In this document: in pieces, positions 1-64,000 of the stretch | Position numbering within the stretch: position 1 is the first letter of the stretch | How the letters are laid out: each line of letters starts with the position of its first letter | Assembly (NCBI GenBank): GCA_016214845.1 | Contig: JACRMS010000033.1 | Span: 1 to 64,000 of the forward strand | From: Nitrospirota bacterium | Lineage (GTDB): Bacteria > Nitrospirota > Thermodesulfovibrionia > UBA6902 | Length of the DNA stretch: 64,000 nt | Direction: 5' to 3' | The notes under the pieces: generated by a model | Told to the model about the DNA's origin: nothing | The model's input: the letters and a program-made list of their open reading frames with translations, nothing else | Databases searched by the model: none | Program-made: the position numbers and the translations under genes

Positions 1-108
1 CTATATATGGCAGCACTGGAACTCGATAAAAAATGGACCATGCCTCTCAGAGGATGGTCTCAAGTCTATTCTCAAATCGCTATATTGTTTGAGGATAGGA
101 TACAGTGA
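1..108 (+). CDS. IS256-family transposase, C-terminal fragment (cut by window edge)
   Basis: The first 35 codons are open from the window edge to TGA at 106-108. The peptide contains LDKKWTMPLRGW followed by QIAILFEDRI, which is the typical ending of Mutator/IS256-type transposases (a K-W-T-x-P-x-x-x-W block, then an F-x-D-R end). Only the tail is present, so integrity of the element cannot be judged. The neighbouring DNA is AT-rich and holds genes of unknown function, fitting an accessory edge. The assignment rests on this short C-terminal motif alone. Confidence 0.72.
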   Translation, partial: LYMAALELDKKWTMPLRGWSQVYSQIAILFEDRIQ

Positions 109-142
109 AAATTGAACTTACACAGTTAGTGAGACAGTCTCA
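109..142. repeat. Probable right inverted-repeat end of the IS256-type element
   Basis: Directly after the transposase stop the sequence reads TTACACAGTTAGTGAGACAG (from 118). Position and the TTACACA start resemble the inverted repeats that close IS256-family elements just after the transposase gene. The last six or seven codons of the next minus-strand gene are encoded by this stretch, suggesting that the element landed in that gene. The other end lies outside the window, so the repeat cannot be confirmed here. Confidence 0.4.
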
Positions 143-591
143 TCGTTCTCCGCATTTAGGAATGCTGTGATAAACTCTGTAGCTGATTGTATATTTATAA
201 GTGATTTTGACGCTTTTTGCGAAGCAACATTTAGTTCATCTATTTTTTTGCCTGCTAAAGAGTTCTTTTTTGCGAGGTCTTCAAACATTTTTTCAGCATT
301 ACTTGCTTGCTCTGCGATTAAATCAATTGTCTCCGCTTGGTTTCCAATACGTCGCTTTAATTCAGAGATTACGTCTGCATCCGTTTTAGCTTGTATTTGA
401 GCTGCCTTAATAGAGCCAACATTTTCAATTGTTATCTCAATTAATCGATCGTACAACAAGAAAATCAATCCTAAAAAAGAACTAAAAAGACAAAAGAATA
501 TTACTGCTGCTTTGCTTTGTTTACTATAAATACCCCAGAATGCAACGACAAGACTAATAATAAAAAGAGAAATACCAAAATATTTTTCCAT
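118..591 (-). CDS. Two-TM coiled-coil membrane protein, possibly 3'-truncated by the IS
   Basis: The 157-aa product starts with two hydrophobic segments (about residues 5-22 and 28-47), then a long heptad-rich stretch (about 60-135) predicted to be coiled coil, with Ala/Glu/Lys/Gln bias. No enzyme motif is visible. The topology suggests a small inner-membrane protein with a cytoplasmic coiled-coil tail. The stop lies inside the likely terminal repeat of the IS256-type element, so the native C-terminus may be lost and the last residues (TVSLTV) may be encoded by the IS. There is no convincing Shine-Dalgarno sequence. AT-rich codon use matches the next gene and differs from the rest of the window. 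Function unknown. Confidence 0.55.
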   Translation of the reverse strand: MEKYFGISLFIISLVVAFWGIYSKQSKAAVIFFCLFSSFLGLIFLLYDRLIEITIENVGSIKAAQIQAKTDADVISELKRRIGNQAETIDLIAEQASNAEKMFEDLAKKNSLAGKKIDELNVASQKASKSLINIQSATEFITAFLNAENDETVSLTV

Positions 592-677
592 AAATTAATC
601 GCATTCCATCACGGATGTCTAACGTATCCCCCAAAAGTGTCCTGTAGCACTCCTTCTCTTTTATGCATCAACAACCC

Positions 678-1421
678 TTATTTATTGATTGCTTGTTTAG
701 AATCATCTTGTGTGTTTTCTACTTCTTTCATTAGTTCAGGAAAATCATCTTGAACGATGTCTGCTTCTTTTTTTATTTCCTTAGACTCAGATTTTCTGGA
801 CCATGAAAAAAGAAGAGTAATAAGAGAGATGAAAAATGTTGCAATCACAATCCAGAATGTTAGAGTTCCTCTTATCTGATCTTCAGCACTTGATCGTGTT
901 ATTAATTTAACAGAATGGGAAGCCTCGTCAATCAATTCGCCGTTCTTTACATCCCTTATTTCCAATAATAATATCGCCGTATTATCTATTGGAGGCTCTT
1001 CAAATCTAATAGATTTAGTCTTAAATTTAAATATTGCATTGCTGTTTGGGCCGACGACCGGAATATCCATTGGCATCAATGTAAATCTGCCTTTTTCGTA
1101 ACCTGATGCTCCTACCCTGCCACCACCTCGAGTTCGATAATCATATTTAAGAGTGGCATTTACCATAAGTGCTTTTGTAGGCATACTGTCATTGTTATTC
1201 AATCTAATTTCCAATTCAACTGGATAGTCATAAATAAAATCATTTACACCAAATCTTAGATACTCAAAAGTAGATGTGTATTCGACGCCTTCTATTTTTA
1301 AAGCAGGTAACTTCTGTCCATTTGAGGCGACAACATCAGTTAATTCCATTGTCAAAATTAACATGGACAGGACTGAAATCATAATGTGAATTAAATGGTC
1401 TCTCATTAGTTCAATGTTCAT
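678..1421 (-). CDS. Hypothetical exported/membrane protein with C-terminal TM anchor
   Basis: The 247-aa product has an N-terminal hydrophobic segment (about residues 10-30, signal peptide or anchor), an approximately 150-residue polar region rich in beta-type sequence, a transmembrane helix near residues 190-212 (FWIVIATFFISLITLLFSW), and a charged cytoplasmic tail. This looks like an extracytoplasmic beta-sandwich domain anchored by one helix. No family was recognised. The start could be 1421, with AAGGGA close upstream, or the second Met at 1406. It is AT-rich like the previous gene, which lies 86 bp downstream on the same strand. Confidence 0.55.
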   Translation of the reverse strand: MNIELMRDHLIHIMISVLSMLILTMELTDVVASNGQKLPALKIEGVEYTSTFEYLRFGVNDFIYDYPVELEIRLNNNDSMPTKALMVNATLKYDYRTRGGGRVGASGYEKGRFTLMPMDIPVVGPNSNAIFKFKTKSIRFEEPPIDNTAILLLEIRDVKNGELIDEASHSVKLITRSSAEDQIRGTLTFWIVIATFFISLITLLFSWSRKSESKEIKKEADIVQDDFPELMKEVENTQDDSKQAINK

Positions 1422-1662
1422 TTCCCTTAATTAAAAGCCCGCTCTTGTACATGAATTGCCCCCGCTGTCCGAAGAATTTGGAATTTCTTAAGAGCGTTAC
1501 TAATTTTACTGCGAGACAAGAAAGAACGCAAGAAAAAACGATGCAGAAAAAATTTGATTGTGATTACTTGAGAACGTCAAGAACAACAGCTTGCAACCCG
1601 TTTTAAAACATATTAATATTGTCATAGGCATTTCAATAATTGTCCGGGAGGCAAACACCGAT

Positions 1663-2811
1663 ATGCTTAACGTTCCTGTCCCATACGAAAAACTTCTCCT
1701 GTTTCAGGAGAGCATCGGCCTTGACAGCAGCGAGTTGAAAAAGCTGGGGCCGTTTAAATCCATCTTTATCAGCAGGAAAAAGGAGTTCGCCGAATATTTC
1801 TACGGCGTCTTCCTGGGCATCCCTGAGACTAAACTCATTCTTGAACACGTTCAGACCCCGGGGGTTTTGCGCAAGGCATGGGCGGGCTGGTTCGAGATGC
1901 TTTTCAGCTCGACATTGGACAATGAATTCATCGCCCGCCTCTGGAAGATCGGCTTGAGACATGTGGAGGTGAATCTCGACCAGAGATATTCAAACCTCGG
2001 CTTTTCCGTGGCAAGACAGTTTTGCCAGAACATCGTGTTCACAGAGGTCCCGCCTGATCAGGCAGGAGCTGTTTCTCAGCTTGTCAACAAGCTGCTGGAC
2101 TTTTGCCTGTTGATCGAGACAAGCGCCTATATCGAGGCCACCAGCAGATGCGATATAGAGATCATCAAGGGCATCGCTGACAAGATCAGAAACCGCGTGA
2201 TCGTCATCGGCGGATTCATCAGAAGGCTCCATAAAAAAAGCGACGTGAATGACCCGGCGTATGGTATCTACAACTCTTTGATAATGGAAAGTGTCTCATG
2301 CGAGCGCATGGTGTCCGACATCAAAACATACTTTGATATCTATGAAAAAGACCCGAAGATCATGTCCCTCCCGCTTGATAAACTGATCCGGAGCGCCCTT
2401 GACAGATTGCAGGTCAGGGAAAAATTCGGCAATGTCAAAATCGACGTGCGCCTTGACGCCTCCGCGCCGCAGGTCCTTGGCGACCGTGAAGAACTTGAGA
2501 ATGTTTTTTTTCATATTCTTGAAAACAGCCTTGAGGCGGTTGACCGGAAAAACCCGGTCGTACAGGTCTTCTCAATTGTGACTGATGCACTGCCTAACCG
2601 CGTCAGGATCGAGATATTCAACACAGGCATTCCTCCGGGCCCCGAAGAGATGGAGAAGATCTTTTCTCCCTTTTACTCAACCAAGCCTCTTGGCACGGGT
2701 TTTGGACTCGCCATCGCCAAGTTAGCGTTAAGGAAGAACTACGGTTCAATGACCATTGAGCCCGTGCCGGAAGAAGGGACGAAGGTGATAATGACCTTAT
2801 CGACACCCTGA
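1663..2811 (+). CDS. Globin-coupled histidine-kinase-like protein lacking the H-box histidine
   Basis: The first 150 residues form a protoglobin-type sensor. The segment IGLRHVEVNLDQRY contains the expected proximal haem His (His100) in the context seen in HemAT and other globin-coupled sensors. A kinase-type dimerisation region follows, then an ATPase domain with N-box (HILENSLEAV), F-box (IFSPFYSTK) and G2 box (GTGFGLAIAK). In the H-box the aligned sequence is ADKIRNR where kinases have AHEIRNP, so the phospho-accepting His is Asp173. The G1 box has Asn (FNTG). ATG at 1663 is preferred because GGGAGG lies 11 nt upstream; a TTG at 1591 is also in frame. No response regulator is adjacent. Likely role: O2 or NO sensing with non-standard output. 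Confidence 0.8.
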   Translation: MLNVPVPYEKLLLFQESIGLDSSELKKLGPFKSIFISRKKEFAEYFYGVFLGIPETKLILEHVQTPGVLRKAWAGWFEMLFSSTLDNEFIARLWKIGLRHVEVNLDQRYSNLGFSVARQFCQNIVFTEVPPDQAGAVSQLVNKLLDFCLLIETSAYIEATSRCDIEIIKGIADKIRNRVIVIGGFIRRLHKKSDVNDPAYGIYNSLIMESVSCERMVSDIKTYFDIYEKDPKIMSLPLDKLIRSALDRLQVREKFGNVKIDVRLDASAPQVLGDREELENVFFHILENSLEAVDRKNPVVQVFSIVTDALPNRVRIEIFNTGIPPGPEEMEKIFSPFYSTKPLGTGFGLAIAKLALRKNYGSMTIEPVPEEGTKVIMTLSTP

Positions 2812-2824
2812 TATTTGGTTCTCA

Positions 2825-2896
2825 GCCGCGAATCTCACGAATTGCCACGAATAAAAGATAAAATTATAATTCGTGTTCATTCGTGGAATTCGTGGC
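2825..2896. repeat. Intergenic inverted repeat of CACGAAT words
   Basis: Two 28-nt arms (2825-2852 and 2869-2896) are imperfect reverse complements built from repeats of CACGAAT, separated by 16 AT-rich bases. It lies between two convergent genes and would form a long hairpin. It is not a normal terminator because there is no clean T-run. It belongs to the class of simple palindromic intergenic repeats abundant in this window. Confidence 0.75.
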
Positions 2897-2915
2897 TAAA
2901 CTTTTCTATTCAGTT

Positions 2916-3608
2916 TTAATTCCTTTTCTCCCAACTCAAGGCCTTTGCGTAATGCTTAAACATTCTTTCGCGTTCTCTGAATTCCTTTGGATGCACCCTG
3001 CCCTTGCCGGTCACGCTTTTCATGTCGGCGTGGAGCATCTCATGATAGACCACATACTCAATGTAATAGCGAGGCACCCTTGAGGTATCGAGCACCGGGT
3101 TGATCCTTATTATCCCTTCGTCCCTGCTGAAGCTGCCGAGTATCCGCCTTCTGACGGCGCGCCTCGGGCATTTTGCGCCCCATGTGATTCTTGCGGAGAC
3201 CTTGCCGTCAAAATACTCGCTGTTCACAGAATGATATATATCGGTGAGGTCGTAAAATCTGCCGTCAGTTTTTAGTGTAATGCGCTTTGGCTTCCTCTTA
3301 ACATATTGCAAATGATCGCTGATAAATCTTCTGATGTGCGGGGTCTTTCCCTTTCTGCGTTTTATCATTCCCGTTATCTCGTCAAGGACCTCATCTCCCG
3401 CATTAAGGAACATCCTGTGGAGCCTGACCGAGATGGAATTCCCCCTCGGTCTCATTGAGATCATGCTTGTGGAATTTTCCGTGAAAATAAGCGAGACGGA
3501 CCTGCCCGCGGCTTTCTCAAAATGAGACCTGAGTGAACATTCATCATGAGAAAAGGGCAATGCTAATTGACTGGTCTTGTCTGCTGCGGAACGGTCTGGC
3601 ATTGACAA
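2916..3608 (-). CDS. SprT-like zinc metallopeptidase domain protein
   Basis: The C-terminal half of this 230-aa protein has the SprT-like pattern: YHSVNSEYFDGKV, then ITWG, LGSF, a strand with IRINPVLD, and the zinc-binding helix YHEMLHADM (HExxH) followed by HPKEF carrying a likely third ligand. The N-terminal 100 residues are basic and unassigned. SprT-like proteases include DNA-protein crosslink proteases and uncharacterised bacterial members, so the substrate cannot be stated. The gene is divergent from priA, with 46 bp between the starts, so both promoters lie in shared DNA. Start at 3608 (MSMPDRS) is the most upstream ATG and is not strongly supported by a ribosome-binding site. Confidence 0.75.
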   Translation of the reverse strand: MSMPDRSAADKTSQLALPFSHDECSLRSHFEKAAGRSVSLIFTENSTSMISMRPRGNSISVRLHRMFLNAGDEVLDEITGMIKRRKGKTPHIRRFISDHLQYVKRKPKRITLKTDGRFYDLTDIYHSVNSEYFDGKVSARITWGAKCPRRAVRRRILGSFSRDEGIIRINPVLDTSRVPRYYIEYVVYHEMLHADMKSVTGKGRVHPKEFRERERMFKHYAKALSWEKRN

Positions 3609-3654
3609 ATATTATACAGGTTTATCGTTTGAAATTTTAATGTACAATAAGACG

Positions 3655-5697
3655 ATGTCAGATCAGATGAAAGTAAATATCTTGTTCCCGATAAATGCCA
3701 ATGCGTTTACGTACCTGGTCCCTGAAGAGATACAAACAAAGATCAAGCCCGGCGCGCGTGTCCTTGCGCCATTTAAGAGGGGGAAGAAGGTGGGGATAGT
3801 TCAGAGCACAGAAGACAGAGCACAGAAGACAGAAGTCAGAAGGCAGAAGGCAGAGGTCAGAACAGGACAAAAAGCAGCAGGCACAGGCGTTAAGAAAGAA
3901 ATTATTCTGAAACCCATTGAGGAAGTGCTTGACGACGGGCCGCTTGTTCCTGAAAGTTTGTTGAAACTGATCGAGTGGACCGGGCAGTATTATATGTCTA
4001 CCGCAGGTCTGGCATTGAAAAATGCAATTCCGTCAGGGATCTTTGAAGGCAAGAAAGGCGGCAAAGGCAGGATCACTTATGATGATGAAATAAGGCCCGC
4101 GGCCATTTTCAATCTCACCTCTGAACAGGAAAAGGCCCTGACCGAAATTAACAAGGCACAATCAGGCGCCTTTCTCCTTCACGGCGTGACCGGAAGCGGC
4201 AAGACCGAGATATACCTCCGTGCCATTGAAGCGCTCGGCGATAAAGAGACGATCGTGCTTGTGCCGGAGATCGCCCTCACGACACAGATAATTGACAGGT
4301 TCCGCAGCCGCTTCAAAGACAAGGTCGCATTCTTTCACAGCGGACTTTCTCCGGGCGAAAGAATATCACAGTGGCGTAAGATCAGAAACGGCGAGGTCAG
4401 GGTCGCCATCGGGGTAAGGAGTGCGGTCTTTGCGCCTTTTAAAAATCTCGGTCTCATCATCATTGATGAAGAGCACGAGGCCTCTTACAAACAGTTTGAG
4501 GGCCTGCGGTACAGCGCGAGGGACGTTGCCCTTGCAAGGGCCAAGATAGAGGGGACTAAAATTGTCCTCGGTTCAGCCACTCCTTCTCTTGAGAGCTTCT
4601 ATCACGCGAAGAAAGGTAAACTCACTTACCTCGAACTGACCCACAGGGTAGAGCGGAAACCAATGCCGCAAGTCGAGATAGTAGACATGACAAAAGAGGA
4701 AAAGGAGTCCCTGTCATATTCAAAAAAACTGCTTGGTGTTTTAAAGGAGGCCCTCGCAAACGGCCATCAGTCCCTCATTTTGCTCAACAGGCGCGGATAC
4801 TCACCTTTTCTCATGTGCGTGGATTGCGGCTATACGTATAAATGCCCGGCGTGCAGCATTACTCTCACCTATCACAAGGACACAAAGACGCTGAACTGCC
4901 ATTACTGCAATTCATTTCTGGAACCGCAGGATGTCTGCCCTCAATGCAAGGGAGCGAAGATAAAATACATTGGGCTTGGCACGCAAAGGATCGAAGAAGA
5001 GCTTCAGGTCCTTATACCTGAGCTTGTCCTGAAAAGGATGGACCGGGACACCACGAGAAAAAAACTCTCGCATTACAGGATAGTGAAGGACATGGAGGGG
5101 AAAAAGATCGACGTGCTTCTTGGCACTCAGATGATAGCAAAGGGGCATGACTTCCCGGACGTGACGGTTGCCGCCGTGGTGTTTGCGGATGTGGCATTGA
5201 ACCTGCCTGACTTCAGGTCGTCGGAGAGGACCTTCCAGTTATTCACACAGCTTGCGGGAAGAGCTGGACGCGGCGATGCCCCCGGAAAGGTATTCATACA
5301 AACTTACGAGCCGCAACATTATGTCTTTAATTATGTTTGCGATCATGACTACATCGGGTTCTATCAAAACGAAATAGAGATGAGAAAGGAGCTGTCCTAC
5401 CCTCCGTTCAGTAAACTGATAAGGATCGTTTTCAATTTCAAAAGCAAAGATACCGCAAAGAAGATAATGAAAGATGTCTCAGCGAGAACTGCAAAGATAA
5501 GGGTCCCCGACATCACAATCCTCGGCCCTGCGCCTGCCCCGGTTGAAAAGATCAGAAATTACTGGCGGTGGCATCTCATCCTGAAAGGCAAGAATTCCAA
5601 GTCCCTCCGTCAGGCCGCGTCCGCTGTTTTGGAGACAATAAGAGATATAAAAGAAATAAAAATCGATGTGGACGTGGACCCGATAAACCTTTTGTGA
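3655..5697 (+). CDS. priA: Primosomal protein N' (replication restart helicase PriA)
   Basis: 680-aa DEAH-type helicase that reloads the replisome at stalled forks. Visible parts in order: N-terminal 3' DNA-binding domain (FPINANAFTYLVP), Walker A GVTGSGKTE, Walker B IIDEEHEASYK, the zinc-binding insertion with paired cysteines (CVDCGYTYKCPAC, CHYC, CPQC), and helicase C motifs (GTQMIAKGHDFPDV, QLAGRAGRG). Start is taken as ATG 3655; 3640 and 3667 are alternatives. Between the N-terminal and winged-helix regions, residues 52-70 are encoded by a tandem AGARGNC-type DNA repeat and are low in complexity (TEDRAQKTEVRRQKAEVRT), apparently an in-frame insertion in a linker. Confidence 0.96.
   Translation: MSDQMKVNILFPINANAFTYLVPEEIQTKIKPGARVLAPFKRGKKVGIVQSTEDRAQKTEVRRQKAEVRTGQKAAGTGVKKEIILKPIEEVLDDGPLVPESLLKLIEWTGQYYMSTAGLALKNAIPSGIFEGKKGGKGRITYDDEIRPAAIFNLTSEQEKALTEINKAQSGAFLLHGVTGSGKTEIYLRAIEALGDKETIVLVPEIALTTQIIDRFRSRFKDKVAFFHSGLSPGERISQWRKIRNGEVRVAIGVRSAVFAPFKNLGLIIIDEEHEASYKQFEGLRYSARDVALARAKIEGTKIVLGSATPSLESFYHAKKGKLTYLELTHRVERKPMPQVEIVDMTKEEKESLSYSKKLLGVLKEALANGHQSLILLNRRGYSPFLMCVDCGYTYKCPACSITLTYHKDTKTLNCHYCNSFLEPQDVCPQCKGAKIKYIGLGTQRIEEELQVLIPELVLKRMDRDTTRKKLSHYRIVKDMEGKKIDVLLGTQMIAKGHDFPDVTVAAVVFADVALNLPDFRSSERTFQLFTQLAGRAGRGDAPGKVFIQTYEPQHYVFNYVCDHDYIGFYQNEIEMRKELSYPPFSKLIRIVFNFKSKDTAKKIMKDVSARTAKIRVPDITILGPAPAPVEKIRNYWRWHLILKGKNSKSLRQAASAVLETIRDIKEIKIDVDVDPINLL
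3803..3866 (+). repeat. 7-bp tandem repeat tract inside priA
   Basis: About nine imperfect heptamers of the form AGARGNC (AGAGCAC, AGAAGAC, AGAAGTC, AGAAGGC and so on) follow one another. The tract keeps the priA frame open and encodes a charged linker. The same word family is found at 20407-20463 at the start of the large cytochrome gene. Confidence 0.85.
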
Positions 5698-5719
5698 GGG
5701 TATAGAATGATGGATGCGA

Positions 5720-5870
5720 TTAGACGGTTTGTCCATAAACTCAAACATTGAACTGTCATTCCCGCAGTCTGTTGAGCGGGAATCCAGTTTTTTTTATAAG
5801 TTCTGGATGCCCGATTACTAACTTCGGGCATGACGAAAATAAAAAAAGTCAGTTTATGGACAGACTCTAA
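5720..5870. mobile_element. MITE-like repeat, copy A
   Basis: About 150 bp with terminal inverted repeats: the right end reads GTTTATGGACAGACTCTAA and the left end TTAGACGGTTTGTCCATAAAC. Inside are two nested palindromes, TCATTCCCGC...GCGGGAATCCAG and CTGGATGCCCGA...TTCGGGCATGACG. Copies B (6711-6870) and C (57060-57230) share the whole plan. There is no transposase gene, so it is probably a non-autonomous element moved in trans. TA at both borders is compatible with a TA target. Confidence 0.85.
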
Positions 5871-5931
5871 GTAGCCGGGCCGCTATGATTAATATCATAT
5901 TTGCTCAAAAATTATCTTGATAATAATAAAT

Positions 5932-6282
5932 ATGATAAAAAGAGCGGCGTCGATAACAGCGGTTTTAATTATCTTCATTCAACTACTTGCCTGTTCCTTT
6001 GACTTAGGGAACAAAAGCGTAGCGCCCGCACAACAGGTGAACGTCCTTGCGGGCCCCGAATTCGGGACCGCACCTTTGACTGTGCAATTCAATGCAGCAG
6101 GGCCTGCTGTCAGCAGCGGAGGCACGGTATCCTATCTATGGAACTTTGACGACGGCAGGACTTCAACAGAGGCGTCGCCGCAGCATACATTCAATTATAA
6201 GGGGACCTATATGATTGCCCTGACTGTTACCGGAGCAAGTGGAGTAAAGGACACGGGCTGGGTGGTTATTATAGTAAATTAA
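5932..6282 (+). CDS. PKD-domain lipoprotein
   Basis: A short lipoprotein (116 aa from ATG 5932). A basic, hydrophobic signal peptide ends in the lipobox LLAC, and the mature part is a single PKD-type beta-sandwich (FGTAPLTVQFNAAGPAVSSGG, VSYLWNFDDGRTSTEASPQHTF, YMIALTVTG). PKD domains mediate protein or carbohydrate contacts at the cell surface. An in-frame TTG at 5917 exists, but the ATG gives a normal signal peptide. It sits between MITE copy A and a convergent PilZ gene with no functional partner beside it. Confidence 0.8.
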   Translation: MIKRAASITAVLIIFIQLLACSFDLGNKSVAPAQQVNVLAGPEFGTAPLTVQFNAAGPAVSSGGTVSYLWNFDDGRTSTEASPQHTFNYKGTYMIALTVTGASGVKDTGWVVIIVN

Positions 6283-6286
6283 CCAG

Positions 6287-6685
6287 CTACACTTCTTCGT
6301 CGACCAAGTGTCTTTTTTCTTCGAGGTATTCTTCAAGCTTGTGTAATTTGCCGTGCAGGAAATCCCGGATTTTTATCAGATTGCCTTTTACATCCGGCAA
6401 GCTGCCTTCCCTCTGGACCACCTTGCCTTTAAACTCCGATAAAAGCTTTGCGTCGGGGGGGATATAAAAATGCAGCACAACCTCCGCGCCTTCAGGCAGG
6501 GGGTCATCGGTTTCTACAAACACTTTCCCTTTGCTTGTATTAAGAAGGAAATTCGGACACTCCACCGGCACAGCATCGCCGTATTTAATTGCCAGGCATA
6601 GGGGGAAATGGACATGTTTTGTTTCCCTTGTGTCCCGGAAATATTCTTCAGCCTTGCCATTCTTATCTATGAAATACTTGTCCAT
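6287..6685 (-). CDS. PilZ-like domain protein
   Basis: About 132 aa from ATG 6685. The fold pattern is PilZ-like: CLAIKYGD near residue 30, FLLNTSKGKVFVETDDPLPEGAEVVLHFYIPP, then FKGKVVQREG. PilZ domains usually bind c-di-GMP, but the N-terminal RxxxR motif is not clear here, so binding is doubtful. The C-terminus is a charged helix (HKLEEYLEEKRHL). The reading frame stays open 15 codons upstream into MITE copy B, which offers another ATG at 6730; the MITE therefore may have replaced the original 5' end. Confidence 0.6.
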   Translation of the reverse strand: MDKYFIDKNGKAEEYFRDTRETKHVHFPLCLAIKYGDAVPVECPNFLLNTSKGKVFVETDDPLPEGAEVVLHFYIPPDAKLLSEFKGKVVQREGSLPDVKGNLIKIRDFLHGKLHKLEEYLEEKRHLVDEEV

Positions 6686-6710
6686 AAAAATTAGTAACGA
6701 GTAATAAGTG

Positions 6711-6870
6711 TTGTCCATAAACTCAAACATTGAACTGTCATTCCCGTAGTCCGCTGAGCGGGAATCCAGTCTTTTTTATAAGTTCTGGATGCCCGATTAC
6801 AGCCCCACGATTACGAAATTCGGGGGCAGACTTCGGGCATGACGAAAATAAAAGAAGTCAGTTTATAAGC
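6711..6870. mobile_element. MITE-like repeat, copy B (right end decayed)
   Basis: Same plan as copy A: left end TTGTCCATAAACTCAAACAT, core palindromes TCATTCCCG/CGGGAATCCAG and CTGGATGCCCGA/TCGGGCATGACG, with about 20 extra bases in the second loop. The right end reads GTTTATAAGCGC, so the inverted repeat is damaged. It lies between two minus-strand genes and extends the frame of the PilZ gene. Confidence 0.8.
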
Positions 6871-6875
6871 GCTCA

Positions 6876-7490
6876 CTATTTTATCTGCTTTCTCTTTTCC
6901 TCCAGTTCGACGTCGATGTCTTTTAATTGCTTCAGCTTTTCAGTTATCTTTTCATTTTCGCTTTCAAGTTCCTTGTTGGCGCTTTCAAGCTTTCTGATCT
7001 CTCTTTCAAGACCTTTGTTCGCGTTATGAAGATCATTGTTCGCGCTCTCAATATCAGAAATCCCTTCACTTAACCTTTCCGCCTGGTCTTTCAACTCTTC
7101 ATTCCGGCCGGAGAGCCTTACAATCTCTTCAAGCATGCGGCGCCAGTTTTTAATAAAGCCGTCCCTGCCGTATTTGGGATTTTGCGACTCAAACGTCTTG
7201 AGCTCATTTAATGCCCTGGGGTAATCAGGCGCCGGGTTTCTGTAATGTGAAAAGAGAAAGGCAAGCTTAAGATGCGCATTCACAGCGAAGTCTCCATCCG
7301 TCGGTTTTTTTGCCGCCTCCAATAACCATTCAATCTCTTTCTGAAATCCCGCAGACTTCAAAGTCCTGTACTCCGCGTAAAGGGTATCGGAGGGCATTTC
7401 CTTTTGAATGCTTATCACGGTGCATTGAGACGCAGATACTGCTAACAGGAGCAGAACGGCTATTCTGATGCTATTAATAAATTCGGACAT
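6876..7490 (-). CDS. Coiled-coil lipoprotein
   Basis: 204 aa from ATG 7490. The N-terminus is a signal peptide ending in ASQC, a plausible lipobox. A helical region (about residues 30-110) with TPR-like spacing follows (LLEAAKKPTDGDFAVNAHLKLAFLFSHYRNP), then a long coiled coil to the end (about 115-204, repeats of ESANKELESENE). The plan resembles the QseG/YfhG group of outer-membrane lipoproteins that accompany two-component systems, but identity is not claimed. It lies 13 bp downstream of the GGDEF gene on the same strand, so the two are probably cotranscribed and may act together at the envelope. Confidence 0.7.
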   Translation of the reverse strand: MSEFINSIRIAVLLLLAVSASQCTVISIQKEMPSDTLYAEYRTLKSAGFQKEIEWLLEAAKKPTDGDFAVNAHLKLAFLFSHYRNPAPDYPRALNELKTFESQNPKYGRDGFIKNWRRMLEEIVRLSGRNEELKDQAERLSEGISDIESANNDLHNANKGLEREIRKLESANKELESENEKITEKLKQLKDIDVELEEKRKQIK

Positions 7491-7503
7491 TTCGTATCCT
7501 GTG

Positions 7504-8919
7504 CTAAGCCGTGTGTTTTGGGAAACGGATAACATTTTCATCCTGGCCCGGCCGGCTGGCACCTTGTCTCCTTTCAGTTACCCATATACTGCGTGGAATG
7601 GATTTCGCGTAATGCTTCAGCTCGGCGGCTGTTTCCCCAAGCTTGATCTGATTTATAAGTTCATTCTGCTGCCTGGTAATTACCGCGATTGAGATTGTCA
7701 TTATTGAAAATTGCATCTCAACGTCCTGACGGTTTTTACTGGTGATAAAACCGCGCTTCAGGTCCCCTGTGTCGTAGTATTGCACGATTTTCTTGTCAAA
7801 CCGTTCGATGATCCTCTCGCATACGCCTGCGTAGTTGTTTAACGAAGTTATGAAAACAAAGTCGTCTCCCCCTATATGCCCGATGAAGTCCCCTTGCGTT
7901 CCGGCCTCAGAGACTACTTCTTCTATTATCCTCGCGGCTGCCTTGATCACTTCGCTGCCTCTGGCGTAACTGTAACAGTCATTAAATGCCTTAAAGTTGT
8001 CAAGGTCCACGAAACAGAACGCCGCGCCTGAGCTTGTGGAGAGGCGGTTTGTAATTTCATTTTCTACCGCAATTCCCCCGGGGAGGTGCGTGAGAGGGTT
8101 TGTGTCGAGATATACAGCCTCAAGCCGCTTAAGCCTTTTTGCCATTTCAGTAAATGATTGAGAGAGCTCCCCGAATTCGTCCCTGTTATTGACATCGGAG
8201 ATATATTCAAAATCACCTTCGGATATTTTATGGGCCGCCTGTTTCAATTGAGACACCGAGCGTGAAATATTACGGGTTATCAGCAGGGCCGTGCTGATGC
8301 TCAGTATGATCCCGGCGCCGCACAATATACCCGCTACCCTGAAGGCCGTGGAGCCGATTTGTTCGGTTTTGTGCATTTTCCTGTGCTGAACGCCTTTTGC
8401 CTGAGAAGATACGTCTTTGATAAGGGAGATAATCTCATTCTGTTTCTGCTGGATCTGTCCGTTATAGACTTCTACGGAGGCCGACGAAGAGACTGTAAGG
8501 ACCATGTTGCTGTACTCTTCATGAGCGGACGCGAGACGTTCTAAATATGAATTGTATTCGACTGAAAGGGCGCGGATTTCTCCCAGCATCCTGTTGAATT
8601 CCAGGTTTCTTTCACGGAACAATGCGAGCATCTCGGAACTTTTTAAAATAAAATACCTCCGGGCATACAGTTCCTCGGCGAAAATATTGTCGATCATCCT
8701 GTTAGTTGTTTCAATCACCTGCACGTCTTCGCGGACAATGCTCTCGTTTATCCTGTTCAGCCTCTCAAGGCTTGAAAGGGCAAAGACTGAAATCAAAATA
8801 ATAAGGAATGTAAGGGTAAGGTATCCGTAGAGGATCTTCTTGACAATACTGAGCCGGAACAAATTCTTAAAGAACCCTTTTTTTGAAAAATCCCGGTCTT
8901 TATCTGTTTCAGCACTCAT
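7504..8919 (-). CDS. HAMP-GGDEF nucleotide cyclase, candidate Hypr (cGAMP) type
   Basis: 471 aa from ATG 8919, chosen because AGGAGAG lies upstream. Order: TM helix (28-48), periplasmic helical sensor (50-190), second TM (193-213), HAMP (213-266), GGDEF domain (270-440). The metal-binding FVDLDNFK (Asp305) and the signature GGDDF (350-354) are intact, so catalysis is expected. The RxxD inhibitory site is absent. The residue that contacts guanine in PleD (Asp344, in the GD pair) is Ser322 here (YARGSEVI). The same Asp-to-Ser change marks the Geobacter Hypr GGDEF enzymes that make 3',3'-cyclic AMP-GMP. Product identity remains inference. A coiled-coil lipoprotein gene follows 13 bp downstream. 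Confidence 0.88.
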   Translation of the reverse strand: MSAETDKDRDFSKKGFFKNLFRLSIVKKILYGYLTLTFLIILISVFALSSLERLNRINESIVREDVQVIETTNRMIDNIFAEELYARRYFILKSSEMLALFRERNLEFNRMLGEIRALSVEYNSYLERLASAHEEYSNMVLTVSSSASVEVYNGQIQQKQNEIISLIKDVSSQAKGVQHRKMHKTEQIGSTAFRVAGILCGAGIILSISTALLITRNISRSVSQLKQAAHKISEGDFEYISDVNNRDEFGELSQSFTEMAKRLKRLEAVYLDTNPLTHLPGGIAVENEITNRLSTSSGAAFCFVDLDNFKAFNDCYSYARGSEVIKAAARIIEEVVSEAGTQGDFIGHIGGDDFVFITSLNNYAGVCERIIERFDKKIVQYYDTGDLKRGFITSKNRQDVEMQFSIMTISIAVITRQQNELINQIKLGETAAELKHYAKSIPRSIWVTERRQGASRPGQDENVIRFPKHTA

Positions 8920-8966
8920 TGTTAATAAACTCTCCTGCATATTATAACCTACTTTCACTCAAGCTC

Positions 8967-9010
8967 AAAAAAAATGAGCCGGCCTCTATAGTCGGCTCAT
9001 TATATTTTTT
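8967..9010 (-). terminator. Rho-independent terminator after the DUF1059 gene
   Basis: An 8-bp perfect stem (ATGAGCCG, 8974-8981, with CGGCTCAT, 8993-9000) is flanked by an A-run on the left and a T-run on the right. Read on the minus strand it ends the DUF1059 gene; the symmetric T-runs would allow it to work on both strands. Confidence 0.85.
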
Positions 9011-9026
9011 CGGACATCTCACAGAG

Positions 9027-9191
9027 CTAAGCGGCCTTCATCTTTTCTATTATGTCCTTTTCCTTGACTTTCATATTGTGAATCTTTTCAGCATGTTGCC
9101 GTACAAGCTCTATAATCTCCTTTTCATCGTGGCTCCTTATCATGAAACCACATGTCGGGTCGCATTCAACTTTTTTCAGTGTCTCCGCCAT
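9027..9191 (-). CDS. DUF1059 family small protein
   Basis: A 54-aa gene with a strong ribosome-binding site (AGGAGGTGATC, 5 nt before ATG). The protein has the DUF1059 layout: a Cys-containing start (KKVECDPTCGFMIRS), acidic middle (DEKEIIELVRQHAEKIH) with conserved H-A-x-x-x-H spacing, and a Lys-rich end. The family has no assigned function; the two Cys and two His suggest metal binding. It has its own promoter (9232-9259) and terminator, so it is monocistronic, and it diverges from the hibernation-factor gene. Confidence 0.85.
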   Translation of the reverse strand: MAETLKKVECDPTCGFMIRSHDEKEIIELVRQHAEKIHNMKVKEKDIIEKMKAA

Positions 9192-9231
9192 ACGATCACC
9201 TCCTGTTCACATTGCAACCGTCTCTGATTAA

Positions 9232-9259
9232 AATGTATCACAAATTTCTTCTTTGTCAA
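9232..9259 (-). promoter_or_regulatory. Candidate sigma-70 promoter of the DUF1059 gene
   Basis: On the minus strand TTGACA (9254-9259) and TACATT (9232-9237) are separated by 16 bp. This leaves a leader of about 35 nt containing the strong AGGAGGTGATC ribosome-binding site. Confidence 0.55.
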
Positions 9260-9285
9260 GAAAGTGTATAAGTCAAGACATATGC

Positions 9286-9314
9286 TTGACACGAAGCGGA
9301 TTCGTTGATAGCAT
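9286..9314 (+). promoter_or_regulatory. Candidate promoter giving a leaderless hpf-csp mRNA
   Basis: TTGACA (9286-9291) and TAGCAT (9309-9314) are spaced by exactly 17 bp. Transcription would start near 9320-9322, where the ATG of the hibernation-factor gene begins (9321). No Shine-Dalgarno sequence precedes that ATG, which fits a leaderless transcript. Confidence 0.5.
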
Positions 9315-9320
9315 TTGTTT

Positions 9321-9896
9321 ATGGAAACACCATTGCAAATTGTTTTGCGCGATGTCGATCTCTACAAAGAGAGCCTCGATGAAGAGATCAAAAAATGGTC
9401 TGCCAAGCTTGAAGAATATCATCCCCGGATCATCAGTTGCCGGGTTGTTGTGGAGCGTCCTCACAAGAGCAGCCACAGCGGAAATTTGTTTAAGACCACC
9501 ATAACGTTAAACGTGCCCGACAAGCAGATAGTTGTTAGCCGTGAACACCCTCTTCACCACAGTCATGAAGACATACACGTTGCAGTCCATCACGCCTTTG
9601 ACGATGTTGCGCGCCAGCTTGAAGAGCATTCCTTTATTATGAGCGGCAACATAAAGAGCCATGACCATCTGCCCTATGGAGTGGTCGCTAAACTCTTCCC
9701 CGATGACGGCTACGGTTTCATAGAGGGGTCCGGGGCAAGGGAGATATACTTCCATAAAAACAGCGTGCTCGACGGGTTCGACAAGCTTAAGACCGGCATG
9801 GAAGTCCGCTTTGCTGAAGAGATGGGGGAAAAGGGCCCGCAGGCAAGCACCGTAAAGATCGTCAGGAAAAATCACGCCCGCCACCGCGGGCATTAA
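9321..9896 (+). CDS. HPF/RaiA-like ribosome-associated protein fused to a cold-shock domain
   Basis: 191 aa. Residues 1-110 match the HPF/RaiA fold (LYKESLDEEIKKWSAKLEEY, CRVVVERPHK, FKTTITLNVPDKQIVV, VAVHHAFDDVARQLEEH). This family binds the 30S decoding region and puts ribosomes into a resting state. Residues 118-185 form a CspA-type domain with GVVAKLFPDDGYGFIEG and IYFHKNSVL, the RNP1- and RNP2-like motifs. The fusion suggests a hibernation factor with its own RNA-binding arm. The start is ATG 9321 (TTG at 9315 is also in frame), and the promoter places it at or near the transcript's 5' end. Confidence 0.85.
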   Translation: METPLQIVLRDVDLYKESLDEEIKKWSAKLEEYHPRIISCRVVVERPHKSSHSGNLFKTTITLNVPDKQIVVSREHPLHHSHEDIHVAVHHAFDDVARQLEEHSFIMSGNIKSHDHLPYGVVAKLFPDDGYGFIEGSGAREIYFHKNSVLDGFDKLKTGMEVRFAEEMGEKGPQASTVKIVRKNHARHRGH

Positions 9897-9925
9897 GCCG
9901 GAAACAGATGTTGCTTAACCGCACG

Positions 9926-10492
9926 TCACCACCACGGATAATACGGATAATCATAATAGGGGTAAGGTCTGTAACGATAGTACGGGTAATACGGCGGCGG
10001 GTAATAGTATGGATAATAGTACGGATATCTGTAAGAGCCGGTGTCCCTGTATTCCGGCCACAGGTAAATCTCTTTTATCTCAAAGAGCGGATAAGTGTAT
10101 TCCATTTCACCTATCATGCCTTTTCGTAATCCGATAAACTCCCCTGCGATTGTGACCTCTCTCTTCTCTTTGTAAATGACAGGGTCTAAAAGCTCCTTGC
10201 CCCGGTAAAGCGCGAGAAACCTCCCGTCTTTTGTCCCGAGTGTTCTAAAGTAACCCCTTGTATCTACAGGCACATATATTGACTCTAAGAGAGAGCCTTC
10301 CTTTGTTACCGTTGTCTTCACAATGATGCCGCCGAGGATGAACAGTTTACCTTCGTTGTGAACGGGATTTTCTTTGATATCAGCAAGCTGGAAGTTTACG
10401 ATGCCGCTCCTCATAAGGTCTTCTCTCAGCACCGGCGCGCATGAGATTAATATCAAACTTGCAAGAAAAATTATGAGCAGTTTTGTTTTCAT
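9926..10492 (-). CDS. Slp-family outer-membrane lipoprotein with Tyr/Pro-rich tail
   Basis: 188 aa. A signal peptide with lipobox LISC, then the Slp-type OB-like domain (LREDLMRSGIVNFQLADIKENP, VRNEGK-like VHNEGKLFILGGII, LESIYVPVDTRGYF, FLALYRGKELLDP, REVTIAGEFIG). The last 45 residues are almost only Tyr and Pro with some Arg, a disordered, sticky surface tail. Slp proteins are starvation-inducible lipoproteins of the outer membrane in enterics. The gene is convergent with the hibernation-factor gene, 29 bp apart, and the context fits stress or stationary-phase genes. Confidence 0.82.
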   Translation of the reverse strand: MKTKLLIIFLASLILISCAPVLREDLMRSGIVNFQLADIKENPVHNEGKLFILGGIIVKTTVTKEGSLLESIYVPVDTRGYFRTLGTKDGRFLALYRGKELLDPVIYKEKREVTIAGEFIGLRKGMIGEMEYTYPLFEIKEIYLWPEYRDTGSYRYPYYYPYYYPPPYYPYYRYRPYPYYDYPYYPWW

Positions 10493-10673
10493 TTTATCAC
10501 CACTCTCCTTTTTGTCTCTATATAAAATAGATACTACAAATCCTGAGGGAATGCAAGCGGCGCCGCTCTGCAGCGTGTACTGTTTTGCAGTGTAAAAAAT
10601 TTTCTCCTTGACAAACCATACGATATAATGCCATGCTCACTACAGAATTTTAGAAGTTTTTGCTGTTCTTAAG

Positions 10674-10707
10674 GCCACAAAGACTTTTCTACTTTGTGGC
10701 TTTTTTT
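10674..10707 (+). promoter_or_regulatory. Terminator-like hairpin in the leader of the first cold-shock gene
   Basis: A perfect 9-bp stem (GCCACAAAG, 10674-10682, with CTTTGTGGC, 10692-10700) is followed directly by seven T. The hairpin lies 50 nt before the csp start codon and downstream of a good TATAAT (10624-10629). It could be an attenuator controlling readthrough, or the end of a short separate RNA. The second csp gene has the same layout. Confidence 0.7.
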
Positions 10708-10756
10708 GTATGTTAAGACCTCTGAGATTTCAGTTTAAAAAAAGGAGGTAAAAGAA

Positions 10757-10957
10757 ATGGCTAATGGAACAGTAAAGTGGTTCAATGACGCAAAAGGTTT
10801 TGGCTTTATTGCATGTGAAGACGGAAGTGAAGCATTTGTTCACCACACATCAATCACAGGCAATGGTTTTAAGTCCCTTGCCGAAGGTGAAGCAGTAAGC
10901 TTTGATACCGAAAAAGGCCCGAAAGGCCCCAAGGCAATCAATGTTGTTAAACTGTAA
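10757..10957 (+). CDS. Cold-shock protein (CspA family)
   Basis: 66 aa, one cold-shock domain. RNP1 is KGFGFI and RNP2 is AFVHHTSI; the protein starts [14 protein letters not shown] and ends with the usual KGPKAINV. It binds single-stranded RNA/DNA and acts as an RNA chaperone. AAGGAGGT lies 8 nt before ATG. The leader is about 120 nt long and holds a terminator-like hairpin; a strong terminator follows at 10970. It is 70% or so identical by eye to the second csp at 40630, with the same leader and terminator plan, so the two look like paralogues that kept their regulatory DNA. Confidence 0.96.
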
Positions 10958-10969
10958 TTGACACGCTAA

Positions 10970-11005
10970 ATCCCCCTTGCTCCTGAGCAGGGGGGATTTT
11001 TATTT
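10970..11005 (+). terminator. Terminator after the first csp gene
   Basis: TCCCCCTTGCT pairs with AGCAGGGGGGA (one bulged or offset base) followed by TTTTTATTTTT. The downstream gene has its own ribosome-binding site starting right after the T-run. Confidence 0.85.
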
Positions 11006-11017
11006 TTGGAGGTCAAC

Positions 11018-11392
11018 ATGGCGCACAGAAATAATTATGCCGCAACAATGGAATTAAAGAAGCAGATCAATCTTGCTGCCGGTTTGGTTTCGGACCGTTT
11101 CCCCGCTGTATCGGACATAGTAATCCACATGACGTATTATCGCAAAGCTGCAAATCCCGTCCTTATGGTCCGTACTTTAAATCTCTTTCCGAGCTCTTAT
11201 GCCCTTTTCAAGATGGACTGCATGACAAGGGGCTGTGACGGAGGCGGGTTCGACTTATCTTCAGTAGTCGCAGGTATGGTCAAAACACATAAGAAAGCGA
11301 AAAAAGGAGCCATCGTCTGTCACGGCAACATCGATACTCAAGCCTCCGACCATGCAAGGATCGAGTATGAGGCCGTAATAAAGTATAAATAA
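11018..11392 (+). CDS. Conserved-looking hypothetical protein
   Basis: 124 aa from ATG 11018, with GGAGGT 4 nt upstream. No family recognised. The sequence alternates strands and helices (DRFPAVSDIVIHMTYYRK, PVLMVRTLNLFPSSYALFKMDC), then a Cys/Gly segment (CMTRGCDGGGFDLSSVVAGMV) and a Lys-rich loop (KTHKKAKKG), ending IEYEAVIKYK. The compact alpha/beta pattern with a C-x-x-x-x-C pair could bind metal, but this is a guess. It follows the csp terminator closely, so it is either expressed by readthrough or from a promoter within csp. The frame stays open for 59 further codons after its TAA. Confidence 0.65.
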   Translation: MAHRNNYAATMELKKQINLAAGLVSDRFPAVSDIVIHMTYYRKAANPVLMVRTLNLFPSSYALFKMDCMTRGCDGGGFDLSSVVAGMVKTHKKAKKGAIVCHGNIDTQASDHARIEYEAVIKYK

Positions 11393-11572
11393 GCATCAAA
11401 AGACAACTATTTATTTATCCCCTTCTCTTTGGAATCCTTCCCCAATGAGTTCCTTCCCCATATCAAAAAAAGATCAAAGAATTACCTTGCAAGCAAAAAA
11501 CCGTTTGTGTTATCTTTTGATGGGAATAACCAAAAACATGAACTTCGTAGCCTTATAAACCACATACGATGA
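11393..11572 (+). other. Start-less open frame overlapping the nuclease start (possible gene remnant)
   Basis: In the same frame as the preceding gene, immediately after its TAA, 59 sense codons remain open to TGA at 11570-11572. The end reads protein-like (SKNYLASKKPFVLSFDGNNQ), and its TGA overlaps the ATG of the nuclease gene as ATGA, the usual arrangement of translationally coupled genes. No ATG or ribosome-binding site is present. It may be the 3' stub of a deleted upstream partner, or chance in AT-rich DNA. Confidence 0.25.
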
Positions 11573-12546
11573 ATATTGACAGATCAGAATCAGGAAACAT
11601 TTCCAATATTTTTCTTAAGGGACAACAATTGCTTAAGGGCGAAGGCTGGCCTTATTTCGATGGAGAATTGTGGTATATTCCCAAAAGTCTGATTAGTGAT
11701 ATCCTTATCAAGGACTTACCTGAAGATGCTATATTTAAACCTTGCAACTCCATTGAGGATCATAATATTTTAATGGACCGAATTGTATTTTGCATACGAA
11801 ATATTGGAAATAATAAAGTTAAAATTTCGTATGAGGATAATGGTACTGGGAAATTATTTGATAGGCGAATTGGTCTCAAACCTTATATGGAAGCAAAAAG
11901 GGATGCAGTAAAAGAAAGACAGCTTGAATTAGGAGATTTAGCTATTGAAAAATACAAGGATGATGGACGATGGATTCTGTTAAGTTACTCAACTGAAATA
12001 GAGGCAGAAAATTTATCAACAGTCATTGAACTTGCAGAACAAATTTACTCTGAAATTGAAGGAACAGTCGAAACCTCTCTTGGTAGTCAATCACTTTCAA
12101 TAGAAAACATTGAAGACGAGAAACATTTCTCTCTTCATATTGTTCTTCCTATTCTGAGAAAGCTTGGCTTTACAAATATCCGATACAATCACGGCAAAAG
12201 AGAATATGGTAAAGATATAGTTTTTGCAAGGCATACTGAATTCCTCGACACTGAGTATTGGGCTGCACAAGTCAAATTCGGGGACGTTTCAGGTGGAGCA
12301 GATTCAGACATCGATAAAATCATCGGTCAAGCTGAAGATGCATTTAAGATGCCTTTTTATGACATATACAGTCGTCGCAAACAAAGGATTTCAAAACTTG
12401 CAATAATTATTAGCGGTAAATTTACGGAGAACGCTACTGAAAAAATTTGCGAAAAAATTGAAAGCCATTCTTTAAAGAACAATCTAATATTTGTAGACAG
12501 AGATAGATTGGTAAATTTTGCAGAAACATTAAGAAACAAAGGCTAA
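11569..12546 (+). CDS. Mrr-like PD-(D/E)XK nuclease with unknown N-terminal domain
   Basis: 325 aa. The C-terminal 150 residues fit a restriction-endonuclease-like fold: a helix (HFSLHIVLPILRKLGF), NIRYNHGKREYGKDIVF holding an acidic catalytic Asp (GKD), then YWAAQVKFGDVSGG with the Q-x-K motif of Mrr-like enzymes, followed by QAEDAF and a strand/helix end (LAIIISGKFTENA). The N-terminal 170 residues are unrecognised. The gene is much more AT-rich than its neighbours Tex and csp, suggesting transfer. No methyltransferase or other defence gene is adjacent. A defence or DNA-quality role is possible but unproven. Its start overlaps the stop of a start-less frame (ATGA). Confidence 0.7.
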   Translation: MNIDRSESGNISNIFLKGQQLLKGEGWPYFDGELWYIPKSLISDILIKDLPEDAIFKPCNSIEDHNILMDRIVFCIRNIGNNKVKISYEDNGTGKLFDRRIGLKPYMEAKRDAVKERQLELGDLAIEKYKDDGRWILLSYSTEIEAENLSTVIELAEQIYSEIEGTVETSLGSQSLSIENIEDEKHFSLHIVLPILRKLGFTNIRYNHGKREYGKDIVFARHTEFLDTEYWAAQVKFGDVSGGADSDIDKIIGQAEDAFKMPFYDIYSRRKQRISKLAIIISGKFTENATEKICEKIESHSLKNNLIFVDRDRLVNFAETLRNKG

Positions 12547-12603
12547 CCTTCTAATGCTTCCTGCTGTCAAGGTTAGAGAAAGTCCAATAGCACAAAAAAG
12601 CCT

Positions 12604-14925
12604 TCAGTCTCTCTTCTTTTTAAACGCCTCGTAAAAAGGATTGCCTGCGTACGGTGAAGGTCTTTCTTTTTTACCTGCCGCGCCATGCTTCCGGTCTTTC
12701 TCACTTACGTGCTTACGCTCTTTAGCGCTTTCAGTCTTCCTGTCTTCCGCGCTCTTTTGGACTTCTGCACTTTTGTGCTTTTGCTCTTCTTTCTGTCCGC
12801 TCTTCATCGAGAGTGCAGTGCGTTTTCTCTGCAGGTCCACTTCGAGTACGGTGACAGTGACCTTCTGATGCACCTTCACAACGTCTGACGGGTTTCTCAC
12901 GAAACGGTCTGACAGTTCGCTGATGTGAACAAGTCCGTCCTGGTGGACGCCGATGTCCACGAAGGCGCCGAAGGCGGTGATGTTCGTGACGATGCCGGGC
13001 AGTTTCATTCCGGGTTTTACGTCTTCTATTTTTGCCACACCTTCGGCAAAACCGAAGACCTCAAACTGCTCTCTCGGGTCGCGTCCCGGTTTGGCGAGCT
13101 CGGCCATGATGTCGCTTAATGTGGGCATCCCGACGGTGTCTGTGACGTACCGCGACAGGTCGATCTTTTTTCTGAGTCCCTCATCTTTCATAAGGCCGTC
13201 CAAAGAGCAGCCGATATCTTTTGCCATGGCGTCAACGATGTGATAGGTTTCGGGATGGACCGCGCTCCGGTCGAGCGGGTTTTCACCATCGCGTATGCGG
13301 AGAAATCCTGCCGCCTGCTCAAATGCTTTTGGCCCGAGGCGGGGAACGCTCCTCAGCTCCTCGCGCGATTTGAATGGGCCGTGCTCGTTCCTGAAATCCA
13401 CGATGCCCTTTGCAAGCTGAGGCCCTAAGCCTGAGACATAGGTCAGGAGCTGTTTGCTCGCTGTGTTCACTTCAACGCCGACGCCGTTGACGCAGCTTAC
13501 GACCACGTCATCAAGGCTCTTCTTCAACGCGGTCTGGTCCACATCGTGCTGGTACTGCCCTACCCCGATTGACTTGGCATCTATTTTTACCAATTCGGCA
13601 AGCGGGTCTATAAGCCGCCGGCCGATAGAAACAGAACCGCGGACCGTTACATCATAATCCGGAAATTCCTCACGCGCGACATCGGATGCGGAATATATTG
13701 AAGCTCCGCTTTCATTCACCATGACAATGATGATCTCTGCGGGAAGCGCAAGCCCTCTGATAAAAGTCTCCGTCTCTCTTCCCGCGGTGCCGTTTCCAAT
13801 TGCAATCGCTTCAATGCTGAAACGTTTACACAAGTCCCTTATATTTTCAGCGGACTCCGAAACTCCTTTTTCAGAAAAGTGGGGATTAATGACGTCGTTG
13901 TGGAGCAGTTTTCCCTGACGGTCGAGGCAGACGACCTTGCACCCCGTTCTGAAACCGGGGTCAATGGCGAGGATGTTCTTCCCGCCAAGCGGCGGCGCAA
14001 GCAGAAGCTGTCTCAGGTTCTCGACAAAAACGCGAATGGCCTCAACATCCGCCCGCTTCTTTGCGGCAAGGCGTGTCTCAGCCTCCATAGAGGAAGAGAG
14101 CAGCCGCTTGAAGCTGTCATGGACAGCGGCCTTCACCTGCTCTGAGGCAGGATTATTTCCCTTTAAGAAAAGCTCTTCGAGCAATACGAGCGCCTCATCT
14201 TCCGGCGGAGTTATGCGCATGATGAGAAAGCCCTCGCTCTCTCCGCGCCTGATGGCAAGTATCCTGTGCGAAGGCGCCTTTGATACAGGCTCCTCCCATT
14301 CATAATAGTCTTTGTATTTTATCCCCTCTTCCTCTTTACCGGTGATAACTTTTGAACGCATGACGCCCTTGACCGAAAAAAGTTCACGCATCTTTTCTCG
14401 CGCGCGCTGGTCTTCGCTCACCCATTCTGCAATAATGTCCCGCGCCCCGGCAAGCGCCTCTTCAACGGTTGCAACTCCCTTTTCAGCGTCTATGAATGCA
14501 GCGGCTTCTGTCTCCGGGATTATTTCGCCCTGTTCAAATATCATTAACGCGAGAGGCTCAAGCCCCTTTTCCTTTGCAACAGTTGCACGCGTGCGGCGTT
14601 TGGGACGGAAGGGGAGGTAGATGTCTTCAAGCACAGTAAGCGATTCAGCGCCCTCGATCTTTACCTTTAACTCGTCAGTGAGCAGTCCCCGTTCTTCCAG
14701 GGATTTGACAATGGCCTCACGCCGCTTATCAAGCTCTCTTAACTGTTCAAGCCTGTCTCTTATCGCGGCAACAGCAACCTCATCAAGACTGCCTGTCGCC
14801 TCTTTCCTGTACCGTGAGATAAAGGGCACAGTAGACCCTTCATCAAGCAGCCCGGCAGTCGCCTTGACCTGTGACGGCTTAATATTAAGTTCCTTCGCGA
14901 TTATGGAAATATGTAATTCGTTCAT
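12604..14925 (-). CDS. tex: Tex-family S1 RNA-binding transcription accessory protein
   Basis: 773 aa from ATG 14925, preceded by GAGGAGA. Domain order: N-terminal helical Tex region (ISIIAKELNIKPSQVKATAGLLDEGSTVPFISRYRKEATG), YqgF/RNase H-like core (LAIDPGFRTGCKVVCLD), helix-hairpin-helix (LTYVSGLGPQLAKGIVDFR; LRSVPRLGPKAFEQAAGFLRI), and S1 domain (PGIVTNITAFGAFVDIGVHQDGLVHISELS). After the S1 domain there is an unusual charged tail (KSAEVQKSAEDRKTESAKER) encoded by a tandem DNA repeat of AAAAG/AGAAG words, ending NPFYEAFKKKRD. Tex proteins bind nucleic acid and affect transcription; the exact role here is unknown. Confidence 0.95.
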   Translation of the reverse strand: MNELHISIIAKELNIKPSQVKATAGLLDEGSTVPFISRYRKEATGSLDEVAVAAIRDRLEQLRELDKRREAIVKSLEERGLLTDELKVKIEGAESLTVLEDIYLPFRPKRRTRATVAKEKGLEPLALMIFEQGEIIPETEAAAFIDAEKGVATVEEALAGARDIIAEWVSEDQRAREKMRELFSVKGVMRSKVITGKEEEGIKYKDYYEWEEPVSKAPSHRILAIRRGESEGFLIMRITPPEDEALVLLEELFLKGNNPASEQVKAAVHDSFKRLLSSSMEAETRLAAKKRADVEAIRVFVENLRQLLLAPPLGGKNILAIDPGFRTGCKVVCLDRQGKLLHNDVINPHFSEKGVSESAENIRDLCKRFSIEAIAIGNGTAGRETETFIRGLALPAEIIIVMVNESGASIYSASDVAREEFPDYDVTVRGSVSIGRRLIDPLAELVKIDAKSIGVGQYQHDVDQTALKKSLDDVVVSCVNGVGVEVNTASKQLLTYVSGLGPQLAKGIVDFRNEHGPFKSREELRSVPRLGPKAFEQAAGFLRIRDGENPLDRSAVHPETYHIVDAMAKDIGCSLDGLMKDEGLRKKIDLSRYVTDTVGMPTLSDIMAELAKPGRDPREQFEVFGFAEGVAKIEDVKPGMKLPGIVTNITAFGAFVDIGVHQDGLVHISELSDRFVRNPSDVVKVHQKVTVTVLEVDLQRKRTALSMKSGQKEEQKHKSAEVQKSAEDRKTESAKERKHVSEKDRKHGAAGKKERPSPYAGNPFYEAFKKKRD
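12690..12795 (-). repeat. Tandem repeat tract encoding the Tex tail
   Basis: On the minus strand, words such as CACAAAAG, TGCAGAAG, TCCAAAAG follow one another with an 8-bp step, then degenerate toward GAAAGCGC and GAGCGTAAGC. The same word family occurs without coding at 30995-31042 and 32243-32290, so this is a dispersed repeat inside a gene, not ordinary Lys/Glu-rich coding sequence. Confidence 0.7.
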
Positions 14926-14949
14926 CTTCTCCTCAAATATATTTATTAA

Positions 14950-15112
14950 CCACAGAGGCACGGAGACACGGAGAAACAGAAAGAGAAATTTCATCCGCAG
15001 ATTTCGCAGATGACAAAGATAGAAAACTCTCTAATAAATCTGTGTACATCTGTGCAATCTGTGGATTATTTTTTTATTTTTCTCATTTCTCAGTGTCTCT
15101 GTGACTCTGTGG
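14950..15112. repeat. Long intergenic palindromic repeat (CACAGAG / CGCAGAT words)
   Basis: Outer arms 14950-14976 and 15086-15112 are 24/27 complementary (CCACAGAGGCACGGAGACAC type). Inner arms 14993-15012 and 15047-15066 are 17/20 complementary (ATCCGCAGATTTCGCAGATG). The whole 163 bp can fold into one long nested hairpin. It lies between tex and the helicase gene, both on the minus strand. Similar repeats are widespread in unrelated bacterial genomes. Confidence 0.85.
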
Positions 15113-15125
15113 TATATTCTCTTTC

Positions 15126-17141
15126 TCAATCTTCAAGCTTTGCCATAAAGTTATCATACAATTTCTTCAGATAAGCCTTCTCCTCATCCGGCTCCATTTC
15201 AACGAACCTGTCAATCTTACTGCTCGCCTCCTCCGGTATCTCCTCTAAAAACCTCGATGGGACCGAGGGCGTTTCCTTTCCGTACTTTGTTCTGTGGTCC
15301 GTGTATGTAATGTAAAGCTCGTTCATCGCCCTTGTTATCCCGACGTAGAAGAGCCTTCTTTCTTCCTCGATTCCCTCATCGCTGTAAGATTTTTTGTGCG
15401 GGAGGATGTCCTCCTCAATGCCGGCTATGAATACCACGGGGAATTCCAGCCCCTTTGATGAGTGAAAGGAAATGAGGGTCACGCCGTGCCCGCCTTTTTC
15501 CTCCTTCTCCTCGAGCATGTCCGTGAGGGCCATTGTCTCAAGGAAACCGTGAAGTGAAGGCGAAGCGTCCGTTGACTCGTAGTGGGTCATGGACTGGACG
15601 AACCCGTCGAGGTTTTCTATCCTGCCGTATGCCGCATCGGGTGTCTTATAGAGTTCGATCAAATAATCTTTGTAATTGATCTCTTCAATGAGCGCCTTGA
15701 GTGTGTTGCCCATGTCCCTGCCCTTCATAAAAATATCGCGGTAACGGCTTAGCAGTTTAAAAAAATCTTCAGCGGATTCGGCAGCCTTCGGGCTCAATAC
15801 GGGAATCCCGCCTGCCTTGCCAAAGGCTTCGAGGAGTCCAATTGAATTGGAACCGGCAAAATCAGAAAGCTTGCTGATGGCAGAAGGGCCGAGTCCCCGC
15901 TTGGGCACATTTGCCGCTCTCAGCAGGCTAAGGCCGTCGGAAGGGTTCGCGATTATTTTAAGATACGCGGCGAGGTCTTTGATCTCAGTGCGTTCGAAAT
16001 AGCTTGTCCCGCCCACAACTGAATAGGGAATTCTCTTGCTTCTAAGCGCCTCTTCAAAGGGCCTTGAAAATATATTCGCCCTGTAGATGATTGCGATACT
16101 CTCGTATGGAATGTTCTTACCGTCCTTCATCATGGAAATCCTGTCGGCGGCCCATTCCGCCTCGTCTTCGGTATCAACGGCCTTAAATATGTTGACCTTT
16201 GCGCCGCCGCCCTTATCCGTCCAGAGGGATTTTTCCATTCTCCTGCTGTTGTTTTTTATCACGCCGTTTGCGGCCTTGAGTATATGGCTGAAGGAGCGGT
16301 AGTTCTGTTCAAGCCGGACAGTCACAGTGCCGGGAAAGTCTTTTTCAAAATCGAGAATATTGCCGAGGTCCGCGCCCCTCCATCCGTAAATGGACTGGTC
16401 GTCATCGCCGACAACGCAGAGGTTCTTTCTCTCTCCGGCAAGAAGCTTGATGAAATTATATTGGACGCGGTTCGTGTCCTGATACTCGTCTACCATTATA
16501 TATTTGAAACGCTCCCTGTATTTTTCGAGGACCCCAGGATGCTCCCTGAAAAGTTTCAACGTTAGCAAGAGGAGGTCATCGAAGTCGAGGGCATTCATTG
16601 ACTTCAGCGCCTCGTGGTATCGCGGATAAATGATCGCCGAGGCCTCTTCCTCGGGACCTTCGGATTCGGCGGCGTCAGACGGAGTGAAATTGTTCTTCAC
16701 CCTGCTGATCTTTTCCAGTACGGATTCGGCCTTGAAACTCTTGTCGTAGAACCTGATCTCAGACATGATGTTTCTCAGGAGCGACACCTGGTCCGATGTG
16801 TCGTAGATGGTGAAGTCCTTTCTGTAACCGATGTGCTCTATCTCGCGTCTTAATATCCTGAGGCACAGGGAATGAAATGTAGAGATGACCGGCGAGCCGT
16901 TCCCGCCCTTTAACATGGTCTTTACCCTTCCTTTCATTTCCCGCGCGGCCTTGTTGGTAAAGGTGACCGCAAGGACAGACCCCGCGCTGACACCGGTGTG
17001 TATCAGGTACGCGGTCCTCATAGTTATGACCCTCGTCTTTCCAGATCCTGCCCCGGCGAGGATGAGAAGCGGGCCGTCCGTGTGCAGCACCGCTTCCTTC
17101 TGCCTTGGATTAAGGCGCGAAATTTCTCTGAATATATCCAT
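15126..17141 (-). CDS. UvrD/Rep-family ATP-dependent DNA helicase
   Basis: 671 aa SF1A helicase. Visible motifs: Q-motif LNPRQKEAV, Walker A AGAGSGKTRV, Ia VTFTNKAAREM, TFHSLCLRIL, Walker B DEYQDTNR, III VVGDDDQSIYGWRGA, IV QNYRS, V VTLISFHSSKGLEFPVVF and VI EERRLFYVGITRAM. The 1B/2B segment FTIYDTSDQVSLLRNIM is closer to Rep/PcrA than to RecB. It unwinds DNA 3'-5' in repair or replication restart. GAGAGGA precedes the ATG. It pairs functionally with PriA in the same window, though the two are not adjacent. Confidence 0.93.
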   Translation of the reverse strand: MDIFREISRLNPRQKEAVLHTDGPLLILAGAGSGKTRVITMRTAYLIHTGVSAGSVLAVTFTNKAAREMKGRVKTMLKGGNGSPVISTFHSLCLRILRREIEHIGYRKDFTIYDTSDQVSLLRNIMSEIRFYDKSFKAESVLEKISRVKNNFTPSDAAESEGPEEEASAIIYPRYHEALKSMNALDFDDLLLLTLKLFREHPGVLEKYRERFKYIMVDEYQDTNRVQYNFIKLLAGERKNLCVVGDDDQSIYGWRGADLGNILDFEKDFPGTVTVRLEQNYRSFSHILKAANGVIKNNSRRMEKSLWTDKGGGAKVNIFKAVDTEDEAEWAADRISMMKDGKNIPYESIAIIYRANIFSRPFEEALRSKRIPYSVVGGTSYFERTEIKDLAAYLKIIANPSDGLSLLRAANVPKRGLGPSAISKLSDFAGSNSIGLLEAFGKAGGIPVLSPKAAESAEDFFKLLSRYRDIFMKGRDMGNTLKALIEEINYKDYLIELYKTPDAAYGRIENLDGFVQSMTHYESTDASPSLHGFLETMALTDMLEEKEEKGGHGVTLISFHSSKGLEFPVVFIAGIEEDILPHKKSYSDEGIEEERRLFYVGITRAMNELYITYTDHRTKYGKETPSVPSRFLEEIPEEASSKIDRFVEMEPDEEKAYLKKLYDNFMAKLED

Positions 17142-17251
17142 TGATGTTTTTTCCTCTCAGATATTCGTGAAAACAATGCGCACGCCTGTACTTTACAGTC
17201 ACAGGGGCGCTGATCAGCGGAAGGGGAAAGCTTAATATTCCCTACAATCTT

Positions 17252-17665
17252 TTATGATTGATTTCGAATGAGCAGCCTGGGCCCATCTTTAAAAAGAATT
17301 TCCATTTTGTTGTCATGAATTACAGATGATATTATCCCGATCCCGAATGAAGGATGGCTTACTACCTCATCTTTTTTAAAATTTTCTTTCATGCTGTATT
17401 GCCTGGCGCTGGAAAGGTCACCGCCCGTTAGCCGGGTCAGCAAATCGTTGTAGTTTGCTTCCAGTACCCTGATTTTCCGTACAGGGCTTTTCAATTTTGT
17501 CAGGAGCTTCTCAGACGGTTTAACGCGAAAGTTGTGTTCCCCGTTGCAAGTATTGCATTTGACCCTGTCAGGAACATTTTCAACCATTACAATAATCGTA
17601 TGGCCTAATTCCAGTTTGCATTTTGTGCACCATGCTTCAATATATCCGCCTGCTGAATAGTTCAT
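17252..17665 (-). CDS. Zinc-ribbon protein with CarD/Tudor-like C-terminal segment
   Basis: 137 aa. N-terminal zinc ribbon with two Cys pairs (CTKC at residues 13-16 and CNTC around 37-40), a helix-rich middle, and a C-terminal strand-rich part (VSHPSFGIGIISSVIHDNKMEILFKDGPRLLI) that looks like a small SH3/Tudor-type barrel as in CarD or UvrD C-terminal tails. It probably binds nucleic acid or RNA polymerase; function unknown. AAAGGAT lies before the ATG. It is on the same strand as the helicase, about 110 bp upstream. Confidence 0.65.
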   Translation of the reverse strand: MNYSAGGYIEAWCTKCKLELGHTIIVMVENVPDRVKCNTCNGEHNFRVKPSEKLLTKLKSPVRKIRVLEANYNDLLTRLTGGDLSSARQYSMKENFKKDEVVSHPSFGIGIISSVIHDNKMEILFKDGPRLLIRNQS

Positions 17666-17782
17666 ATTTTCATCCTTTGAAATTTGATTTTGTCATTAAC
17701 CTGAAAAATTAATGTGCTACTATATTAACTTAAATCTCTGTAAATCACCTGCCTGTGATATAATTGCCGGAGGCAATTTTCA

Positions 17783-18904
17783 ATGGACACCATCGAAAAA
17801 CTCAAAGTGCTCTCCGAAGATTCGCAGTACGACCTGGCCTGCGCCTGCGGCACGCGCAATGACGACCACCGCAAGAGGGGACAGGACGGCAAATGGCTCT
17901 ACCCCGTAGCGCTTCCGCAGGGAGGCTATTCAGTTTTACTTAAGACCCTGCTCTCAAACGCATGTTCAAACGACTGCAAATACTGCCCTCTGCGCTCGGA
18001 AACCGACGTCCGCCGCTGTACGCTCCGGCCAGAGGAGGTCGCCGCTTTATTCATGGAATACGTCAGAAGGAAAAAGGTGTTCGGCCTGTTCCTGAGCTCC
18101 GCTGTCATAATGAACGCGGACCATACAATGGACAAGATCAACGCGGTGGCGCGTCTCCTCAGATATAAACATAATTTCAGGGGATATATTCATTTAAAAA
18201 TCATACCGGGGGCTTCTGACGCTGCGATTGAGGATTCACTTTCACTGGCAAGCGCCGTGTCGCTCAATATAGAGACTCCCGGCAAAAAACACTTCGATAT
18301 GCTTTCAAAGAAAAAGGATTACATGAATGATATTATCCGGCCCATTAAATTGATGGGCAGGCTCACTGACAGGGGCAACAGGTTTTCAAGGGTCAAGTGC
18401 ACAACCCAGTTCCTTGTCGGCGCCTCTGATGAGACAGACTCGGAGATCATAAATTACACCTTCGGTTTTTATAAACGCCTGAATTTCAAAAGGGTGTATT
18501 TCTCAGCCTATCAGAAAGGCCTTGGCAATCCTGATATACCCGGGGAGAGGCAATTGTCGTCTGTACCAGAAAAACCCTTTGTCCGGGAGCACCGTTTGTA
18601 CCAGGTTGATTTTCTCATCCGCAAATACGGTTTTAATAAGGACGACATTCTCCTTGATAAGAACGGCAATCTGAGTCTGGACAAAGACCCAAAACAGGTC
18701 TGGGCGGACAACCATCCTGATTTTTTCCCGGTCAATATCAACAAAGCGGACAGAGAGGTGCTGCTGAGGGTGCCCGGTCTGGGGCCTGATACTGCCGATA
18801 AAATACTCAAAATGAGGCGTGAGAGTAAGATCACCTGCCTTGATGATGTGAGCATAAAAGGGAAAAGACTCAAAAATATAAAAGGTTACGTGATATTCAA
18901 ATAA
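17783..18904 (+). CDS. Putative DNA modification/repair radical SAM protein (UDG-linked type)
   Basis: 373 aa. The radical-SAM cluster motif is CSNDCKYCPLR (C-x3-C-x2-C). An N-terminal CACGT motif and the C-terminal helix-hairpin-helix (VNINKADREVLLRVPGLGPDTADKILKMR) match the group of radical-SAM proteins usually encoded beside a uracil-DNA-glycosylase-like protein. The usual partner is not next to it here. The helix-hairpin-helix indicates DNA binding. The ATG follows GGAGGCAATTTTCA. It probably acts in a DNA repair or modification step that is not biochemically defined. Confidence 0.85.
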   Translation: MDTIEKLKVLSEDSQYDLACACGTRNDDHRKRGQDGKWLYPVALPQGGYSVLLKTLLSNACSNDCKYCPLRSETDVRRCTLRPEEVAALFMEYVRRKKVFGLFLSSAVIMNADHTMDKINAVARLLRYKHNFRGYIHLKIIPGASDAAIEDSLSLASAVSLNIETPGKKHFDMLSKKKDYMNDIIRPIKLMGRLTDRGNRFSRVKCTTQFLVGASDETDSEIINYTFGFYKRLNFKRVYFSAYQKGLGNPDIPGERQLSSVPEKPFVREHRLYQVDFLIRKYGFNKDDILLDKNGNLSLDKDPKQVWADNHPDFFPVNINKADREVLLRVPGLGPDTADKILKMRRESKITCLDDVSIKGKRLKNIKGYVIFK

Positions 18905-18965
18905 TAATTTTCTTATTATGATTTTACATATTGCCATATCTATAAGATTTGTGTATTATAACTAC

Positions 18966-19060
18966 AGGATGCTGACTAAAAGTTTAGAAGGTTATTCCCT
19001 GCCTATGCTAAGAGCCCAACCTTTTAACTTCAGCCATGTCCCCTCATGAGTCAGCATCCT
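18966..19060. mobile_element. Small palindromic element with 12-bp perfect terminal repeats
   Basis: AGGATGCTGACT (18966-18977) and AGTCAGCATCCT (19049-19060) are perfect inverted repeats enclosing about 70 bp. The internal part CCAACCTTTTAACTTCAGCC resembles 50368-50396 (CCAACCTCTCAACTTCAACC), where no terminal repeats are left. The rest of the 254-bp gap holds only a possible promoter for the next gene. Confidence 0.6.
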
Positions 19061-19158
19061 ACTTTTCCCCTCTTCTAAAAATCATCTCCTTATAATAATT
19101 TTGTCATTGAAGAATCTTGACCTTGTGATAAAATTTGATTAGCATATCTACCTTTAAA

Positions 19159-20406
19159 ATGAACATGAGAATTTATCTGAACATAAATAACAGGCCGGGG
19201 TTGAAAAATTATTTAATAGTGTTCTTCTTTATTATCTGCCTGTTCCCGGTAAATGCTTCCGCGCTGATAGGCATAAAGGAAGGGGACGCGCCTAAGGAAA
19301 TCAACCTCAATGATTTAAACGGCCAGCCGGTTGATATTACAGGGCTGTTCGGCAAAAAACCCGTTATCATTATTTTCTGGGAGCTGGTCAGCGACAAGTC
19401 CTTTCTTGATTATTCCATGGATGAGCTGCGCTTCCTGAATGATTATTATGAAAAATACCGTGACAGGCAGGGGCTTGAGATATTCGGTATTTATACGCCT
19501 GTCGAACAGGGCGACATTACGGAAAGCGAGCTTGCCGAAGTGAGGAATTTGATAAAGTCTAACAAAATAAATTTCCCCATACTGATCGACAACGGCTTTA
19601 AAGTGTTCAGGGATTACGGGGTGATCGCGCTCCCGTCAACCATCATGGTCGGCAGGAACGGAAAGATCGAATTTATTTATCCGAGCTTCCCTATTTCAGC
19701 GCAGGCTGTGTTTTCGGAAAAGATCCCCGAGTTGACCGGTACGCAGGCCGCCCGCAAAAAAGAAGATGTCAAAATAAAGGGACCTGATTCTCAGGCAAGC
19801 AGGCTCTACCACTACGCGCTCCAGATGTATAAAAGAGGTCTGCTGGAGCAGGCGGTCTCGCCGCTGAAGAAGTCCCTGTCCCTGGATACTGAAAATGCGT
19901 GGTCTCACAATCTCATGGGGATAGTGCTCTGGGCAAGAGGGAATTTCGACGGGGCAGTTGCGGAGTTTAACCGCGCCCTTGAGCTGGACATCAACAACAA
20001 CGCGGCACATTTCAATTACGGCTTGATGCTTTTTGAGAATGATAAATATGGAGACGCTGAAAAACATTTCAAGACCGCCCTGGCCCTAAATGATAATTTT
20101 GCGGAGGCGCACTATATTTTAGGCATGCTTTATAAGATAACAAACAGGCACAACGATGCGTTGAAGGAACTTCAAACGTCCTTTGCCCTTTTAGAGAAGA
20201 AAAAGTCAGCTCCGGTATTTCTTGAATCATCGGCTTATCAAAGGATATCCACACTGTTTGCACTGTCTGAACTGTACGCTCAAAGCGGAGACCAGAAAGC
20301 GTGTCTGGAACTACTTCATAAAGCGGCCCAGACCGCGCTCGGCATCGACAGCAAAACAGACAAAGAACATCTCTACCGGAGCAAAGACCTGATGGTTTAT
20401 GAATAA
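19159..20406 (+). CDS. Exported thioredoxin-like (TlpA/redoxin) protein with TPR repeats
   Basis: 415 aa from ATG 19159 (19165 and a TTG at 19135 are alternatives). A signal peptide (YLIVFFFIICLFPVNASA) is followed by a TlpA/AhpC-like domain (GDAPKEINLNDLNGQPVDI, KKPVIIIFWELVSD, GVIALPSTIMVGRNGKI). The CXXC expected after the FW motif is missing (FWELVSDKS), so it is not a classical disulphide reductase. Three or more TPRs follow (AWSHNLMGIVLWARGNFDGA; AAHFNYGLMLFENDKYGDAE; AEAHYILGMLYK). It overlaps the cytochrome gene by 8 nt and is probably a periplasmic scaffold or assembly factor for it. Confidence 0.82.
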   Translation: MNMRIYLNINNRPGLKNYLIVFFFIICLFPVNASALIGIKEGDAPKEINLNDLNGQPVDITGLFGKKPVIIIFWELVSDKSFLDYSMDELRFLNDYYEKYRDRQGLEIFGIYTPVEQGDITESELAEVRNLIKSNKINFPILIDNGFKVFRDYGVIALPSTIMVGRNGKIEFIYPSFPISAQAVFSEKIPELTGTQAARKKEDVKIKGPDSQASRLYHYALQMYKRGLLEQAVSPLKKSLSLDTENAWSHNLMGIVLWARGNFDGAVAEFNRALELDINNNAAHFNYGLMLFENDKYGDAEKHFKTALALNDNFAEAHYILGMLYKITNRHNDALKELQTSFALLEKKKSAPVFLESSAYQRISTLFALSELYAQSGDQKACLELLHKAAQTALGIDSKTDKEHLYRSKDLMVYE

Positions 20407-21793
20407 AGGGCAGAAGACAGAAGGCAGAGGACAGAAGACAGAGGACAGAGGACAGAAGACAGATATCCGCCATTTATCTCTCAGCTTTATTATTATTCTG
20501 CTTGTTTTTCTCGCCCACTTCTCAGACGCGTACCCCTTCACCACTTCAAAGGAATTTCTGGCGCATGTCAAAGGGGAAAAGGGCTGCGCTACTCAGCAGT
20601 GTCATCAGCAATTCATGAAAGGCGTGAAAAAGTTTGGGCATGACCCTTCAAGCTCAGGAGAATGCGGTTCATGCCATAATGCAGAGGCATATCCGAACAG
20701 ATACGGCCTTGAATTAAACCAAAGCGTCAGTTGCACCGCTTGCCATAAAAAAGTGGAGCATGACATCCAGGCAGATCAGTTTGTCCACGGGCCCATAAAG
20801 AACGGCGACTGCACCTCCTGCCATGACCCGCACGGCTCGGACACGCCGTTCATACTTAAAAAACCATATAGCCAATTGTGTTCGACATGCCACAGCCTGA
20901 AAGGGCTTTACGCCGGCAGCTTCATTCATAAGCCGGTTGAAGACGGCAACTGCGGGATATGCCACGCGCCTCATTCATCAAATTATAAATCCAGGCTCAG
21001 AGATACCGGCGCCAACCTCTGCCTGTCATGCCACGAAGATATAATGTCCGGCATGACAAAGGAATACGTCCACGCCCCTTTGATAAAGAACGGGTGTATT
21101 GATTGTCATGACCCGCATTCTGGAAATGACAAGTCACGTCTGAAAAGCGCTCCAAACAGGATATGCTTTAATTGCCACGAAGAGAAAAAGACAGAGATGG
21201 ACCAGTACACCAAAAAACATAAACCCGCATTTGAGGGACAGTGCACTGCCTGCCATTCACCCCATTTTTCGGAAAGGAAATATCTGCTCACCGGCGAGAT
21301 CGACACCCTCTGCTACACATGCCACAAAGACAACAGCGTGTGGAAGAAGAGGCAGTTTCAGCACGGCCCCGTAATGCAGGGCAATTGCGCCGCCTGCCAT
21401 AACTCGCACGGCTCGGACAACGCGTTCATCCTCAGGCTGCCTTTTCCCCACAAATTTTATACTGCTTATGAAAAGGGAAAGTACAGTCTCTGTTTCCTCT
21501 GTCACAAAGAGGCGCTCGTGACGACCGGGAAGACGCTGACCATAACGAACTTCAGGAACGGGGACGTCAATCTCCACTGGCTTCATGTCAACCAGGAAAA
21601 AGGCCGCACCTGCCGCGCGTGTCATGACATACACGCCTCCGACATTGAGTACCATTTGCGCGATGAATTTATTTTCGGGACTTCAAGCATACCGATCAAC
21701 TACAGCAAATCTGCAACCGGCGGAAGCTGCGCCCCCGGATGCCATAAAGAGAGAAGATACGACAGGGTAAAAATGGTGGATAATAATAATTAG
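20399..21793 (+). CDS. Multihaem cytochrome c, 13 CXXCH plus two variant sites
   Basis: 464 aa. Thirteen CXXCH motifs (CGSCH, CTACH, CTSCH, CSTCH and so on) occur in doubled-CXXCH spacing, plus CATQQCH (CX4CH) near residue 63 and CAPGCH (CX3CH) near the end, giving up to 15 haem sites. It is exported: the hydrophobic core FIIILLVFLAHFSDAY follows an unusually long, charged n-region encoded by a 7-bp repeat tract. ATG 20399 is the only ATG before the signal core, so the repeat must be translated. Translation is coupled to the TPR gene by overlap. Likely role: periplasmic or outer-surface electron transfer. Confidence 0.93.
   Translation: MNKGQKTEGRGQKTEDRGQKTDIRHLSLSFIIILLVFLAHFSDAYPFTTSKEFLAHVKGEKGCATQQCHQQFMKGVKKFGHDPSSSGECGSCHNAEAYPNRYGLELNQSVSCTACHKKVEHDIQADQFVHGPIKNGDCTSCHDPHGSDTPFILKKPYSQLCSTCHSLKGLYAGSFIHKPVEDGNCGICHAPHSSNYKSRLRDTGANLCLSCHEDIMSGMTKEYVHAPLIKNGCIDCHDPHSGNDKSRLKSAPNRICFNCHEEKKTEMDQYTKKHKPAFEGQCTACHSPHFSERKYLLTGEIDTLCYTCHKDNSVWKKRQFQHGPVMQGNCAACHNSHGSDNAFILRLPFPHKFYTAYEKGKYSLCFLCHKEALVTTGKTLTITNFRNGDVNLHWLHVNQEKGRTCRACHDIHASDIEYHLRDEFIFGTSSIPINYSKSATGGSCAPGCHKERRYDRVKMVDNNN
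20407..20463 (+). repeat. 7-bp tandem repeat tract inside the cytochrome gene's signal-peptide n-region
   Basis: Eight heptamers of the type ACAGARG (ACAGAAG, GCAGAGG, ACAGAGG) follow each other directly after the start codon region. The encoded peptide is a repeated G-Q-K-T-E-x-R pattern. The word family is the same as in priA (3803-3866). Confidence 0.85.
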
Positions 21794-21865
21794 TAAAATT
21801 TTCTCACTATCTTTTTTTAAATTTTGTTATAATCTATTTCAAATAAATTTGAGGGTGATAGTTCA

Positions 21866-22192
21866 ATGGAAAAAAGACGCGCCAAAAGACTGACTGATAA
21901 CCTGGACGCCGAGATCCTCGCGGGGAACACAACCTATTCCGGGATCATCATGAACCTCTCGGAAAGCGGTTTATACATGGTGACCGCCACCTCAAATAAA
22001 GTTGTGGACATCTCCACTGATTCTACTATCGAGCTTAATTGCAAACTCCCCTCAGGAGAGACGTTGAAAATGAAATGCGAGGTGAAGTGGTTCCAGACAA
22101 AAACTTCTCCCCACGGTGCGTCTTTCAGCATGGGAATGGAAATCCTGAATCCACCCGCAAATTACAAGAAATTCATAAAGTCTCTCCGCTAA
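21866..22192 (+). CDS. PilZ-domain protein (c-di-GMP receptor type)
   Basis: 108 aa, a single PilZ domain. The c-di-GMP-binding motifs are present: an arginine-rich start (KRRAKR, RxxxR type) and NLSESGLYM (D/N-x-S-x-x-G). The remainder (IELNCKLPSGETLKMKCEVKW, FSMGMEIL) is the usual six-strand barrel. It probably couples c-di-GMP level to another protein. TATAAT at 21828-21833 and GAGGGTGA before the ATG support local expression. It is one of two PilZ genes in the window and the better conserved one. Confidence 0.85.
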   Translation: MEKRRAKRLTDNLDAEILAGNTTYSGIIMNLSESGLYMVTATSNKVVDISTDSTIELNCKLPSGETLKMKCEVKWFQTKTSPHGASFSMGMEILNPPANYKKFIKSLR

Positions 22193-22262
22193 GTAACACC
22201 TTTTGCCTTCCATCCAATTCCACACTAAGATATTTTGGGCTGAAATGAAAGCCTGCTGCAGA

Positions 22263-22337
22263 ACAGTAGCTGGTAGTTAGTAGACAGTAGATAGGGTTTC
22301 CCCAACTAATTACTGCTGACTACTGACTACCTTTTCA
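22263..22337. repeat. Palindromic tract of 7-bp AGTAGTC words
   Basis: Left half (GGTAGTTAGTAGACAGTAGA) and right half (ACTGCTGACTACTGACTACC) are imperfect reverse complements, each made of 7-bp steps of AGTAGNC. It is intergenic and would form a hairpin. The remainder of the 260-bp gap 22193-22452 shows nothing else. Confidence 0.7.
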
Positions 22338-22452
22338 AGGTGTCGTAAGAAATTCTTCCACAAACTTACATTTCTGCAACCATTGAGAACGGGATTACCA
22401 TGAACAATGTGGCTTAAAGTTACTCCTTAACTTTGCCGAATAAGAATTAGAA

Positions 22453-22680
22453 ATGTTTACAGATCTCGATAAGATAGTACAAAGCGGGGTGGATTATTCC
22501 CGTAATAATCCGGCAGCGGCAATAATTATAATTGTAGTGGTCATCTATCTGATTTTCAGAAGGCCCAAATTTTTCTTTTCCGTCATGTTCATAGTCCTTT
22601 GCACGTTCGGCTTGCTGAAGATACTGTCTAAACTTTCAATGCTCGGATTGGAGCATAATAAAATACCGTTCATTGAATAG
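22453..22680 (+). CDS. Small membrane protein, two TM segments
   Basis: 75 aa: a short N-terminal amphipathic part, a hydrophobic helix (AAAIIIIVVVIYLIF), the basic turn RRPKFF, and a second helix (FSVMFIVLCTFGLLKIL). No family recognised. It ends 2 bp before the convergent P-type ATPase gene. The ribosome-binding site is weak, so expression is uncertain. Confidence 0.5.
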   Translation: MFTDLDKIVQSGVDYSRNNPAAAIIIIVVVIYLIFRRPKFFFSVMFIVLCTFGLLKILSKLSMLGLEHNKIPFIE

Positions 22681-22682
22681 CT

Positions 22683-25361
22683 TCATTTTCTCCTGTACCG
22701 CCACTTCTCTATTTCTACCGCGAAGAAAACTACTGATGACAATAAGAGCGTAAAAGCCAGCTCACTCAGCGTCAAGGGCTCTGTTTTGAATACAGGGTTC
22801 AATGCAGGGACATAAATGGTTGCCATTTGCAAGGCGAAGGTCAGCACAAAGGCAGCAAATAGAGGTTTATTTGATAACGGGCCCAGAATGAAAAGGGATT
22901 CCTTCTCCGACCTTATTGCAAGAACATGCCCCATCTGGCTCAAACAGAGCACTGTGAATACCATAGTCTGCCAATGGGCATGGCCTGTCCTGATAGACCA
23001 CGCCTGAGTGAAAAGCGACACCGCGCCCATCAACAGGCCCACCCAGACAATATGAATTCCGAGACCGTGCGCGAAGATGCTCTCCTTTGGATGCCTCGGC
23101 GGCCTGCTCATAATGTCTTTCTCCGCAGGTTCTGCGGCAAGGGCAAGTCCCGGGACCCCGTCGGTGACCAGGTTTATCCAGAGTATATGAATAGGAAGCA
23201 GTGGTATGGGGAGACCGAAGAACGGCGCAAGGAATATCGTCCATATCTCGCCGGAGTTGCTCGTCATGGTGTATTTGATGAACTTCCTTATGTTGTCGAA
23301 AATCCTCCTGCCTTCTTTCACTGCCTTCACTATGGTGGCGAAGTTGTCGTCGAGAAGGACCATGTGGGATGCCTCTTTTGCCACGTCTGTTCCTGTAATG
23401 CCCATGGCGACCCCGATGTCCGCCCTCTTCAGCGCAGGCGCGTCATTGACCCCGTCGCCTGTCATGGCGGCAAATTCCCCCCTGTCCTGGAGCGCCTTTA
23501 CTATCTTTATCTTTTGCTCCGGAGCAACCCTTGCGTATACCCTGATACGGCCGACCCTCTCCTCAAACTCCTCCTGCGATAATTTCTCAAGCTCCCTTCC
23601 CGTGATTACAGCCTTTGAGTCATCCTCGAGGATGCCCAGTCTTTTGGCTATGGCCTTTGCCGTCAGTGGATGGTCGCCGGTTATCATAACAGGCTTGATC
23701 CCTGCTGCCCTGCACATCGATACAGCCTCTTTTGCCTCTTCTCTCGGAGGGTCCATCATGCCGACAAGGCCTATCATGGTCAATCCCTTTTCCACGTTTT
23801 CAGGGGTGATCTCAGCAGGCAGATCGTCCCATGTCTTCATTGCCATGCCAAGGACCCTCAGCCCATCAGCAGCCATACGTTCGCTGACCCTGAGAATTTC
23901 TTCTCTATTTATTATTTTTAAACCATCAGACGTTAAGACGTTGTCCGATTTATCAATCAAGACATCCACAGCGCCCTTGGTAAAAGAGAGAAACCGGGGG
24001 TTAGGGATTGGTGCTTCTAAACTAATCCCTGACACCTGACCCCTAACCCCTGCCTTGTGAAATGTTGTCATGCACTTTCTCTCGGAGTCAAAGGGTATTT
24101 CCGCTGCGCGCGTGAACTTCTCTTCAAGCTCCTGTTTGATGAAACCGTTTTTAAAAGCAATATCAAAAAGCGCGGTCTCCGTGGGGTCTCCTATCAGCTT
24201 ACCGTCCTTATCCAGAACCGAGTCATTACTGAGGGCAAGGGCGGTGAAAAGAAGGGATTGGGGATTGGGGATTGGGGATTGGTTTTCTTTACTGACCCCT
24301 GACCCCTGACCCCTAACCCCCACAATTTCATTGTTCACATACATCTCTTCAACCGTCATTTTATTAAGAGTGAGCGTGCCTGTTTTGTCAGAGCATATGA
24401 AAGTCACTGAGCCCAGGGTCTCAACGGCAGGGAGTTTTCTTATGAGGGCGTTTTGTTTTACCAGCTTCTTTGCGCCTAACGCTAATGCGATGGTTACTAC
24501 TGCGGGAAGTGCCTCTGGAATGGCAGCTACGGCAAGCGAGATGGCAGTCAAAAGCATAAGCAGCGGCGGTTCATTTCTTATGACCCCTATGGTGAAAACT
24601 GTGGCGCATATTGCAAGGACGGCAAAGGCAAGCCTCTGCCCGAAAGTCGTAAGCCTTTTCTGAAGCGGCGTCTTTACTTCTTCCTCCTCCTGCAGCATGT
24701 TGGCAATCTTGCCCAGCTCTGTATCCATGCCCGTTGCCGCAACGAGGCCGGTCCCCCGCCCGTAGGTGACAACCGTGCCTTTGTACGCCATGTTCTTCCT
24801 GTCGCCAAGCGGCAGGAACGCATCGTGTAATTCGTGCGTGTGCTTTTCAACAGGGGCCGATTCACCGGTTAGCGCGGCTTCTTCAACCTGAAGCCTGGCT
24901 GTCTCGATCAGTCTCATGTCGGCAGGCACGATCTTTCCGGCTTCAAGGACCACGACATCCCCTGGAACGAGCGCGGAGGCTGACACGGTTTCGGGTATGC
25001 CGTTCCGTATCACTGTTGCGGAAGGGGCAGTCATTGTCTTAAGGGCCGCCATCGCTTTTTCAGCCCTGTATTCCTGTATGAATCCGATGGCCGCATTGAG
25101 TACGACAATTACAATTATTGCAATTGTATCCGACAACTCGCCGATAAATCCTGAAATGACTGCGGCAGCTATGAGGACAAGGATCATGAAGTCCCTGAAC
25201 TGGTCAAGGAACATCATGAAAGGGGTCTTCTTCTTTTTCTCTTTTAATTCATTTGGGCCGTATTCTCCGAGACGCCTGACAGCTTCTTCTGATGAAAGGC
25301 CCTGTGCGGATGACCTCAGTTCTTCGATAGCAGAAGTTATATTTTTTTGATGCCAGTGCAT
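22683..25361 (-). CDS. P2A-type cation ATPase (Ca2+/Mn2+ type), riboswitch-controlled
   Basis: 892 aa. Motifs: TGES (165-168), M4 PEALP (282-286), phosphorylation site DKTGT (Asp325), TGDG and [10 protein letters not shown] of the P domain, M5 with N-S-G-E and M6 with N-L-V-T-D-G. These transport residues match SERCA/PMR1-type Ca2+/Mn2+ pumps. Two low-complexity insertions lie in the nucleotide-binding domain (residues 348-370 and about 438-459), both encoded by 7-bp repeat DNA. The start is 3 bp after the stop of the UPF0182 gene, so the two are one operon under the yybP-ykoY riboswitch at 28131-28231. Mn2+ export is therefore the best prediction. Confidence 0.93.
23996..24050 (-). repeat. 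7-bp repeat tract inside the ATPase gene (insertion 2)
   Basis: Minus-strand order: GGGGTTA, GGGGTCA, GGTGTCA, GGGATTA, a spacer of about 11 nt, then CCAATCC and CTAACCC. It encodes the segment [18 protein letters not shown]. It has the same G-rich-tract, spacer, C-rich-tract architecture as the other insertion at 24253-24321. Confidence 0.8.
24253..24321 (-). repeat. 7-bp repeat tract inside the ATPase gene (insertion 1)
   Basis: Minus-strand order: three GGGGTCA-type heptamers, a spacer near TAAAGAAAA, then four CCAATCC-type heptamers. It encodes [20 protein letters not shown]. The two halves are partly complementary, so the transcript could fold locally. Confidence 0.85.
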
Positions 25362-25364
25362 TAT

Positions 25365-28046
25365 CTATTTTGCCATCCTCTTTAAAATCTGCTCAAGTCT
25401 TTTGATCTCCTCTCCATAGCCTCCCCAGTTTCCCTGCCTCTGCAGTTCAATGGCTTTTTCAAATACCTTCATAGCTTCTTTTGCAAGGTCTGTGCTTGTT
25501 GTCTTAACATCTACAACCGTCCCGCCGGCCTTTGCGGCAATTGTTTTCATTGTACCGAATAATCTCTGGAGGGCGATATCGAGATTTTCTTCCATGACCA
25601 CATTGTTCTCATAGGCGACGATGACCCTTCTCAGTTCAGGCAGACCCGCTTTATCGGCAGCCGCAAGGTAAAGGGGCTGGACATATAAGAGGGAGCGTTC
25701 TATCGGGATTACGAGGAGGCTGCCCCTTATGACCTCTGAGCCGCTTTGCCCCCAGAGGGTAAGCTGCTGGGATATGTAGGCGTCCTGGTTTATCCTTGCA
25801 TCCACCTGTTTCGGTCCAAAGATAAGCCTGTCTCTCGGAAAGGTATAGACAAGCAGTTTCCCGTAATTCGGCTCATCACACCGCGCAGCAAGCCACGCGA
25901 CGAGGTTGTCCCTTTTTGCGGGGTTATACGGCAGAAGCAGGATGTAATCTTCCTTCTTTTCTCCCGGGAGCTTCATTATTGTGTAGTACGGCTCCATGAG
26001 CTTTTCCCCGAAGGCGGGGACCTCCCACAGGTTCTCCTTATTATAAAAAATCTTCGGGTCTGTCATGTGGTAAGAGGCGAACATGGAGGCCTGCACCTGA
26101 AGAAGCCAGTTCGGATACCGGATATGCCGCCTCAAATCATCAGGCATCTCTTTAAGGGGCTTGAACATGTCAGGGAATATCTTTGAATAGACTTTTATGA
26201 CAATATCGGAAGGGTCGCTCACATAAAAATTCATAGAGCCGTTATAGGCGTCGACCACAACCTTTACGGAATTCCTTACGTAGTTGACCCTGCCTGACGG
26301 CTTTGAATAAGGCATCCTGTTTGATACAGTATATGCGTCCACGATCCAGAAAAGTCTTCCATCCCCCGATATGACGGAATAAGGGTCACGATCAAAAAGC
26401 AGAAAGGGCGCTGTCTTGCCGATCCTTTCCAGGACGTTTCTATAATATAAGACCTTGCTCTCCCCCGTGATGTCCGAGGACAGCAGTATCTTCTCAGTCT
26501 TGAATTTCAGCGCGAATAAAGCCCTTTTAAGCAGGGAGTCCAGCCTGACGCCTCCGCTGCCGGCATAAGTCGTATATACATTACTTTCAGTTGTCGGATA
26601 GCTGAACTCAGGCACCTTTGTTTTCACTATTACATAATCGTTGGAGAGTTCGCCGTAATATATCTCCGGCCGGGTGACCTTGAGGTCCACACGGCTGACC
26701 GGGGGAATGTCCTTTATTATGAACTCGGGAAGGCCTTCTTTGGTAATCCTGCTTACGGGTCCCAGCGTTATGCCGTTCCCATGGGTAAATATCAGCCTCT
26801 CGTTTATCCAGTTCCTGCTCGGAAGGTCGCTGTATGAGAGTTCCCTCGGAGAAAGCATCACCTGCATATATTCGCCGTCTATTGTATATCTGTCATTATC
26901 AACGTCCGCAAATTTATAATAGGTCCTTATCTGCTGTAGCTGGCTGTAGGTCCTGAGAAGCGGGCTGTGGTCCCATAATCTTATATTTTTTATAGTGGCG
27001 TCATTTGCTTCTATGTCCCTGACCGTCAGATTATAATCAACATCAAAGGGTATCACCTCGATCCTCTCAAGGTCGTAGCCCAGCCTTGTGAATTTTATGC
27101 TGTGTTCTATAAACGGCGTCTCAAGCACCAGTTCATTCGGCGCTACCTTGAATTTCTGCAGTAAGGACGGATATGCCACAATCCCGATGAGATACACTGC
27201 CAGGACCAGGACCGGAGGGACAAATGTCAGTTTGCCTGAGCCTCTCAATATCCCAGCCATGAAGACAATGCCTGCTGCCGGGGTGATGAATATCAGTATC
27301 CTGTAAAAAAAGAGTTTCGCGTAAATGTCAGTATACCCTGCGCCGGAGACAACGCCATGGTCCGAGAACAGAAGCCTGAATGTATCGAGATAAAAGCCGA
27401 AGCCGGTATTAAGGATGAACAACCCTGCCAGGACCCCGATATGCTTCTTCACTCCCGCGTCTATGGAAACGCCTCTCTCAGTTACAAGGATGCCGCCTCT
27501 TAAAAAATAGTTTGCAGCCGTCAATATCATCGTTAATGCCAGAGTAAAACCTGCAAAGCCCTTTACCGTCTCTACAAAGGGAAGCCTGAACAGATAAAAG
27601 CCGATGTCTTTGGCTAATATGGGGTCTGCCGTTCCCATGTCCAGACTGTTCTTGAAGAGCAGGAACTCTTCCCATCTTAACGCGCCCCACTGCCCTGCAA
27701 AGACAGCCATAACAATCCCTGCAATTACAGTAAGGGGTTTGATAAACCTTTCCAAACCGCTCGCTCTTAATATGTGGAGGACCCCGTCACTTGTATATAT
27801 TTCTCTTTGAAGGAAACCAATCCTGTTGGCGATGATTATATTCGCCAGAGCAAATAACAAAAATGCTGTGCCGAAGAAAATAAATGTGCTGATCCTGGTA
27901 AAGAGCGTCTTTAAAAAGACCGCCGCATACCCGGTTTCCGCAAAAAAGAGCCAGTCAACATACAGGTTCAGTAAGCCCAGAAGAAGCGGCATTACCAGAA
28001 AGATGGTCCCGAACACAATCAAGTAACTTATTTTGTTTTTATTCAC
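25365..28046 (-). CDS. UPF0182 (COG1615) large membrane protein
   Basis: 893 aa from GTG 28046 with GGGGGA just upstream. About seven TM helices in the first 300 residues (FGTIFLVMPLLLGLLNLYVDWLFF is the first), then a large extracytoplasmic region typical of UPF0182 (DYNLTVRDIEANDATIKNIRLWD; the RTYYKF and VDAYNGSMNFYV blocks), and an alpha-helical C-terminus. The family is uncharacterised. Here it is the first gene behind a Mn2+ riboswitch and is followed 3 bp later by a Ca2+/Mn2+-type ATPase, which suggests a role in manganese export or envelope metal homeostasis. That is an inference from context only. Confidence 0.92.
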   Translation of the reverse strand: MNKNKISYLIVFGTIFLVMPLLLGLLNLYVDWLFFAETGYAAVFLKTLFTRISTFIFFGTAFLLFALANIIIANRIGFLQREIYTSDGVLHILRASGLERFIKPLTVIAGIVMAVFAGQWGALRWEEFLLFKNSLDMGTADPILAKDIGFYLFRLPFVETVKGFAGFTLALTMILTAANYFLRGGILVTERGVSIDAGVKKHIGVLAGLFILNTGFGFYLDTFRLLFSDHGVVSGAGYTDIYAKLFFYRILIFITPAAGIVFMAGILRGSGKLTFVPPVLVLAVYLIGIVAYPSLLQKFKVAPNELVLETPFIEHSIKFTRLGYDLERIEVIPFDVDYNLTVRDIEANDATIKNIRLWDHSPLLRTYSQLQQIRTYYKFADVDNDRYTIDGEYMQVMLSPRELSYSDLPSRNWINERLIFTHGNGITLGPVSRITKEGLPEFIIKDIPPVSRVDLKVTRPEIYYGELSNDYVIVKTKVPEFSYPTTESNVYTTYAGSGGVRLDSLLKRALFALKFKTEKILLSSDITGESKVLYYRNVLERIGKTAPFLLFDRDPYSVISGDGRLFWIVDAYTVSNRMPYSKPSGRVNYVRNSVKVVVDAYNGSMNFYVSDPSDIVIKVYSKIFPDMFKPLKEMPDDLRRHIRYPNWLLQVQASMFASYHMTDPKIFYNKENLWEVPAFGEKLMEPYYTIMKLPGEKKEDYILLLPYNPAKRDNLVAWLAARCDEPNYGKLLVYTFPRDRLIFGPKQVDARINQDAYISQQLTLWGQSGSEVIRGSLLVIPIERSLLYVQPLYLAAADKAGLPELRRVIVAYENNVVMEENLDIALQRLFGTMKTIAAKAGGTVVDVKTTSTDLAKEAMKVFEKAIELQRQGNWGGYGEEIKRLEQILKRMAK

Positions 28047-28091
28047 AGTATCCCCCGTTCAAACGGTTATTAATACTAAATTGATGTTAAT

Positions 28092-28138
28092 AAAAAACCT
28101 TTACCACGAATGCATATTACATGCAACCGTGATAAAGG
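28092..28138 (-). terminator. Regulated terminator of the Mn2+ riboswitch
   Basis: On the minus strand CCTTTATCACG (28128-28138) pairs over 11 bp with CGTGGTAAAGG (28098-28108), extended by TGCAT/ATGCA, and six T follow (28092-28097). The 5' arm CCTTTATC is also the 3' arm of the aptamer P1 helix, so P1 and terminator exclude each other. Confidence 0.93.
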
Positions 28139-28231
28139 TCTTGCTTGTTAGTTTTTACCTAACCAGCGGTACCGGCCTGCCTAAGGCAGACGTGCTGACG
28201 ATAGCCGCTGATCCAGCTACTCCCCTTTACC
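28131..28231 (-). ncRNA. yybP-ykoY manganese riboswitch aptamer
   Basis: The minus strand carries both conserved blocks of this family: AAAGGGGAGTAGC at the 5' side and GCAAGACCTTT at the 3' side. P1 is GGTAAAGG (28224-28231) with CCTTTATC (28131-28138). An internal helix CAGCGG/CCGCTG and a hairpin GTTAG/CTAAC just before AAGCAAGACC also match the known architecture. The family binds Mn2+ and turns on exporters. Here Mn2+ would stabilise P1, block the terminator at 28092-28138 and switch on the UPF0182-ATPase operon. Confidence 0.95.
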
Positions 28232-28237
28232 CGTGTA

Positions 28238-28266
28238 GTTATAGCTGAATATAATGAATATGTCAA
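28238..28266 (-). promoter_or_regulatory. Sigma-70 promoter of the riboswitch operon
   Basis: On the minus strand TTGACA (28261-28266) and TATAAC (28238-28243) are 17 bp apart. Transcription would begin around 28231, exactly at the 5' arm of the aptamer P1 helix. The rest of the 28267-28466 gap shows no further recognisable element. Confidence 0.9.
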
Positions 28267-28466
28267 CCCTGCCCCAACCGGTGTTTTTAACCTTGATACC
28301 GTGATACTATATTCCTGTAACGATTGACCGGAAGATAGACTTCTTCTGACAATTTTTATATATTGAAAATATTTCGTCAAAACGCAAAAAATGATATCAT
28401 GAACATAACAGTGGGAGACATAACTGTAAAATTGAAATCCCCGGCTGAATTAATTATGAGTTTTAC

Positions 28467-30428
28467 ATGAGAAGATTATTCATATTCTTAAACAACATTG
28501 TTTTCCTGCTCATCGCCCTGTTTTTGTTCCGCCTGACCTTTTTTCTCAAATACAGTGATATAACAGGGGTAAGCATTAAAGACGTGCTCCTTGCTTTCTG
28601 TGTGGGGCTGAGGTTTGATCTCGCAACAGCGGGTTATATCCTGACGCCGGTCACGCTCCTGTTTTTTATTCCGTTCATCTCGGAGCGGGAGAAATATCTT
28701 AAAATAACGTCACTGCTTTCCCTGATCTGGCTGGACCTGATAATTATCTTTCTCTTTGTGGACCTGAATTATTACCAGTTCTCACAGAGGCATTTGACGT
28801 TTGAGATCTCCAACACCATGGGGGATATCCCTTCCATCGTGAAGTCCGGTTTCAGGGAATACCTTCCTGAAATGCTGTCCCTGTTCTTCTTCATGACCGT
28901 TTATTCCTATAGTTATTTAATTGCAATAAAAAAGATATTCACAAGAATACCCGCCGGTCAGCCGCGCTTATTAAAAAACATTTGCGTGTATGCGGTCGTT
29001 CTGTTGATTGTCGGGTCATCAACAGTCGTGATGGCGCGGGGCGGCATCCAGAGGCTGCCGCTGAATTTAAGTGACGCATACGTAGGCAACTCTTCTTATC
29101 TGGGAAATCTTGCGCTCAATGGCGCGTATACGTCTTTGAGGACCCTGTACAGTTTACAGTTCAAGGATAAGCTGTGGTGGGACATTCAGTATTATCCTTT
29201 TGAAGATGCGGTGGAAAAAGGACAGGAGATGATGATATCCCCTGAGAGAGAGGAGCTGCTTTCTCCCGGCTACCCCGTTTACAGGCATTACAGGTATAAC
29301 GCCGGAGAATTCAAGCCGTTGAACGTAGTAATTTTTATGATGGAGAGCTGGACGGCTAAATATATCGGCGCGTTCGGGGGCAAAGAAGATGCGGCCCCGT
29401 ATTTCAGCAGCCTGTGCAAGGACGGGGTCCTGTTGGAAAATTTCTTTGCAAACGGGCAGCGTTCCGCGGAAGGCATATCCGCTGCCTTAGCATCTATTCC
29501 CGTATGGGGAGGGATGATTGTCCCGATCAATCCCTCTCTCTCCCAGATGCCAGTTCAATTTCTACCGTCCATTCTGCTGGATGAGGGATATAACACGATC
29601 TATATTCATGGAGGGAAAAAGGACTCATTAGGGCTGGCAGGTTTCATTAAGCAGGCAGGGTTCACAACACATATAGCGAAAGAAGATATTGAAAAGGCCG
29701 GCGGCAGGGATGACGGGTTTTGGGGTATTTATGACGAGGACACCTTCATGTATGCGCAGAAAATGTTCGAGGAACAAAAACAGCCCTTTTTCTCCGTCAT
29801 ATATTCGTTAAGCAGCCACACGCCTTACAAAGTGCCGGAGGACAAATTTAAATTTTACGGCAAAGACGTCCCTCACAGTGATTTTCTAAACTCCCTGAGA
29901 TACTCCGATTACGCTCTTTCCATGTTTTTTGAGAAGGCGAAGAATTCAGACTATTTCAAAAACACTATCTTTGTCATAGTGGCTGACCACGCCGAAGGAA
30001 ATTCCTCGCACGATAATCTTTTCGAGTCGTTTCATATCCCTGGTTTAATATACGCCCCGTTTCAGCTCAAGCCCGCCGTCATAAAAAAACCTGTGACCCA
30101 GGCTGACCTGACTCCCACGATCCTCGATATCCTGCACAGCTCAAAACCTCATGCCTCAATCGGTATATCCGCATTTGATGAAAATAAAAGCGGCATTGGT
30201 CTTCTTGCTCTTGGCGATTTAATGGTCTTTGTAAAAGACGACTGGCTGCTGCTTTCCTCGGTCAATGATCCGAAAGGATTATTCAATTACAAAAAAAATC
30301 CCGCTGAGGACCTGTCAGCAGGCGATCCGCCCAAGTTGAATGAGATGGACCAGGAGCTTCATTATTACCTGCAGTTCGTCCACGATCTGATATTGAGAAA
30401 CAGATTGTTCCTTGACGCCCGCAAATAA
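28467..30428 (+). CDS. LTA-synthase/sulfatase-family membrane phosphotransferase
   Basis: 653 aa. Five or so N-terminal TM helices (to about residue 200), then an alkaline-phosphatase-superfamily domain outside the membrane: PLNVVIFMMESWTAKYIGAFGG (first metal Glu), FANGQRSAEGISAALASIP (nucleophile region), SVIYSLSSHTPYKVPE, and VIVADHAEGNSSHDN (metal Asp/His). It resembles LtaS/MdoB/EptA-like enzymes moving phosphoglycerol or phosphoethanolamine onto envelope glycans or lipid A. The nucleophile position carries Ser (RSAEG), where Thr is usual in this group. Monocistronic, no clear Shine-Dalgarno. Confidence 0.85.
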   Translation: MRRLFIFLNNIVFLLIALFLFRLTFFLKYSDITGVSIKDVLLAFCVGLRFDLATAGYILTPVTLLFFIPFISEREKYLKITSLLSLIWLDLIIIFLFVDLNYYQFSQRHLTFEISNTMGDIPSIVKSGFREYLPEMLSLFFFMTVYSYSYLIAIKKIFTRIPAGQPRLLKNICVYAVVLLIVGSSTVVMARGGIQRLPLNLSDAYVGNSSYLGNLALNGAYTSLRTLYSLQFKDKLWWDIQYYPFEDAVEKGQEMMISPEREELLSPGYPVYRHYRYNAGEFKPLNVVIFMMESWTAKYIGAFGGKEDAAPYFSSLCKDGVLLENFFANGQRSAEGISAALASIPVWGGMIVPINPSLSQMPVQFLPSILLDEGYNTIYIHGGKKDSLGLAGFIKQAGFTTHIAKEDIEKAGGRDDGFWGIYDEDTFMYAQKMFEEQKQPFFSVIYSLSSHTPYKVPEDKFKFYGKDVPHSDFLNSLRYSDYALSMFFEKAKNSDYFKNTIFVIVADHAEGNSSHDNLFESFHIPGLIYAPFQLKPAVIKKPVTQADLTPTILDILHSSKPHASIGISAFDENKSGIGLLALGDLMVFVKDDWLLLSSVNDPKGLFNYKKNPAEDLSAGDPPKLNEMDQELHYYLQFVHDLILRNRLFLDARK

Positions 30429-30518
30429 ATTTCTTTTTCGCCGCGCCCTCTTGCTTTTTGCGGTGGTTCCATTAAAATGTGAATTGAACATACAACCATC
30501 TCTAAGGGGGAACAATAA

Positions 30519-30989
30519 ATGGAAGAAAATGAGCTTACCGAATTAAAAGAATCTTTGACCGGCTGGAAGGAAAAGGTCCCGGTCGTATCCAAAGGCTTTT
30601 TGTCATGGGACAAGGACCTGGTCTTCACGGCAAGGATACGAGGCTACCAATTTGAATACGACCCGAAGGCGATGGAAGGATGCTGGCCTACAGACACTCT
30701 TTTGATGAGCCTGGCAGGGTGTCTGGCAATAGACGTGGTAATGTTTCTCCAGAAAATGAAGGTTGAGATTAAAGAATTTGAGATTGAAACAACCGGGGAG
30801 AGAAATCCCACCCCGCCTCAATATTACAAATCAGTCGAGATGGTGGTCCACATATCCGGTAAAGGCGTTACTCCTAAAAAACTGGACAGGGCCATATCAC
30901 TTTCACAGGAGAAATACTGTTCTGTCTATCACTCATTGCGCAAGGACCTGCAAGTCAAAGTAAGCTACGTGATCAAAGAGTCCGCCTGA
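30519..30989 (+). CDS. OsmC-family protein
   Basis: 156 aa with the OsmC pattern: a conserved helix (PTDTLLMSLAGCLAIDVVMFLQKM) carrying the first reactive Cys, a beta-strand segment (FEIETTGERNPTPPQYYKSVEMVVHISG), and a second Cys in the helix KYCSVYHSL. OsmC proteins reduce organic hydroperoxides with these two cysteines. AAGGGGGA precedes the ATG. It could protect an anaerobe from peroxide; the substrate is unknown. Confidence 0.9.
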   Translation: MEENELTELKESLTGWKEKVPVVSKGFLSWDKDLVFTARIRGYQFEYDPKAMEGCWPTDTLLMSLAGCLAIDVVMFLQKMKVEIKEFEIETTGERNPTPPQYYKSVEMVVHISGKGVTPKKLDRAISLSQEKYCSVYHSLRKDLQVKVSYVIKESA

Positions 30990-30994
30990 AGTCC

Positions 30995-31042
30995 GCGGTG
31001 CTTCTGACTTTTGCTCTTTTGCACTTTGGAACTTCTGCTGAG
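30995..31042. repeat. Intergenic repeat of CTTTTGC/CTTCTGA words
   Basis: CTTCTGA, CTTTTGC, TCTTTTGC, ACTTTGG and AACTTCTGC words follow each other in 7-8 bp steps. It is the reverse complement of the word family coding the Tex tail and is related to 32243-32290. Confidence 0.65.
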
Positions 31043-31054
31043 TTATAATGAACG

Positions 31055-31546
31055 ATGGTTAACAAATATCCCGCGTATCTTGATATCGAGACTACAGGGT
31101 TAAGCCCTGATTCCGCTGAATTGACCGTGATAGGAATACACATTGAGAACGGCTGTGAGGACGTTGTCCAGTTGATAGGCGATGATATCTCCGGGTCAAG
31201 ACTGATCGAAGCTATGGGTAACGCCGGGTCTCTCTACACATACAACGGGAGCCGCTTTGATCTTCCTTTCATAAAGGAAAAACTGGAGATTGATCTTACC
31301 GGGTGCTGCCCGCACATTGACCTGATGTTCGACTGCTGGAAAAATAATTTAAAAGGCGGACTGAAGGCCGTGGAAAGGCAATTGGGTATCGCGAGGCAAT
31401 TGACCGATGTTGACGGCTGGGTCGCTGTACAGTTGTGGAACAATTACAGGTGGAACGGCTGCAAAGACTCTCTTAACAAACTGCTTGAATACAACAAAGA
31501 GGATGTCCTGAATCTTAAGAAACTGAGAGAGATGCTGAAGGTCTGA
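31055..31546 (+). CDS. RNase H-fold 3'-5' exonuclease (YprB-like)
   Basis: 163 aa. DEDD-type motifs: AYLDIETTGLSPDSAE (Exo I, D-x-E), YTYNGSRFDLPFIKEKL (Exo II), and YNKEDVLNLKKLREML (Exo III, with the ED pair). The central GGLKAVERQLGIAR is typical of the YprB/RNase H-superfamily exonuclease group. Probably a small stand-alone 3'-5' exonuclease for RNA or DNA. There is little leader; the ATG at 31055 lies after an intergenic repeat. Confidence 0.85.
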   Translation: MVNKYPAYLDIETTGLSPDSAELTVIGIHIENGCEDVVQLIGDDISGSRLIEAMGNAGSLYTYNGSRFDLPFIKEKLEIDLTGCCPHIDLMFDCWKNNLKGGLKAVERQLGIARQLTDVDGWVAVQLWNNYRWNGCKDSLNKLLEYNKEDVLNLKKLREMLKV

Positions 31547-31551
31547 AATAT

Positions 31552-32052
31552 TTACTCCTTCATGTGGCAGGACAAACAAAGCGCTTTCTTTTCTTTACGC
31601 AGGAGCTTTGCTAAATCACCTCCGTGCGGTGAGTGGCAGGTTGCGCAAGTGATGATATTCCCGTCCGCCAGAGGAAGGTCTTCCGCGATCTTCAAATCGC
31701 TCTTTACACTTACAGCAATATCGACGGGGTGGGTATTCTGCCTGGGCTGATGACAGTTATTGTTCATGCAGGCAGGCCCCCCGGCCTCGCGATTGCTCTT
31801 CAGTTCTCCTTTAAGGTGTCCGTTATTTTCATAAAGGACCTTCCCCCACTTACTGAAGCCGTTAAGCTGAATATGACACTCTTTACAGTTTTTCATTACA
31901 ATGTCCGAATGCTGAAAGGGGAATGAATATATCTGCATATACAGTTTCTTGTGACATTCCTCGCAGCCCATATCTTGCGCAAAAGAATACCGGATTGAAA
32001 ACGACAACGAAAGAAGGATAAAAACAGTAAGTTGAAGAATGACCGGCAGCAT
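31552..32052 (-). CDS. Small multihaem cytochrome c (four CXXCH plus CX4CH)
   Basis: 166 aa from ATG 32052 (frame open to 32103). Signal peptide (VILQLTVFILLSLSFSIRYSFA), then CEECH, CKECH, CMNNNCH, CATCH and CLSCH. The CX4CH site is rare and matches the CX4CH site of the large cytochrome at 20399, suggesting the same haem-lyase specificity. Extra His (HSDIVM, HLKGEL, HPVD) could be distal ligands, so the haems are probably bis-His. It is likely a periplasmic electron carrier. It is convergent with the exonuclease gene, 5 bp apart. Confidence 0.88.
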   Translation of the reverse strand: MLPVILQLTVFILLSLSFSIRYSFAQDMGCEECHKKLYMQIYSFPFQHSDIVMKNCKECHIQLNGFSKWGKVLYENNGHLKGELKSNREAGGPACMNNNCHQPRQNTHPVDIAVSVKSDLKIAEDLPLADGNIITCATCHSPHGGDLAKLLRKEKKALCLSCHMKE

Positions 32053-32242
32053 AATTTTATCCGGAAATAGTTGTCGGCGCTTATGACAGGATATTTGATG
32101 CATGGCCTCAGTCCTGGCTTAAAGTATACTACAGATCAGGACCTTGAAACATCAAATACATTTTTTATTTTTTTCAGTAACCCATCCCGATGTATTTCGC
32201 CACGCCGCAGGAAAGCGATAAACCCCGGACTCATTCTCCTCC

Positions 32243-32290
32243 ACTTCCGTCCTTTTGAACTTCTGCACTATTGAGCTTTCGCTCTTTCAT
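32243..32290. repeat. Intergenic repeat of CTTTTGA/CTTCTGC words
   Basis: CACTTCCGTCCTTTTGAACT, then TCTGCACTATTGAGCTTTCG and CTCTTTC, in 7-8 bp steps. Same family as 30995-31042 and the Tex tail tract. It lies in the 471-bp gap 32053-32523, which otherwise holds the fhs promoter and leader. Confidence 0.55.
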
Positions 32291-32330
32291 ATTACATTTT
32301 CAAATATTCCTATTGCTGTAGAAATTTAGT

Positions 32331-32360
32331 TTGACAGTGCGTTATGCTCTATGCTAAATT
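32331..32360 (+). promoter_or_regulatory. Candidate promoter of fhs
   Basis: TTGACA (32331-32336) is followed after 17-18 bp by CTAAAT/TAAATT (32354-32360). The leader would be about 160 nt and contains a TCAGAG/CTCTGA hairpin near 32470-32490 without a T-run. I compared the leader with the ZTP riboswitch and saw no conserved core, so it is left as unassigned leader. Confidence 0.5.
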
Positions 32361-32523
32361 CTTAAACCTCCACAATTCTGTATGCGGGTTCAATACCTCG
32401 GACGTATACAGAAAATTGTTAACAATTAGCAAATGAGGTAATGCAAAACACCCGACGCTTCAAATAATTTATCAGAGGTTTTTTCTCTGAAAAAAATAGA
32501 CACCTAATAAGGAGGATTTAACA

Positions 32524-34287
32524 ATGCCGCTTGATCCGACAAAACACGCTGACTGGGAAATTGCCGAAGCTGCCGAACCCAACATGAAGACCGTTTATCA
32601 ATTGGGAGAGGAGCTTGGTCTGGAAAAGGAAGAGCTTCTTCCTCACGGCCATTATGTTGCTAAACTGGATTTCAACAAGATATTAAAGCGCCTTGTCAAC
32701 AGGCCTGATGGAAAGTATGTAGACGTTACCGCAATAACGCCGACGCCACTTGGAGAAGGCAAATCCACTACCACGATGGGATTGACACAGGGTCTCGGCA
32801 AACGCAAAAAGAATGTTATTGCCGCCATCCGTCAGCCGTCCGGCGGACCTACGATGAACATCAAAGGCTCTGCTGCAGGCGGAGGATTATCGCAGTGCAT
32901 TCCCTTGACGCCATTCTCTTTGGGACTGACCGGCGACATCAATGCGATCATGAACGCGCACAACCTTGCAATGGTTGCCGTCACATCACGCATACAGCAC
33001 GAGTTCAATTACAATGACGACCAGCTTGCAAAACGCAAATTAAAAAGGCTAAACATCGACCCGCGCAACGTCGAGATGAAATGGATTATGGATTTCTGCG
33101 CCCAGGCGCTGAGAGAGATAACAATCGGACTCGGCGGCAAGAACGACGGCTTCATGATGAACTCCGGCTTTGCAATAGCGGTTTCATCGGAGGTCATGGC
33201 TATCCTGGCTGTTGCAAAAGACCTTAAGGACATGAGAGAGAGGATGGGCCGGATCGTTGTCGCTTATGACAAGAGCGGAAAACCCGTTACAACAGAAGAC
33301 CTTAACGTGGCAGGCGCAATGACCGCATGGATGGTTGAGGCCTTGAATCCAAACCTTATGCAGACCATTGAAGGTCAGCCTGTGCTTGTACATGCAGGAC
33401 CTTTTGCCAACATCGCGATCGGACAGTCCTCCATCATTGCAGACAGGGTGGGTCTTAAACTTGCCGACTACAACGTAACCGAGTCCGGCTTTGCCGCTGA
33501 CATCGGATTTGAGAAATTCTGGAACCTCAAATGCAGGTTCTCAGGATTAAAGCCAAACGCAGCGGTCCTTGTCGCAACGATAAGGGCGTTGAAATGTCAC
33601 GGGGGCGCGCCGATCCCTGTCCCCGGGAAACCGATACCTGAAGAATACAAGGGTGAAAATGTTGGATGGGTAGAGAAAGGCTGTGATAACCTCATCCACC
33701 TTCTGAATGTAATAAAGAAAGCGGGCATCAACCCTGTTGTCTGCATAAATGCCTTTTACACCGATACAGACAATGAAATCAAGGCCGTCAGGAGAATTGC
33801 CGAGGCCGCAGGCGCAAGGGTCGCGCTCTCCAAGCACTGGCAGTACGGCGGCGAAGGCGCGCTTGAACTTGCTGACGCGGTTGTTGACGCATGCAATGAG
33901 CCGAACGACTTCAAGTTGCTGTATGAACTTTCAACTCCCCTCCGCAAGCGTATCGAATTGATCGCGAAAGAAGTCTACGGGGCCGACGGGGTTGAATATA
34001 CTCCCGACGCGCTGGCAAAGGCAAAGAGGATGGAGGACGACCCGGAGACCTCGAAGCTTGGAACATGCATGGTCAAGACACACCTCAGCCTTACCGACAA
34101 TCCGAATTTAAAAGGGGTCCCAAAAGGATGGAAGCTCCTTGTGCGCGACATTCTCACATACAAAGGCGCGGGCTTTGTCGTCCCTGTTGCGGGCGCGATC
34201 AAATTGATGCCCGGGACAGCATCCGACCCTGCTTACCGCAGAGTTGATGTGGACGTGAACACCGGCAAGGTAAAAGGCTTATTCTAA
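32524..34287 (+). CDS. fhs: Formate-tetrahydrofolate ligase
   Basis: 587 aa. ATP-dependent joining of formate to tetrahydrofolate. The P-loop [39 protein letters not shown], the folate-binding region and [18 protein letters not shown] are all present. Length is slightly above the usual 555-560 aa because of an N-terminal extension. GGAGG precedes the ATG. In acetogens and many Nitrospirota it is the methyl-branch entry of the Wood-Ljungdahl pathway; other pathway genes are not in the window. A strong terminator follows. Confidence 0.97.
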
Positions 34288-34298
34288 TAAACAACGGA

Positions 34299-34336
34299 AA
34301 GCCCCTGTTTCCCTGAATGAACAGGGGCTTCCATTT
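34299..34336 (+). terminator. Terminator after fhs
   Basis: An 11-bp perfect stem, AAGCCCCTGTT (34299-34309) with AACAGGGGCTT (34320-34330), followed by CCATTTTTATATTTTTT. Confidence 0.9.
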
Positions 34337-34401
34337 TTATATTTTTTGAAGACTGACATTTGGGTAATTTCATATAGAACGTTTGATGGAGCTGTTCCCA
34401 T

Positions 34402-34932
34402 ATGATTGGAAATCTCCCCAATATCTTGACTCTTGCAAGGATCCTGCTTTTGCCATTCTTTGCAGCTTCACTTATTTATAAAGACTATACCCTCGCATTG
34501 TCCATTTTTATCGCGGCGTCGGTTACCGACCTGCTTGACGGGTTTATCGCGAGGATCAGGAAACAAACAACTTATTTCGGCAGTATCCTGGACCCGGTTG
34601 CGGACAAATTTTTTCTGATAACCTCTTTTGTCCTTATGAGCATATACGGTTCGCTGCCGGTATGGCTTGCAATTATAGTCATCAGTAAAGATATAATTGT
34701 AGTAACGGGTTGTATAATCATATACCTTGTTACTCACAACCTGAAGATCGAACCGAGTATATGGGGAAAGGCCGCAAGCACCTGCCAGTTTGCACTGATA
34801 GGTTTTATCCTGCTGCTGAAAAATATAAACAGCGAAACGCAAATTGATACCATGTACTTTCTTCTGACCGCGGCGATAACAGCAGTGGCAGGAGTCCATT
34901 ATGTGTATAAGGGGCTAAAACAAAATACTTAA
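34402..34932 (+). CDS. pgsA: CDP-alcohol phosphatidyltransferase (PgsA-like)
   Basis: 176 aa integral membrane enzyme. The full CDP-alcohol signature is visible: DLLDGFIARIRKQ, then G three residues before DPVADK (D-G-x2-A-R-x8-G-x3-D-x3-D). N-terminal NLPNILTLARILLLPFF and six TM helices fit phosphatidylglycerophosphate synthase, which makes PGP from CDP-diacylglycerol and glycerol-3-phosphate. Cardiolipin or phosphatidylinositol-type members are alternatives. It ends 6 bp before the DUF512 gene, so pgsA, DUF512 and aroE probably form one operon. Confidence 0.9.
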   Translation: MIGNLPNILTLARILLLPFFAASLIYKDYTLALSIFIAASVTDLLDGFIARIRKQTTYFGSILDPVADKFFLITSFVLMSIYGSLPVWLAIIVISKDIIVVTGCIIIYLVTHNLKIEPSIWGKAASTCQFALIGFILLLKNINSETQIDTMYFLLTAAITAVAGVHYVYKGLKQNT

Positions 34933-34938
34933 ATTATT

Positions 34939-36231
34939 ATGCAGGCGATAATAAGCAACATAGTTGAAGGAAGCATCGCGCAGAACGCGGGCCTTGAAAA
35001 AGGTGATGTCATTTTAAGCATAAACGACAACCCCGTCAGGGACGTTATAGATTACATGTTCTATTCGCGGGACGACTCCGTCAACCTCAAAATCCAGCGG
35101 GGCAATAAAACGCAACTCTTTAAGATCAGAAAGAAAGAGGGTGATTACCTCGGCGTCGAATTAAAGCCGTCGAGGATAAAACCGTGCAGGAACAAATGCG
35201 TGTTCTGCTTTGTGGACCAGCTGCCCAAGGGCCTCAGAAAGACCCTTTACCTGAAGGACGATGATTACCGCATGTCCTTTATTCACGGCAACTACATCAC
35301 CCTTACAAATCTTTCCGATCCGGACAAGAAGCGCATTATTGAACAGAAGCTCAGCCCTCTCTATATCTCCGTGCATACGACCAATAACGAGCTGAGAAAG
35401 AAGATGTTGGGTAATCCGAAAGCATCCGACATTTTACAGGAGCTGCACGATTTTACCGCGCACAAAATTAGGATCCATGCCCAGATAGTCGTATGCCCTG
35501 GCCTGAACGACGGTGAGGAGCTTCTAAAGACCATCAAAGACCTGCAGAAATTCTATCCCTATGTGGCATCCATTGCGGTCGTCCCCGTCGGGCTGACAAA
35601 GTTCAAAAAGCCCAATGTAAAACCAGTTGAAAAACCCGATGCCGTAAAGGTCATCGATACCGTGAAACAGGCAAGGGTCAGGTTCAGGAAACGCCACGGT
35701 GATCCGGTGGTGTATATTGCAGATGAATTTTATATCAAGGCCGACCTGCCCTTCCCTCTCCTTAAAGATTACGGAGACCTGCCGCAGATCGAGAACGGTG
35801 TCGGGCTGGTGCCGCTGTTTTTGAACGCCGCAAAAAAAATAAAACTTCCGAAAAAGATCGAGCCGAGAAGGGTGGCCACTTTCACCGGCGCGTCATTTAT
35901 TCCTTATCTTGAGGAATTCGCTAAAAGGCTCAATACGATCGAAGGACTGAGTCTCGACATATTCAGGGTTGAAAATAAGTTCTTCGGCCCTACGGTGACA
36001 GTGGCCGGATTAATTACCGGCAAAGATATCGTGAAGACACTCGCCGGCAAGACCAGGGCCGACTGCCTGATCGTGCCCAATGTTATGCTGAGATACGGAA
36101 CAGATGTGTTTTTAGACAACGTCACCTTAAATGACCTTGGAGAATGTCTCGGCATGAACGTCAAAGCCGTTGATTCAACGCCTGAAGGACTTTTAAAAGG
36201 AATAACAGATGGATGTAAGTGGGAAAACTAA
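34939..36231 (+). CDS. PDZ-radical-SAM-like DUF512 protein
   Basis: 430 aa. An N-terminal PDZ-type segment (VEGSIAQNAGLEKGDVILSINDNPVRD) precedes a cysteine motif CRNKCVFCFVDQLPKG (C-x3-C-x2-C), a TIM-barrel core (LSPLYISVHTTNNELRKKML; IHAQIVVCPGLNDGEELLKT), and a C-terminal DUF512 domain (VENKFFGPTVTVAGLITGKDI; ADCLIVPNVML). It is a Fe-S protein of unknown reaction conserved in many anaerobes. It overlaps aroE by 23 nt. Start ATG 34939. Confidence 0.92.
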   Translation: MQAIISNIVEGSIAQNAGLEKGDVILSINDNPVRDVIDYMFYSRDDSVNLKIQRGNKTQLFKIRKKEGDYLGVELKPSRIKPCRNKCVFCFVDQLPKGLRKTLYLKDDDYRMSFIHGNYITLTNLSDPDKKRIIEQKLSPLYISVHTTNNELRKKMLGNPKASDILQELHDFTAHKIRIHAQIVVCPGLNDGEELLKTIKDLQKFYPYVASIAVVPVGLTKFKKPNVKPVEKPDAVKVIDTVKQARVRFRKRHGDPVVYIADEFYIKADLPFPLLKDYGDLPQIENGVGLVPLFLNAAKKIKLPKKIEPRRVATFTGASFIPYLEEFAKRLNTIEGLSLDIFRVENKFFGPTVTVAGLITGKDIVKTLAGKTRADCLIVPNVMLRYGTDVFLDNVTLNDLGECLGMNVKAVDSTPEGLLKGITDGCKWEN

Positions 36232-37033
36232 AATAGCCGGCATCTTCGGCAACCCGATCGAGCATACTCTCTCGCCCGCAATGCACAATGCCGCATTCAA
36301 GACTCTCCGGCTTGATATGTGTTATGTCCCTTTCAGGGTTTTGCCTGAAAATTTACCGGACGCGGTCAGGGCCGTCCGCAGTTTAGGTCTCCTCGGTGTC
36401 AATGTAACAGTGCCTCATAAGGAACAGGTTATTCCCCTGCTCGATGAGGTTGACAGGGAGGCCCTGTTTATCGGCGCTGTTAATACAGTTGTTAACACTG
36501 CCGGGAAATTGAAGGGATACAATACCGACGGCAGGGGCTTCATGAGTTCCCTGTCTGAAGAAGGAGTATCAACAGAAAGCAAGGACATCCTCATCATCGG
36601 TGCAGGAGGTGCATCAAGGGCGGTAAGTTATTATTTAAGTGAAAAGGCTTCAAAGCTTTATTTATATGATGTCGACAGGCCAAAGGCAGAGAGGCTGATA
36701 AACGACCTCAAAAAAATCCGCATTAATGTATCTCTTCTTGATGACCCGAAAAACATCGGGAAGCCGGATATAATTATCAATGCAACGCCTCTTGGACTCA
36801 AGCAGGAGGACCCTCTGCCGTTAGATCCCGATTTCATCACACCTGATACGGTCGTATGCGACCTTGTATACAAAAAGACAAGATTACTTCAGGAAGCTGA
36901 AAGGAAAAGGGCAAAAACGATCAATGGGTCGGGTATGCTCTTATGGCAGGGGGTGCTGGCATTTGAGCTGTGGACAGGAGTTAAGCCGCCTGTTGATGTC
37001 ATGCGTCAGGCGTTATTGTCAAGAATTAAATAA
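36209..37033 (+). CDS. aroE: Shikimate dehydrogenase
   Basis: 274 aa; NADPH-dependent reduction of 3-dehydroshikimate in aromatic amino acid synthesis. Motifs: IFGNPIEHTLSPAMHNAAF (shikimate-binding Ser/Pro), VNVTVPHKEQV (catalytic Lys), GAVNTVV, YNTDGRGF, and the Rossmann loop IIGAGGASRAVSYYL. Downstream NATPLG and GSGMLLWQGVLAFELWTG are typical. Its start overlaps the 3' end of the DUF512 gene, indicating translational coupling. Confidence 0.96.
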   Translation: MDVSGKTKIAGIFGNPIEHTLSPAMHNAAFKTLRLDMCYVPFRVLPENLPDAVRAVRSLGLLGVNVTVPHKEQVIPLLDEVDREALFIGAVNTVVNTAGKLKGYNTDGRGFMSSLSEEGVSTESKDILIIGAGGASRAVSYYLSEKASKLYLYDVDRPKAERLINDLKKIRINVSLLDDPKNIGKPDIIINATPLGLKQEDPLPLDPDFITPDTVVCDLVYKKTRLLQEAERKRAKTINGSGMLLWQGVLAFELWTGVKPPVDVMRQALLSRIK

Positions 37034-37052
37034 AGTATTTTTGCATTGAAGC

Positions 37053-37080
37053 TTGATATTTTTATTAAAATTGATATGAT
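37053..37080 (+). promoter_or_regulatory. Sigma-70 promoter of the dihaem cytochrome gene
   Basis: TTGATA (37053-37058), 16-bp spacer, TATGAT (37075-37080). It gives a leader of about 23 nt with AAGGAGA before the ATG at 37110. Confidence 0.75.
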
Positions 37081-37109
37081 AAAGAAAACCTGAAACAAAA
37101 GGAGAAAAA

Positions 37110-37862
37110 ATGAAAAGGACAAATATCCGTTTTTTATTAATCATAGTATTATTTTTTATATTTTCAATATGCGCGTCATCGCCGGTAACTGCAGATGATG
37201 TGCAAAAATTAACAGGGATGAAATTTGTTCAACTTGCAAGAGGCGGGATGTTATACGACAACTGGATGGCAGAGCTTGGTGGAAAAATTGACAAGACACA
37301 TCCTTCATACCCTGCAAACGGGCCTCAAAAAGGCCCTGATACCTGGCGCTGCAAGGAATGCCACGGGTGGGACTATAAAGGCAAAGTCGGCGACTACTCA
37401 AAAGGAAGTCATTACACAGGTATAACAGGTATACGTTCATACGCGAACATGGACCCTGTCGAGATAGTTAAAATACTTAAAAACGATACACATGCCTTCG
37501 ACAATAAATTGTCCGAAAACGATTATGACGCGCTTGCCCTCTTTGTATCTCTGGGGCAAATAGATGTAGACCTCTTTATTAATCGTGAAACTAAAAAGAG
37601 TTTCGGGGATGTAGCCAGCGGCAGCAGGATATATCTTGCAACGTGCATTAAATGCCACGGAGTCGACGGGAAAGAAATAAATATGAGTACCGACAAAAAT
37701 ACAGTGAGATATATTGGAACTGTAGCAAACAAAAACCCGTATGAAACTTTGCATAAGATCCGCTGGGGACATCCCGGCACGCCGATGATCTCCTTGCTGT
37801 TCCTTGAACTCAAAGAACAACTCGATGTGCTCGCATTCTGCCAGGCCCTGCCGGAAAGATAG
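37110..37862 (+). CDS. Exported dihaem cytochrome c
   Basis: 250 aa with a signal peptide (FLLIIVLFFIFSICASSPVTA). Two cytochrome c domains: the first with CKECH (residue about 91) in WRCKECHGWDYKGK, the second with CIKCH in YLATCIKCHGVDGKEIN. Met residues late in each domain may be axial ligands (for example HPGTPMISLL). It is a periplasmic electron carrier with its own promoter. The first domain resembles c-type domains that receive electrons from dehydrogenases, but the partner is not encoded nearby. Confidence 0.85.
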   Translation: MKRTNIRFLLIIVLFFIFSICASSPVTADDVQKLTGMKFVQLARGGMLYDNWMAELGGKIDKTHPSYPANGPQKGPDTWRCKECHGWDYKGKVGDYSKGSHYTGITGIRSYANMDPVEIVKILKNDTHAFDNKLSENDYDALALFVSLGQIDVDLFINRETKKSFGDVASGSRIYLATCIKCHGVDGKEINMSTDKNTVRYIGTVANKNPYETLHKIRWGHPGTPMISLLFLELKEQLDVLAFCQALPER

Positions 37863-37898
37863 AATTAAGACCGGAGAGCTGTAAAAAAAGGCGCTGCA

Positions 37899-38600
37899 CT
37901 AAGTCAATTTCTTCAAAACCTCTGCTGCGAGTATACCAACGGTTTTTTGTCTTAGCTCGCCTTCTTCGTAGAAATCGATGATGCTGTTGTCGCCCCTCAA
38001 CGCTTCCAGGTCATTGATTACTTCCGTTGCTCCCATTTCACCAAGCGCCCATACCGCGTAACCCCGAAGCGTTGTGTCAGCACTATGAATATATGAACGG
38101 ATAATGGAAACCGCATACTCAACCGTTTCGGCGTTTATCTTTCCGATCCTGCCCATTGCCCAGATAACGCCGCTTCTCAGCATTATTTCATCGTGGGAAG
38201 ACGCTATTATCGGCGCGAGGTCCGAACACAGCGAGGGGTTGTTCCTCACTATTTCGCCAAGGATCTGTGGTGCGCTCCATGGTATCCCGCCGGATTCATC
38301 GCGCATCATCCATAACAAGCGGTTCGCGATATTCCTCACAACGTCAGGATGCGATTTTGATATTTCTTTTGCGGCTAAACCAATGGCCTCTATAGCCCGC
38401 CACGATACCTGGCTCTTTTTTTCATAGGAAAGGGAGATGAGTTTACTGATGACTTTTCTGTCATCACAGGAGAGTCTCGATATAACGTCAAAGGCCTTTT
38501 TATCAAGGAGGGAAATTATTTCATCTTTTGAAGGCGGCACCTGATTTACCTGTTCACTGCAGGACAAGTTTAATATCGGGCATCCGTTCCTGAAAAGCAA
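37899..38600 (-). CDS. HEAT-repeat protein (DVU0298-like)
   Basis: 233 aa if it starts at 38600; TTG 38567 and GTG 38540 are alternatives. It is built from helical HEAT-type repeats (WRAIEAIGLAAKEI; WSAPQILGEIVRNNP; LRSGVIWAMGRIGKI; LRGYAVWALGEMGA). No catalytic motif. HEAT proteins of this kind are seen beside NifU-like Fe-S genes in anaerobes. The upstream gene encodes a NifU-like protein and overlaps it by up to 47 nt in another frame, so they are cotranscribed and probably work together, perhaps in Fe-S protein maturation. Confidence 0.7.
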   Translation of the reverse strand: MLFRNGCPILNLSCSEQVNQVPPSKDEIISLLDKKAFDVISRLSCDDRKVISKLISLSYEKKSQVSWRAIEAIGLAAKEISKSHPDVVRNIANRLLWMMRDESGGIPWSAPQILGEIVRNNPSLCSDLAPIIASSHDEIMLRSGVIWAMGRIGKINAETVEYAVSIIRSYIHSADTTLRGYAVWALGEMGATEVINDLEALRGDNSIIDFYEEGELRQKTVGILAAEVLKKLT

Positions 38601-38760
38601 CTCTTACGCAGTTGGACTCGCATTCGGCGCAAAATCCCACACACTTTATTATCACCTTCTTGCCTTTTATCTCAATCAGTTCGGCAAAACTGTCATGAGC
38701 CTCAAGAAGCCAGTTTAAATTGTGTAAGACCTCGTGTACCCTTTTCTCGATCTCTTGCAT
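38554..38760 (-). CDS. NifU-like C-terminal domain protein
   Basis: 68 aa resembling the C-terminal scaffold domain of NifU: HDSFAELIEIKGKKVIIKCV followed by GFCAECESNCVRVAF, with a C-x2-C pair at the expected place. A standalone domain like this can carry a [4Fe-4S] cluster to target proteins. A third Cys four residues on is unusual. It overlaps the HEAT-repeat gene. Confidence 0.7.
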   Translation of the reverse strand: MQEIEKRVHEVLHNLNWLLEAHDSFAELIEIKGKKVIIKCVGFCAECESNCVRVAFQERMPDIKLVLQ

Positions 38761-38854
38761 ACTTTTGATAGAGTTTACCTCTGATATTTAGTTAATGAGA
38801 AACCACTTACGGCTTGCACAAGAAAACAATGGAAATATTTTAACATATATTCCC

Positions 38855-40069
38855 TTAAAATTTTCCGTGATACTCCTTTACCTTTTTAGCAAACTCCCTT
38901 GCAAACTCATAACACTTCCGGTTCTCTTCCGCAGAAGGCTTGTAAAGCACCTGCAATCCCGGTTCAACGGCTTCCAGTTTCATTCTCTTAAATTCTTCAT
39001 ACGCCTCTTTCACCGCGCCGCCGCCCCATCCATAGCTTCCGAACGCGCCCATGATACGGTTCTTGGGACGCAGTCCCCTTAAATGGGTCAGAAATTCCGC
39101 GACAGAAGGGAACAATATGTTGTTCAGCGTCGGGCTTCCGATAAGGCATCCCCTTGATTTCCAGAATTCCTTTATAGCGACGCTCATCGGCGTAGCACGC
39201 AGCTTTATTACCTTGCAATCAATACCCTCATCTTTTATGCCGTGCATCAGGGGAAGAGTCATAAGCTCTGTGCTGTGCCACATGGTATCGTAAATAACGG
39301 CAATGCTTAAAGACGTCTTTCCGTTTGCAAGATCGAGATATTTCTGTATGATGTTGCCCGCCTCCTGTCTCCAGATTATGCCGTGGTCAGGCGCGATCAT
39401 GTCTATCTCAAGCCCGAGTTTAGTTATTTCAGCAATCTTGCTTTTGATTAACTCCCCGAAAGGCATGAGTATATTTGCGTAGTAGTCAACGACGGAATCT
39501 TCAAGGTCTGAGTGTGAAGCGCACTCAATGAATTCATCGTCAAACCTTGAGGATGTCGCGATATGCTGTCCGAAAGCGTCCTGTGAAATAAGCAGCTTTG
39601 CCTCTTTCACATAAGTCATCATTGAATCAGGCCAATGAAGCATCGGGGTTTCGATGAAGAACAGATTGTATTTGCCGGTGTTAATAACATCCCCTGTCTT
39701 TACAATCTTGAACTTCCATTTTGAAGTATCAAAGTGCCTGTCAAGTCCTTTCTTCCCCTTCTCAGTGATATAAATAGTTGCATCAGGCGCAAGCGACATT
39801 ATCTTGTCAACGCTGCTTGCGTGATCAGGCTCAATATGGTTTATCACAAGGTTAACGATCTTGGAAGGGTCGGTCAGCTCTTTTATATTGTTTATTGTTA
39901 CCCGGGAGAAATCATGCTTCACCGTATCCACGAGGGTAACTTTTTCGTCCATTATAAGATAATTGTTATACGTCGTTCCTTTTGGCGTCATGTATCCGTG
40001 AAAATCTCTTACGGCCCAGTCAATTGCCCCCACCCAGAAAATATCAGGTTTTATTTCTATTGTCTTCAC
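38855..40069 (-). CDS. Flavodiiron protein (FprA family)
   Basis: 404 aa from GTG 40069, with GGAGGGA 5 nt upstream. The beta-lactamase-like diiron domain has the full ligand set (NHIEPDHASS, MLHWPDSM, SQDAFG, APDHGIIW). The C-terminal flavodoxin domain binds FMN (IAVIYDTMWHSTELM; SPTLNNILFP; GAFGSYGWGGGA). These enzymes reduce O2 to water or NO to N2O in anaerobes, using rubredoxin or a reductase as donor; none is adjacent. It is divergent from acyP. Confidence 0.95.
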   Translation of the reverse strand: MKTIEIKPDIFWVGAIDWAVRDFHGYMTPKGTTYNNYLIMDEKVTLVDTVKHDFSRVTINNIKELTDPSKIVNLVINHIEPDHASSVDKIMSLAPDATIYITEKGKKGLDRHFDTSKWKFKIVKTGDVINTGKYNLFFIETPMLHWPDSMMTYVKEAKLLISQDAFGQHIATSSRFDDEFIECASHSDLEDSVVDYYANILMPFGELIKSKIAEITKLGLEIDMIAPDHGIIWRQEAGNIIQKYLDLANGKTSLSIAVIYDTMWHSTELMTLPLMHGIKDEGIDCKVIKLRATPMSVAIKEFWKSRGCLIGSPTLNNILFPSVAEFLTHLRGLRPKNRIMGAFGSYGWGGGAVKEAYEEFKRMKLEAVEPGLQVLYKPSAEENRKCYEFAREFAKKVKEYHGKF

Positions 40070-40158
40070 ACTTCCCTCCGAGAATATTTAGAAAAGAATT
40101 TCACAATAAGTTTGCAAGATTTGAGAATTTGTTTTATGTATAATTTATAACACAACAG

Positions 40159-40443
40159 ATGGAAAATGGGAAGGTGCATATAATTATTTCAGGCTTGGTC
40201 CAGGGCGTTTTCTTTCGGGCAAGCACACGGGATATGGCTTTAAGTCTCGGACTAAAAGGTTGGGTCAGAAACTTGCCTGACGGAAATGTTGAAGCGGTCT
40301 TTGAAGGCCAGGTGGACAAACTCAAACAAGCCGTTCAATGGTGTCATAAAGGCCCTCCGGGCGCGCGGGTTGTGAAAGTTAAAGAGAAATGGCAGGGGTA
40401 TACAGGAGAGTTTTTAAGTTTTGATATCAGGTATGGATATTGA
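40159..40443 (+). CDS. acyP: Acylphosphatase
   Basis: 94 aa. The phosphate loop GLVQGVFFRAST contains the catalytic Arg, and GWVRNLPDGNVEAVFEG the catalytic Asn. The C-terminus LSFDIRY closes the sandwich fold. It hydrolyses acyl-phosphates. No Shine-Dalgarno sequence is obvious, and it stands alone between a divergent flavodiiron gene and the second csp. Confidence 0.93.
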   Translation: MENGKVHIIISGLVQGVFFRASTRDMALSLGLKGWVRNLPDGNVEAVFEGQVDKLKQAVQWCHKGPPGARVVKVKEKWQGYTGEFLSFDIRYGY

Positions 40444-40540
40444 ATGAATTGGCGTACATTTTTGTGTATTTTTTTATTGACATTTATTCATGAAAGATGA
40501 CATTATATTTTTACTTATAAATAATTCTTTATGTATTTGG

Positions 40541-40577
40541 AAGGCTGCAAAAAAATCTTTATTCTTGCAACCTTTTT
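40541..40577 (+). promoter_or_regulatory. Terminator-like hairpin in the leader of the second cold-shock gene
   Basis: AAGGCTGCAA (40541-40550) pairs with TTGCAACCTT (40565-40574) with one mismatch, and a T-run ends at 40577. It stands 53 nt before the csp start, like the hairpin at 10674-10707 in front of the first csp. TTGACA at 40477-40482 lies upstream, but no well-spaced -10 was found. Confidence 0.6.
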
Positions 40578-40629
40578 AAGAGAAGCAAAGATATTTTTTT
40601 GCTTTAGCTTTAATAAGGAGGTAATGAAG

Positions 40630-40830
40630 TTGGCTGAAGGAAAAGTGAAGTGGTTCAATGAAGCCAAAGGTTACGGCTTTATAACAAGCGAAGAAAGCGG
40701 CGACATATTCGTTCACTATTCTTCCATTCAGGGCAACGGATTCAAGACCCTTGCCGAAGGCCAGGCCGTCAGCTTCGACGTTGAACAGGGACCCAAAGGC
40801 CCCAAGGCTGTAAACGTAAACAAAGTATAA
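40630..40830 (+). CDS. Cold-shock protein (CspA family), second copy
   Basis: 66 aa from TTG 40630. TTG is chosen over ATG 40624 because AAGGAGGT ends 1 nt before that ATG but 7 nt before the TTG, and because the protein then starts [14 protein letters not shown], matching the first csp. RNP1 is KGYGFI, RNP2 is IFVHYSSI. The end [11 protein letters not shown] is typical. RNA chaperone. Leader hairpin and terminator copy the plan of the csp at 10757. Confidence 0.95.
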
Positions 40831-40845
40831 TTTACCTTTATAATT

Positions 40846-40880
40846 CCCCCTGCTATGCTCTCATATCAGGGGGGTTTTTT
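40846..40880 (+). terminator. Terminator after the second csp gene
   Basis: CCCCCTG (40846-40852) pairs with CAGGGGG (40867-40873), followed by a G and six T. Confidence 0.85.
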
Positions 40881-40908
40881 GTTCTCTGTCTTTTTCAGAA
40901 TGCGGACT

Positions 40909-42471
40909 TCACGATACGTATAACGCAAGGCGCGCTATCTTATTAAGAGTAGCCTCCAGTCCTTCTCTTAAAAGCTCAATGGCTTTCTGCCTGTCTTGCA
41001 CAAGCTCACCATTCACTTGTAAATCTGCACTGCCCGACTCGACCAGAGCTGCTAACTCATTTAATAAGTCCTCTCTACCCCTGGTGCCGTCCATTAGCAT
41101 CAACAATCGCCTCTCCAGTGAACTATCCATCTGTACGCTTGTGTGGCGCAGGCTTGTGACACGGTTATCATTCTTCAGTTGTAAACGCACTAATGGACTG
41201 ACAACAGGACGCTCACTGACATTCATAGTAAATTTGGGAGGGCCAATATGAAGCTCTGACAATCCTGCGGCAAAGGTCCATAAAATAATTTTGCACAGAG
41301 CGGGCACAGCTTCTTCTGAGGCGGTTTCATTTTCAGAAGGGCCGCTATTCAAACGGCTTCGTACTTTCAAAAGCAGGTCGTTGAAATGCAATGACCCCGG
41401 CCATGCATCTGCCAGTTCAGCGATAACAGCCTTTGCGAGCGGATGGCCTGTCTTCATGGACGCGCCCTGAGAATTCCGGAATTCTTCCTCGGCCTCAGAG
41501 GCAATTGCGGGTCTTTGTGATACGGGCTGGGCAGACGAGGCAATATAATAATTCATCATCTGCTCAGGCTGCGGCGTCCGCTCCAGTTTGACATCCTTAT
41601 GGCATAAGAGAGTGCGCCGGAACCTCCGGCATCTGAAAAAATCCATGTATTGTTCCTTGAGCATGGTCCGGCCCTTTGAAAGGGCCTGCAAAATATTTGT
41701 GACATCCGAGGGAAACGCCTCCTGCATATCATGAAAATTCGCATCAGACAAATACTGCAGCCCGTGCTTGTCAGCAAGCTCCATGAACTGGTAGAAATAA
41801 AGCGGCAGATTGACCTCAGCCAGCTCGTCATGGTAAATGCTCTCATCGCACCTCTCTGATAATTCTTTCACTGTGTCCTTCAGGAACTTGCTGTAATTAT
41901 TTTCAGGCAGCGACTCTGAAAGAAACTTTACAAAACTTAAAGCCTGGCTGATCTGCTCTTTCGGCCCTTCATATTGAGCGGCGTGAAAGCGCATCATCCC
42001 TCGCACCATACCCTGAAGGTGGTAACCGGGATGAGTATTGTAACTCACATAGGCAACCCCATTCGGTGAAAGGAGGTCTTTGCAAATGGCCATGATCTTT
42101 TCCTGCACCGGAGGCGGGACCCATGAAAACAGTCCGTGGGCGATGATGTAATCGAATTGTCCGAGATCGGCAGATACCTCCATTATGTCCAATTGCCGGA
42201 GAGTGATGTTTTTCAGTCCAAGCGCATCTACCGTGGCCTGTCCTTGCTCGATCGGGCTTTTCGCGAGGTCAATGCCTGCAAACTCACTGTGCGGCAAAAC
42301 CAGCGCCATAGGGACAATATTGCCCCCGCTGCCGCAGCCGAGCTCAAGCACCCGGCAGTTTTCTGCAGGCGCAGGATTCATTCCGAACAGAGTGGCCAAT
42401 GTCGCGAGATGCTCAGGATGCGTCTGCGGGTACGCGTAACTGGGATAAAGGAATTTATCGTAAGGATTCAT
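40909..42471 (-). CDS. Class I SAM methyltransferase with methyltransferase-regulatory domain
   Basis: 520 aa. N-terminal Rossmann methyltransferase: motif I VLELGCGSGGNIVPMA, Asp in FAGIDLAKSP, then FDYIIAHGLFSWVP and GVAYVSYNTHPGYHLQGMV. A regulatory domain and C-terminal winged-helix-like region (LLMLMDGTRGREDLLNELAAL) follow. The layout matches the group that includes rickettsial outer-membrane lysine methyltransferases, so protein Lys methylation is one possibility. The target is unknown. It stands alone, convergent with csp. Confidence 0.82.
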   Translation of the reverse strand: MNPYDKFLYPSYAYPQTHPEHLATLATLFGMNPAPAENCRVLELGCGSGGNIVPMALVLPHSEFAGIDLAKSPIEQGQATVDALGLKNITLRQLDIMEVSADLGQFDYIIAHGLFSWVPPPVQEKIMAICKDLLSPNGVAYVSYNTHPGYHLQGMVRGMMRFHAAQYEGPKEQISQALSFVKFLSESLPENNYSKFLKDTVKELSERCDESIYHDELAEVNLPLYFYQFMELADKHGLQYLSDANFHDMQEAFPSDVTNILQALSKGRTMLKEQYMDFFRCRRFRRTLLCHKDVKLERTPQPEQMMNYYIASSAQPVSQRPAIASEAEEEFRNSQGASMKTGHPLAKAVIAELADAWPGSLHFNDLLLKVRSRLNSGPSENETASEEAVPALCKIILWTFAAGLSELHIGPPKFTMNVSERPVVSPLVRLQLKNDNRVTSLRHTSVQMDSSLERRLLMLMDGTRGREDLLNELAALVESGSADLQVNGELVQDRQKAIELLREGLEATLNKIARLALYVS

Positions 42472-42570
42472 TCTGCATTAAAAATAATCTTAACTGAAAC
42501 AGGATGTCAAGCACATTATCACTGCTCCAGACTTTATATAGGGATTTAAGAAAATGGATTCAAGAACGAA

Positions 42571-45117
42571 TTACTGAGTCTCAAATGCGCCTATATCGGT
42601 CCTCGAAACACCGTCCTTGTTCCCGTCAATCGGCCTCGTCTTTCCATCAAAATCGTCGGTGGGCGCACTTAAATCACTCCCTGAATCTATCGCAGGTGAA
42701 TTGGCTTTTAACCGGTAATTGCCGGAAGACACATCAATGAACATTGGATCGGCAGAGATATTGAAGTTTACACCGGTTTGATCGGCAATCCCTTGGTAAT
42801 TGATTGTGTTGCTGTAGACCAGGTTGTTTTCCCATACAGGCAGGCCGGTCTCTGGCCATGTCAAATTGTTCTCGAATCCAATATTATTTCCCACAATAAT
42901 ATTATTTCGGTATACATGGTATGTAGCCGCATAACTACTCTCCAAAATTCCTGCGCTGTTTGAAACAAAGGTGTTATTTATTACCTCTGTCTTTTCATCT
43001 GTAAAAAGGCTCATCTTTATAGCGGGACATGCGTTCTCATGGAATAAATTGTTAATTACGCGCGGTGAGGATCTGTCAATAAATGAAATTACCGCAAAAT
43101 CTTTACGCGAATAATCTGACCAGCATGAATTATTTCGAAAAATATTCTTCTCTATGATCGGCGAAGCAGATGAACCCGTGATTGCAGCGCCAAGGTAGCT
43201 TGAACTGTTACCTTTAAATATATTCTCCAGTATCCGTGTATTCTTTCCAAATATCGTGATCGCCTGCTTTGCATTGGTTATAGTAAACCCCTTTATGGTT
43301 CCACCCGGTCCGATGACGATAGGAGTATAATAGGGAGCTAAAACAGCATCGCCGTCAATAATTGTGTTTGAAGATCCGGACATGCTCTGGAGAGTAATGT
43401 CTTTACCACCAAAATTGATCCCACTATAATAAACTCCCGGCGGCACCATAATAGTATCACCGGATTCTGCGGCATTGATTGCATCCTGAATGCTGCCTCC
43501 GTTTAACTTAGAGAAAGCGTTGATTATTATCGTATCAGGGATGCTATCTCTCTTGCCGTTATTGACAACCAGGCTTAGCACGTAACTTCCAATTACGTCA
43601 GGAATAAAGCTCGGTCCAACAGAATTTGGATTAGATAAGACTGCAGTACTTTCGGCCGGAACTGAGACAAATGTCCAGTTGTAGGTTAAAGAATCCTCGC
43701 AGAAAAAACAGTCTGATCTACTTGCTGAACCATCAAGGCTGACAAGATTTCCTTGAAATACGGTCTGATCGGCCCCTGCATTGGCAAAAGGAGCTGGTAA
43801 CGCGTTAACATAGATTACCACTTCAACTGCCGTGCTATTTGCAATGCTGTCACTGACTATCAAACTGATTTTATATCTTCCCGGCAAGTCGGGTGTAAAT
43901 TTCGGGTTTATGGAATTCGGATCGGAAAGAGCGGCATTGCTTCCTGGGGGAACAGAATCGAGAGTCCATGTGTAAGTCATCATATCTCCGTCCGGATCAT
44001 AGCTTCCGTGGCCATCAAGAGTGACCTCACTGCCTTCATAAACATTTTGTCCATAACCTGCGTTTGCCACAGGGGCGCTGTTCTCTCCGGGCCAATGCTC
44101 TCTTGAATCCAATTCAAATGATCCGTCGCCGTCTTCGTCGGCGTAAACGCGGTATGCCGCACCGGAAACCATTTCCAATTTGGCCCTGCTGTTGCCGGAG
44201 CCGGAGACTACGAGGAGACCTGTAAACGGCCAGTTAGCACCGGCGTAAATGCGGAAAGGCCTGACAGTCGATACATCCACATAGCCGTAAGCCGGGTCAT
44301 AATACCTCCCTGACATGGTGAATTCCGTGCAACTCCCCGATGTATCCCATGTGTCGGAAAAAGTCATCCTGAAGTCTTCATATTTGTACACCTTTGCCGA
44401 ACAGGAGCAGCTTATCATCATGTTCATGGTGATAGCATAAGGATAGGCCGTATAATCATAAGTTATACTCCCTCTGCTGACAGAAGTGTCCCCTTCATAT
44501 GAGACGTTCAGGTCATTAAAATTGATTGTCATCAACAGGTATTTGCCTGTATAAATGTCGTATTTTCCAGTCATGTCCGTATTGCCGGAAACTGTAACGC
44601 CGTCGCTGCAATAGGAGTTGTACTTTATCGAGCCGTTTGTTTCCCCCGTCTGAGGATCATAGTTTAAAATGCGGTCCAAACTGCCACCGCAGTTACCTTC
44701 AATGGTTTCGCTTTCACTTTCCATTGCGCCTGATACAGTCGCATTAGATTTTGAGACTATATTTGCATTTTGAAATGATCTTTCAAGAGTTTTGGATAAT
44801 ATCAATAAACGCGGGCGCGCTGGTTCAATAGTTTTCCTGGTTTCTGTTTGGGAACCAGCCGCACTCTTCTGCGCTATATTCATATCGCCGAATGCAATAT
44901 CACCCCCTTCAAATGCCATCATTGAAACTTCTTCAGCGTTATTTGCAGTTATCGCAGCCTGCGTCACGCTGCCTGAATATGTAACTATATTAATATGCTT
45001 GCTGTTATCTCCTTCGTTGCTACTACCGCCTCCCCCTCCACCACCACACGCGATAAAAACACCAGAGAATAAAGCGCAGAGTATTAACATTAAGACATGT
45101 ACGGTTTTTGTTTTCAT
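42571..45117 (-). CDS. Large surface lipoprotein: PKD-like domains and right-handed beta-helix
   Basis: 848 aa from ATG 45117. Lipobox FIAC followed by a Gly run (GGGGGGG) and a Ser/Asn linker. Then an unassigned domain, two Ig/PKD-like domains (NSAPVANAGYGQNVYEGSEV; PFANAGADQTVFQGNLVSLD), a DUF1565-like start (GSIQDAINAAESGDTIMVPP), parallel beta-helix repeats (IIEKNIFRNNSC; VINNLFHEN; VINNTFVSNS), and a choice-of-anchor-Q type end (NSPAIDSGSD, TDIGAFETQ). It is likely exposed on the outer membrane and may bind or cleave polysaccharide; no catalytic residues can be assigned. Confidence 0.85.
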   Translation of the reverse strand: MKTKTVHVLMLILCALFSGVFIACGGGGGGGSSNEGDNSKHINIVTYSGSVTQAAITANNAEEVSMMAFEGGDIAFGDMNIAQKSAAGSQTETRKTIEPARPRLLILSKTLERSFQNANIVSKSNATVSGAMESESETIEGNCGGSLDRILNYDPQTGETNGSIKYNSYCSDGVTVSGNTDMTGKYDIYTGKYLLMTINFNDLNVSYEGDTSVSRGSITYDYTAYPYAITMNMMISCSCSAKVYKYEDFRMTFSDTWDTSGSCTEFTMSGRYYDPAYGYVDVSTVRPFRIYAGANWPFTGLLVVSGSGNSRAKLEMVSGAAYRVYADEDGDGSFELDSREHWPGENSAPVANAGYGQNVYEGSEVTLDGHGSYDPDGDMMTYTWTLDSVPPGSNAALSDPNSINPKFTPDLPGRYKISLIVSDSIANSTAVEVVIYVNALPAPFANAGADQTVFQGNLVSLDGSASRSDCFFCEDSLTYNWTFVSVPAESTAVLSNPNSVGPSFIPDVIGSYVLSLVVNNGKRDSIPDTIIINAFSKLNGGSIQDAINAAESGDTIMVPPGVYYSGINFGGKDITLQSMSGSSNTIIDGDAVLAPYYTPIVIGPGGTIKGFTITNAKQAITIFGKNTRILENIFKGNSSSYLGAAITGSSASPIIEKNIFRNNSCWSDYSRKDFAVISFIDRSSPRVINNLFHENACPAIKMSLFTDEKTEVINNTFVSNSAGILESSYAATYHVYRNNIIVGNNIGFENNLTWPETGLPVWENNLVYSNTINYQGIADQTGVNFNISADPMFIDVSSGNYRLKANSPAIDSGSDLSAPTDDFDGKTRPIDGNKDGVSRTDIGAFETQ

Positions 45118-45220
45118 AATCCGATCCCCTTCGATAATGTTAGCGCTATAACCGCAATACAAATTTGATAAGAACCCGACAAAAGAACTTCTTGGGATAA
45201 ATTAATTTATCATTTCCAGA

Positions 45221-45320
45221 CACTGTTGTCACCTGTCCGAAAGTACAGGTGACAGGATAAGCCAAATACCATCCTTGACTTATCATCAAAAAGCCTTTAT
45301 TTTTATCTTTAACAACAGTG
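45221..45320 (+). ncRNA. Structured 5' leader of the EamA gene, unassigned
   Basis: A perfect 9-bp closing helix joins CACTGTTGT (45221-45229) to ACAACAGTG (45312-45320). Inside is a perfect 10-bp hairpin TGTCACCTGT/ACAGGTGACA (45227-45236 and 45245-45254, loop CCGAAAGT) and a GATAAG/CTTATC helix. The closing helix ends right before the ribosome-binding site (GAAGAGGA). This is riboswitch-like in layout, but I could not match it to a known class. Confidence 0.5.
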
Positions 45321-45335
45321 AAGAGGAATTTATAA

Positions 45336-45755
45336 ATGTTCAAGTCAGATAACTGGTTCGCTTTGGCCTTTTGCTCTCTTCTGTTCTGGGGGCTGTGGGG
45401 CTTTTTTCAGAAATTAGCGACGAGCTACATCAGCCCCAGGAATGTTTATGTCTTTGCCGCCCTCGGCACATTGATCATCGTCTTCTTCACTCTTCTGTCA
45501 ATGAACTTCAAAATGGAAATGCACGGGAAAGGGACCGCTTATGCTGTCCTTGCGGGACTTACCGGAGCCATAGGCGGCCTGTTCTTTGTTCATTCTGTCG
45601 GCAGGGGAAAGGCCTCCATCGTAATAACACTGACCGCGCTTTATCCGGTTGTTACAATTCTCCTTTCGTTTATAATTCTGAAAGAAGAAATCACATTGAG
45701 GCAAGGTATCGGGGTCCTTCTTGCACTGATATCAATGGCGCTGCTTTCAATGTAG
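45336..45755 (+). CDS. Single-domain EamA/DMT transporter
   Basis: 139 aa with four or five TM helices, one EamA domain (WFALAFCSLLFWGLWGFFQKLA, then GAIGGLFFVHSVGRGKASIV, LTALYPVVTILLSFIILKEE, QGIGVLLALISMALLSM). Standard DMT transporters have two such halves; half-size members dimerise. The substrate is unknown. The structured leader directly upstream suggests ligand- or metal-dependent expression. GAAGAGGA precedes the ATG. Confidence 0.87.
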   Translation: MFKSDNWFALAFCSLLFWGLWGFFQKLATSYISPRNVYVFAALGTLIIVFFTLLSMNFKMEMHGKGTAYAVLAGLTGAIGGLFFVHSVGRGKASIVITLTALYPVVTILLSFIILKEEITLRQGIGVLLALISMALLSM

Positions 45756-45785
45756 GTCATGTCTCATGAACAGCCATACTCATTG

Positions 45786-45848
45786 CGTCATTCCGGGCTT
45801 GACCCGGAATCCAGTTCTTCTCTGGATTCCCGCTTTCGCGGGAATGAC
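45786..45848. repeat. Palindromic repeat related to the MITE core
   Basis: TCATTCCGGGCTTGACCCGG, then AATCCAG and CTGGATTCCCGCTTTCGCGG with GAATGACA: two nested hairpins with the same CATTCC/GGAATCC frame as in the MITE copies, but without the terminal repeats. Intergenic, between convergent genes. Confidence 0.8.
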
Positions 45849-45876
45849 ATTCTCATCACTCTTTGATCTCATGCGC

Positions 45877-46434
45877 TCAATCACACTCCTGCTTGACCAG
45901 CATCGCATCTTTTATCTTCTGTGCCTTTTCTTTACCAGCCAGTCTCCTGACAATGGCAAGCCCAAAACATATAGCTGTCCCGGGACCCCTGCTCGTCAGG
46001 ATATTCCCGTCCTCTACAACAACCTTTTCTTCGTACACGGAATTACCAAGCCTCTCCCTGTAAGCTGGAAATGAAGTTACGTGCTTGCCTTCAAGTATGC
46101 CGGCATTCGCAAGGACGTAAGGTGCCGCGCAAATAGCGGCGGCGAGTTTTCCTTTTCCGTGAAAATCCCTGATGAGGTCTTTTACTCTTTTGTCCGCATT
46201 GAGATTGTCAGAGCCGGGCTGCCCTCCCGGAAGCACGATCATGTCAAAGTCATCAGCCTTCACATTATCGATCACAGTATCAGGAATGACCTTCACCTTT
46301 CTCGCGCTTACGACATGGCCGTCGTGCAGGCCTGTTACTGCAACATCGATTTCCGCCCTTCTCAAGACGTCAATTATCGCCATTGCCTCGACCTCTTCAA
46401 AACCGTCAGCGAGTATCACCGCAACCTTCGGCAT
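45877..46434 (-). CDS. DJ-1/PfpI family protein
   Basis: 185 aa. The fold is the DJ-1 type: KVAVILADGFEEVEA (catalytic Glu), MIVLPGGQPGSDNL, the nucleophile elbow AAICAAPYVLANAG (Cys), and TSRGPGTAICFGLAIVRRLAG. It belongs to the ThiJ/DJ-1 branch (YajL-like), with proposed deglycase or chaperone activity. The ATG follows an AGGAGG-containing stretch. Confidence 0.92.
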   Translation of the reverse strand: MPKVAVILADGFEEVEAMAIIDVLRRAEIDVAVTGLHDGHVVSARKVKVIPDTVIDNVKADDFDMIVLPGGQPGSDNLNADKRVKDLIRDFHGKGKLAAAICAAPYVLANAGILEGKHVTSFPAYRERLGNSVYEEKVVVEDGNILTSRGPGTAICFGLAIVRRLAGKEKAQKIKDAMLVKQECD

Positions 46435-46477
46435 ATCAATCCTCCTTTAAATGTTTTTTCATGGTCGAATGGGAAAA

Positions 46478-46506
46478 AGCATAGGGCATAGAGCAAAGAG
46501 CATGAG
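46478..46506. repeat. Intergenic 7-bp repeat of RGCATAG words
   Basis: AGCATAG, GGCATAG, AGCAAAG, AGCATGA in exact 7-bp steps. The same word family is found inside kdsB at 61545-61573 (on the other strand). Confidence 0.7.
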
Positions 46507-46569
46507 TAAATTCTGTCTTTCATTTCAGCCAAAAGACTCCAAATGACTTTTATTAGTTGTTTAATGCTT

Positions 46570-47421
46570 CTATTTTTTCCCACGCGTGAGAACCATTGTC
46601 ACCCATTTATCGTCGAACATTTTTTCTTCAGGTATGAGACCCGCATTTTCCGCTGCCTTTAAAACATTCTCCTCATCTCCGGCAAGCATACCTGAAAGAA
46701 CAGCAATGCCCCCGCGATTCAGCCTGGATACGATTTCAGGGGCGATCTCAATAAGCGTTTTGGCGATGAGATTAGCAATGATGACATCAAATGTACCCTG
46801 TACCAATGAAATACTTCCTTCCTTTATTTCCACATTCTTCAGGTTGTTCAGTTCAACATTTCTTCGGGCTGCGTCAACAGCAAGCGGGTCATTGTCAATC
46901 CCGGTTATTTGCGTAAATCCCAACATGGATGCCCCGATGGCAAGAATACCTGTACCGGTTCCGATATCGAGGAGACTTTTTCTCCCGCCTACTGTTGAAA
47001 TTCTTTCAATATGCGCAAGGCAGGTCCTTGTGGTCTCATGATGACCTGTGCCGAACGCCATCCCCGAATCTATAAGGATGTTGATACGTCCGGCGTGCTC
47101 CTTTTCCCATGGGGGAATAATCGTGATATTTTCTCCTGCAAGGATAGGAGTGATATTCTTTTTCCATTCGGCATTCCAGTCTTTATCAGGAAGCAGGACA
47201 TGACTGAAAGAAAGCGCTGATCCAAGGCCGGAAGATTTGAGCACCAGCTTAAACCGGGACAGCTCGTCACAGAGAAGTGCGATATCTTTTTGCCCTTCAA
47301 AATAGGCGGTGAGCTGTCCGTCCCTTTCAATAAAACCGAGGCAGCCCATATCATTCAATTTATTCATGACGGCTTCCCTTGATTCATCCGGGGCAATGAC
47401 AGTAAATTCGTAGTATTTCAT
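46570..47421 (-). CDS. prmA: Ribosomal protein L11 methyltransferase
   Basis: 283 aa from ATG 47421 (an extra TTG codon precedes it). N-terminal domain binding L11 (YYEFTVIAPDESREAVMNKL), then the SAM domain: DSGMAFGTGHHETTRTCL, LLDIGTGTGILAIGASMLGF, GIDNDPLAVDAARRNVELN, VIIANLIAKTLIEIAPEIV. The motifs are complete and length is normal. It trimethylates L11 in the ribosome. Confidence 0.95.
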   Translation of the reverse strand: MKYYEFTVIAPDESREAVMNKLNDMGCLGFIERDGQLTAYFEGQKDIALLCDELSRFKLVLKSSGLGSALSFSHVLLPDKDWNAEWKKNITPILAGENITIIPPWEKEHAGRINILIDSGMAFGTGHHETTRTCLAHIERISTVGGRKSLLDIGTGTGILAIGASMLGFTQITGIDNDPLAVDAARRNVELNNLKNVEIKEGSISLVQGTFDVIIANLIAKTLIEIAPEIVSRLNRGGIAVLSGMLAGDEENVLKAAENAGLIPEEKMFDDKWVTMVLTRGKK

Positions 47422-47521
47422 CAAATAATTGTATCAGGTTTTTCTATATTTTTTATATTGACACAACCATGCATCGAATGATACGTTATTTAATAACTGG
47501 ATAATCCAACGGGGACTAATA

Positions 47522-47893
47522 ATGAATATCAGGTACACTTTCATAGGAATAATTGCTGTCCTTGCGGGGATTTGGCTTTATGCCGCTTTGTCCGCCCTTA
47601 AAGTAGAGGAAGGCTCATTTCCCAATAAAGTAATAATAAAAGAAGGCATCATACGATCAGAGGAAGATGTTGCAAGGGCCCTTTCCGATGAAAAAGGCTT
47701 TGACCTTGAAGGCGCATACAAGACGGGATTTTCACCTACTGATGTAATTGATTATTTATCAAAAGAACCTCACAAATATCCGGTCACTTTATATGATGGA
47801 AAGTTTTACGAAGGCAGACAGACCGTGGTCCGCCTCATACCTCTCTCAGTATGCATCCTTCTGATCGCAGGCGGGATCTTTCTGATCATTTAA
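47522..47893 (+). CDS. Small membrane protein of unknown function
   Basis: 123 aa with one TM at each end (IIAVLAGIWLYAALSAL and VVRLIPLSVCILLIAGGIFLII) and a soluble loop of about 75 residues between them (IIRSEEDVARALSDEKGFDLEG; FSPTDVIDYLSKEPHKYP). The loop should lie on one side of the membrane. No family recognised. GGGGACT is present upstream, and a weak promoter with TTGACA at 47458 is possible. Confidence 0.6.
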   Translation: MNIRYTFIGIIAVLAGIWLYAALSALKVEEGSFPNKVIIKEGIIRSEEDVARALSDEKGFDLEGAYKTGFSPTDVIDYLSKEPHKYPVTLYDGKFYEGRQTVVRLIPLSVCILLIAGGIFLII

Positions 47894-47949
47894 AAAGGAA
47901 GAACAAAAAAATTCTGAGTTCTTCGATATAGCTGCAATATATCACGTTA

Positions 47950-48007
47950 GTCATTCCGACTTGTTCGGAATCTTTCTTTAAGAAGGATTCCTGTCAAGCA
48001 GGAATGA
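47950..48007. repeat. Palindromic repeat related to the MITE core
   Basis: GTCATTCCGACTTGTTCGGA and AAGGATTCCTGTCAAGCAGG with GAATGA form two hairpins. Same family as 45786-45848, intergenic. Confidence 0.75.
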
Positions 48008-48076
48008 TATCGCCCCCCCTCACTGGGCTTTAAAGATTAACCGGGTTTACAATTTGAAGATGTTATAATTATCTCC

Positions 48077-48808
48077 ATGAATATAGTTACTGCTAAGGGC
48101 CTGACGAAATACTACAACTCTTTATGCGCGCTGAACGGCATAGATTTTGAGATCATTAAAGGCGAATGTTTCGGTTTCCTTGGACCAAACGGCGCTGGCA
48201 AAACTACTGCCATGAGCATAATCCACTGTTTTATGCCGCCCACGTCAGGGGAAGTAAAAGTGTTCGGCATGGACGTTATTGAAAATCCATCGGAGATAAA
48301 GGCAAGATTAGGCGTAATGCCCCAGGACAACAACCTCGATCCAGATCTTTCCGTCCTTGAGAACCTGATTGTCTATGCAAGATATTTTGATATACCCAGG
48401 GAAGAAGCTGCGCAGCGGGCAGGAGAGCTTCTGAATTTTGCGGAAATCAGCGAGAAGTCCGGCGTAAAAATAACGAGCCTCTCAGGTGGAATGAAGCGCA
48501 GGCTGCTCCTTGCAAGGGCGCTGATAAACAATCCTGAAATGATGATTCTGGACGAACCCACGACCGGGCTTGATCCCCACAGCAGGCATTCCGTCTGGGA
48601 CCAGCTTAATCAATTGAAGGCGAAAGGCATAACTTTCATACTTACGACACACTACATGGAAGAGGCTGAAAAACTCTGCGACAGGGTGGCGATCATGGAT
48701 TCAGGACGGATTGTTGCGATAGATTCTCCGTCAAAGCTTACAGCCGTTCACGGCGGAGATCTGGAAGAAATTTATTTAAAACTGACAGGGAGCAGCCTTG
48801 AGGGATAA
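48077..48808 (+). CDS. ABC-2 type exporter, ATP-binding protein (NodI/DrrA-like)
   Basis: 243 aa. Walker A GPNGAGKTTAM, Q-loop MPQDN, signature LSGGMKRRL, Walker B MMILDEPTTGLD, H-loop TTHYME. The absence of a long C-terminal domain and the downstream permease fit the NodI-like ABC-2 group, exporting lipids, glycans or drugs. The gap to the permease gene is filled by an inverted-repeat element at 48822-48896. Confidence 0.92.
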   Translation: MNIVTAKGLTKYYNSLCALNGIDFEIIKGECFGFLGPNGAGKTTAMSIIHCFMPPTSGEVKVFGMDVIENPSEIKARLGVMPQDNNLDPDLSVLENLIVYARYFDIPREEAAQRAGELLNFAEISEKSGVKITSLSGGMKRRLLLARALINNPEMMILDEPTTGLDPHSRHSVWDQLNQLKAKGITFILTTHYMEEAEKLCDRVAIMDSGRIVAIDSPSKLTAVHGGDLEEIYLKLTGSSLEG

Positions 48809-48821
48809 TATGAAAATCCCC

Positions 48822-48896
48822 CTACATCCCCCTTTTTCAAAGGGGGACTTATTCCCCTCTTTAGCAAAGAGGGGCGAGGGGAGATTTTGGAAAAAC
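48822..48896. repeat. Inverted-repeat element between the ABC genes
   Basis: CCCCCTTTTTCAAAGGGGG and CCCCTCTTTAGCAAAGAGGG G-type hairpins lie inside outer arms AAATCCCCCT / AGGGGAGATTTT. This is a common bacterial intergenic palindrome. It separates two genes expected to be one operon, so it may process or attenuate the mRNA. Confidence 0.75.
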
Positions 48897-48913
48897 CATG
48901 CGGGTAATAAGCA

Positions 48914-49669
48914 TTGAAAATTAAAAGGGCGTTCAGGATCTGGCAGAGAAATTTTACTGTTTACAAAAAGCTCTATCTGTCGAGCATAGCCTTCAATTTT
49001 GTCGAACCGGTGCTTTACCTTGTTGCGATGGGGCTTGGGCTTGGAGGCCTTGTAAAGGATGTGAACGGCGTGCCCTATATAAAATTCATTGCCCCGGGGC
49101 TGATCGCTTCCTCCGCGATGTTTGCAACTGCCTCCGAATGCACTTACGGAACTTATATCAGAATGGCGCATCAGAAAACATTTGACGCAATACTTGCCAC
49201 GCCTGTGAGTATAGACGACCTCACAGCCGGAGAGATGATGTGGGGCGCGACAAAAAGCGTTTTCTACGGCTCAATAATAACCCTTGTGATCTTCTTATTC
49301 GGACTCGTTGATTCGCCGGTGATCATTCTTGCCATACCCGTGCTTTTTATCAGCGGAATGATCTTCGCGGAAATCTCGATAATAACTACCGCTGTTGTGC
49401 CGGGCATCGATTTTTTCAGTTATTTCTTTACCGTCCTGTTAACGCCGAGTTTTCTTTTCTCCGGAATTTTTTTCCCGCTCGATACGTTGCCCCCGGTTGT
49501 TACGAAGATAGCTTTCTTTACGCCCCTTTATCATCTCGTGAATATCTGCAGGGCGTTTTCAGCAGGCTCATTATACTCCGTGAGATGGGACATAGCGTGG
49601 CTTATCATTGTAGCCGGACTGCTTGCGCCCTACCCCTTCAGGCTCATGCGCAGAAGGATGATAAAATAA
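48914..49669 (+). CDS. ABC-2 type permease (NodJ-like)
   Basis: 251 aa from TTG 48914 (no in-frame ATG near). Six TM helices. ABC-2 features: RNFTVYKKLYLSSIAFNFVEPVLYLVAMGLGLG, then ECTYGTYIRMAHQKTFDAILATPVS (coupling helix) and PSFLFSGIFFPLDTLPP. It pairs with the upstream ATPase gene to form an exporter. The substrate is unknown. Confidence 0.9.
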   Translation: MKIKRAFRIWQRNFTVYKKLYLSSIAFNFVEPVLYLVAMGLGLGGLVKDVNGVPYIKFIAPGLIASSAMFATASECTYGTYIRMAHQKTFDAILATPVSIDDLTAGEMMWGATKSVFYGSIITLVIFLFGLVDSPVIILAIPVLFISGMIFAEISIITTAVVPGIDFFSYFFTVLLTPSFLFSGIFFPLDTLPPVVTKIAFFTPLYHLVNICRAFSAGSLYSVRWDIAWLIIVAGLLAPYPFRLMRRRMIK

Positions 49670-49671
49670 TT

Positions 49672-50264
49672 TCATTTCTCAATTGCCTCGTTGCGTTTTA
49701 TGCGCTTATTCAGCGCCTGCCGGGTGAGGCCCAGAAGGGACGCGGCTATGCCCTGATTGCCATTCGCGCGTTTTAATGCCTCGGATATCAAAAGTTCTTC
49801 TGCTTCCTCCAGGGTAGGTAGGCGTCCGTTGTCCTTGATGATGGAAAAATTCTCATTAAGTGGCGGGGCAGCATTGGTTTTCACATTCAAACCTTTGTGT
49901 TTCATGAACTGCTTAAAACTATTCATTGAAAGTATCCCGGAATTATGCTGGGCGACGGCATCAAAAACCATAGCCTGCAATTCACGCACGTTTCCGGGGA
50001 AGGAATAATTCAACAGCATGGTTGTCAGTTCTTGAGGGTACGAAGGTTTTTTCCGAGAACGTTCTTGAACGCGGGGGTTACCTGCTTAAAATATCCGGCC
50101 AGGTCAGTAATGCACAACATGTCATTTGAGAGGTCAAACAAATGTTCGAGGTTATTTCCTGAATGCTGGTAAAATGTTTTTGGTTTCTCCACCGGCGAGA
50201 CGCGGCTGTGTTTTTTTGCAAACTCGCTTATGGACTGTATCTTTGATTTGTCATCATCTTTCAT
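49672..50264 (-). pseudogene. Decayed sigma-54 activator (PAS start and AAA+/Fis end, core deleted)
   Basis: The 5' part (50025-50264) encodes a 79-aa N-terminus ending in the middle of a PAS domain (LFDLSNDMLCITDLAGYFKQ, then FKNVLGK). The next frame (49672-50019) begins MLLNYSFPGNVRELQAMV, which is the end of the sigma-54 AAA+ domain, and continues to a Fis-type helix-turn-helix (NQGIAASLLGLTRQALNKRI). The Walker motifs and the GAFTGA loop are missing, so about 200 codons were lost, with a stop (AACTGA) at the junction. The residual C-terminal protein could still bind DNA. Confidence 0.8.
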
Positions 50265-50567
50265 AGATCACCTCATCAATAAAGATAAAATTTCCGGAGC
50301 ACAAAGGAGTTATTTATTTTACTACTTTCAAACGTCCTCTGTGGAATATATTTCATATGCCTATTAACCAACCTCTCAACTTCAACCATGCCCCTCTCTC
50401 TCCCGCCCAGCGGCCCTTTCCGATATACGCATGACTTAAGATTGCCACTGTTTGCACTTTCAATAAATGCAAAAATCAGGCTAAGAAATGAGTTTTAATG
50501 AAAATTAATTATTAAGCTTGATAATCAGGAAGATAGCGGGTGGAGTACTTTATTTAGTGATAAACCA

Positions 50568-50683
50568 AATGGGTGCGACGGAAATTGACAGAAAATTCAG
50601 GGAAACCGTGATATCTTCATATGAGCTAAGGGTTTTTCATGGGTGCAACTTTTGTCTCATTAGCAAATAATGTCGCGCCCATT
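50568..50683. repeat. Inverted repeat in the 436-bp gap after the regulator pseudogene
   Basis: AATGGGTGCGAC (50568-50579) and GTCGCGCCCATT (50672-50683) are complementary except for one base. Between them there is no gene. The left part of the gap holds a stretch (50368-50396) resembling the interior of the element at 18966-19060. No other signal was seen between 50265 and 50700. Confidence 0.4.
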
Positions 50684-50700
50684 CATCGATGAAAGAAACT

Positions 50701-51435
50701 TCATTCAACTTTGACAATTATGTCCTGCGGAAGTCTTCTCAATAAGTCATCTGCTGCCTTGTTAAGAGATTCTTCAGATTTGGATTCGGCGGTTATCAAG
50801 ACCCTGTATTCCTTCGCTCCGGTAATTGGATATGAACCGAATGCGACGCCTGAATGTTCCGCAACAACTATATTCAAACTTTCCGCAATTTCAGTTTCAT
50901 GCGTATTGAGATAAATTTTTTTCAGATAGAATGACGGGGAACGGAACCGTTCTTTTATAAATGAGAACTTGTTCCGCATGTAATCCGGGATGCCGGGAAA
51001 GATAAAAATGTTCTTGAACGAAACAACGGGAAAGCGCATGTTCTGCTCGCAAATGATTTCAACCCCCTCCGGCAATTCCGCCATTTTCAAGAGTGCGCTG
51101 TTTACATTGTTCTTGAACCTTAAAGTTAATATCTTCTCAATTTCAGGATGCTGTACAAGCTTCACGCCAAAGCCTTTTGCGATGCCTGCCATTGTCACAT
51201 CATCATGAGTAGGCCCTACCCCGCCTGACGTGAAAACGTAATCATAACGTCTCGAAAACTCCGCGGCTTCCCTGCCTATTATATCTATATCATCAGGTAT
51301 GACTGATATCCGCCTGACATCCACTCCCAGGCCCCTCAATTCACAAACAAGAAAGTGAGAATTAATGTCCCTCACCTTCCCGGAGAGTATTTCGTTCCCG
51401 ATGATTATTATCCCAGCCGTCTTTGAATTTTGCAT
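50701..51435 (-). CDS. CinA-like molybdopterin-binding domain protein
   Basis: 244 aa from ATG 51435. It has the MoCF/CinA N-terminal fold (IIIIGNEILSGKVRDINSHFL, VFTSGGVGPTHDDVTMAGIAKGFG, FIFPGIPDYMRNKF) and the connecting COG1058 region. The C-terminal amidase domain of full CinA is missing, as is usual for COG1058-only proteins. Some such proteins hydrolyse ADP-ribose or NMN derivatives; activity here is unknown. Confidence 0.88.
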   Translation of the reverse strand: MQNSKTAGIIIIGNEILSGKVRDINSHFLVCELRGLGVDVRRISVIPDDIDIIGREAAEFSRRYDYVFTSGGVGPTHDDVTMAGIAKGFGVKLVQHPEIEKILTLRFKNNVNSALLKMAELPEGVEIICEQNMRFPVVSFKNIFIFPGIPDYMRNKFSFIKERFRSPSFYLKKIYLNTHETEIAESLNIVVAEHSGVAFGSYPITGAKEYRVLITAESKSEESLNKAADDLLRRLPQDIIVKVE

Positions 51436-51608
51436 ATTATAATTTATCAAAAATCATACCCTAATGTCTTCTCTTAAGGGAGTTAGCGGTTTTCATTAAA
51501 GTTTCCCTAAGTTATGCCGAATAGTATTGCATATGGACATACGTTCATTGATGGCATCTCTTTGCTATACGTAATTACAACTTAGTTAAGTTGATCATAG
51601 AATGACCT

Positions 51609-52643
51609 ATGAATAAAAATGACTTTCATAAGCAATTAAAAGATATACGTCCGGGGTTACTGCTGGCTGTTTTGATAGGATTGGCGGGTTATGGCCTGAC
51701 GAGTATTATTAAGTCTTCATTGCTTGACCCCTTGATAATTGCTTTGATATTGGGAATTGCGGTTAAATCTTCGTTGAGGGAAAGCAAAAAATTTGAATCA
51801 GGGGTTGTCCTTGCATCCTCAATATTCCTTCCCGCAGGAATAATCTTTTACGGCCTGCAGAACCTGAATTTCGCAAAACTTACCGAAGTGGATCCGACCA
51901 TATTACTTCTCATGCTGGTGGTCATGTCAGTCTACTTTGCAGTAATACTTCTGATGGGCAAATTATTGGGACAGAAAAAACAGATAACCTATCTTACCGC
52001 TTCCGGGTCGGCAATCTGCGGCGCTTCCGCTATCGCCGTTACCTCCCCGGCCGTAGATGCAGAACCCGACGACGTCTCTATCTCACTATTGTCCGTGACC
52101 ATAGCAGCGTTTGTAGGTTTTGCGCTTTTTCTTCCATTCCTTGCCTCATTGTTCAACCTTACAAGCAGGAATTACTGTTTCCTGACAGGGACCACTCTTC
52201 AATTCACAGGACTCGTGGCAGTTGCCGCCCAATACACGCCATTCTTAAAAAATGATATGCCTGTCACAGAAATGCTCTCACTTGCCCTTTCGGTTAAAGC
52301 GGTAAGATACCTTGCCCTGCTGGTGGCCGTTCCCCTTTTCTCGAGTCTCATAAAAAAGAAACTGTCCGTCCCGTGGTTTTTATGGGCCTTCATTGCGGCA
52401 GGTTTGCTTGGCACCTGGATCTATTCAGCGCATGGAAGCGCTTCGCACTCTGTTCTGGCGCGATACATTAAACCTGTTCACACTATCTCGTGGTCCATAG
52501 CCATGTCGGCAATCGGTCTTAACGCGGAAGTGAAAGAACTGTTGAGCAATAACGGCTCGAAGTCCCTCATAATGGCCTTTGGGGGATTTATCGCGGCAAC
52601 AATAACATTTTTTGCCGGACTATATATTATCAACTATATCTAA
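51609..52643 (+). CDS. YeiH-family putative sulfate exporter
   Basis: 344 aa with about ten TM helices. The family signature GSAICGASAIAVTSPAVDAE is present (YeiH/PF03601), as are DPLIIALILGIAVKSSL and SWSIAMSAIGLNAEVKEL. Members are annotated as sulfate or other anion exporters, but experimental support is thin. It is followed 2 bp later by a sensor gene and then an HD-GYP gene, so signalling and transport appear linked in one operon. Confidence 0.88.
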   Translation: MNKNDFHKQLKDIRPGLLLAVLIGLAGYGLTSIIKSSLLDPLIIALILGIAVKSSLRESKKFESGVVLASSIFLPAGIIFYGLQNLNFAKLTEVDPTILLLMLVVMSVYFAVILLMGKLLGQKKQITYLTASGSAICGASAIAVTSPAVDAEPDDVSISLLSVTIAAFVGFALFLPFLASLFNLTSRNYCFLTGTTLQFTGLVAVAAQYTPFLKNDMPVTEMLSLALSVKAVRYLALLVAVPLFSSLIKKKLSVPWFLWAFIAAGLLGTWIYSAHGSASHSVLARYIKPVHTISWSIAMSAIGLNAEVKELLSNNGSKSLIMAFGGFIAATITFFAGLYIINYI

Positions 52644-52645
52644 CG

Positions 52646-54361
52646 ATGGACGCTAACTCTGAATATAACATAAGCTCTCCAAAGACAAGCATAAGAAATA
52701 ATATTCTCCTGTCTTTCTTTATTGTCTTAACAATCGGCGGCATCGCGCTTAATATCATATTTCAAAATCTCATTCAAAAGACTTTATATCATGAGGGTGT
52801 TGATAAAATAATTATTGAAAATATCAGCAGGCATTTTACTGTCATTGGCTCAGGGATCACTATCACAGGCATTCTCGTTATTATGTTTATCGCCCTTTTC
52901 ATGTCTGAAAGGATCACAAGGCCCATTAAAAAATTGACCAATGGAATGCTTGAGATAGCGCAGGGCAAGTGGGACACAAGGATAAAGCTTAAAACTCATG
53001 ATGAATTAGGTCAGCTCTCCGATGGATTCAACTTTATGGTGGAGCGCATTGAAACGGCTTTAAAGGAGCTTAAGGCGTCAAAAGAATACACTGACAACAT
53101 AGTGTTGTCCGTTCCCTCAATCCTGATCGTATTAAGCGGCCGGTCAAACATTCTTTCTGTGAATACGGCATTTGAAAGGCTGCATGATCAATTCCCCTCT
53201 ATATCCATGGAGCATTTCGTCAGGCCTCTTGAAGATGAAATCAATAAGAACCTGCAGACCGGCAAAACCGTCAAAAAAGAGATCGTCCTTGTCCCTGAAC
53301 GCTCTGATATCAGCCTGATCTTTTCAGCCACGATATCCAGTATCGGGAACGGAAAAGCAGATTATGACGGTGAAGATACTGCCCGCGTCCTTTTGACCAT
53401 AACAGATATAACCGAACGGACGAAAATGAAAGAGCTGGTAATGCAGTCCAGGCAGGATTGGGAAGACACTTTCAATATTATCCCGGACATGATTACTATC
53501 CACGATAAAGACTTTAATATCATACAGGCGAACAAAGCGGCCCAGGAAGTACTCAAACTGCCCTTCCTGTCACCGGGCAAGATAAACAAGTGCAGTAAGT
53601 ATTACCACGGGACGGAAGCACCTCCTAAAGGCTGCCCGAGCTGCGACTGCATGAATACAAAAAAGTCCGCAACATTCGAAGTATTTGAGCCTCATCTGGA
53701 AAAGTATATAGAGATAAGGGCCATCCCTCGGATTAACGCCGATAACGAGTTGATAGGCTTGATACACATTGTCAGAGACATAACCCAGCGCAAGCAGATA
53801 GAAGATGAACATAATCAGCTCCTTAAAGTTGTAACACGCGCCAAGATAGAATGGGAAGTGACCTTCGACACGGTAACTGAATTCATCATACTGATAGACA
53901 AAAAATTCAATATCAAAAGATGCAACAGCAGTTTTGCCCAGTACGCGGGATTGCCGACCAATAAACTCGTCAATAAAAAATGCTATGAACACTTTACACC
54001 TCACAAAGACGTGGATTTCAGTCATTGCCAGATGCTCATAGAAAATGAAGAACCCATGGAAAGAGTGGAAATACGGACCAGGGACGATCACTGGTTTTAT
54101 GTAAGCCAGCGCCCCATACGGGATAAAAAAGGCAAATATCTGCACACGGTAATTATAGCCACTGATATTACAAATCTGAAAAATGCCCAGCAAATGCTAA
54201 AAAAATCCGAGCAGAACCTCAAGAAGCAGGTAGAAGACCTTGAAAAGTTTTATGAGATGGCCGTGGGCAGGGAGCTGAAAATGAAAGAACTGAAGAAAGA
54301 AATAAAAATATTAAATTCCGAACTTTCGTCGTATAAGGAAAATGAACTCATTAAAAAGTAA
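52646..54361 (+). CDS. HAMP-multiPAS sensor without output domain
   Basis: 571 aa. Two TM helices (about 20-37 and 67-85), HAMP (ERITRPIKKLTNGMLEIAQGKW), then three PAS-type domains (about 145-250, 265-385, 400-510). The second has a Cys-rich loop (CSKYYHGTEAPPKGCPSCDC) of the kind seen in redox- or ligand-sensing PAS domains of anaerobes. The C-terminus is a coiled coil with no kinase, GGDEF or methyl-accepting module. It overlaps the HD-GYP gene by 20 nt and probably signals to that protein by direct contact. Confidence 0.85.
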   Translation: MDANSEYNISSPKTSIRNNILLSFFIVLTIGGIALNIIFQNLIQKTLYHEGVDKIIIENISRHFTVIGSGITITGILVIMFIALFMSERITRPIKKLTNGMLEIAQGKWDTRIKLKTHDELGQLSDGFNFMVERIETALKELKASKEYTDNIVLSVPSILIVLSGRSNILSVNTAFERLHDQFPSISMEHFVRPLEDEINKNLQTGKTVKKEIVLVPERSDISLIFSATISSIGNGKADYDGEDTARVLLTITDITERTKMKELVMQSRQDWEDTFNIIPDMITIHDKDFNIIQANKAAQEVLKLPFLSPGKINKCSKYYHGTEAPPKGCPSCDCMNTKKSATFEVFEPHLEKYIEIRAIPRINADNELIGLIHIVRDITQRKQIEDEHNQLLKVVTRAKIEWEVTFDTVTEFIILIDKKFNIKRCNSSFAQYAGLPTNKLVNKKCYEHFTPHKDVDFSHCQMLIENEEPMERVEIRTRDDHWFYVSQRPIRDKKGKYLHTVIIATDITNLKNAQQMLKKSEQNLKKQVEDLEKFYEMAVGRELKMKELKKEIKILNSELSSYKENELIKK

Positions 54362-55433
54362 ACCGGAAACTCAGGGCGTTCTTGAAGTCTATATCCGGGA
54401 CAACATGAGGCTGATCGACTCACTGCCCCACTCCGTATTCATAACGGACACGGAATTCAACATTGTATTTTCCAACGCTGCCATGAAGACCCTTTTGGGC
54501 AATAACGGCAATTTACATGATGCAAAATGTCATCAATGGTTCCACCATTCAGATGTTCCCGCGGAAGACCTCCCTGTTTTGGCGCTGAGGAATGAACAAA
54601 GAAAAATATATGATGCCGGCCTTAATAAGCATCTGCTGATAAATTCCTCTCCGCTCGTTCGCGATAAGAATTTAATAGGCGTCATTCATTCCGTCACTGA
54701 TATTTCCGAGATTAAACAATCTGAAAATGAGCACAAGGAACTGATTGAGATCTACGCAAGCGCGATTAACGACATTAAAAAACGCCAGATAAAGGCGCAG
54801 ACCGGACGGGAGGCCTTTTTCAACATGCTCGAGGACCTCAATGAGTCCTTCAAAGAGCTTGAAGATCTGTTCCTGAAACTTGTGCGTGTAATGGTCAACG
54901 CCCTTGACGCAAAGAGCCCGTGGACAAAAGGACATTCGGAACGGGTGTCGATGTATGCCGGACAGATCGCAAAGGAAATGATGCTTGATGACGATGAAGT
55001 AAAAAGCATCAAGCTTGCCGGACTGCTTCATGACATCGGGAAGATCGGGACAGACGATTATCTCCTTGATAAACCTGGCGCGCTTACAAGAGAGGAATTC
55101 GAAGTTGTCAGAAAGCATCCCGCCCAGGGCGCGGAAATACTCAAAGGCATCAAGCAATTAAAAGACATAATCCCTCTGATAAAACATCACCACGAAAAGC
55201 TTGACGGCACTGGATATCCTGACAGGCTTAATGACGGGCAAATTCCCCTTGGCGCAAAAATTCTTCATGTGGCTGACTCATTTGATTCAATGACCTCTGA
55301 CAGGCCGTACAGGCCTGCGCCGGGGACTGAATATGCATTGTCTGAATTGTTCAAATATAAAGGGAAACAATTCGACTCTACAGTAGTAGAGGCATTCCTG
55401 AGAGTGCTTGAAAGACAAACAGGGGAAAATTAA
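54342..55433 (+). CDS. PAS-HD-GYP cyclic dinucleotide phosphodiesterase
   Basis: 363 aa. A PAS domain (about 20-130), a coiled helix, and an HD-GYP domain (about 180-355). Metal and catalytic motifs are intact: GHSERV, LLHDIGKIG, HPAQGAEIL, HHHEKLDGTGYP, HVADSFDSMTSDRPYRP. HD-GYP enzymes hydrolyse c-di-GMP, and some degrade 3',3'-cGAMP. Together with the Hypr-like GGDEF protein at 7504 this could be a synthesis/degradation pair, but they are 46 kb apart. It is translationally coupled to the sensor gene. Confidence 0.92.
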   Translation: MNSLKSKPETQGVLEVYIRDNMRLIDSLPHSVFITDTEFNIVFSNAAMKTLLGNNGNLHDAKCHQWFHHSDVPAEDLPVLALRNEQRKIYDAGLNKHLLINSSPLVRDKNLIGVIHSVTDISEIKQSENEHKELIEIYASAINDIKKRQIKAQTGREAFFNMLEDLNESFKELEDLFLKLVRVMVNALDAKSPWTKGHSERVSMYAGQIAKEMMLDDDEVKSIKLAGLLHDIGKIGTDDYLLDKPGALTREEFEVVRKHPAQGAEILKGIKQLKDIIPLIKHHHEKLDGTGYPDRLNDGQIPLGAKILHVADSFDSMTSDRPYRPAPGTEYALSELFKYKGKQFDSTVVEAFLRVLERQTGEN

Positions 55434-55444
55434 TTACTCCGCCA

Positions 55445-56473
55445 TCAGCTTATCTTCAGAAGGACCTTCAACACGCCTTTCCTTGCTGCATACTCAAAAG
55501 CCTTCACCCCGTCTTTTAGAGAAAATGTATTGCTGACAAGAGGTGAAAGTTTGACCTTCCGTTCATGTATTGCCTCTATCGCCGGGGGAAATGGGCCGCA
55601 GCGCGACCCGATCACGGAGATCTCTCCTATTACGATCTGATTCAGGTTTACAGCAGCGCGTTCTGCAACGGTTGTTTTGAGAATAATCTTGCCTCTCGAC
55701 TTAACAATTCCAAGCGCCGCGTCAATGCCGGATGAAGAGCCTGTGCAGTCAACGACATAATCGAATTCATTCTCTCCCTCCCCTTCATCCCCTCCCGTCA
55801 AGGGAGGGGAATTCTTCGGTCCCCTCTCCCCTGGCGGGAGAGGGTTAGGGTGAGGGGGGGATTGCAATATAGTCCTTATCCCTATTGCCTCAAGAATCTT
55901 TAACTTCTCCCTGTGCCTGCCGGCAACAACAAGATTACAACCAGTCGTTGAAAGCACCTGTCCGGCAAGCAGCCCTAATTTCCCGTCTCCTAAAACGCAG
56001 ACTTTATCGGTTGGCAATATTTTTACCTGCTGGAGAATCTCGAATGCCGCTGCCAGCGGCTCAACAAATACCGCTTCCTCATCTGATATTGAATCAGGTA
56101 TTACATGGAGGTTGCCGGCAGGCAGGGTAAGAAATTCTGCGAATGCTCCTTCTTTATTAAGGATGCCTAAAACCGAGCGGTTCGGGCAGTGGTTTTGCAT
56201 GTGGTTTTGGCAGTTGGGGCATGTGCCGCAGCCGATGTTGATCTCTCCGGTGACACGTCTGCCTATAAAACCCTTTTCATCACACTTCTCAACGACACCG
56301 ACGAACTCATGTCCCAATACACCCTGAAATCCCATGTATCCCTTTGTGATCTCAAGATCGGTATTGCAGATCCCGGCAAGTTTGACCCGTATCAATGCAT
56401 CACCCTGTTCCAGTTTTGGAACAGGATGGTCCTTTCGATAGTGAAGTCCGTTATTGAAAACAAGCGCTCTCAT
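55445..56473 (-). CDS. Zinc-dependent alcohol dehydrogenase with repeat insertion
   Basis: 342 aa MDR enzyme. Catalytic zinc ligands C36, H55/E56 (GHEFVG) and E139 (FVEPLA). Structural zinc CGTCPNCQNHMQNHC. NAD-binding VCVLGDGKLGLLAGQV. Closest to threonine/sorbitol dehydrogenase-like members; the substrate is not determined. Residues 204-234 (SPPHPNPLPPGERGPKNSPP and on) break the Rossmann domain between two strands and are encoded by a dispersed CCCTCxCCC-type palindromic repeat. The insertion keeps the frame. Confidence 0.88.
   Translation of the reverse strand: MRALVFNNGLHYRKDHPVPKLEQGDALIRVKLAGICNTDLEITKGYMGFQGVLGHEFVGVVEKCDEKGFIGRRVTGEINIGCGTCPNCQNHMQNHCPNRSVLGILNKEGAFAEFLTLPAGNLHVIPDSISDEEAVFVEPLAAAFEILQQVKILPTDKVCVLGDGKLGLLAGQVLSTTGCNLVVAGRHREKLKILEAIGIRTILQSPPHPNPLPPGERGPKNSPPLTGGDEGEGENEFDYVVDCTGSSSGIDAALGIVKSRGKIILKTTVAERAAVNLNQIVIGEISVIGSRCGPFPPAIEAIHERKVKLSPLVSNTFSLKDGVKAFEYAARKGVLKVLLKIS
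55772..55864 (-). repeat. Dispersed palindromic repeat inside the alcohol dehydrogenase gene
   Basis: Contains TCCCCTGGCGGGAGAGGG and CTCCCGTCAAGGGAGGGG palindromes plus GGTTAGGGTGAGGGGG. This is a common intergenic repeat type in many bacteria, here translated as a Pro/Gly-rich loop. Confidence 0.8.
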
Positions 56474-56482
56474 TTTCTTTTA

Positions 56483-56516
56483 CTAATCCCTAACCCCTAA
56501 TCTCTAATCCCGGTTT
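56483..56516. repeat. Short intergenic 7-bp tract (TAATCCC words)
   Basis: CTAATCC, CTAACCC, CTAATCT, CTAATCC in 7-bp steps, between the alcohol dehydrogenase and the next gene. Same word family as inside the ATPase and kdsB. Confidence 0.65.
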
Positions 56517-56521
56517 TTTCA

Positions 56522-57028
56522 TCACCGCTCCCATTCCACTCTGAGAAGCTTTGTGTCCTGCGACCACTTATACCCTACTCTGCCCTGGTATGCCTTCTGG
56601 ACGCTCTTGCCGATACGCTGGGCCAGCTTTTCATTTGTGGTAGTCAGCTCCATCCCCTCTTTAATATCGTTCATCGCCATTATCCTTTCAAGAGGATTAA
56701 ACCCCATTGCCTTATGCTCTTCATTCCTGATCAGATTCAGGATCTCATTTTTGTGTTCTCTGAGAAACTCCCCTTTAAGTGTAACAATTCCTCCCGGGAA
56801 TTTATCTTTTATCTTCTGGCAGGCTGGACAGAGGACTTTGTTTAAACTTTTCCACTCGTTCATTTTCTCAAACAGCTCATCATTAAAACACCATCTTTTA
56901 TTTTGATATATGGCATGGCATCGTTTACAAACAGCGGCCTCATAAGACACCCCCTGCAAAAGATAGGGATCACTGCACGTGTCCATGCTCTTTCTTTGCG
57001 CGAATGAGAAAAGTTTTCTTGTGTTCAT
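56522..57028 (-). CDS. BCAM0308-like zinc-binding protein
   Basis: 168 aa. Cys pairs CKRCHAIYQNKRW and CPACQKIKDKFPGG form a probable zinc ribbon, followed by IVTLKGEFLREHKNEILNLI and FNPLERIMAM, then a strand-rich C-terminus (KLAQRIGKSVQKAYQG; KLLRVEW). This order is typical of the BCAM0308 family, whose function is not known. Resemblance to the NMD3 N-terminal zinc domain suggests RNA or ribosome binding. Confidence 0.75.
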   Translation of the reverse strand: MNTRKLFSFAQRKSMDTCSDPYLLQGVSYEAAVCKRCHAIYQNKRWCFNDELFEKMNEWKSLNKVLCPACQKIKDKFPGGIVTLKGEFLREHKNEILNLIRNEEHKAMGFNPLERIMAMNDIKEGMELTTTNEKLAQRIGKSVQKAYQGRVGYKWSQDTKLLRVEWER

Positions 57029-57059
57029 AAATACCTCCCTGTTAAATGCTCTTTGTTAT

Positions 57060-57230
57060 TTAGTGTCTGTCCATAAACTCGAACATTAAACTGTCATTCC
57101 CGTGCCTAAAGCACCTACTGTTGGCAGTCGGTTGAGCGGGAATCCAGTTTTCTAAATAAATTCTGGATGCCCGATTAAAAACTTCGGGCATGACGAGATT
57201 GAAAGTTTGTAATTTATGGACAGACTCTAT
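57060..57230. mobile_element. MITE-like repeat, copy C
   Basis: 171 bp. Left end TTAGTGTCTGTCCATAAAC, right end TTTATGGACAGACTCTA, so the inverted repeats are nearly perfect over 16-17 bp. The core is the same as copies A and B, with about 20 bp extra in the first loop. It forms the 3' end of the next minus-strand reading frame. Confidence 0.88.
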
Positions 57231-57473
57231 TTCATCTCCCTGAAATCTTCTCAGCTCTCCGGTCCGCCCTCCTTTTCTTATTTCCTCTTCTATTGAAGGT
57301 GTCGCAACATTATTATTCGCAGATGTATAAAGCTCCAGAAATTCATTAAGGATGTTCAATGGCAGTTTGCCGGGGAGAAAACACTTCACGTCCTTGCGTC
57401 CTGTTTTAGCCAAAGTTCCAGCCTGCATTAGATGCATATCGGAAATTATTGATAAGTCGTTTCTTAATTCCAT
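57060..57473 (-). CDS. Hypothetical gene whose 3' end is supplied by MITE copy C
   Basis: The frame starts at 57473 (MELRNDLSIISDMHLMQAGT). Its first 82 or so residues look native (KCFLPGKLPLNILNEFLELY; ATPSIEEEIRKGGRTGELRRFQ). From about residue 83 (SVHKLQTF) to the stop, the codons lie inside the MITE. Either the original gene ended near GDEIE or was cut by the insertion. No family recognised; the start has no clear ribosome-binding site. Confidence 0.45.
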   Translation of the reverse strand: MELRNDLSIISDMHLMQAGTLAKTGRKDVKCFLPGKLPLNILNEFLELYTSANNNVATPSIEEEIRKGGRTGELRRFQGDEIESVHKLQTFNLVMPEVFNRASRIYLENWIPAQPTANSRCFRHGNDSLMFEFMDRH

Positions 57474-57523
57474 TATATCACGGAATAAAAGGGGGGCAAA
57501 TGAAAATCTTTCTCTTTAAACCG

Positions 57524-57892
57524 TCACTCGTAATACGTTGCGGATGCCGTATCGTTTTCCCACACGGTGACGGAGGAGACGCTGCAATTTGTTTTCTGCA
57601 GTTTCTTCTTTAATGAATCGTAGATCCACTTTGTGATATTTTCGGAGGAGGGGTTTATCTCGGTGAAGGGGAATACGTTATTGAGAAACGAATGATCGAG
57701 AGAAGCAACCACCTCAATGGTTATCGCCTTTAGCTCATGAAAGTCTATCACTATCCCGATGTCATTGAGTTTTTCGGAGGAAACAATTACCTGCACGCGC
57801 CAGTTGTGCCCGTGCAGCTCTTCACATTTGCCTTTATATCCCCTGAGCTGGTGCGCAGAGGAGAAAGTCGTCTCGATCATTAGTTCGTACAT
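57524..57892 (-). CDS. queD: 6-carboxytetrahydropterin synthase (QueD/PTPS family)
   Basis: 122 aa. Zinc ligands from FSSAHQL and LHGHNW, the catalytic CEELHG Cys region, GIVIDFHELK, and LDHSFLN. Glu near the end (WENDTAS) fits the substrate site. In bacteria this family makes the queuosine precursor; other queuosine genes are absent here. It is part of a minus-strand run with ftsB and eno. Confidence 0.92.
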   Translation of the reverse strand: MYELMIETTFSSAHQLRGYKGKCEELHGHNWRVQVIVSSEKLNDIGIVIDFHELKAITIEVVASLDHSFLNNVFPFTEINPSSENITKWIYDSLKKKLQKTNCSVSSVTVWENDTASATYYE

Positions 57893-57900
57893 TATTTATC

Positions 57901-58221
57901 TCACTTTTTATCTTCAAATTTAAAGATCAATTCGCCGTCTCTTGTAAGCCCGTATTTTCTGGCGTGCTCTTCCATCTGGTCGGGGTTCTTTTCCATCGTA
58001 TCCATTTCCGACTGGATGTCTTCTACCTGTTTTTTGACTATCCTGGTCTCAGAAATAAGTTTGTCCCTTTTGGACCTGAGTTCAAGGTATTTCAATAATC
58101 CGTTCTCACCTGAGATCAGGCTGAAAGTCAGATAAATAAAAAGCAGTATGCCGACAGTCAGAAAGACAAGCTGTCTCTTCTTCTTATTGTGCTCGACCTG
58201 TTTCCGTCTTTTGTTCCGCAT
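57901..58221 (-). CDS. FtsB/DivIC-like septum formation initiator
   Basis: 106 aa. Short basic cytoplasmic start (RNKRRKQVEHNKKKRQ), one TM helix (LVFLTVGILLFIYLTFSLI), then a coiled coil (SKRDKLISETRIVKKQVEDI) and the typical IARKYGLTRDGE-like end (HARKYGLTRDGELIFKF). These proteins join FtsL and FtsQ at the division site. It sits between queD and eno; eno-ftsB order is common in bacteria. Confidence 0.9.
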   Translation of the reverse strand: MRNKRRKQVEHNKKKRQLVFLTVGILLFIYLTFSLISGENGLLKYLELRSKRDKLISETRIVKKQVEDIQSEMDTMEKNPDQMEEHARKYGLTRDGELIFKFEDKK

Positions 58222-58336
58222 GGTTAAAAGATCGGGAAATTGAGAATATAGGAAGATGAGAAGTTATAAACTTTTTGTCTTTTCTCATCTTCAAAACTTC
58301 TTATGTTCTCAACTTCTGTTTTCATAATCCTTAGTT

Positions 58337-62074
<3,738 letters not shown>

Positions 62075-62104
62075 AGAATACTTTACAATAGTTGTTTTTT
62101 TAGT

Positions 62105-62878
62105 TCAAGAGAGAAAATCAACTTCCTCTTTACCTAAATAAGCCTCTATCACGTATGGATTATTTTGAATTTCATTCGGAGTGCCTTCCGCTATCTTCAC
62201 TCCGTGGTCAAGGACAATGATCCAGTCTGAAATACCCATGACGACCTTCATGTCATGCTCGATTATAATTACTGTCTTGCCCCACTCCCTGATCTTTTTA
62301 ATAAGCTCCATCAGCGCCATTGTCTCCTGTGGGTTCATGCCCGCGGCAGGCTCATCAAGTAGTAATAATGCTGGCTCCGTTGCGAGGGCGCGCGCTATCT
62401 CAAGCCGCTTCTGGTCTCCGTACGGAAGGTTCTCAGCGAGTGTGGAGGCGAAGTCCTGGATGCCCGTGAATTCCAGGTACTCAAGGGCCTTTGATCTTAT
62501 CTCATCTTCTTCCCTCTGAAATTTTTTTGTGCCTAATACCGCGGTCAGCAGTCCCTCTTTTGAGCGCGCATGCTGGCCGATCATTACGTTTTCCAGCACG
62601 GTCATTGAATTGAACACCCTGATATTCTGAAATGTGCGCGCGATGCCCTTTTCAGTTATTTCGTACGGCCTTCTTTGAGTGATGTCTTCATCTTCAAACA
62701 GCACATGCCCTTTTGTCGATGGCAGCACACCGGTCAGGCAGTTGAACAGAGTGGTCTTGCCTGCGCCGTTCGGCCCGATTATGCTAAGGATGATCCCGCG
62801 CTTGACCTTAAAGCTGACTTCCTCGATCGCCTTGAGCCCGCCGAATATTTTTGTTAAATTTCTGACTTCCAATATCAT
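62105..62878 (-). CDS. livG: Branched-chain amino acid ABC transporter ATP-binding protein
   Basis: 257 aa. Walker A GPNGAGKTTLF, Q-loop RTFQNIRVF, the signature region LPYGDQKRLEIARAL, Walker B LLLLDEPAAGMNP, and the LivG-specific IIIEHDMKVVMGISD and C-terminal PYVIEAYLG. It energises uptake of Leu/Ile/Val or similar. livM lies upstream. The usual livF partner is not downstream, where kdsB follows. Confidence 0.94.
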   Translation of the reverse strand: MILEVRNLTKIFGGLKAIEEVSFKVKRGIILSIIGPNGAGKTTLFNCLTGVLPSTKGHVLFEDEDITQRRPYEITEKGIARTFQNIRVFNSMTVLENVMIGQHARSKEGLLTAVLGTKKFQREEDEIRSKALEYLEFTGIQDFASTLAENLPYGDQKRLEIARALATEPALLLLDEPAAGMNPQETMALMELIKKIREWGKTVIIIEHDMKVVMGISDWIIVLDHGVKIAEGTPNEIQNNPYVIEAYLGKEEVDFLS

Positions 62879-62892
62879 GATGTTGTACCCTT

Positions 62893-62920
62893 AAAAAGGG
62901 CGTATGCCATACGCCCCTAC
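62893..62920 (-). terminator. Palindrome with T-run between livM and livG
   Basis: GGGCGTATGCCATACGCCC (62898-62916) is a near-perfect palindrome. On the minus strand it is followed by TTTTT, so it looks like a Rho-independent terminator placed between livM and livG. It is also a common dispersed repeat type. Confidence 0.55.
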
Positions 62921-63978
62921 ATTTTTTTAATCAGCCCTTGCGGCCTGAAGATCATCATCAACACGAGGCCTACGCCGAGGGCCAGCATCCTGTATAACTG
63001 GAAATCCCTCAGCACCTCCGGCAAAAGAACGAGTATCAGTGAACCTAAAATAACTCCGGGAATGCTTCCGAGCCCGCCTAAGATTATCATGCAGACAACG
63101 AAAACCGATTCCATGAATGAAAAACTCTCAGGCGACACAAAGTGCATCTTGCTCGCAAACAAAGCGCCGGCAAGTCCGGCCCAGAAGGCGCCGAAGGTCA
63201 GCGCCATGAATTTGTATTTTCTTGTATTAATCCCCATCGCCTCTGCCGCTGTTTCGTCTTCACGGATTGAAAGCCACGCCCTTCCGGTGCGTGAATGGTA
63301 AACCCGTTTCACGATAAATGCCGCTATCAGCACGAACCCTAAAACAAGATAGTAGTAATACACCAGATTGCTGATCTCGAAACCGAGTATGAAAGGAGAG
63401 GGAATATTCGATATGCCGTTCGGCCCGCGCGTCACGCTGTCCCAGTTATTCAGCACGAGTCGGATTATCTCTCCAAAGCCCAAAGTGACAATTGCCAGAT
63501 AATCTCCCCTGAGCCTCAATGCCGGGAAGGCGAGAAGCAGCCCTGCCATAGATGTAAAAAGCAAAGTCAGAGGAAGCGCGCTCCAGAAACCGAGGCCGAA
63601 ATGTGTGGTCAGCAGGGCGTTTGAATACGCGCCGATGCCATAGAATGCCGCGAAGCCTAAATGCAAAAGCCCGCTGAAGCCTACAACAATATTTACGCCG
63701 AGGGCGAGGATTATATAAATGCAGACCAAGATCGCTACATCCGTGTAATAATCTTTGAAGAGAAACGGCAGGATGAAAGCGAATGCTATGAATGCCGCCG
63801 AAAGCAATTTTGTATTTACAGGTTTGGCTGGTTTTTTTATTTTGCCTAACAAATGTGCCAGAAGGACATAAACGCCGTATGAAACGCAGATGCCGACGAA
63901 GAGATACGCGCCGCCTTTGATCCCCATAAAAGGGATGGAAAGCAAAGCACACCAGAACATGAAGAGGACCTTCTTCAC
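62917..63978 (-). CDS. livM: Branched-chain amino acid ABC transporter permease LivM
   Basis: 353 aa from GTG 63978. About ten TM helices, with the LivM motifs VVGFSGLLHLGFAAFYGIGAY, LRLRGDYLAIVTLGFGEIIR, SREDE-type WLSIREDETAAEAMGIN, KFMALTFGAFWAGLAGALFA and ILGGLGSIPGVILGS. An N-terminal extension of about 60 residues with two extra hydrophobic segments is present. GTG overlaps the stop of the upstream frame (GTGA). Confidence 0.93.
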   Translation of the reverse strand: MKKVLFMFWCALLSIPFMGIKGGAYLFVGICVSYGVYVLLAHLLGKIKKPAKPVNTKLLSAAFIAFAFILPFLFKDYYTDVAILVCIYIILALGVNIVVGFSGLLHLGFAAFYGIGAYSNALLTTHFGLGFWSALPLTLLFTSMAGLLLAFPALRLRGDYLAIVTLGFGEIIRLVLNNWDSVTRGPNGISNIPSPFILGFEISNLVYYYYLVLGFVLIAAFIVKRVYHSRTGRAWLSIREDETAAEAMGINTRKYKFMALTFGAFWAGLAGALFASKMHFVSPESFSFMESVFVVCMIILGGLGSIPGVILGSLILVLLPEVLRDFQLYRMLALGVGLVLMMIFRPQGLIKKM

Positions 63979-64000
63979 GGCCTGTTCTCCCCGGATTTCC
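63975..64000 (-). CDS. Probable 3' end of livH (cut by window edge)
   Basis: The last codons before TGA (63975-63977) read KSGENRP in the frame overlapping the livM GTG by four bases (GTGA). A LivH permease gene is expected here by operon order; the fragment is too short to prove it. Confidence 0.4.

Follow-up and report, generated by a model that had tools for sequence, protein, structure and literature searches.

The leaders of alx, a gene of the TerC family, and mntP in Escherichia coli are verified Mn2+ riboswitches; each controls a single gene, with neither UPF0182 nor HtpX in the operon. In Lactococcus lactis a yybP-ykoY leader (RF00080) acts on yoaB, which encodes a P-type ATPase, through a terminator platform in which helix P1.1 and the terminator compete to give an ON switch (PMC11087558). 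In Bacillus subtilis, the accessible part of one study reports that the TerC protein MeeY is under a Mn2+ riboswitch and that the TerC proteins MeeF and MeeY copurify with SecDF, SecY, FtsH and HtpX and metalate exported enzymes, UPF0182 not being among the partners shown there (PMC10246235). TerC is thus physically associated with HtpX in B. subtilis, as far as that part of the study goes, and in operons described below TerC and HtpX form a single operon with UPF0182.

UPF0182 is a large protein family, spread over actinobacteria, cyanobacteria, Nitrospirota, deltaproteobacteria and archaea, for which we know of no function and no solved fold. Two described members, Swol_1161 of Syntrophomonas wolfei (PMC3582634) and one in a spermidine locus of Leptospirillum (PMC7231039), share the predicted membrane topology of the protein studied here but have no reported link to manganese, and linkage to a riboswitch was not found in any source. 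No report placing UPF0182 together with yybP-ykoY was found in the open literature (the tables of the 2015 and 2019 primary papers may mention it) and co-mentions of UPF0182 and manganese were, by title and abstract, unrelated. The window analysed here is a 64,000 nucleotide stretch of a 3.4 Mb Nitrospirota metagenome-assembled genome (contig JACRMS010000033.1), whose nearest named relative sharing the locus is a groundwater 'Nitrospirae bacterium'. In it a leader of this riboswitch class precedes a UPF0182 gene, which extends the known class to a new target family and a new gene order.

All elements of the leader lie on the minus strand. A sigma70-like promoter (TTGACA-17 nt-TATAAC, 28238-28266), found by direct reading and identical in the sister genome G006, is followed by the aptamer (28130-28232), which was placed by a local covariance model, R1, and by folding of the aptamer alone. 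Its parts are helix P1.1 (TAAAGG/CCTTTA), the GGGGAGTAGC loop, P3 with its CGTCA/CCGG loop, P4 and GCAAGACC, with AAAGGGGAGTAGC, CGTCA...CCGG and GCAAGACCTTT as landmarks by direct reading. The aptamer core and helices found in yoaB are thus shared: the conserved yybP-ykoY core, GGGGAGUAG ... GCAAGACC, is present together with P1.1, P1.2, P3 and P4, and every core position conserved among 39 Nitrospirota leaders is intact. As in yoaB, a terminator overlaps the aptamer (AAGACCTTTATCACG...CGTGGTAAAGGTTTTTT, about 28092-28142, by folding), and since the 3' strand of P1.1 also serves as the 5' arm of this terminator, the aptamer and terminator folds are mutually exclusive, as in an ON switch. The whole-leader fold lies 5.9 s.d. 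below shuffles; without the terminator the aptamer folds into P1.1, P1.2, P3 and P4, whilst the full leader forms the terminator instead. The earlier note had read a promoter, a yybP-ykoY aptamer, a regulated terminator and a UPF0182-ATPase operon with a 3 bp gap from the letters alone. This reading held throughout: the class by its R1 score, fold and homology to alx and mntP, the terminator as an ON-type platform by the two folds, and the promoter and gene pair by direct reading, open-reading frames and Pfam, the two genes presumably being co-transcribed. Homology and structure both place the leader among the yybP-ykoY Mn2+ riboswitches, and we infer that Mn2+ is its ligand here.

The covariance-model check that the earlier note had proposed at the aptamer divided between the two models. 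RF00080 gave the window leader 12.2 bits, short of its gathering score (45), which is a detection threshold rather than a defining trait, and a search of the whole window genome with RF00080 returned no match. The same model placed the E. coli mntP leader below its cut-off (41.6 bits), missed alx, and matched only 2 of 20 sister leaders, both below cut-off. A motif search of 396 Nitrospirota genomes yielded 43 sites. At 41, the complete architecture and a terminator were present and plausible metal genes followed; the other two lie inside coding sequence and look like chance matches. R1 was built from 39 of these Nitrospirota leaders; the window, as one of these training members, scores 100 bits (E 2e-25). 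In a 12 kb E. coli control the top two matches of R1 were alx (31.7 bits, E 2e-7) and mntP (21.8 bits, E 2e-4), neither of which was in the training set. As R1 recovers both leaders where RF00080 fails, RF00080 is insensitive here, and we dismissed the weak or absent Rfam call, at the gathering and at a permissive threshold alike, as evidence against the leader because the same model also fails on the E. coli controls. Among leaders from UPF0182 loci, covariation was 0.239 against 0.099 in shuffled alignments (0/500), with 95% of cells paired in an alignment that was itself fitted to the model. Surveys that rely on RF00080 will undercount the class, since almost every Nitrospirota leader, and even E. 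coli alx, escapes it.

R1 leaders occurred in 72 of the 396 Nitrospirota genomes. Of 89 leader sites, 81 had a recognisable terminator arm of the P1.1-exclusive platform. The genes downstream of the 89 sites, identified by Pfam and NCBIfam, were most often P2A ATPases (43 genomes), HtpX (32) and the zinc-ribbon protein PF13453 (28), followed by beta-carbonic anhydrase (11), GDT1/UPF0016 (9), UPF0182 (6), TerC (6) and UPF0114 (5). The Nitrospirota leaders differ from the RF00080/yoaB type both in being missed by the Rfam model and in targets that include UPF0182, HtpX, the zinc ribbon and carbonic anhydrase; TerC is a target family shared with E. coli alx. HtpX was the first gene in 32 of its 33 copies behind Nitrospirota leaders. 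No report of HtpX as a Mn2+ riboswitch target was found in the open literature; its addition to the predicted regulon fits the TerC-HtpX-Sec interaction in Bacillus. This membrane protease, the usual first riboswitch gene in Nitrospirota, is also common in the second order treated below (L159:632-1480; L391:7652-8518). The small zinc-ribbon protein recurs across its 28 genomes (e.g. L039:7540-7845), and to our knowledge has no known role in a Mn2+ regulon.

In six Nitrospirota genomes, from five genera and four families, UPF0182 takes first or second place after the leader: the window genome (G000) and G006 in the same genus, G373 and G176 in another family, and G304 and G066 in two further families. 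The weakest case is G066, where the leader scores 31.7 bits, the gene is split and contamination is 6%. In a random sample, 40 genomes held both a UPF0182 gene and a leader (51 leaders, G006 lying outside the sample); UPF0182 was first or second at five of the 51 against 0.04 expected (Poisson P about 6e-10 if independent). The five sites are not independent events, but even three that were independent would hardly be expected by chance. At two loci (L264 and L275) two Mn2+ riboswitches lie ≤2.6 kb apart on one strand, the first before HtpX or carbonic anhydrase and the next before the UPF0182 operon.

The same pairing recurs in a second, deltaproteobacterial phylum. Sampling 168 genomes there led to G488, where HtpX, TerC and UPF0182 follow a leader scoring 37 bits (E 2e-8). 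Within its order, which we take to be Geobacterales, 86 of 141 genomes carry this form of UPF0182. We read 41 UPF0182 loci of this order with about 5 kb of upstream sequence and a leader cut-off of E ≤ 5e-5, and a same-strand upstream leader was present at 31. The usual order is riboswitch, HtpX, TerC and UPF0182, and GDT1 or an Alx-like TerC often comes next; 23 of the 31 loci are strictly colinear and most of the other eight are interrupted only by short opposite-strand open-reading frames that overlap real genes. Most of these Geobacterales-type operons hold UPF0182 with TerC and HtpX and no ATPase. The search for other UPF0182 genes with such a leader, suggested at the outset as a check, thus found them in Nitrospirota and beyond, and the link between UPF0182 and manganese is borne out by a leader-UPF0182 pairing in two phyla. 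We consider it very probable that a UPF0182 subfamily is regulated by this riboswitch and has a role in the Mn2+ response, leaving its exact biochemistry aside; we hold the regulatory link far more firmly than any biochemical role.

The link has clear phylogenetic limits. On a 187-tip tree, all 36 riboswitch-linked genes (37 with G066, which was left out of the tree) fall into one 55-tip clade with 0.999 support, and none occurs among the 132 tips outside it. For 19 of the 55 clade members, the sequence read contains no leader. Within f17, the family of G373, a leader is present in the two genomes whose UPF0182 is of the clade type (100 and 83% identity), and the other 21-22 UPF0182 genes of that family (42-49% identity) lie outside the clade and have none. 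The linked genes share ancestry, with about four changes on a 128-tip tree, which implies few independent linkages. Judged by sequence, the manganese link belongs to one subfamily of UPF0182 and not to the whole family. A family-wide link was rejected, as the pattern motif was found only at G006 among 66 UPF0182 loci from many phyla. An ATPase or HtpX also lies near UPF0182 without a riboswitch in cyanobacteria, Elusimicrobia and Chromatiales, in cases too few to count.

In the mechanism we propose, high cytosolic Mn2+ would stabilise helix P1.1 of the riboswitch, the overlapping terminator would be blocked and RNA polymerase would read on, in the window into a two-gene transcript of UPF0182 and the P2A ATPase. 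The UPF0182 subfamily would form part of a Mn2+-induced envelope set comprising the HtpX protease, TerC, the GDT1 antiporter, the P2A ATPase and the zinc-ribbon protein, and would act as a membrane-anchored periplasmic factor beside TerC and HtpX, on proteins that become loaded with, or damaged by, Mn2+ as the metal is pushed out of the cytosol. As TerC and HtpX are its constant partners, and the two copurify in B. subtilis, we favour a role beside them in metalation or quality control of envelope proteins; taken by itself this role is held tentatively, although it is the most likely of those considered. It ranks ahead of a role as transporter or Mn2+ enzyme and of one as ATPase accessory, with mere passage in the operon least likely. 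More broadly, and still as a conjecture, the UPF0182 subfamily, TerC and HtpX may constitute a Mn2+-switched metalation and quality-control module, an unrecognised core component of envelope Mn2+ handling that runs through Geobacterales and has spread into Nitrospirota.

The protein itself bears on the next reading. The window UPF0182 gene (25365-28046, minus strand, GTG start, 893 aa) matches PF03699 over its whole length (E = 5e-284, profile positions 3-770 of 770), and its AlphaFold2 model (pLDDT 89.5, pTM 0.84) predicts seven transmembrane helices (residues 1-323) followed by a large beta-rich domain (about 330-830), which is presumably periplasmic. Invariant or near-invariant residues of this domain are D359, D385, E402, H422, D570, N588, N592, H641 and H660. 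Such conserved Asp, Glu, His and Asn in a large extracytoplasmic domain, joined to seven predicted helices and placed beside transporters, would speak for UPF0182 itself moving Mn2+, or being a Mn2+-requiring envelope enzyme that is induced because it needs the metal or disposes of it. The transmembrane part, however, has few conserved acidic residues, the fold of the model matches no transporter or enzyme, and many organisms carry other UPF0182 proteins without a manganese link, so that we regard this reading as somewhat unlikely. A PDB fold search with the model found no similar solved structure at E ≤ 0.001, and hence no biochemical hint. In the viral database BFVD the model had a single strong match, entry A0A6G5YLZ4 (E 1e-12), perhaps a protein of the UPF0182 family whose contig is viral or misassigned.

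The second gene (22683-25361, minus strand, 892 aa; Pfam and PDB matches) begins 3 bp beyond the stop codon of UPF0182 and encodes a P2A-type Ca2+/Mn2+ ATPase. It has the P-type domains and phosphorylation loop, keeps the ion-ligand motifs AIPEALP (M4), SNSGE (M5) and NLVTD (M6), and has Gln at the place of SERCA E908. Its aligned PDB matches include LMCA1 (1.9e-189) and SPCA1 (5e-166). Against the NCBIfam equivalogs it scores 734 bits for TIGR01522 (PMR1, cut-off 798) and 674 for TIGR01116 (SERCA, cut-off 703), and as it is below both cut-offs we file it only as P2A-type. The earlier note had proposed that UPF0182 is a partner or accessory of Mn2+ export, in the strict form of this idea a dedicated subunit, chaperone or porter of the ATPase. 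In its favour, the two genes are only 3 bp apart in the window, the UPF0182-ATPase order is kept in G006 and G373, an ATPase lies near UPF0182 without a riboswitch in two Nostocales and at two loci of the order of G488, and the ATPases of the window and G006 share 79% identity against 93% for UPF0182, as if the slot had been kept and its occupant changed. This proposal proved too narrow: the window, G006 and G373 are the only three riboswitch loci with an ATPase after UPF0182, about 40 Nitrospirota genomes have the ATPase behind the riboswitch but no UPF0182 there, and UPF0182 is more commonly partnered by TerC and HtpX, in operons with no ATPase, a pattern that a metalation or quality-control role fits better than an exporter subunit. 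We consequently rejected a specific ATPase partnership as the main reading, and judge it improbable. At L332:3530-3713, a degraded P2A ATPase C-terminus lies just upstream of a UPF0182 gene 80% identical to that of the window.

The history of the locus gives some room to the idea that UPF0182 is a passenger, placed by chance behind a strong regulated promoter and kept by operon inertia. A three-way alignment of the window, G006 and G007 locates a deletion junction at 28075-28090 on the minus strand (...ACATCAA/TTTAG...), at a TCAA microhomology: about 440 bp that include a zinc-ribbon (zf-TFIIB) gene are missing from the window relative to G006, in which this gene still separates the riboswitch from UPF0182. 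On this alignment, the direct contact of riboswitch and UPF0182 in the window arose by recent deletion. The close relative G007 has a UPF0182 gene 92% identical to that of the window and shares the sequence before it with G006, but lacks a riboswitch. Flanking genes of the window and G006 are 91-97% identical, and the lower identity of the ATPase (L278) suggests probable replacement in place; the genus of the window mostly carries another UPF0182 version (about 60% identity), so the operon was probably acquired. The linked genes are also related by descent and transfer. Against chance placement stand their occurrence in two phyla, where partners and gene order differ, the excess of observed over expected sites, and conservation in most of one order, and we find the passenger reading very doubtful. 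Least probable of all is that the leader is a relic or answers another signal such as pH, for which the low RF00080 score and the response of E. coli alx to alkaline pH besides Mn2+ (see the abstract of PMC9603457) might speak, given that its conserved core and its platform are intact and that the genes which follow such leaders throughout the phylum (GDT1, TerC and Ca2+/Mn2+ ATPase) are known Mn2+ genes.

A Mn2+ riboswitch before UPF0182 in two phyla, in company with TerC, HtpX and GDT1, names a physiological stimulus and likely partners for the subfamily, and makes the question of UPF0182 testable in culturable Geobacter species. The favoured metalation and quality-control module would, if true, open a first way into the function of the UPF0182 family. 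Around the window operon, multihaem cytochromes with paired CXXCH motifs flank both sides (20399-21793, plus strand; 31552-32103, minus strand). Divergent from the riboswitch operon lies a gene for an LtaS-like sulfatase-fold phosphotransferase (PF00884; 28467-30428, plus strand), a family that is often Mn2+-dependent.
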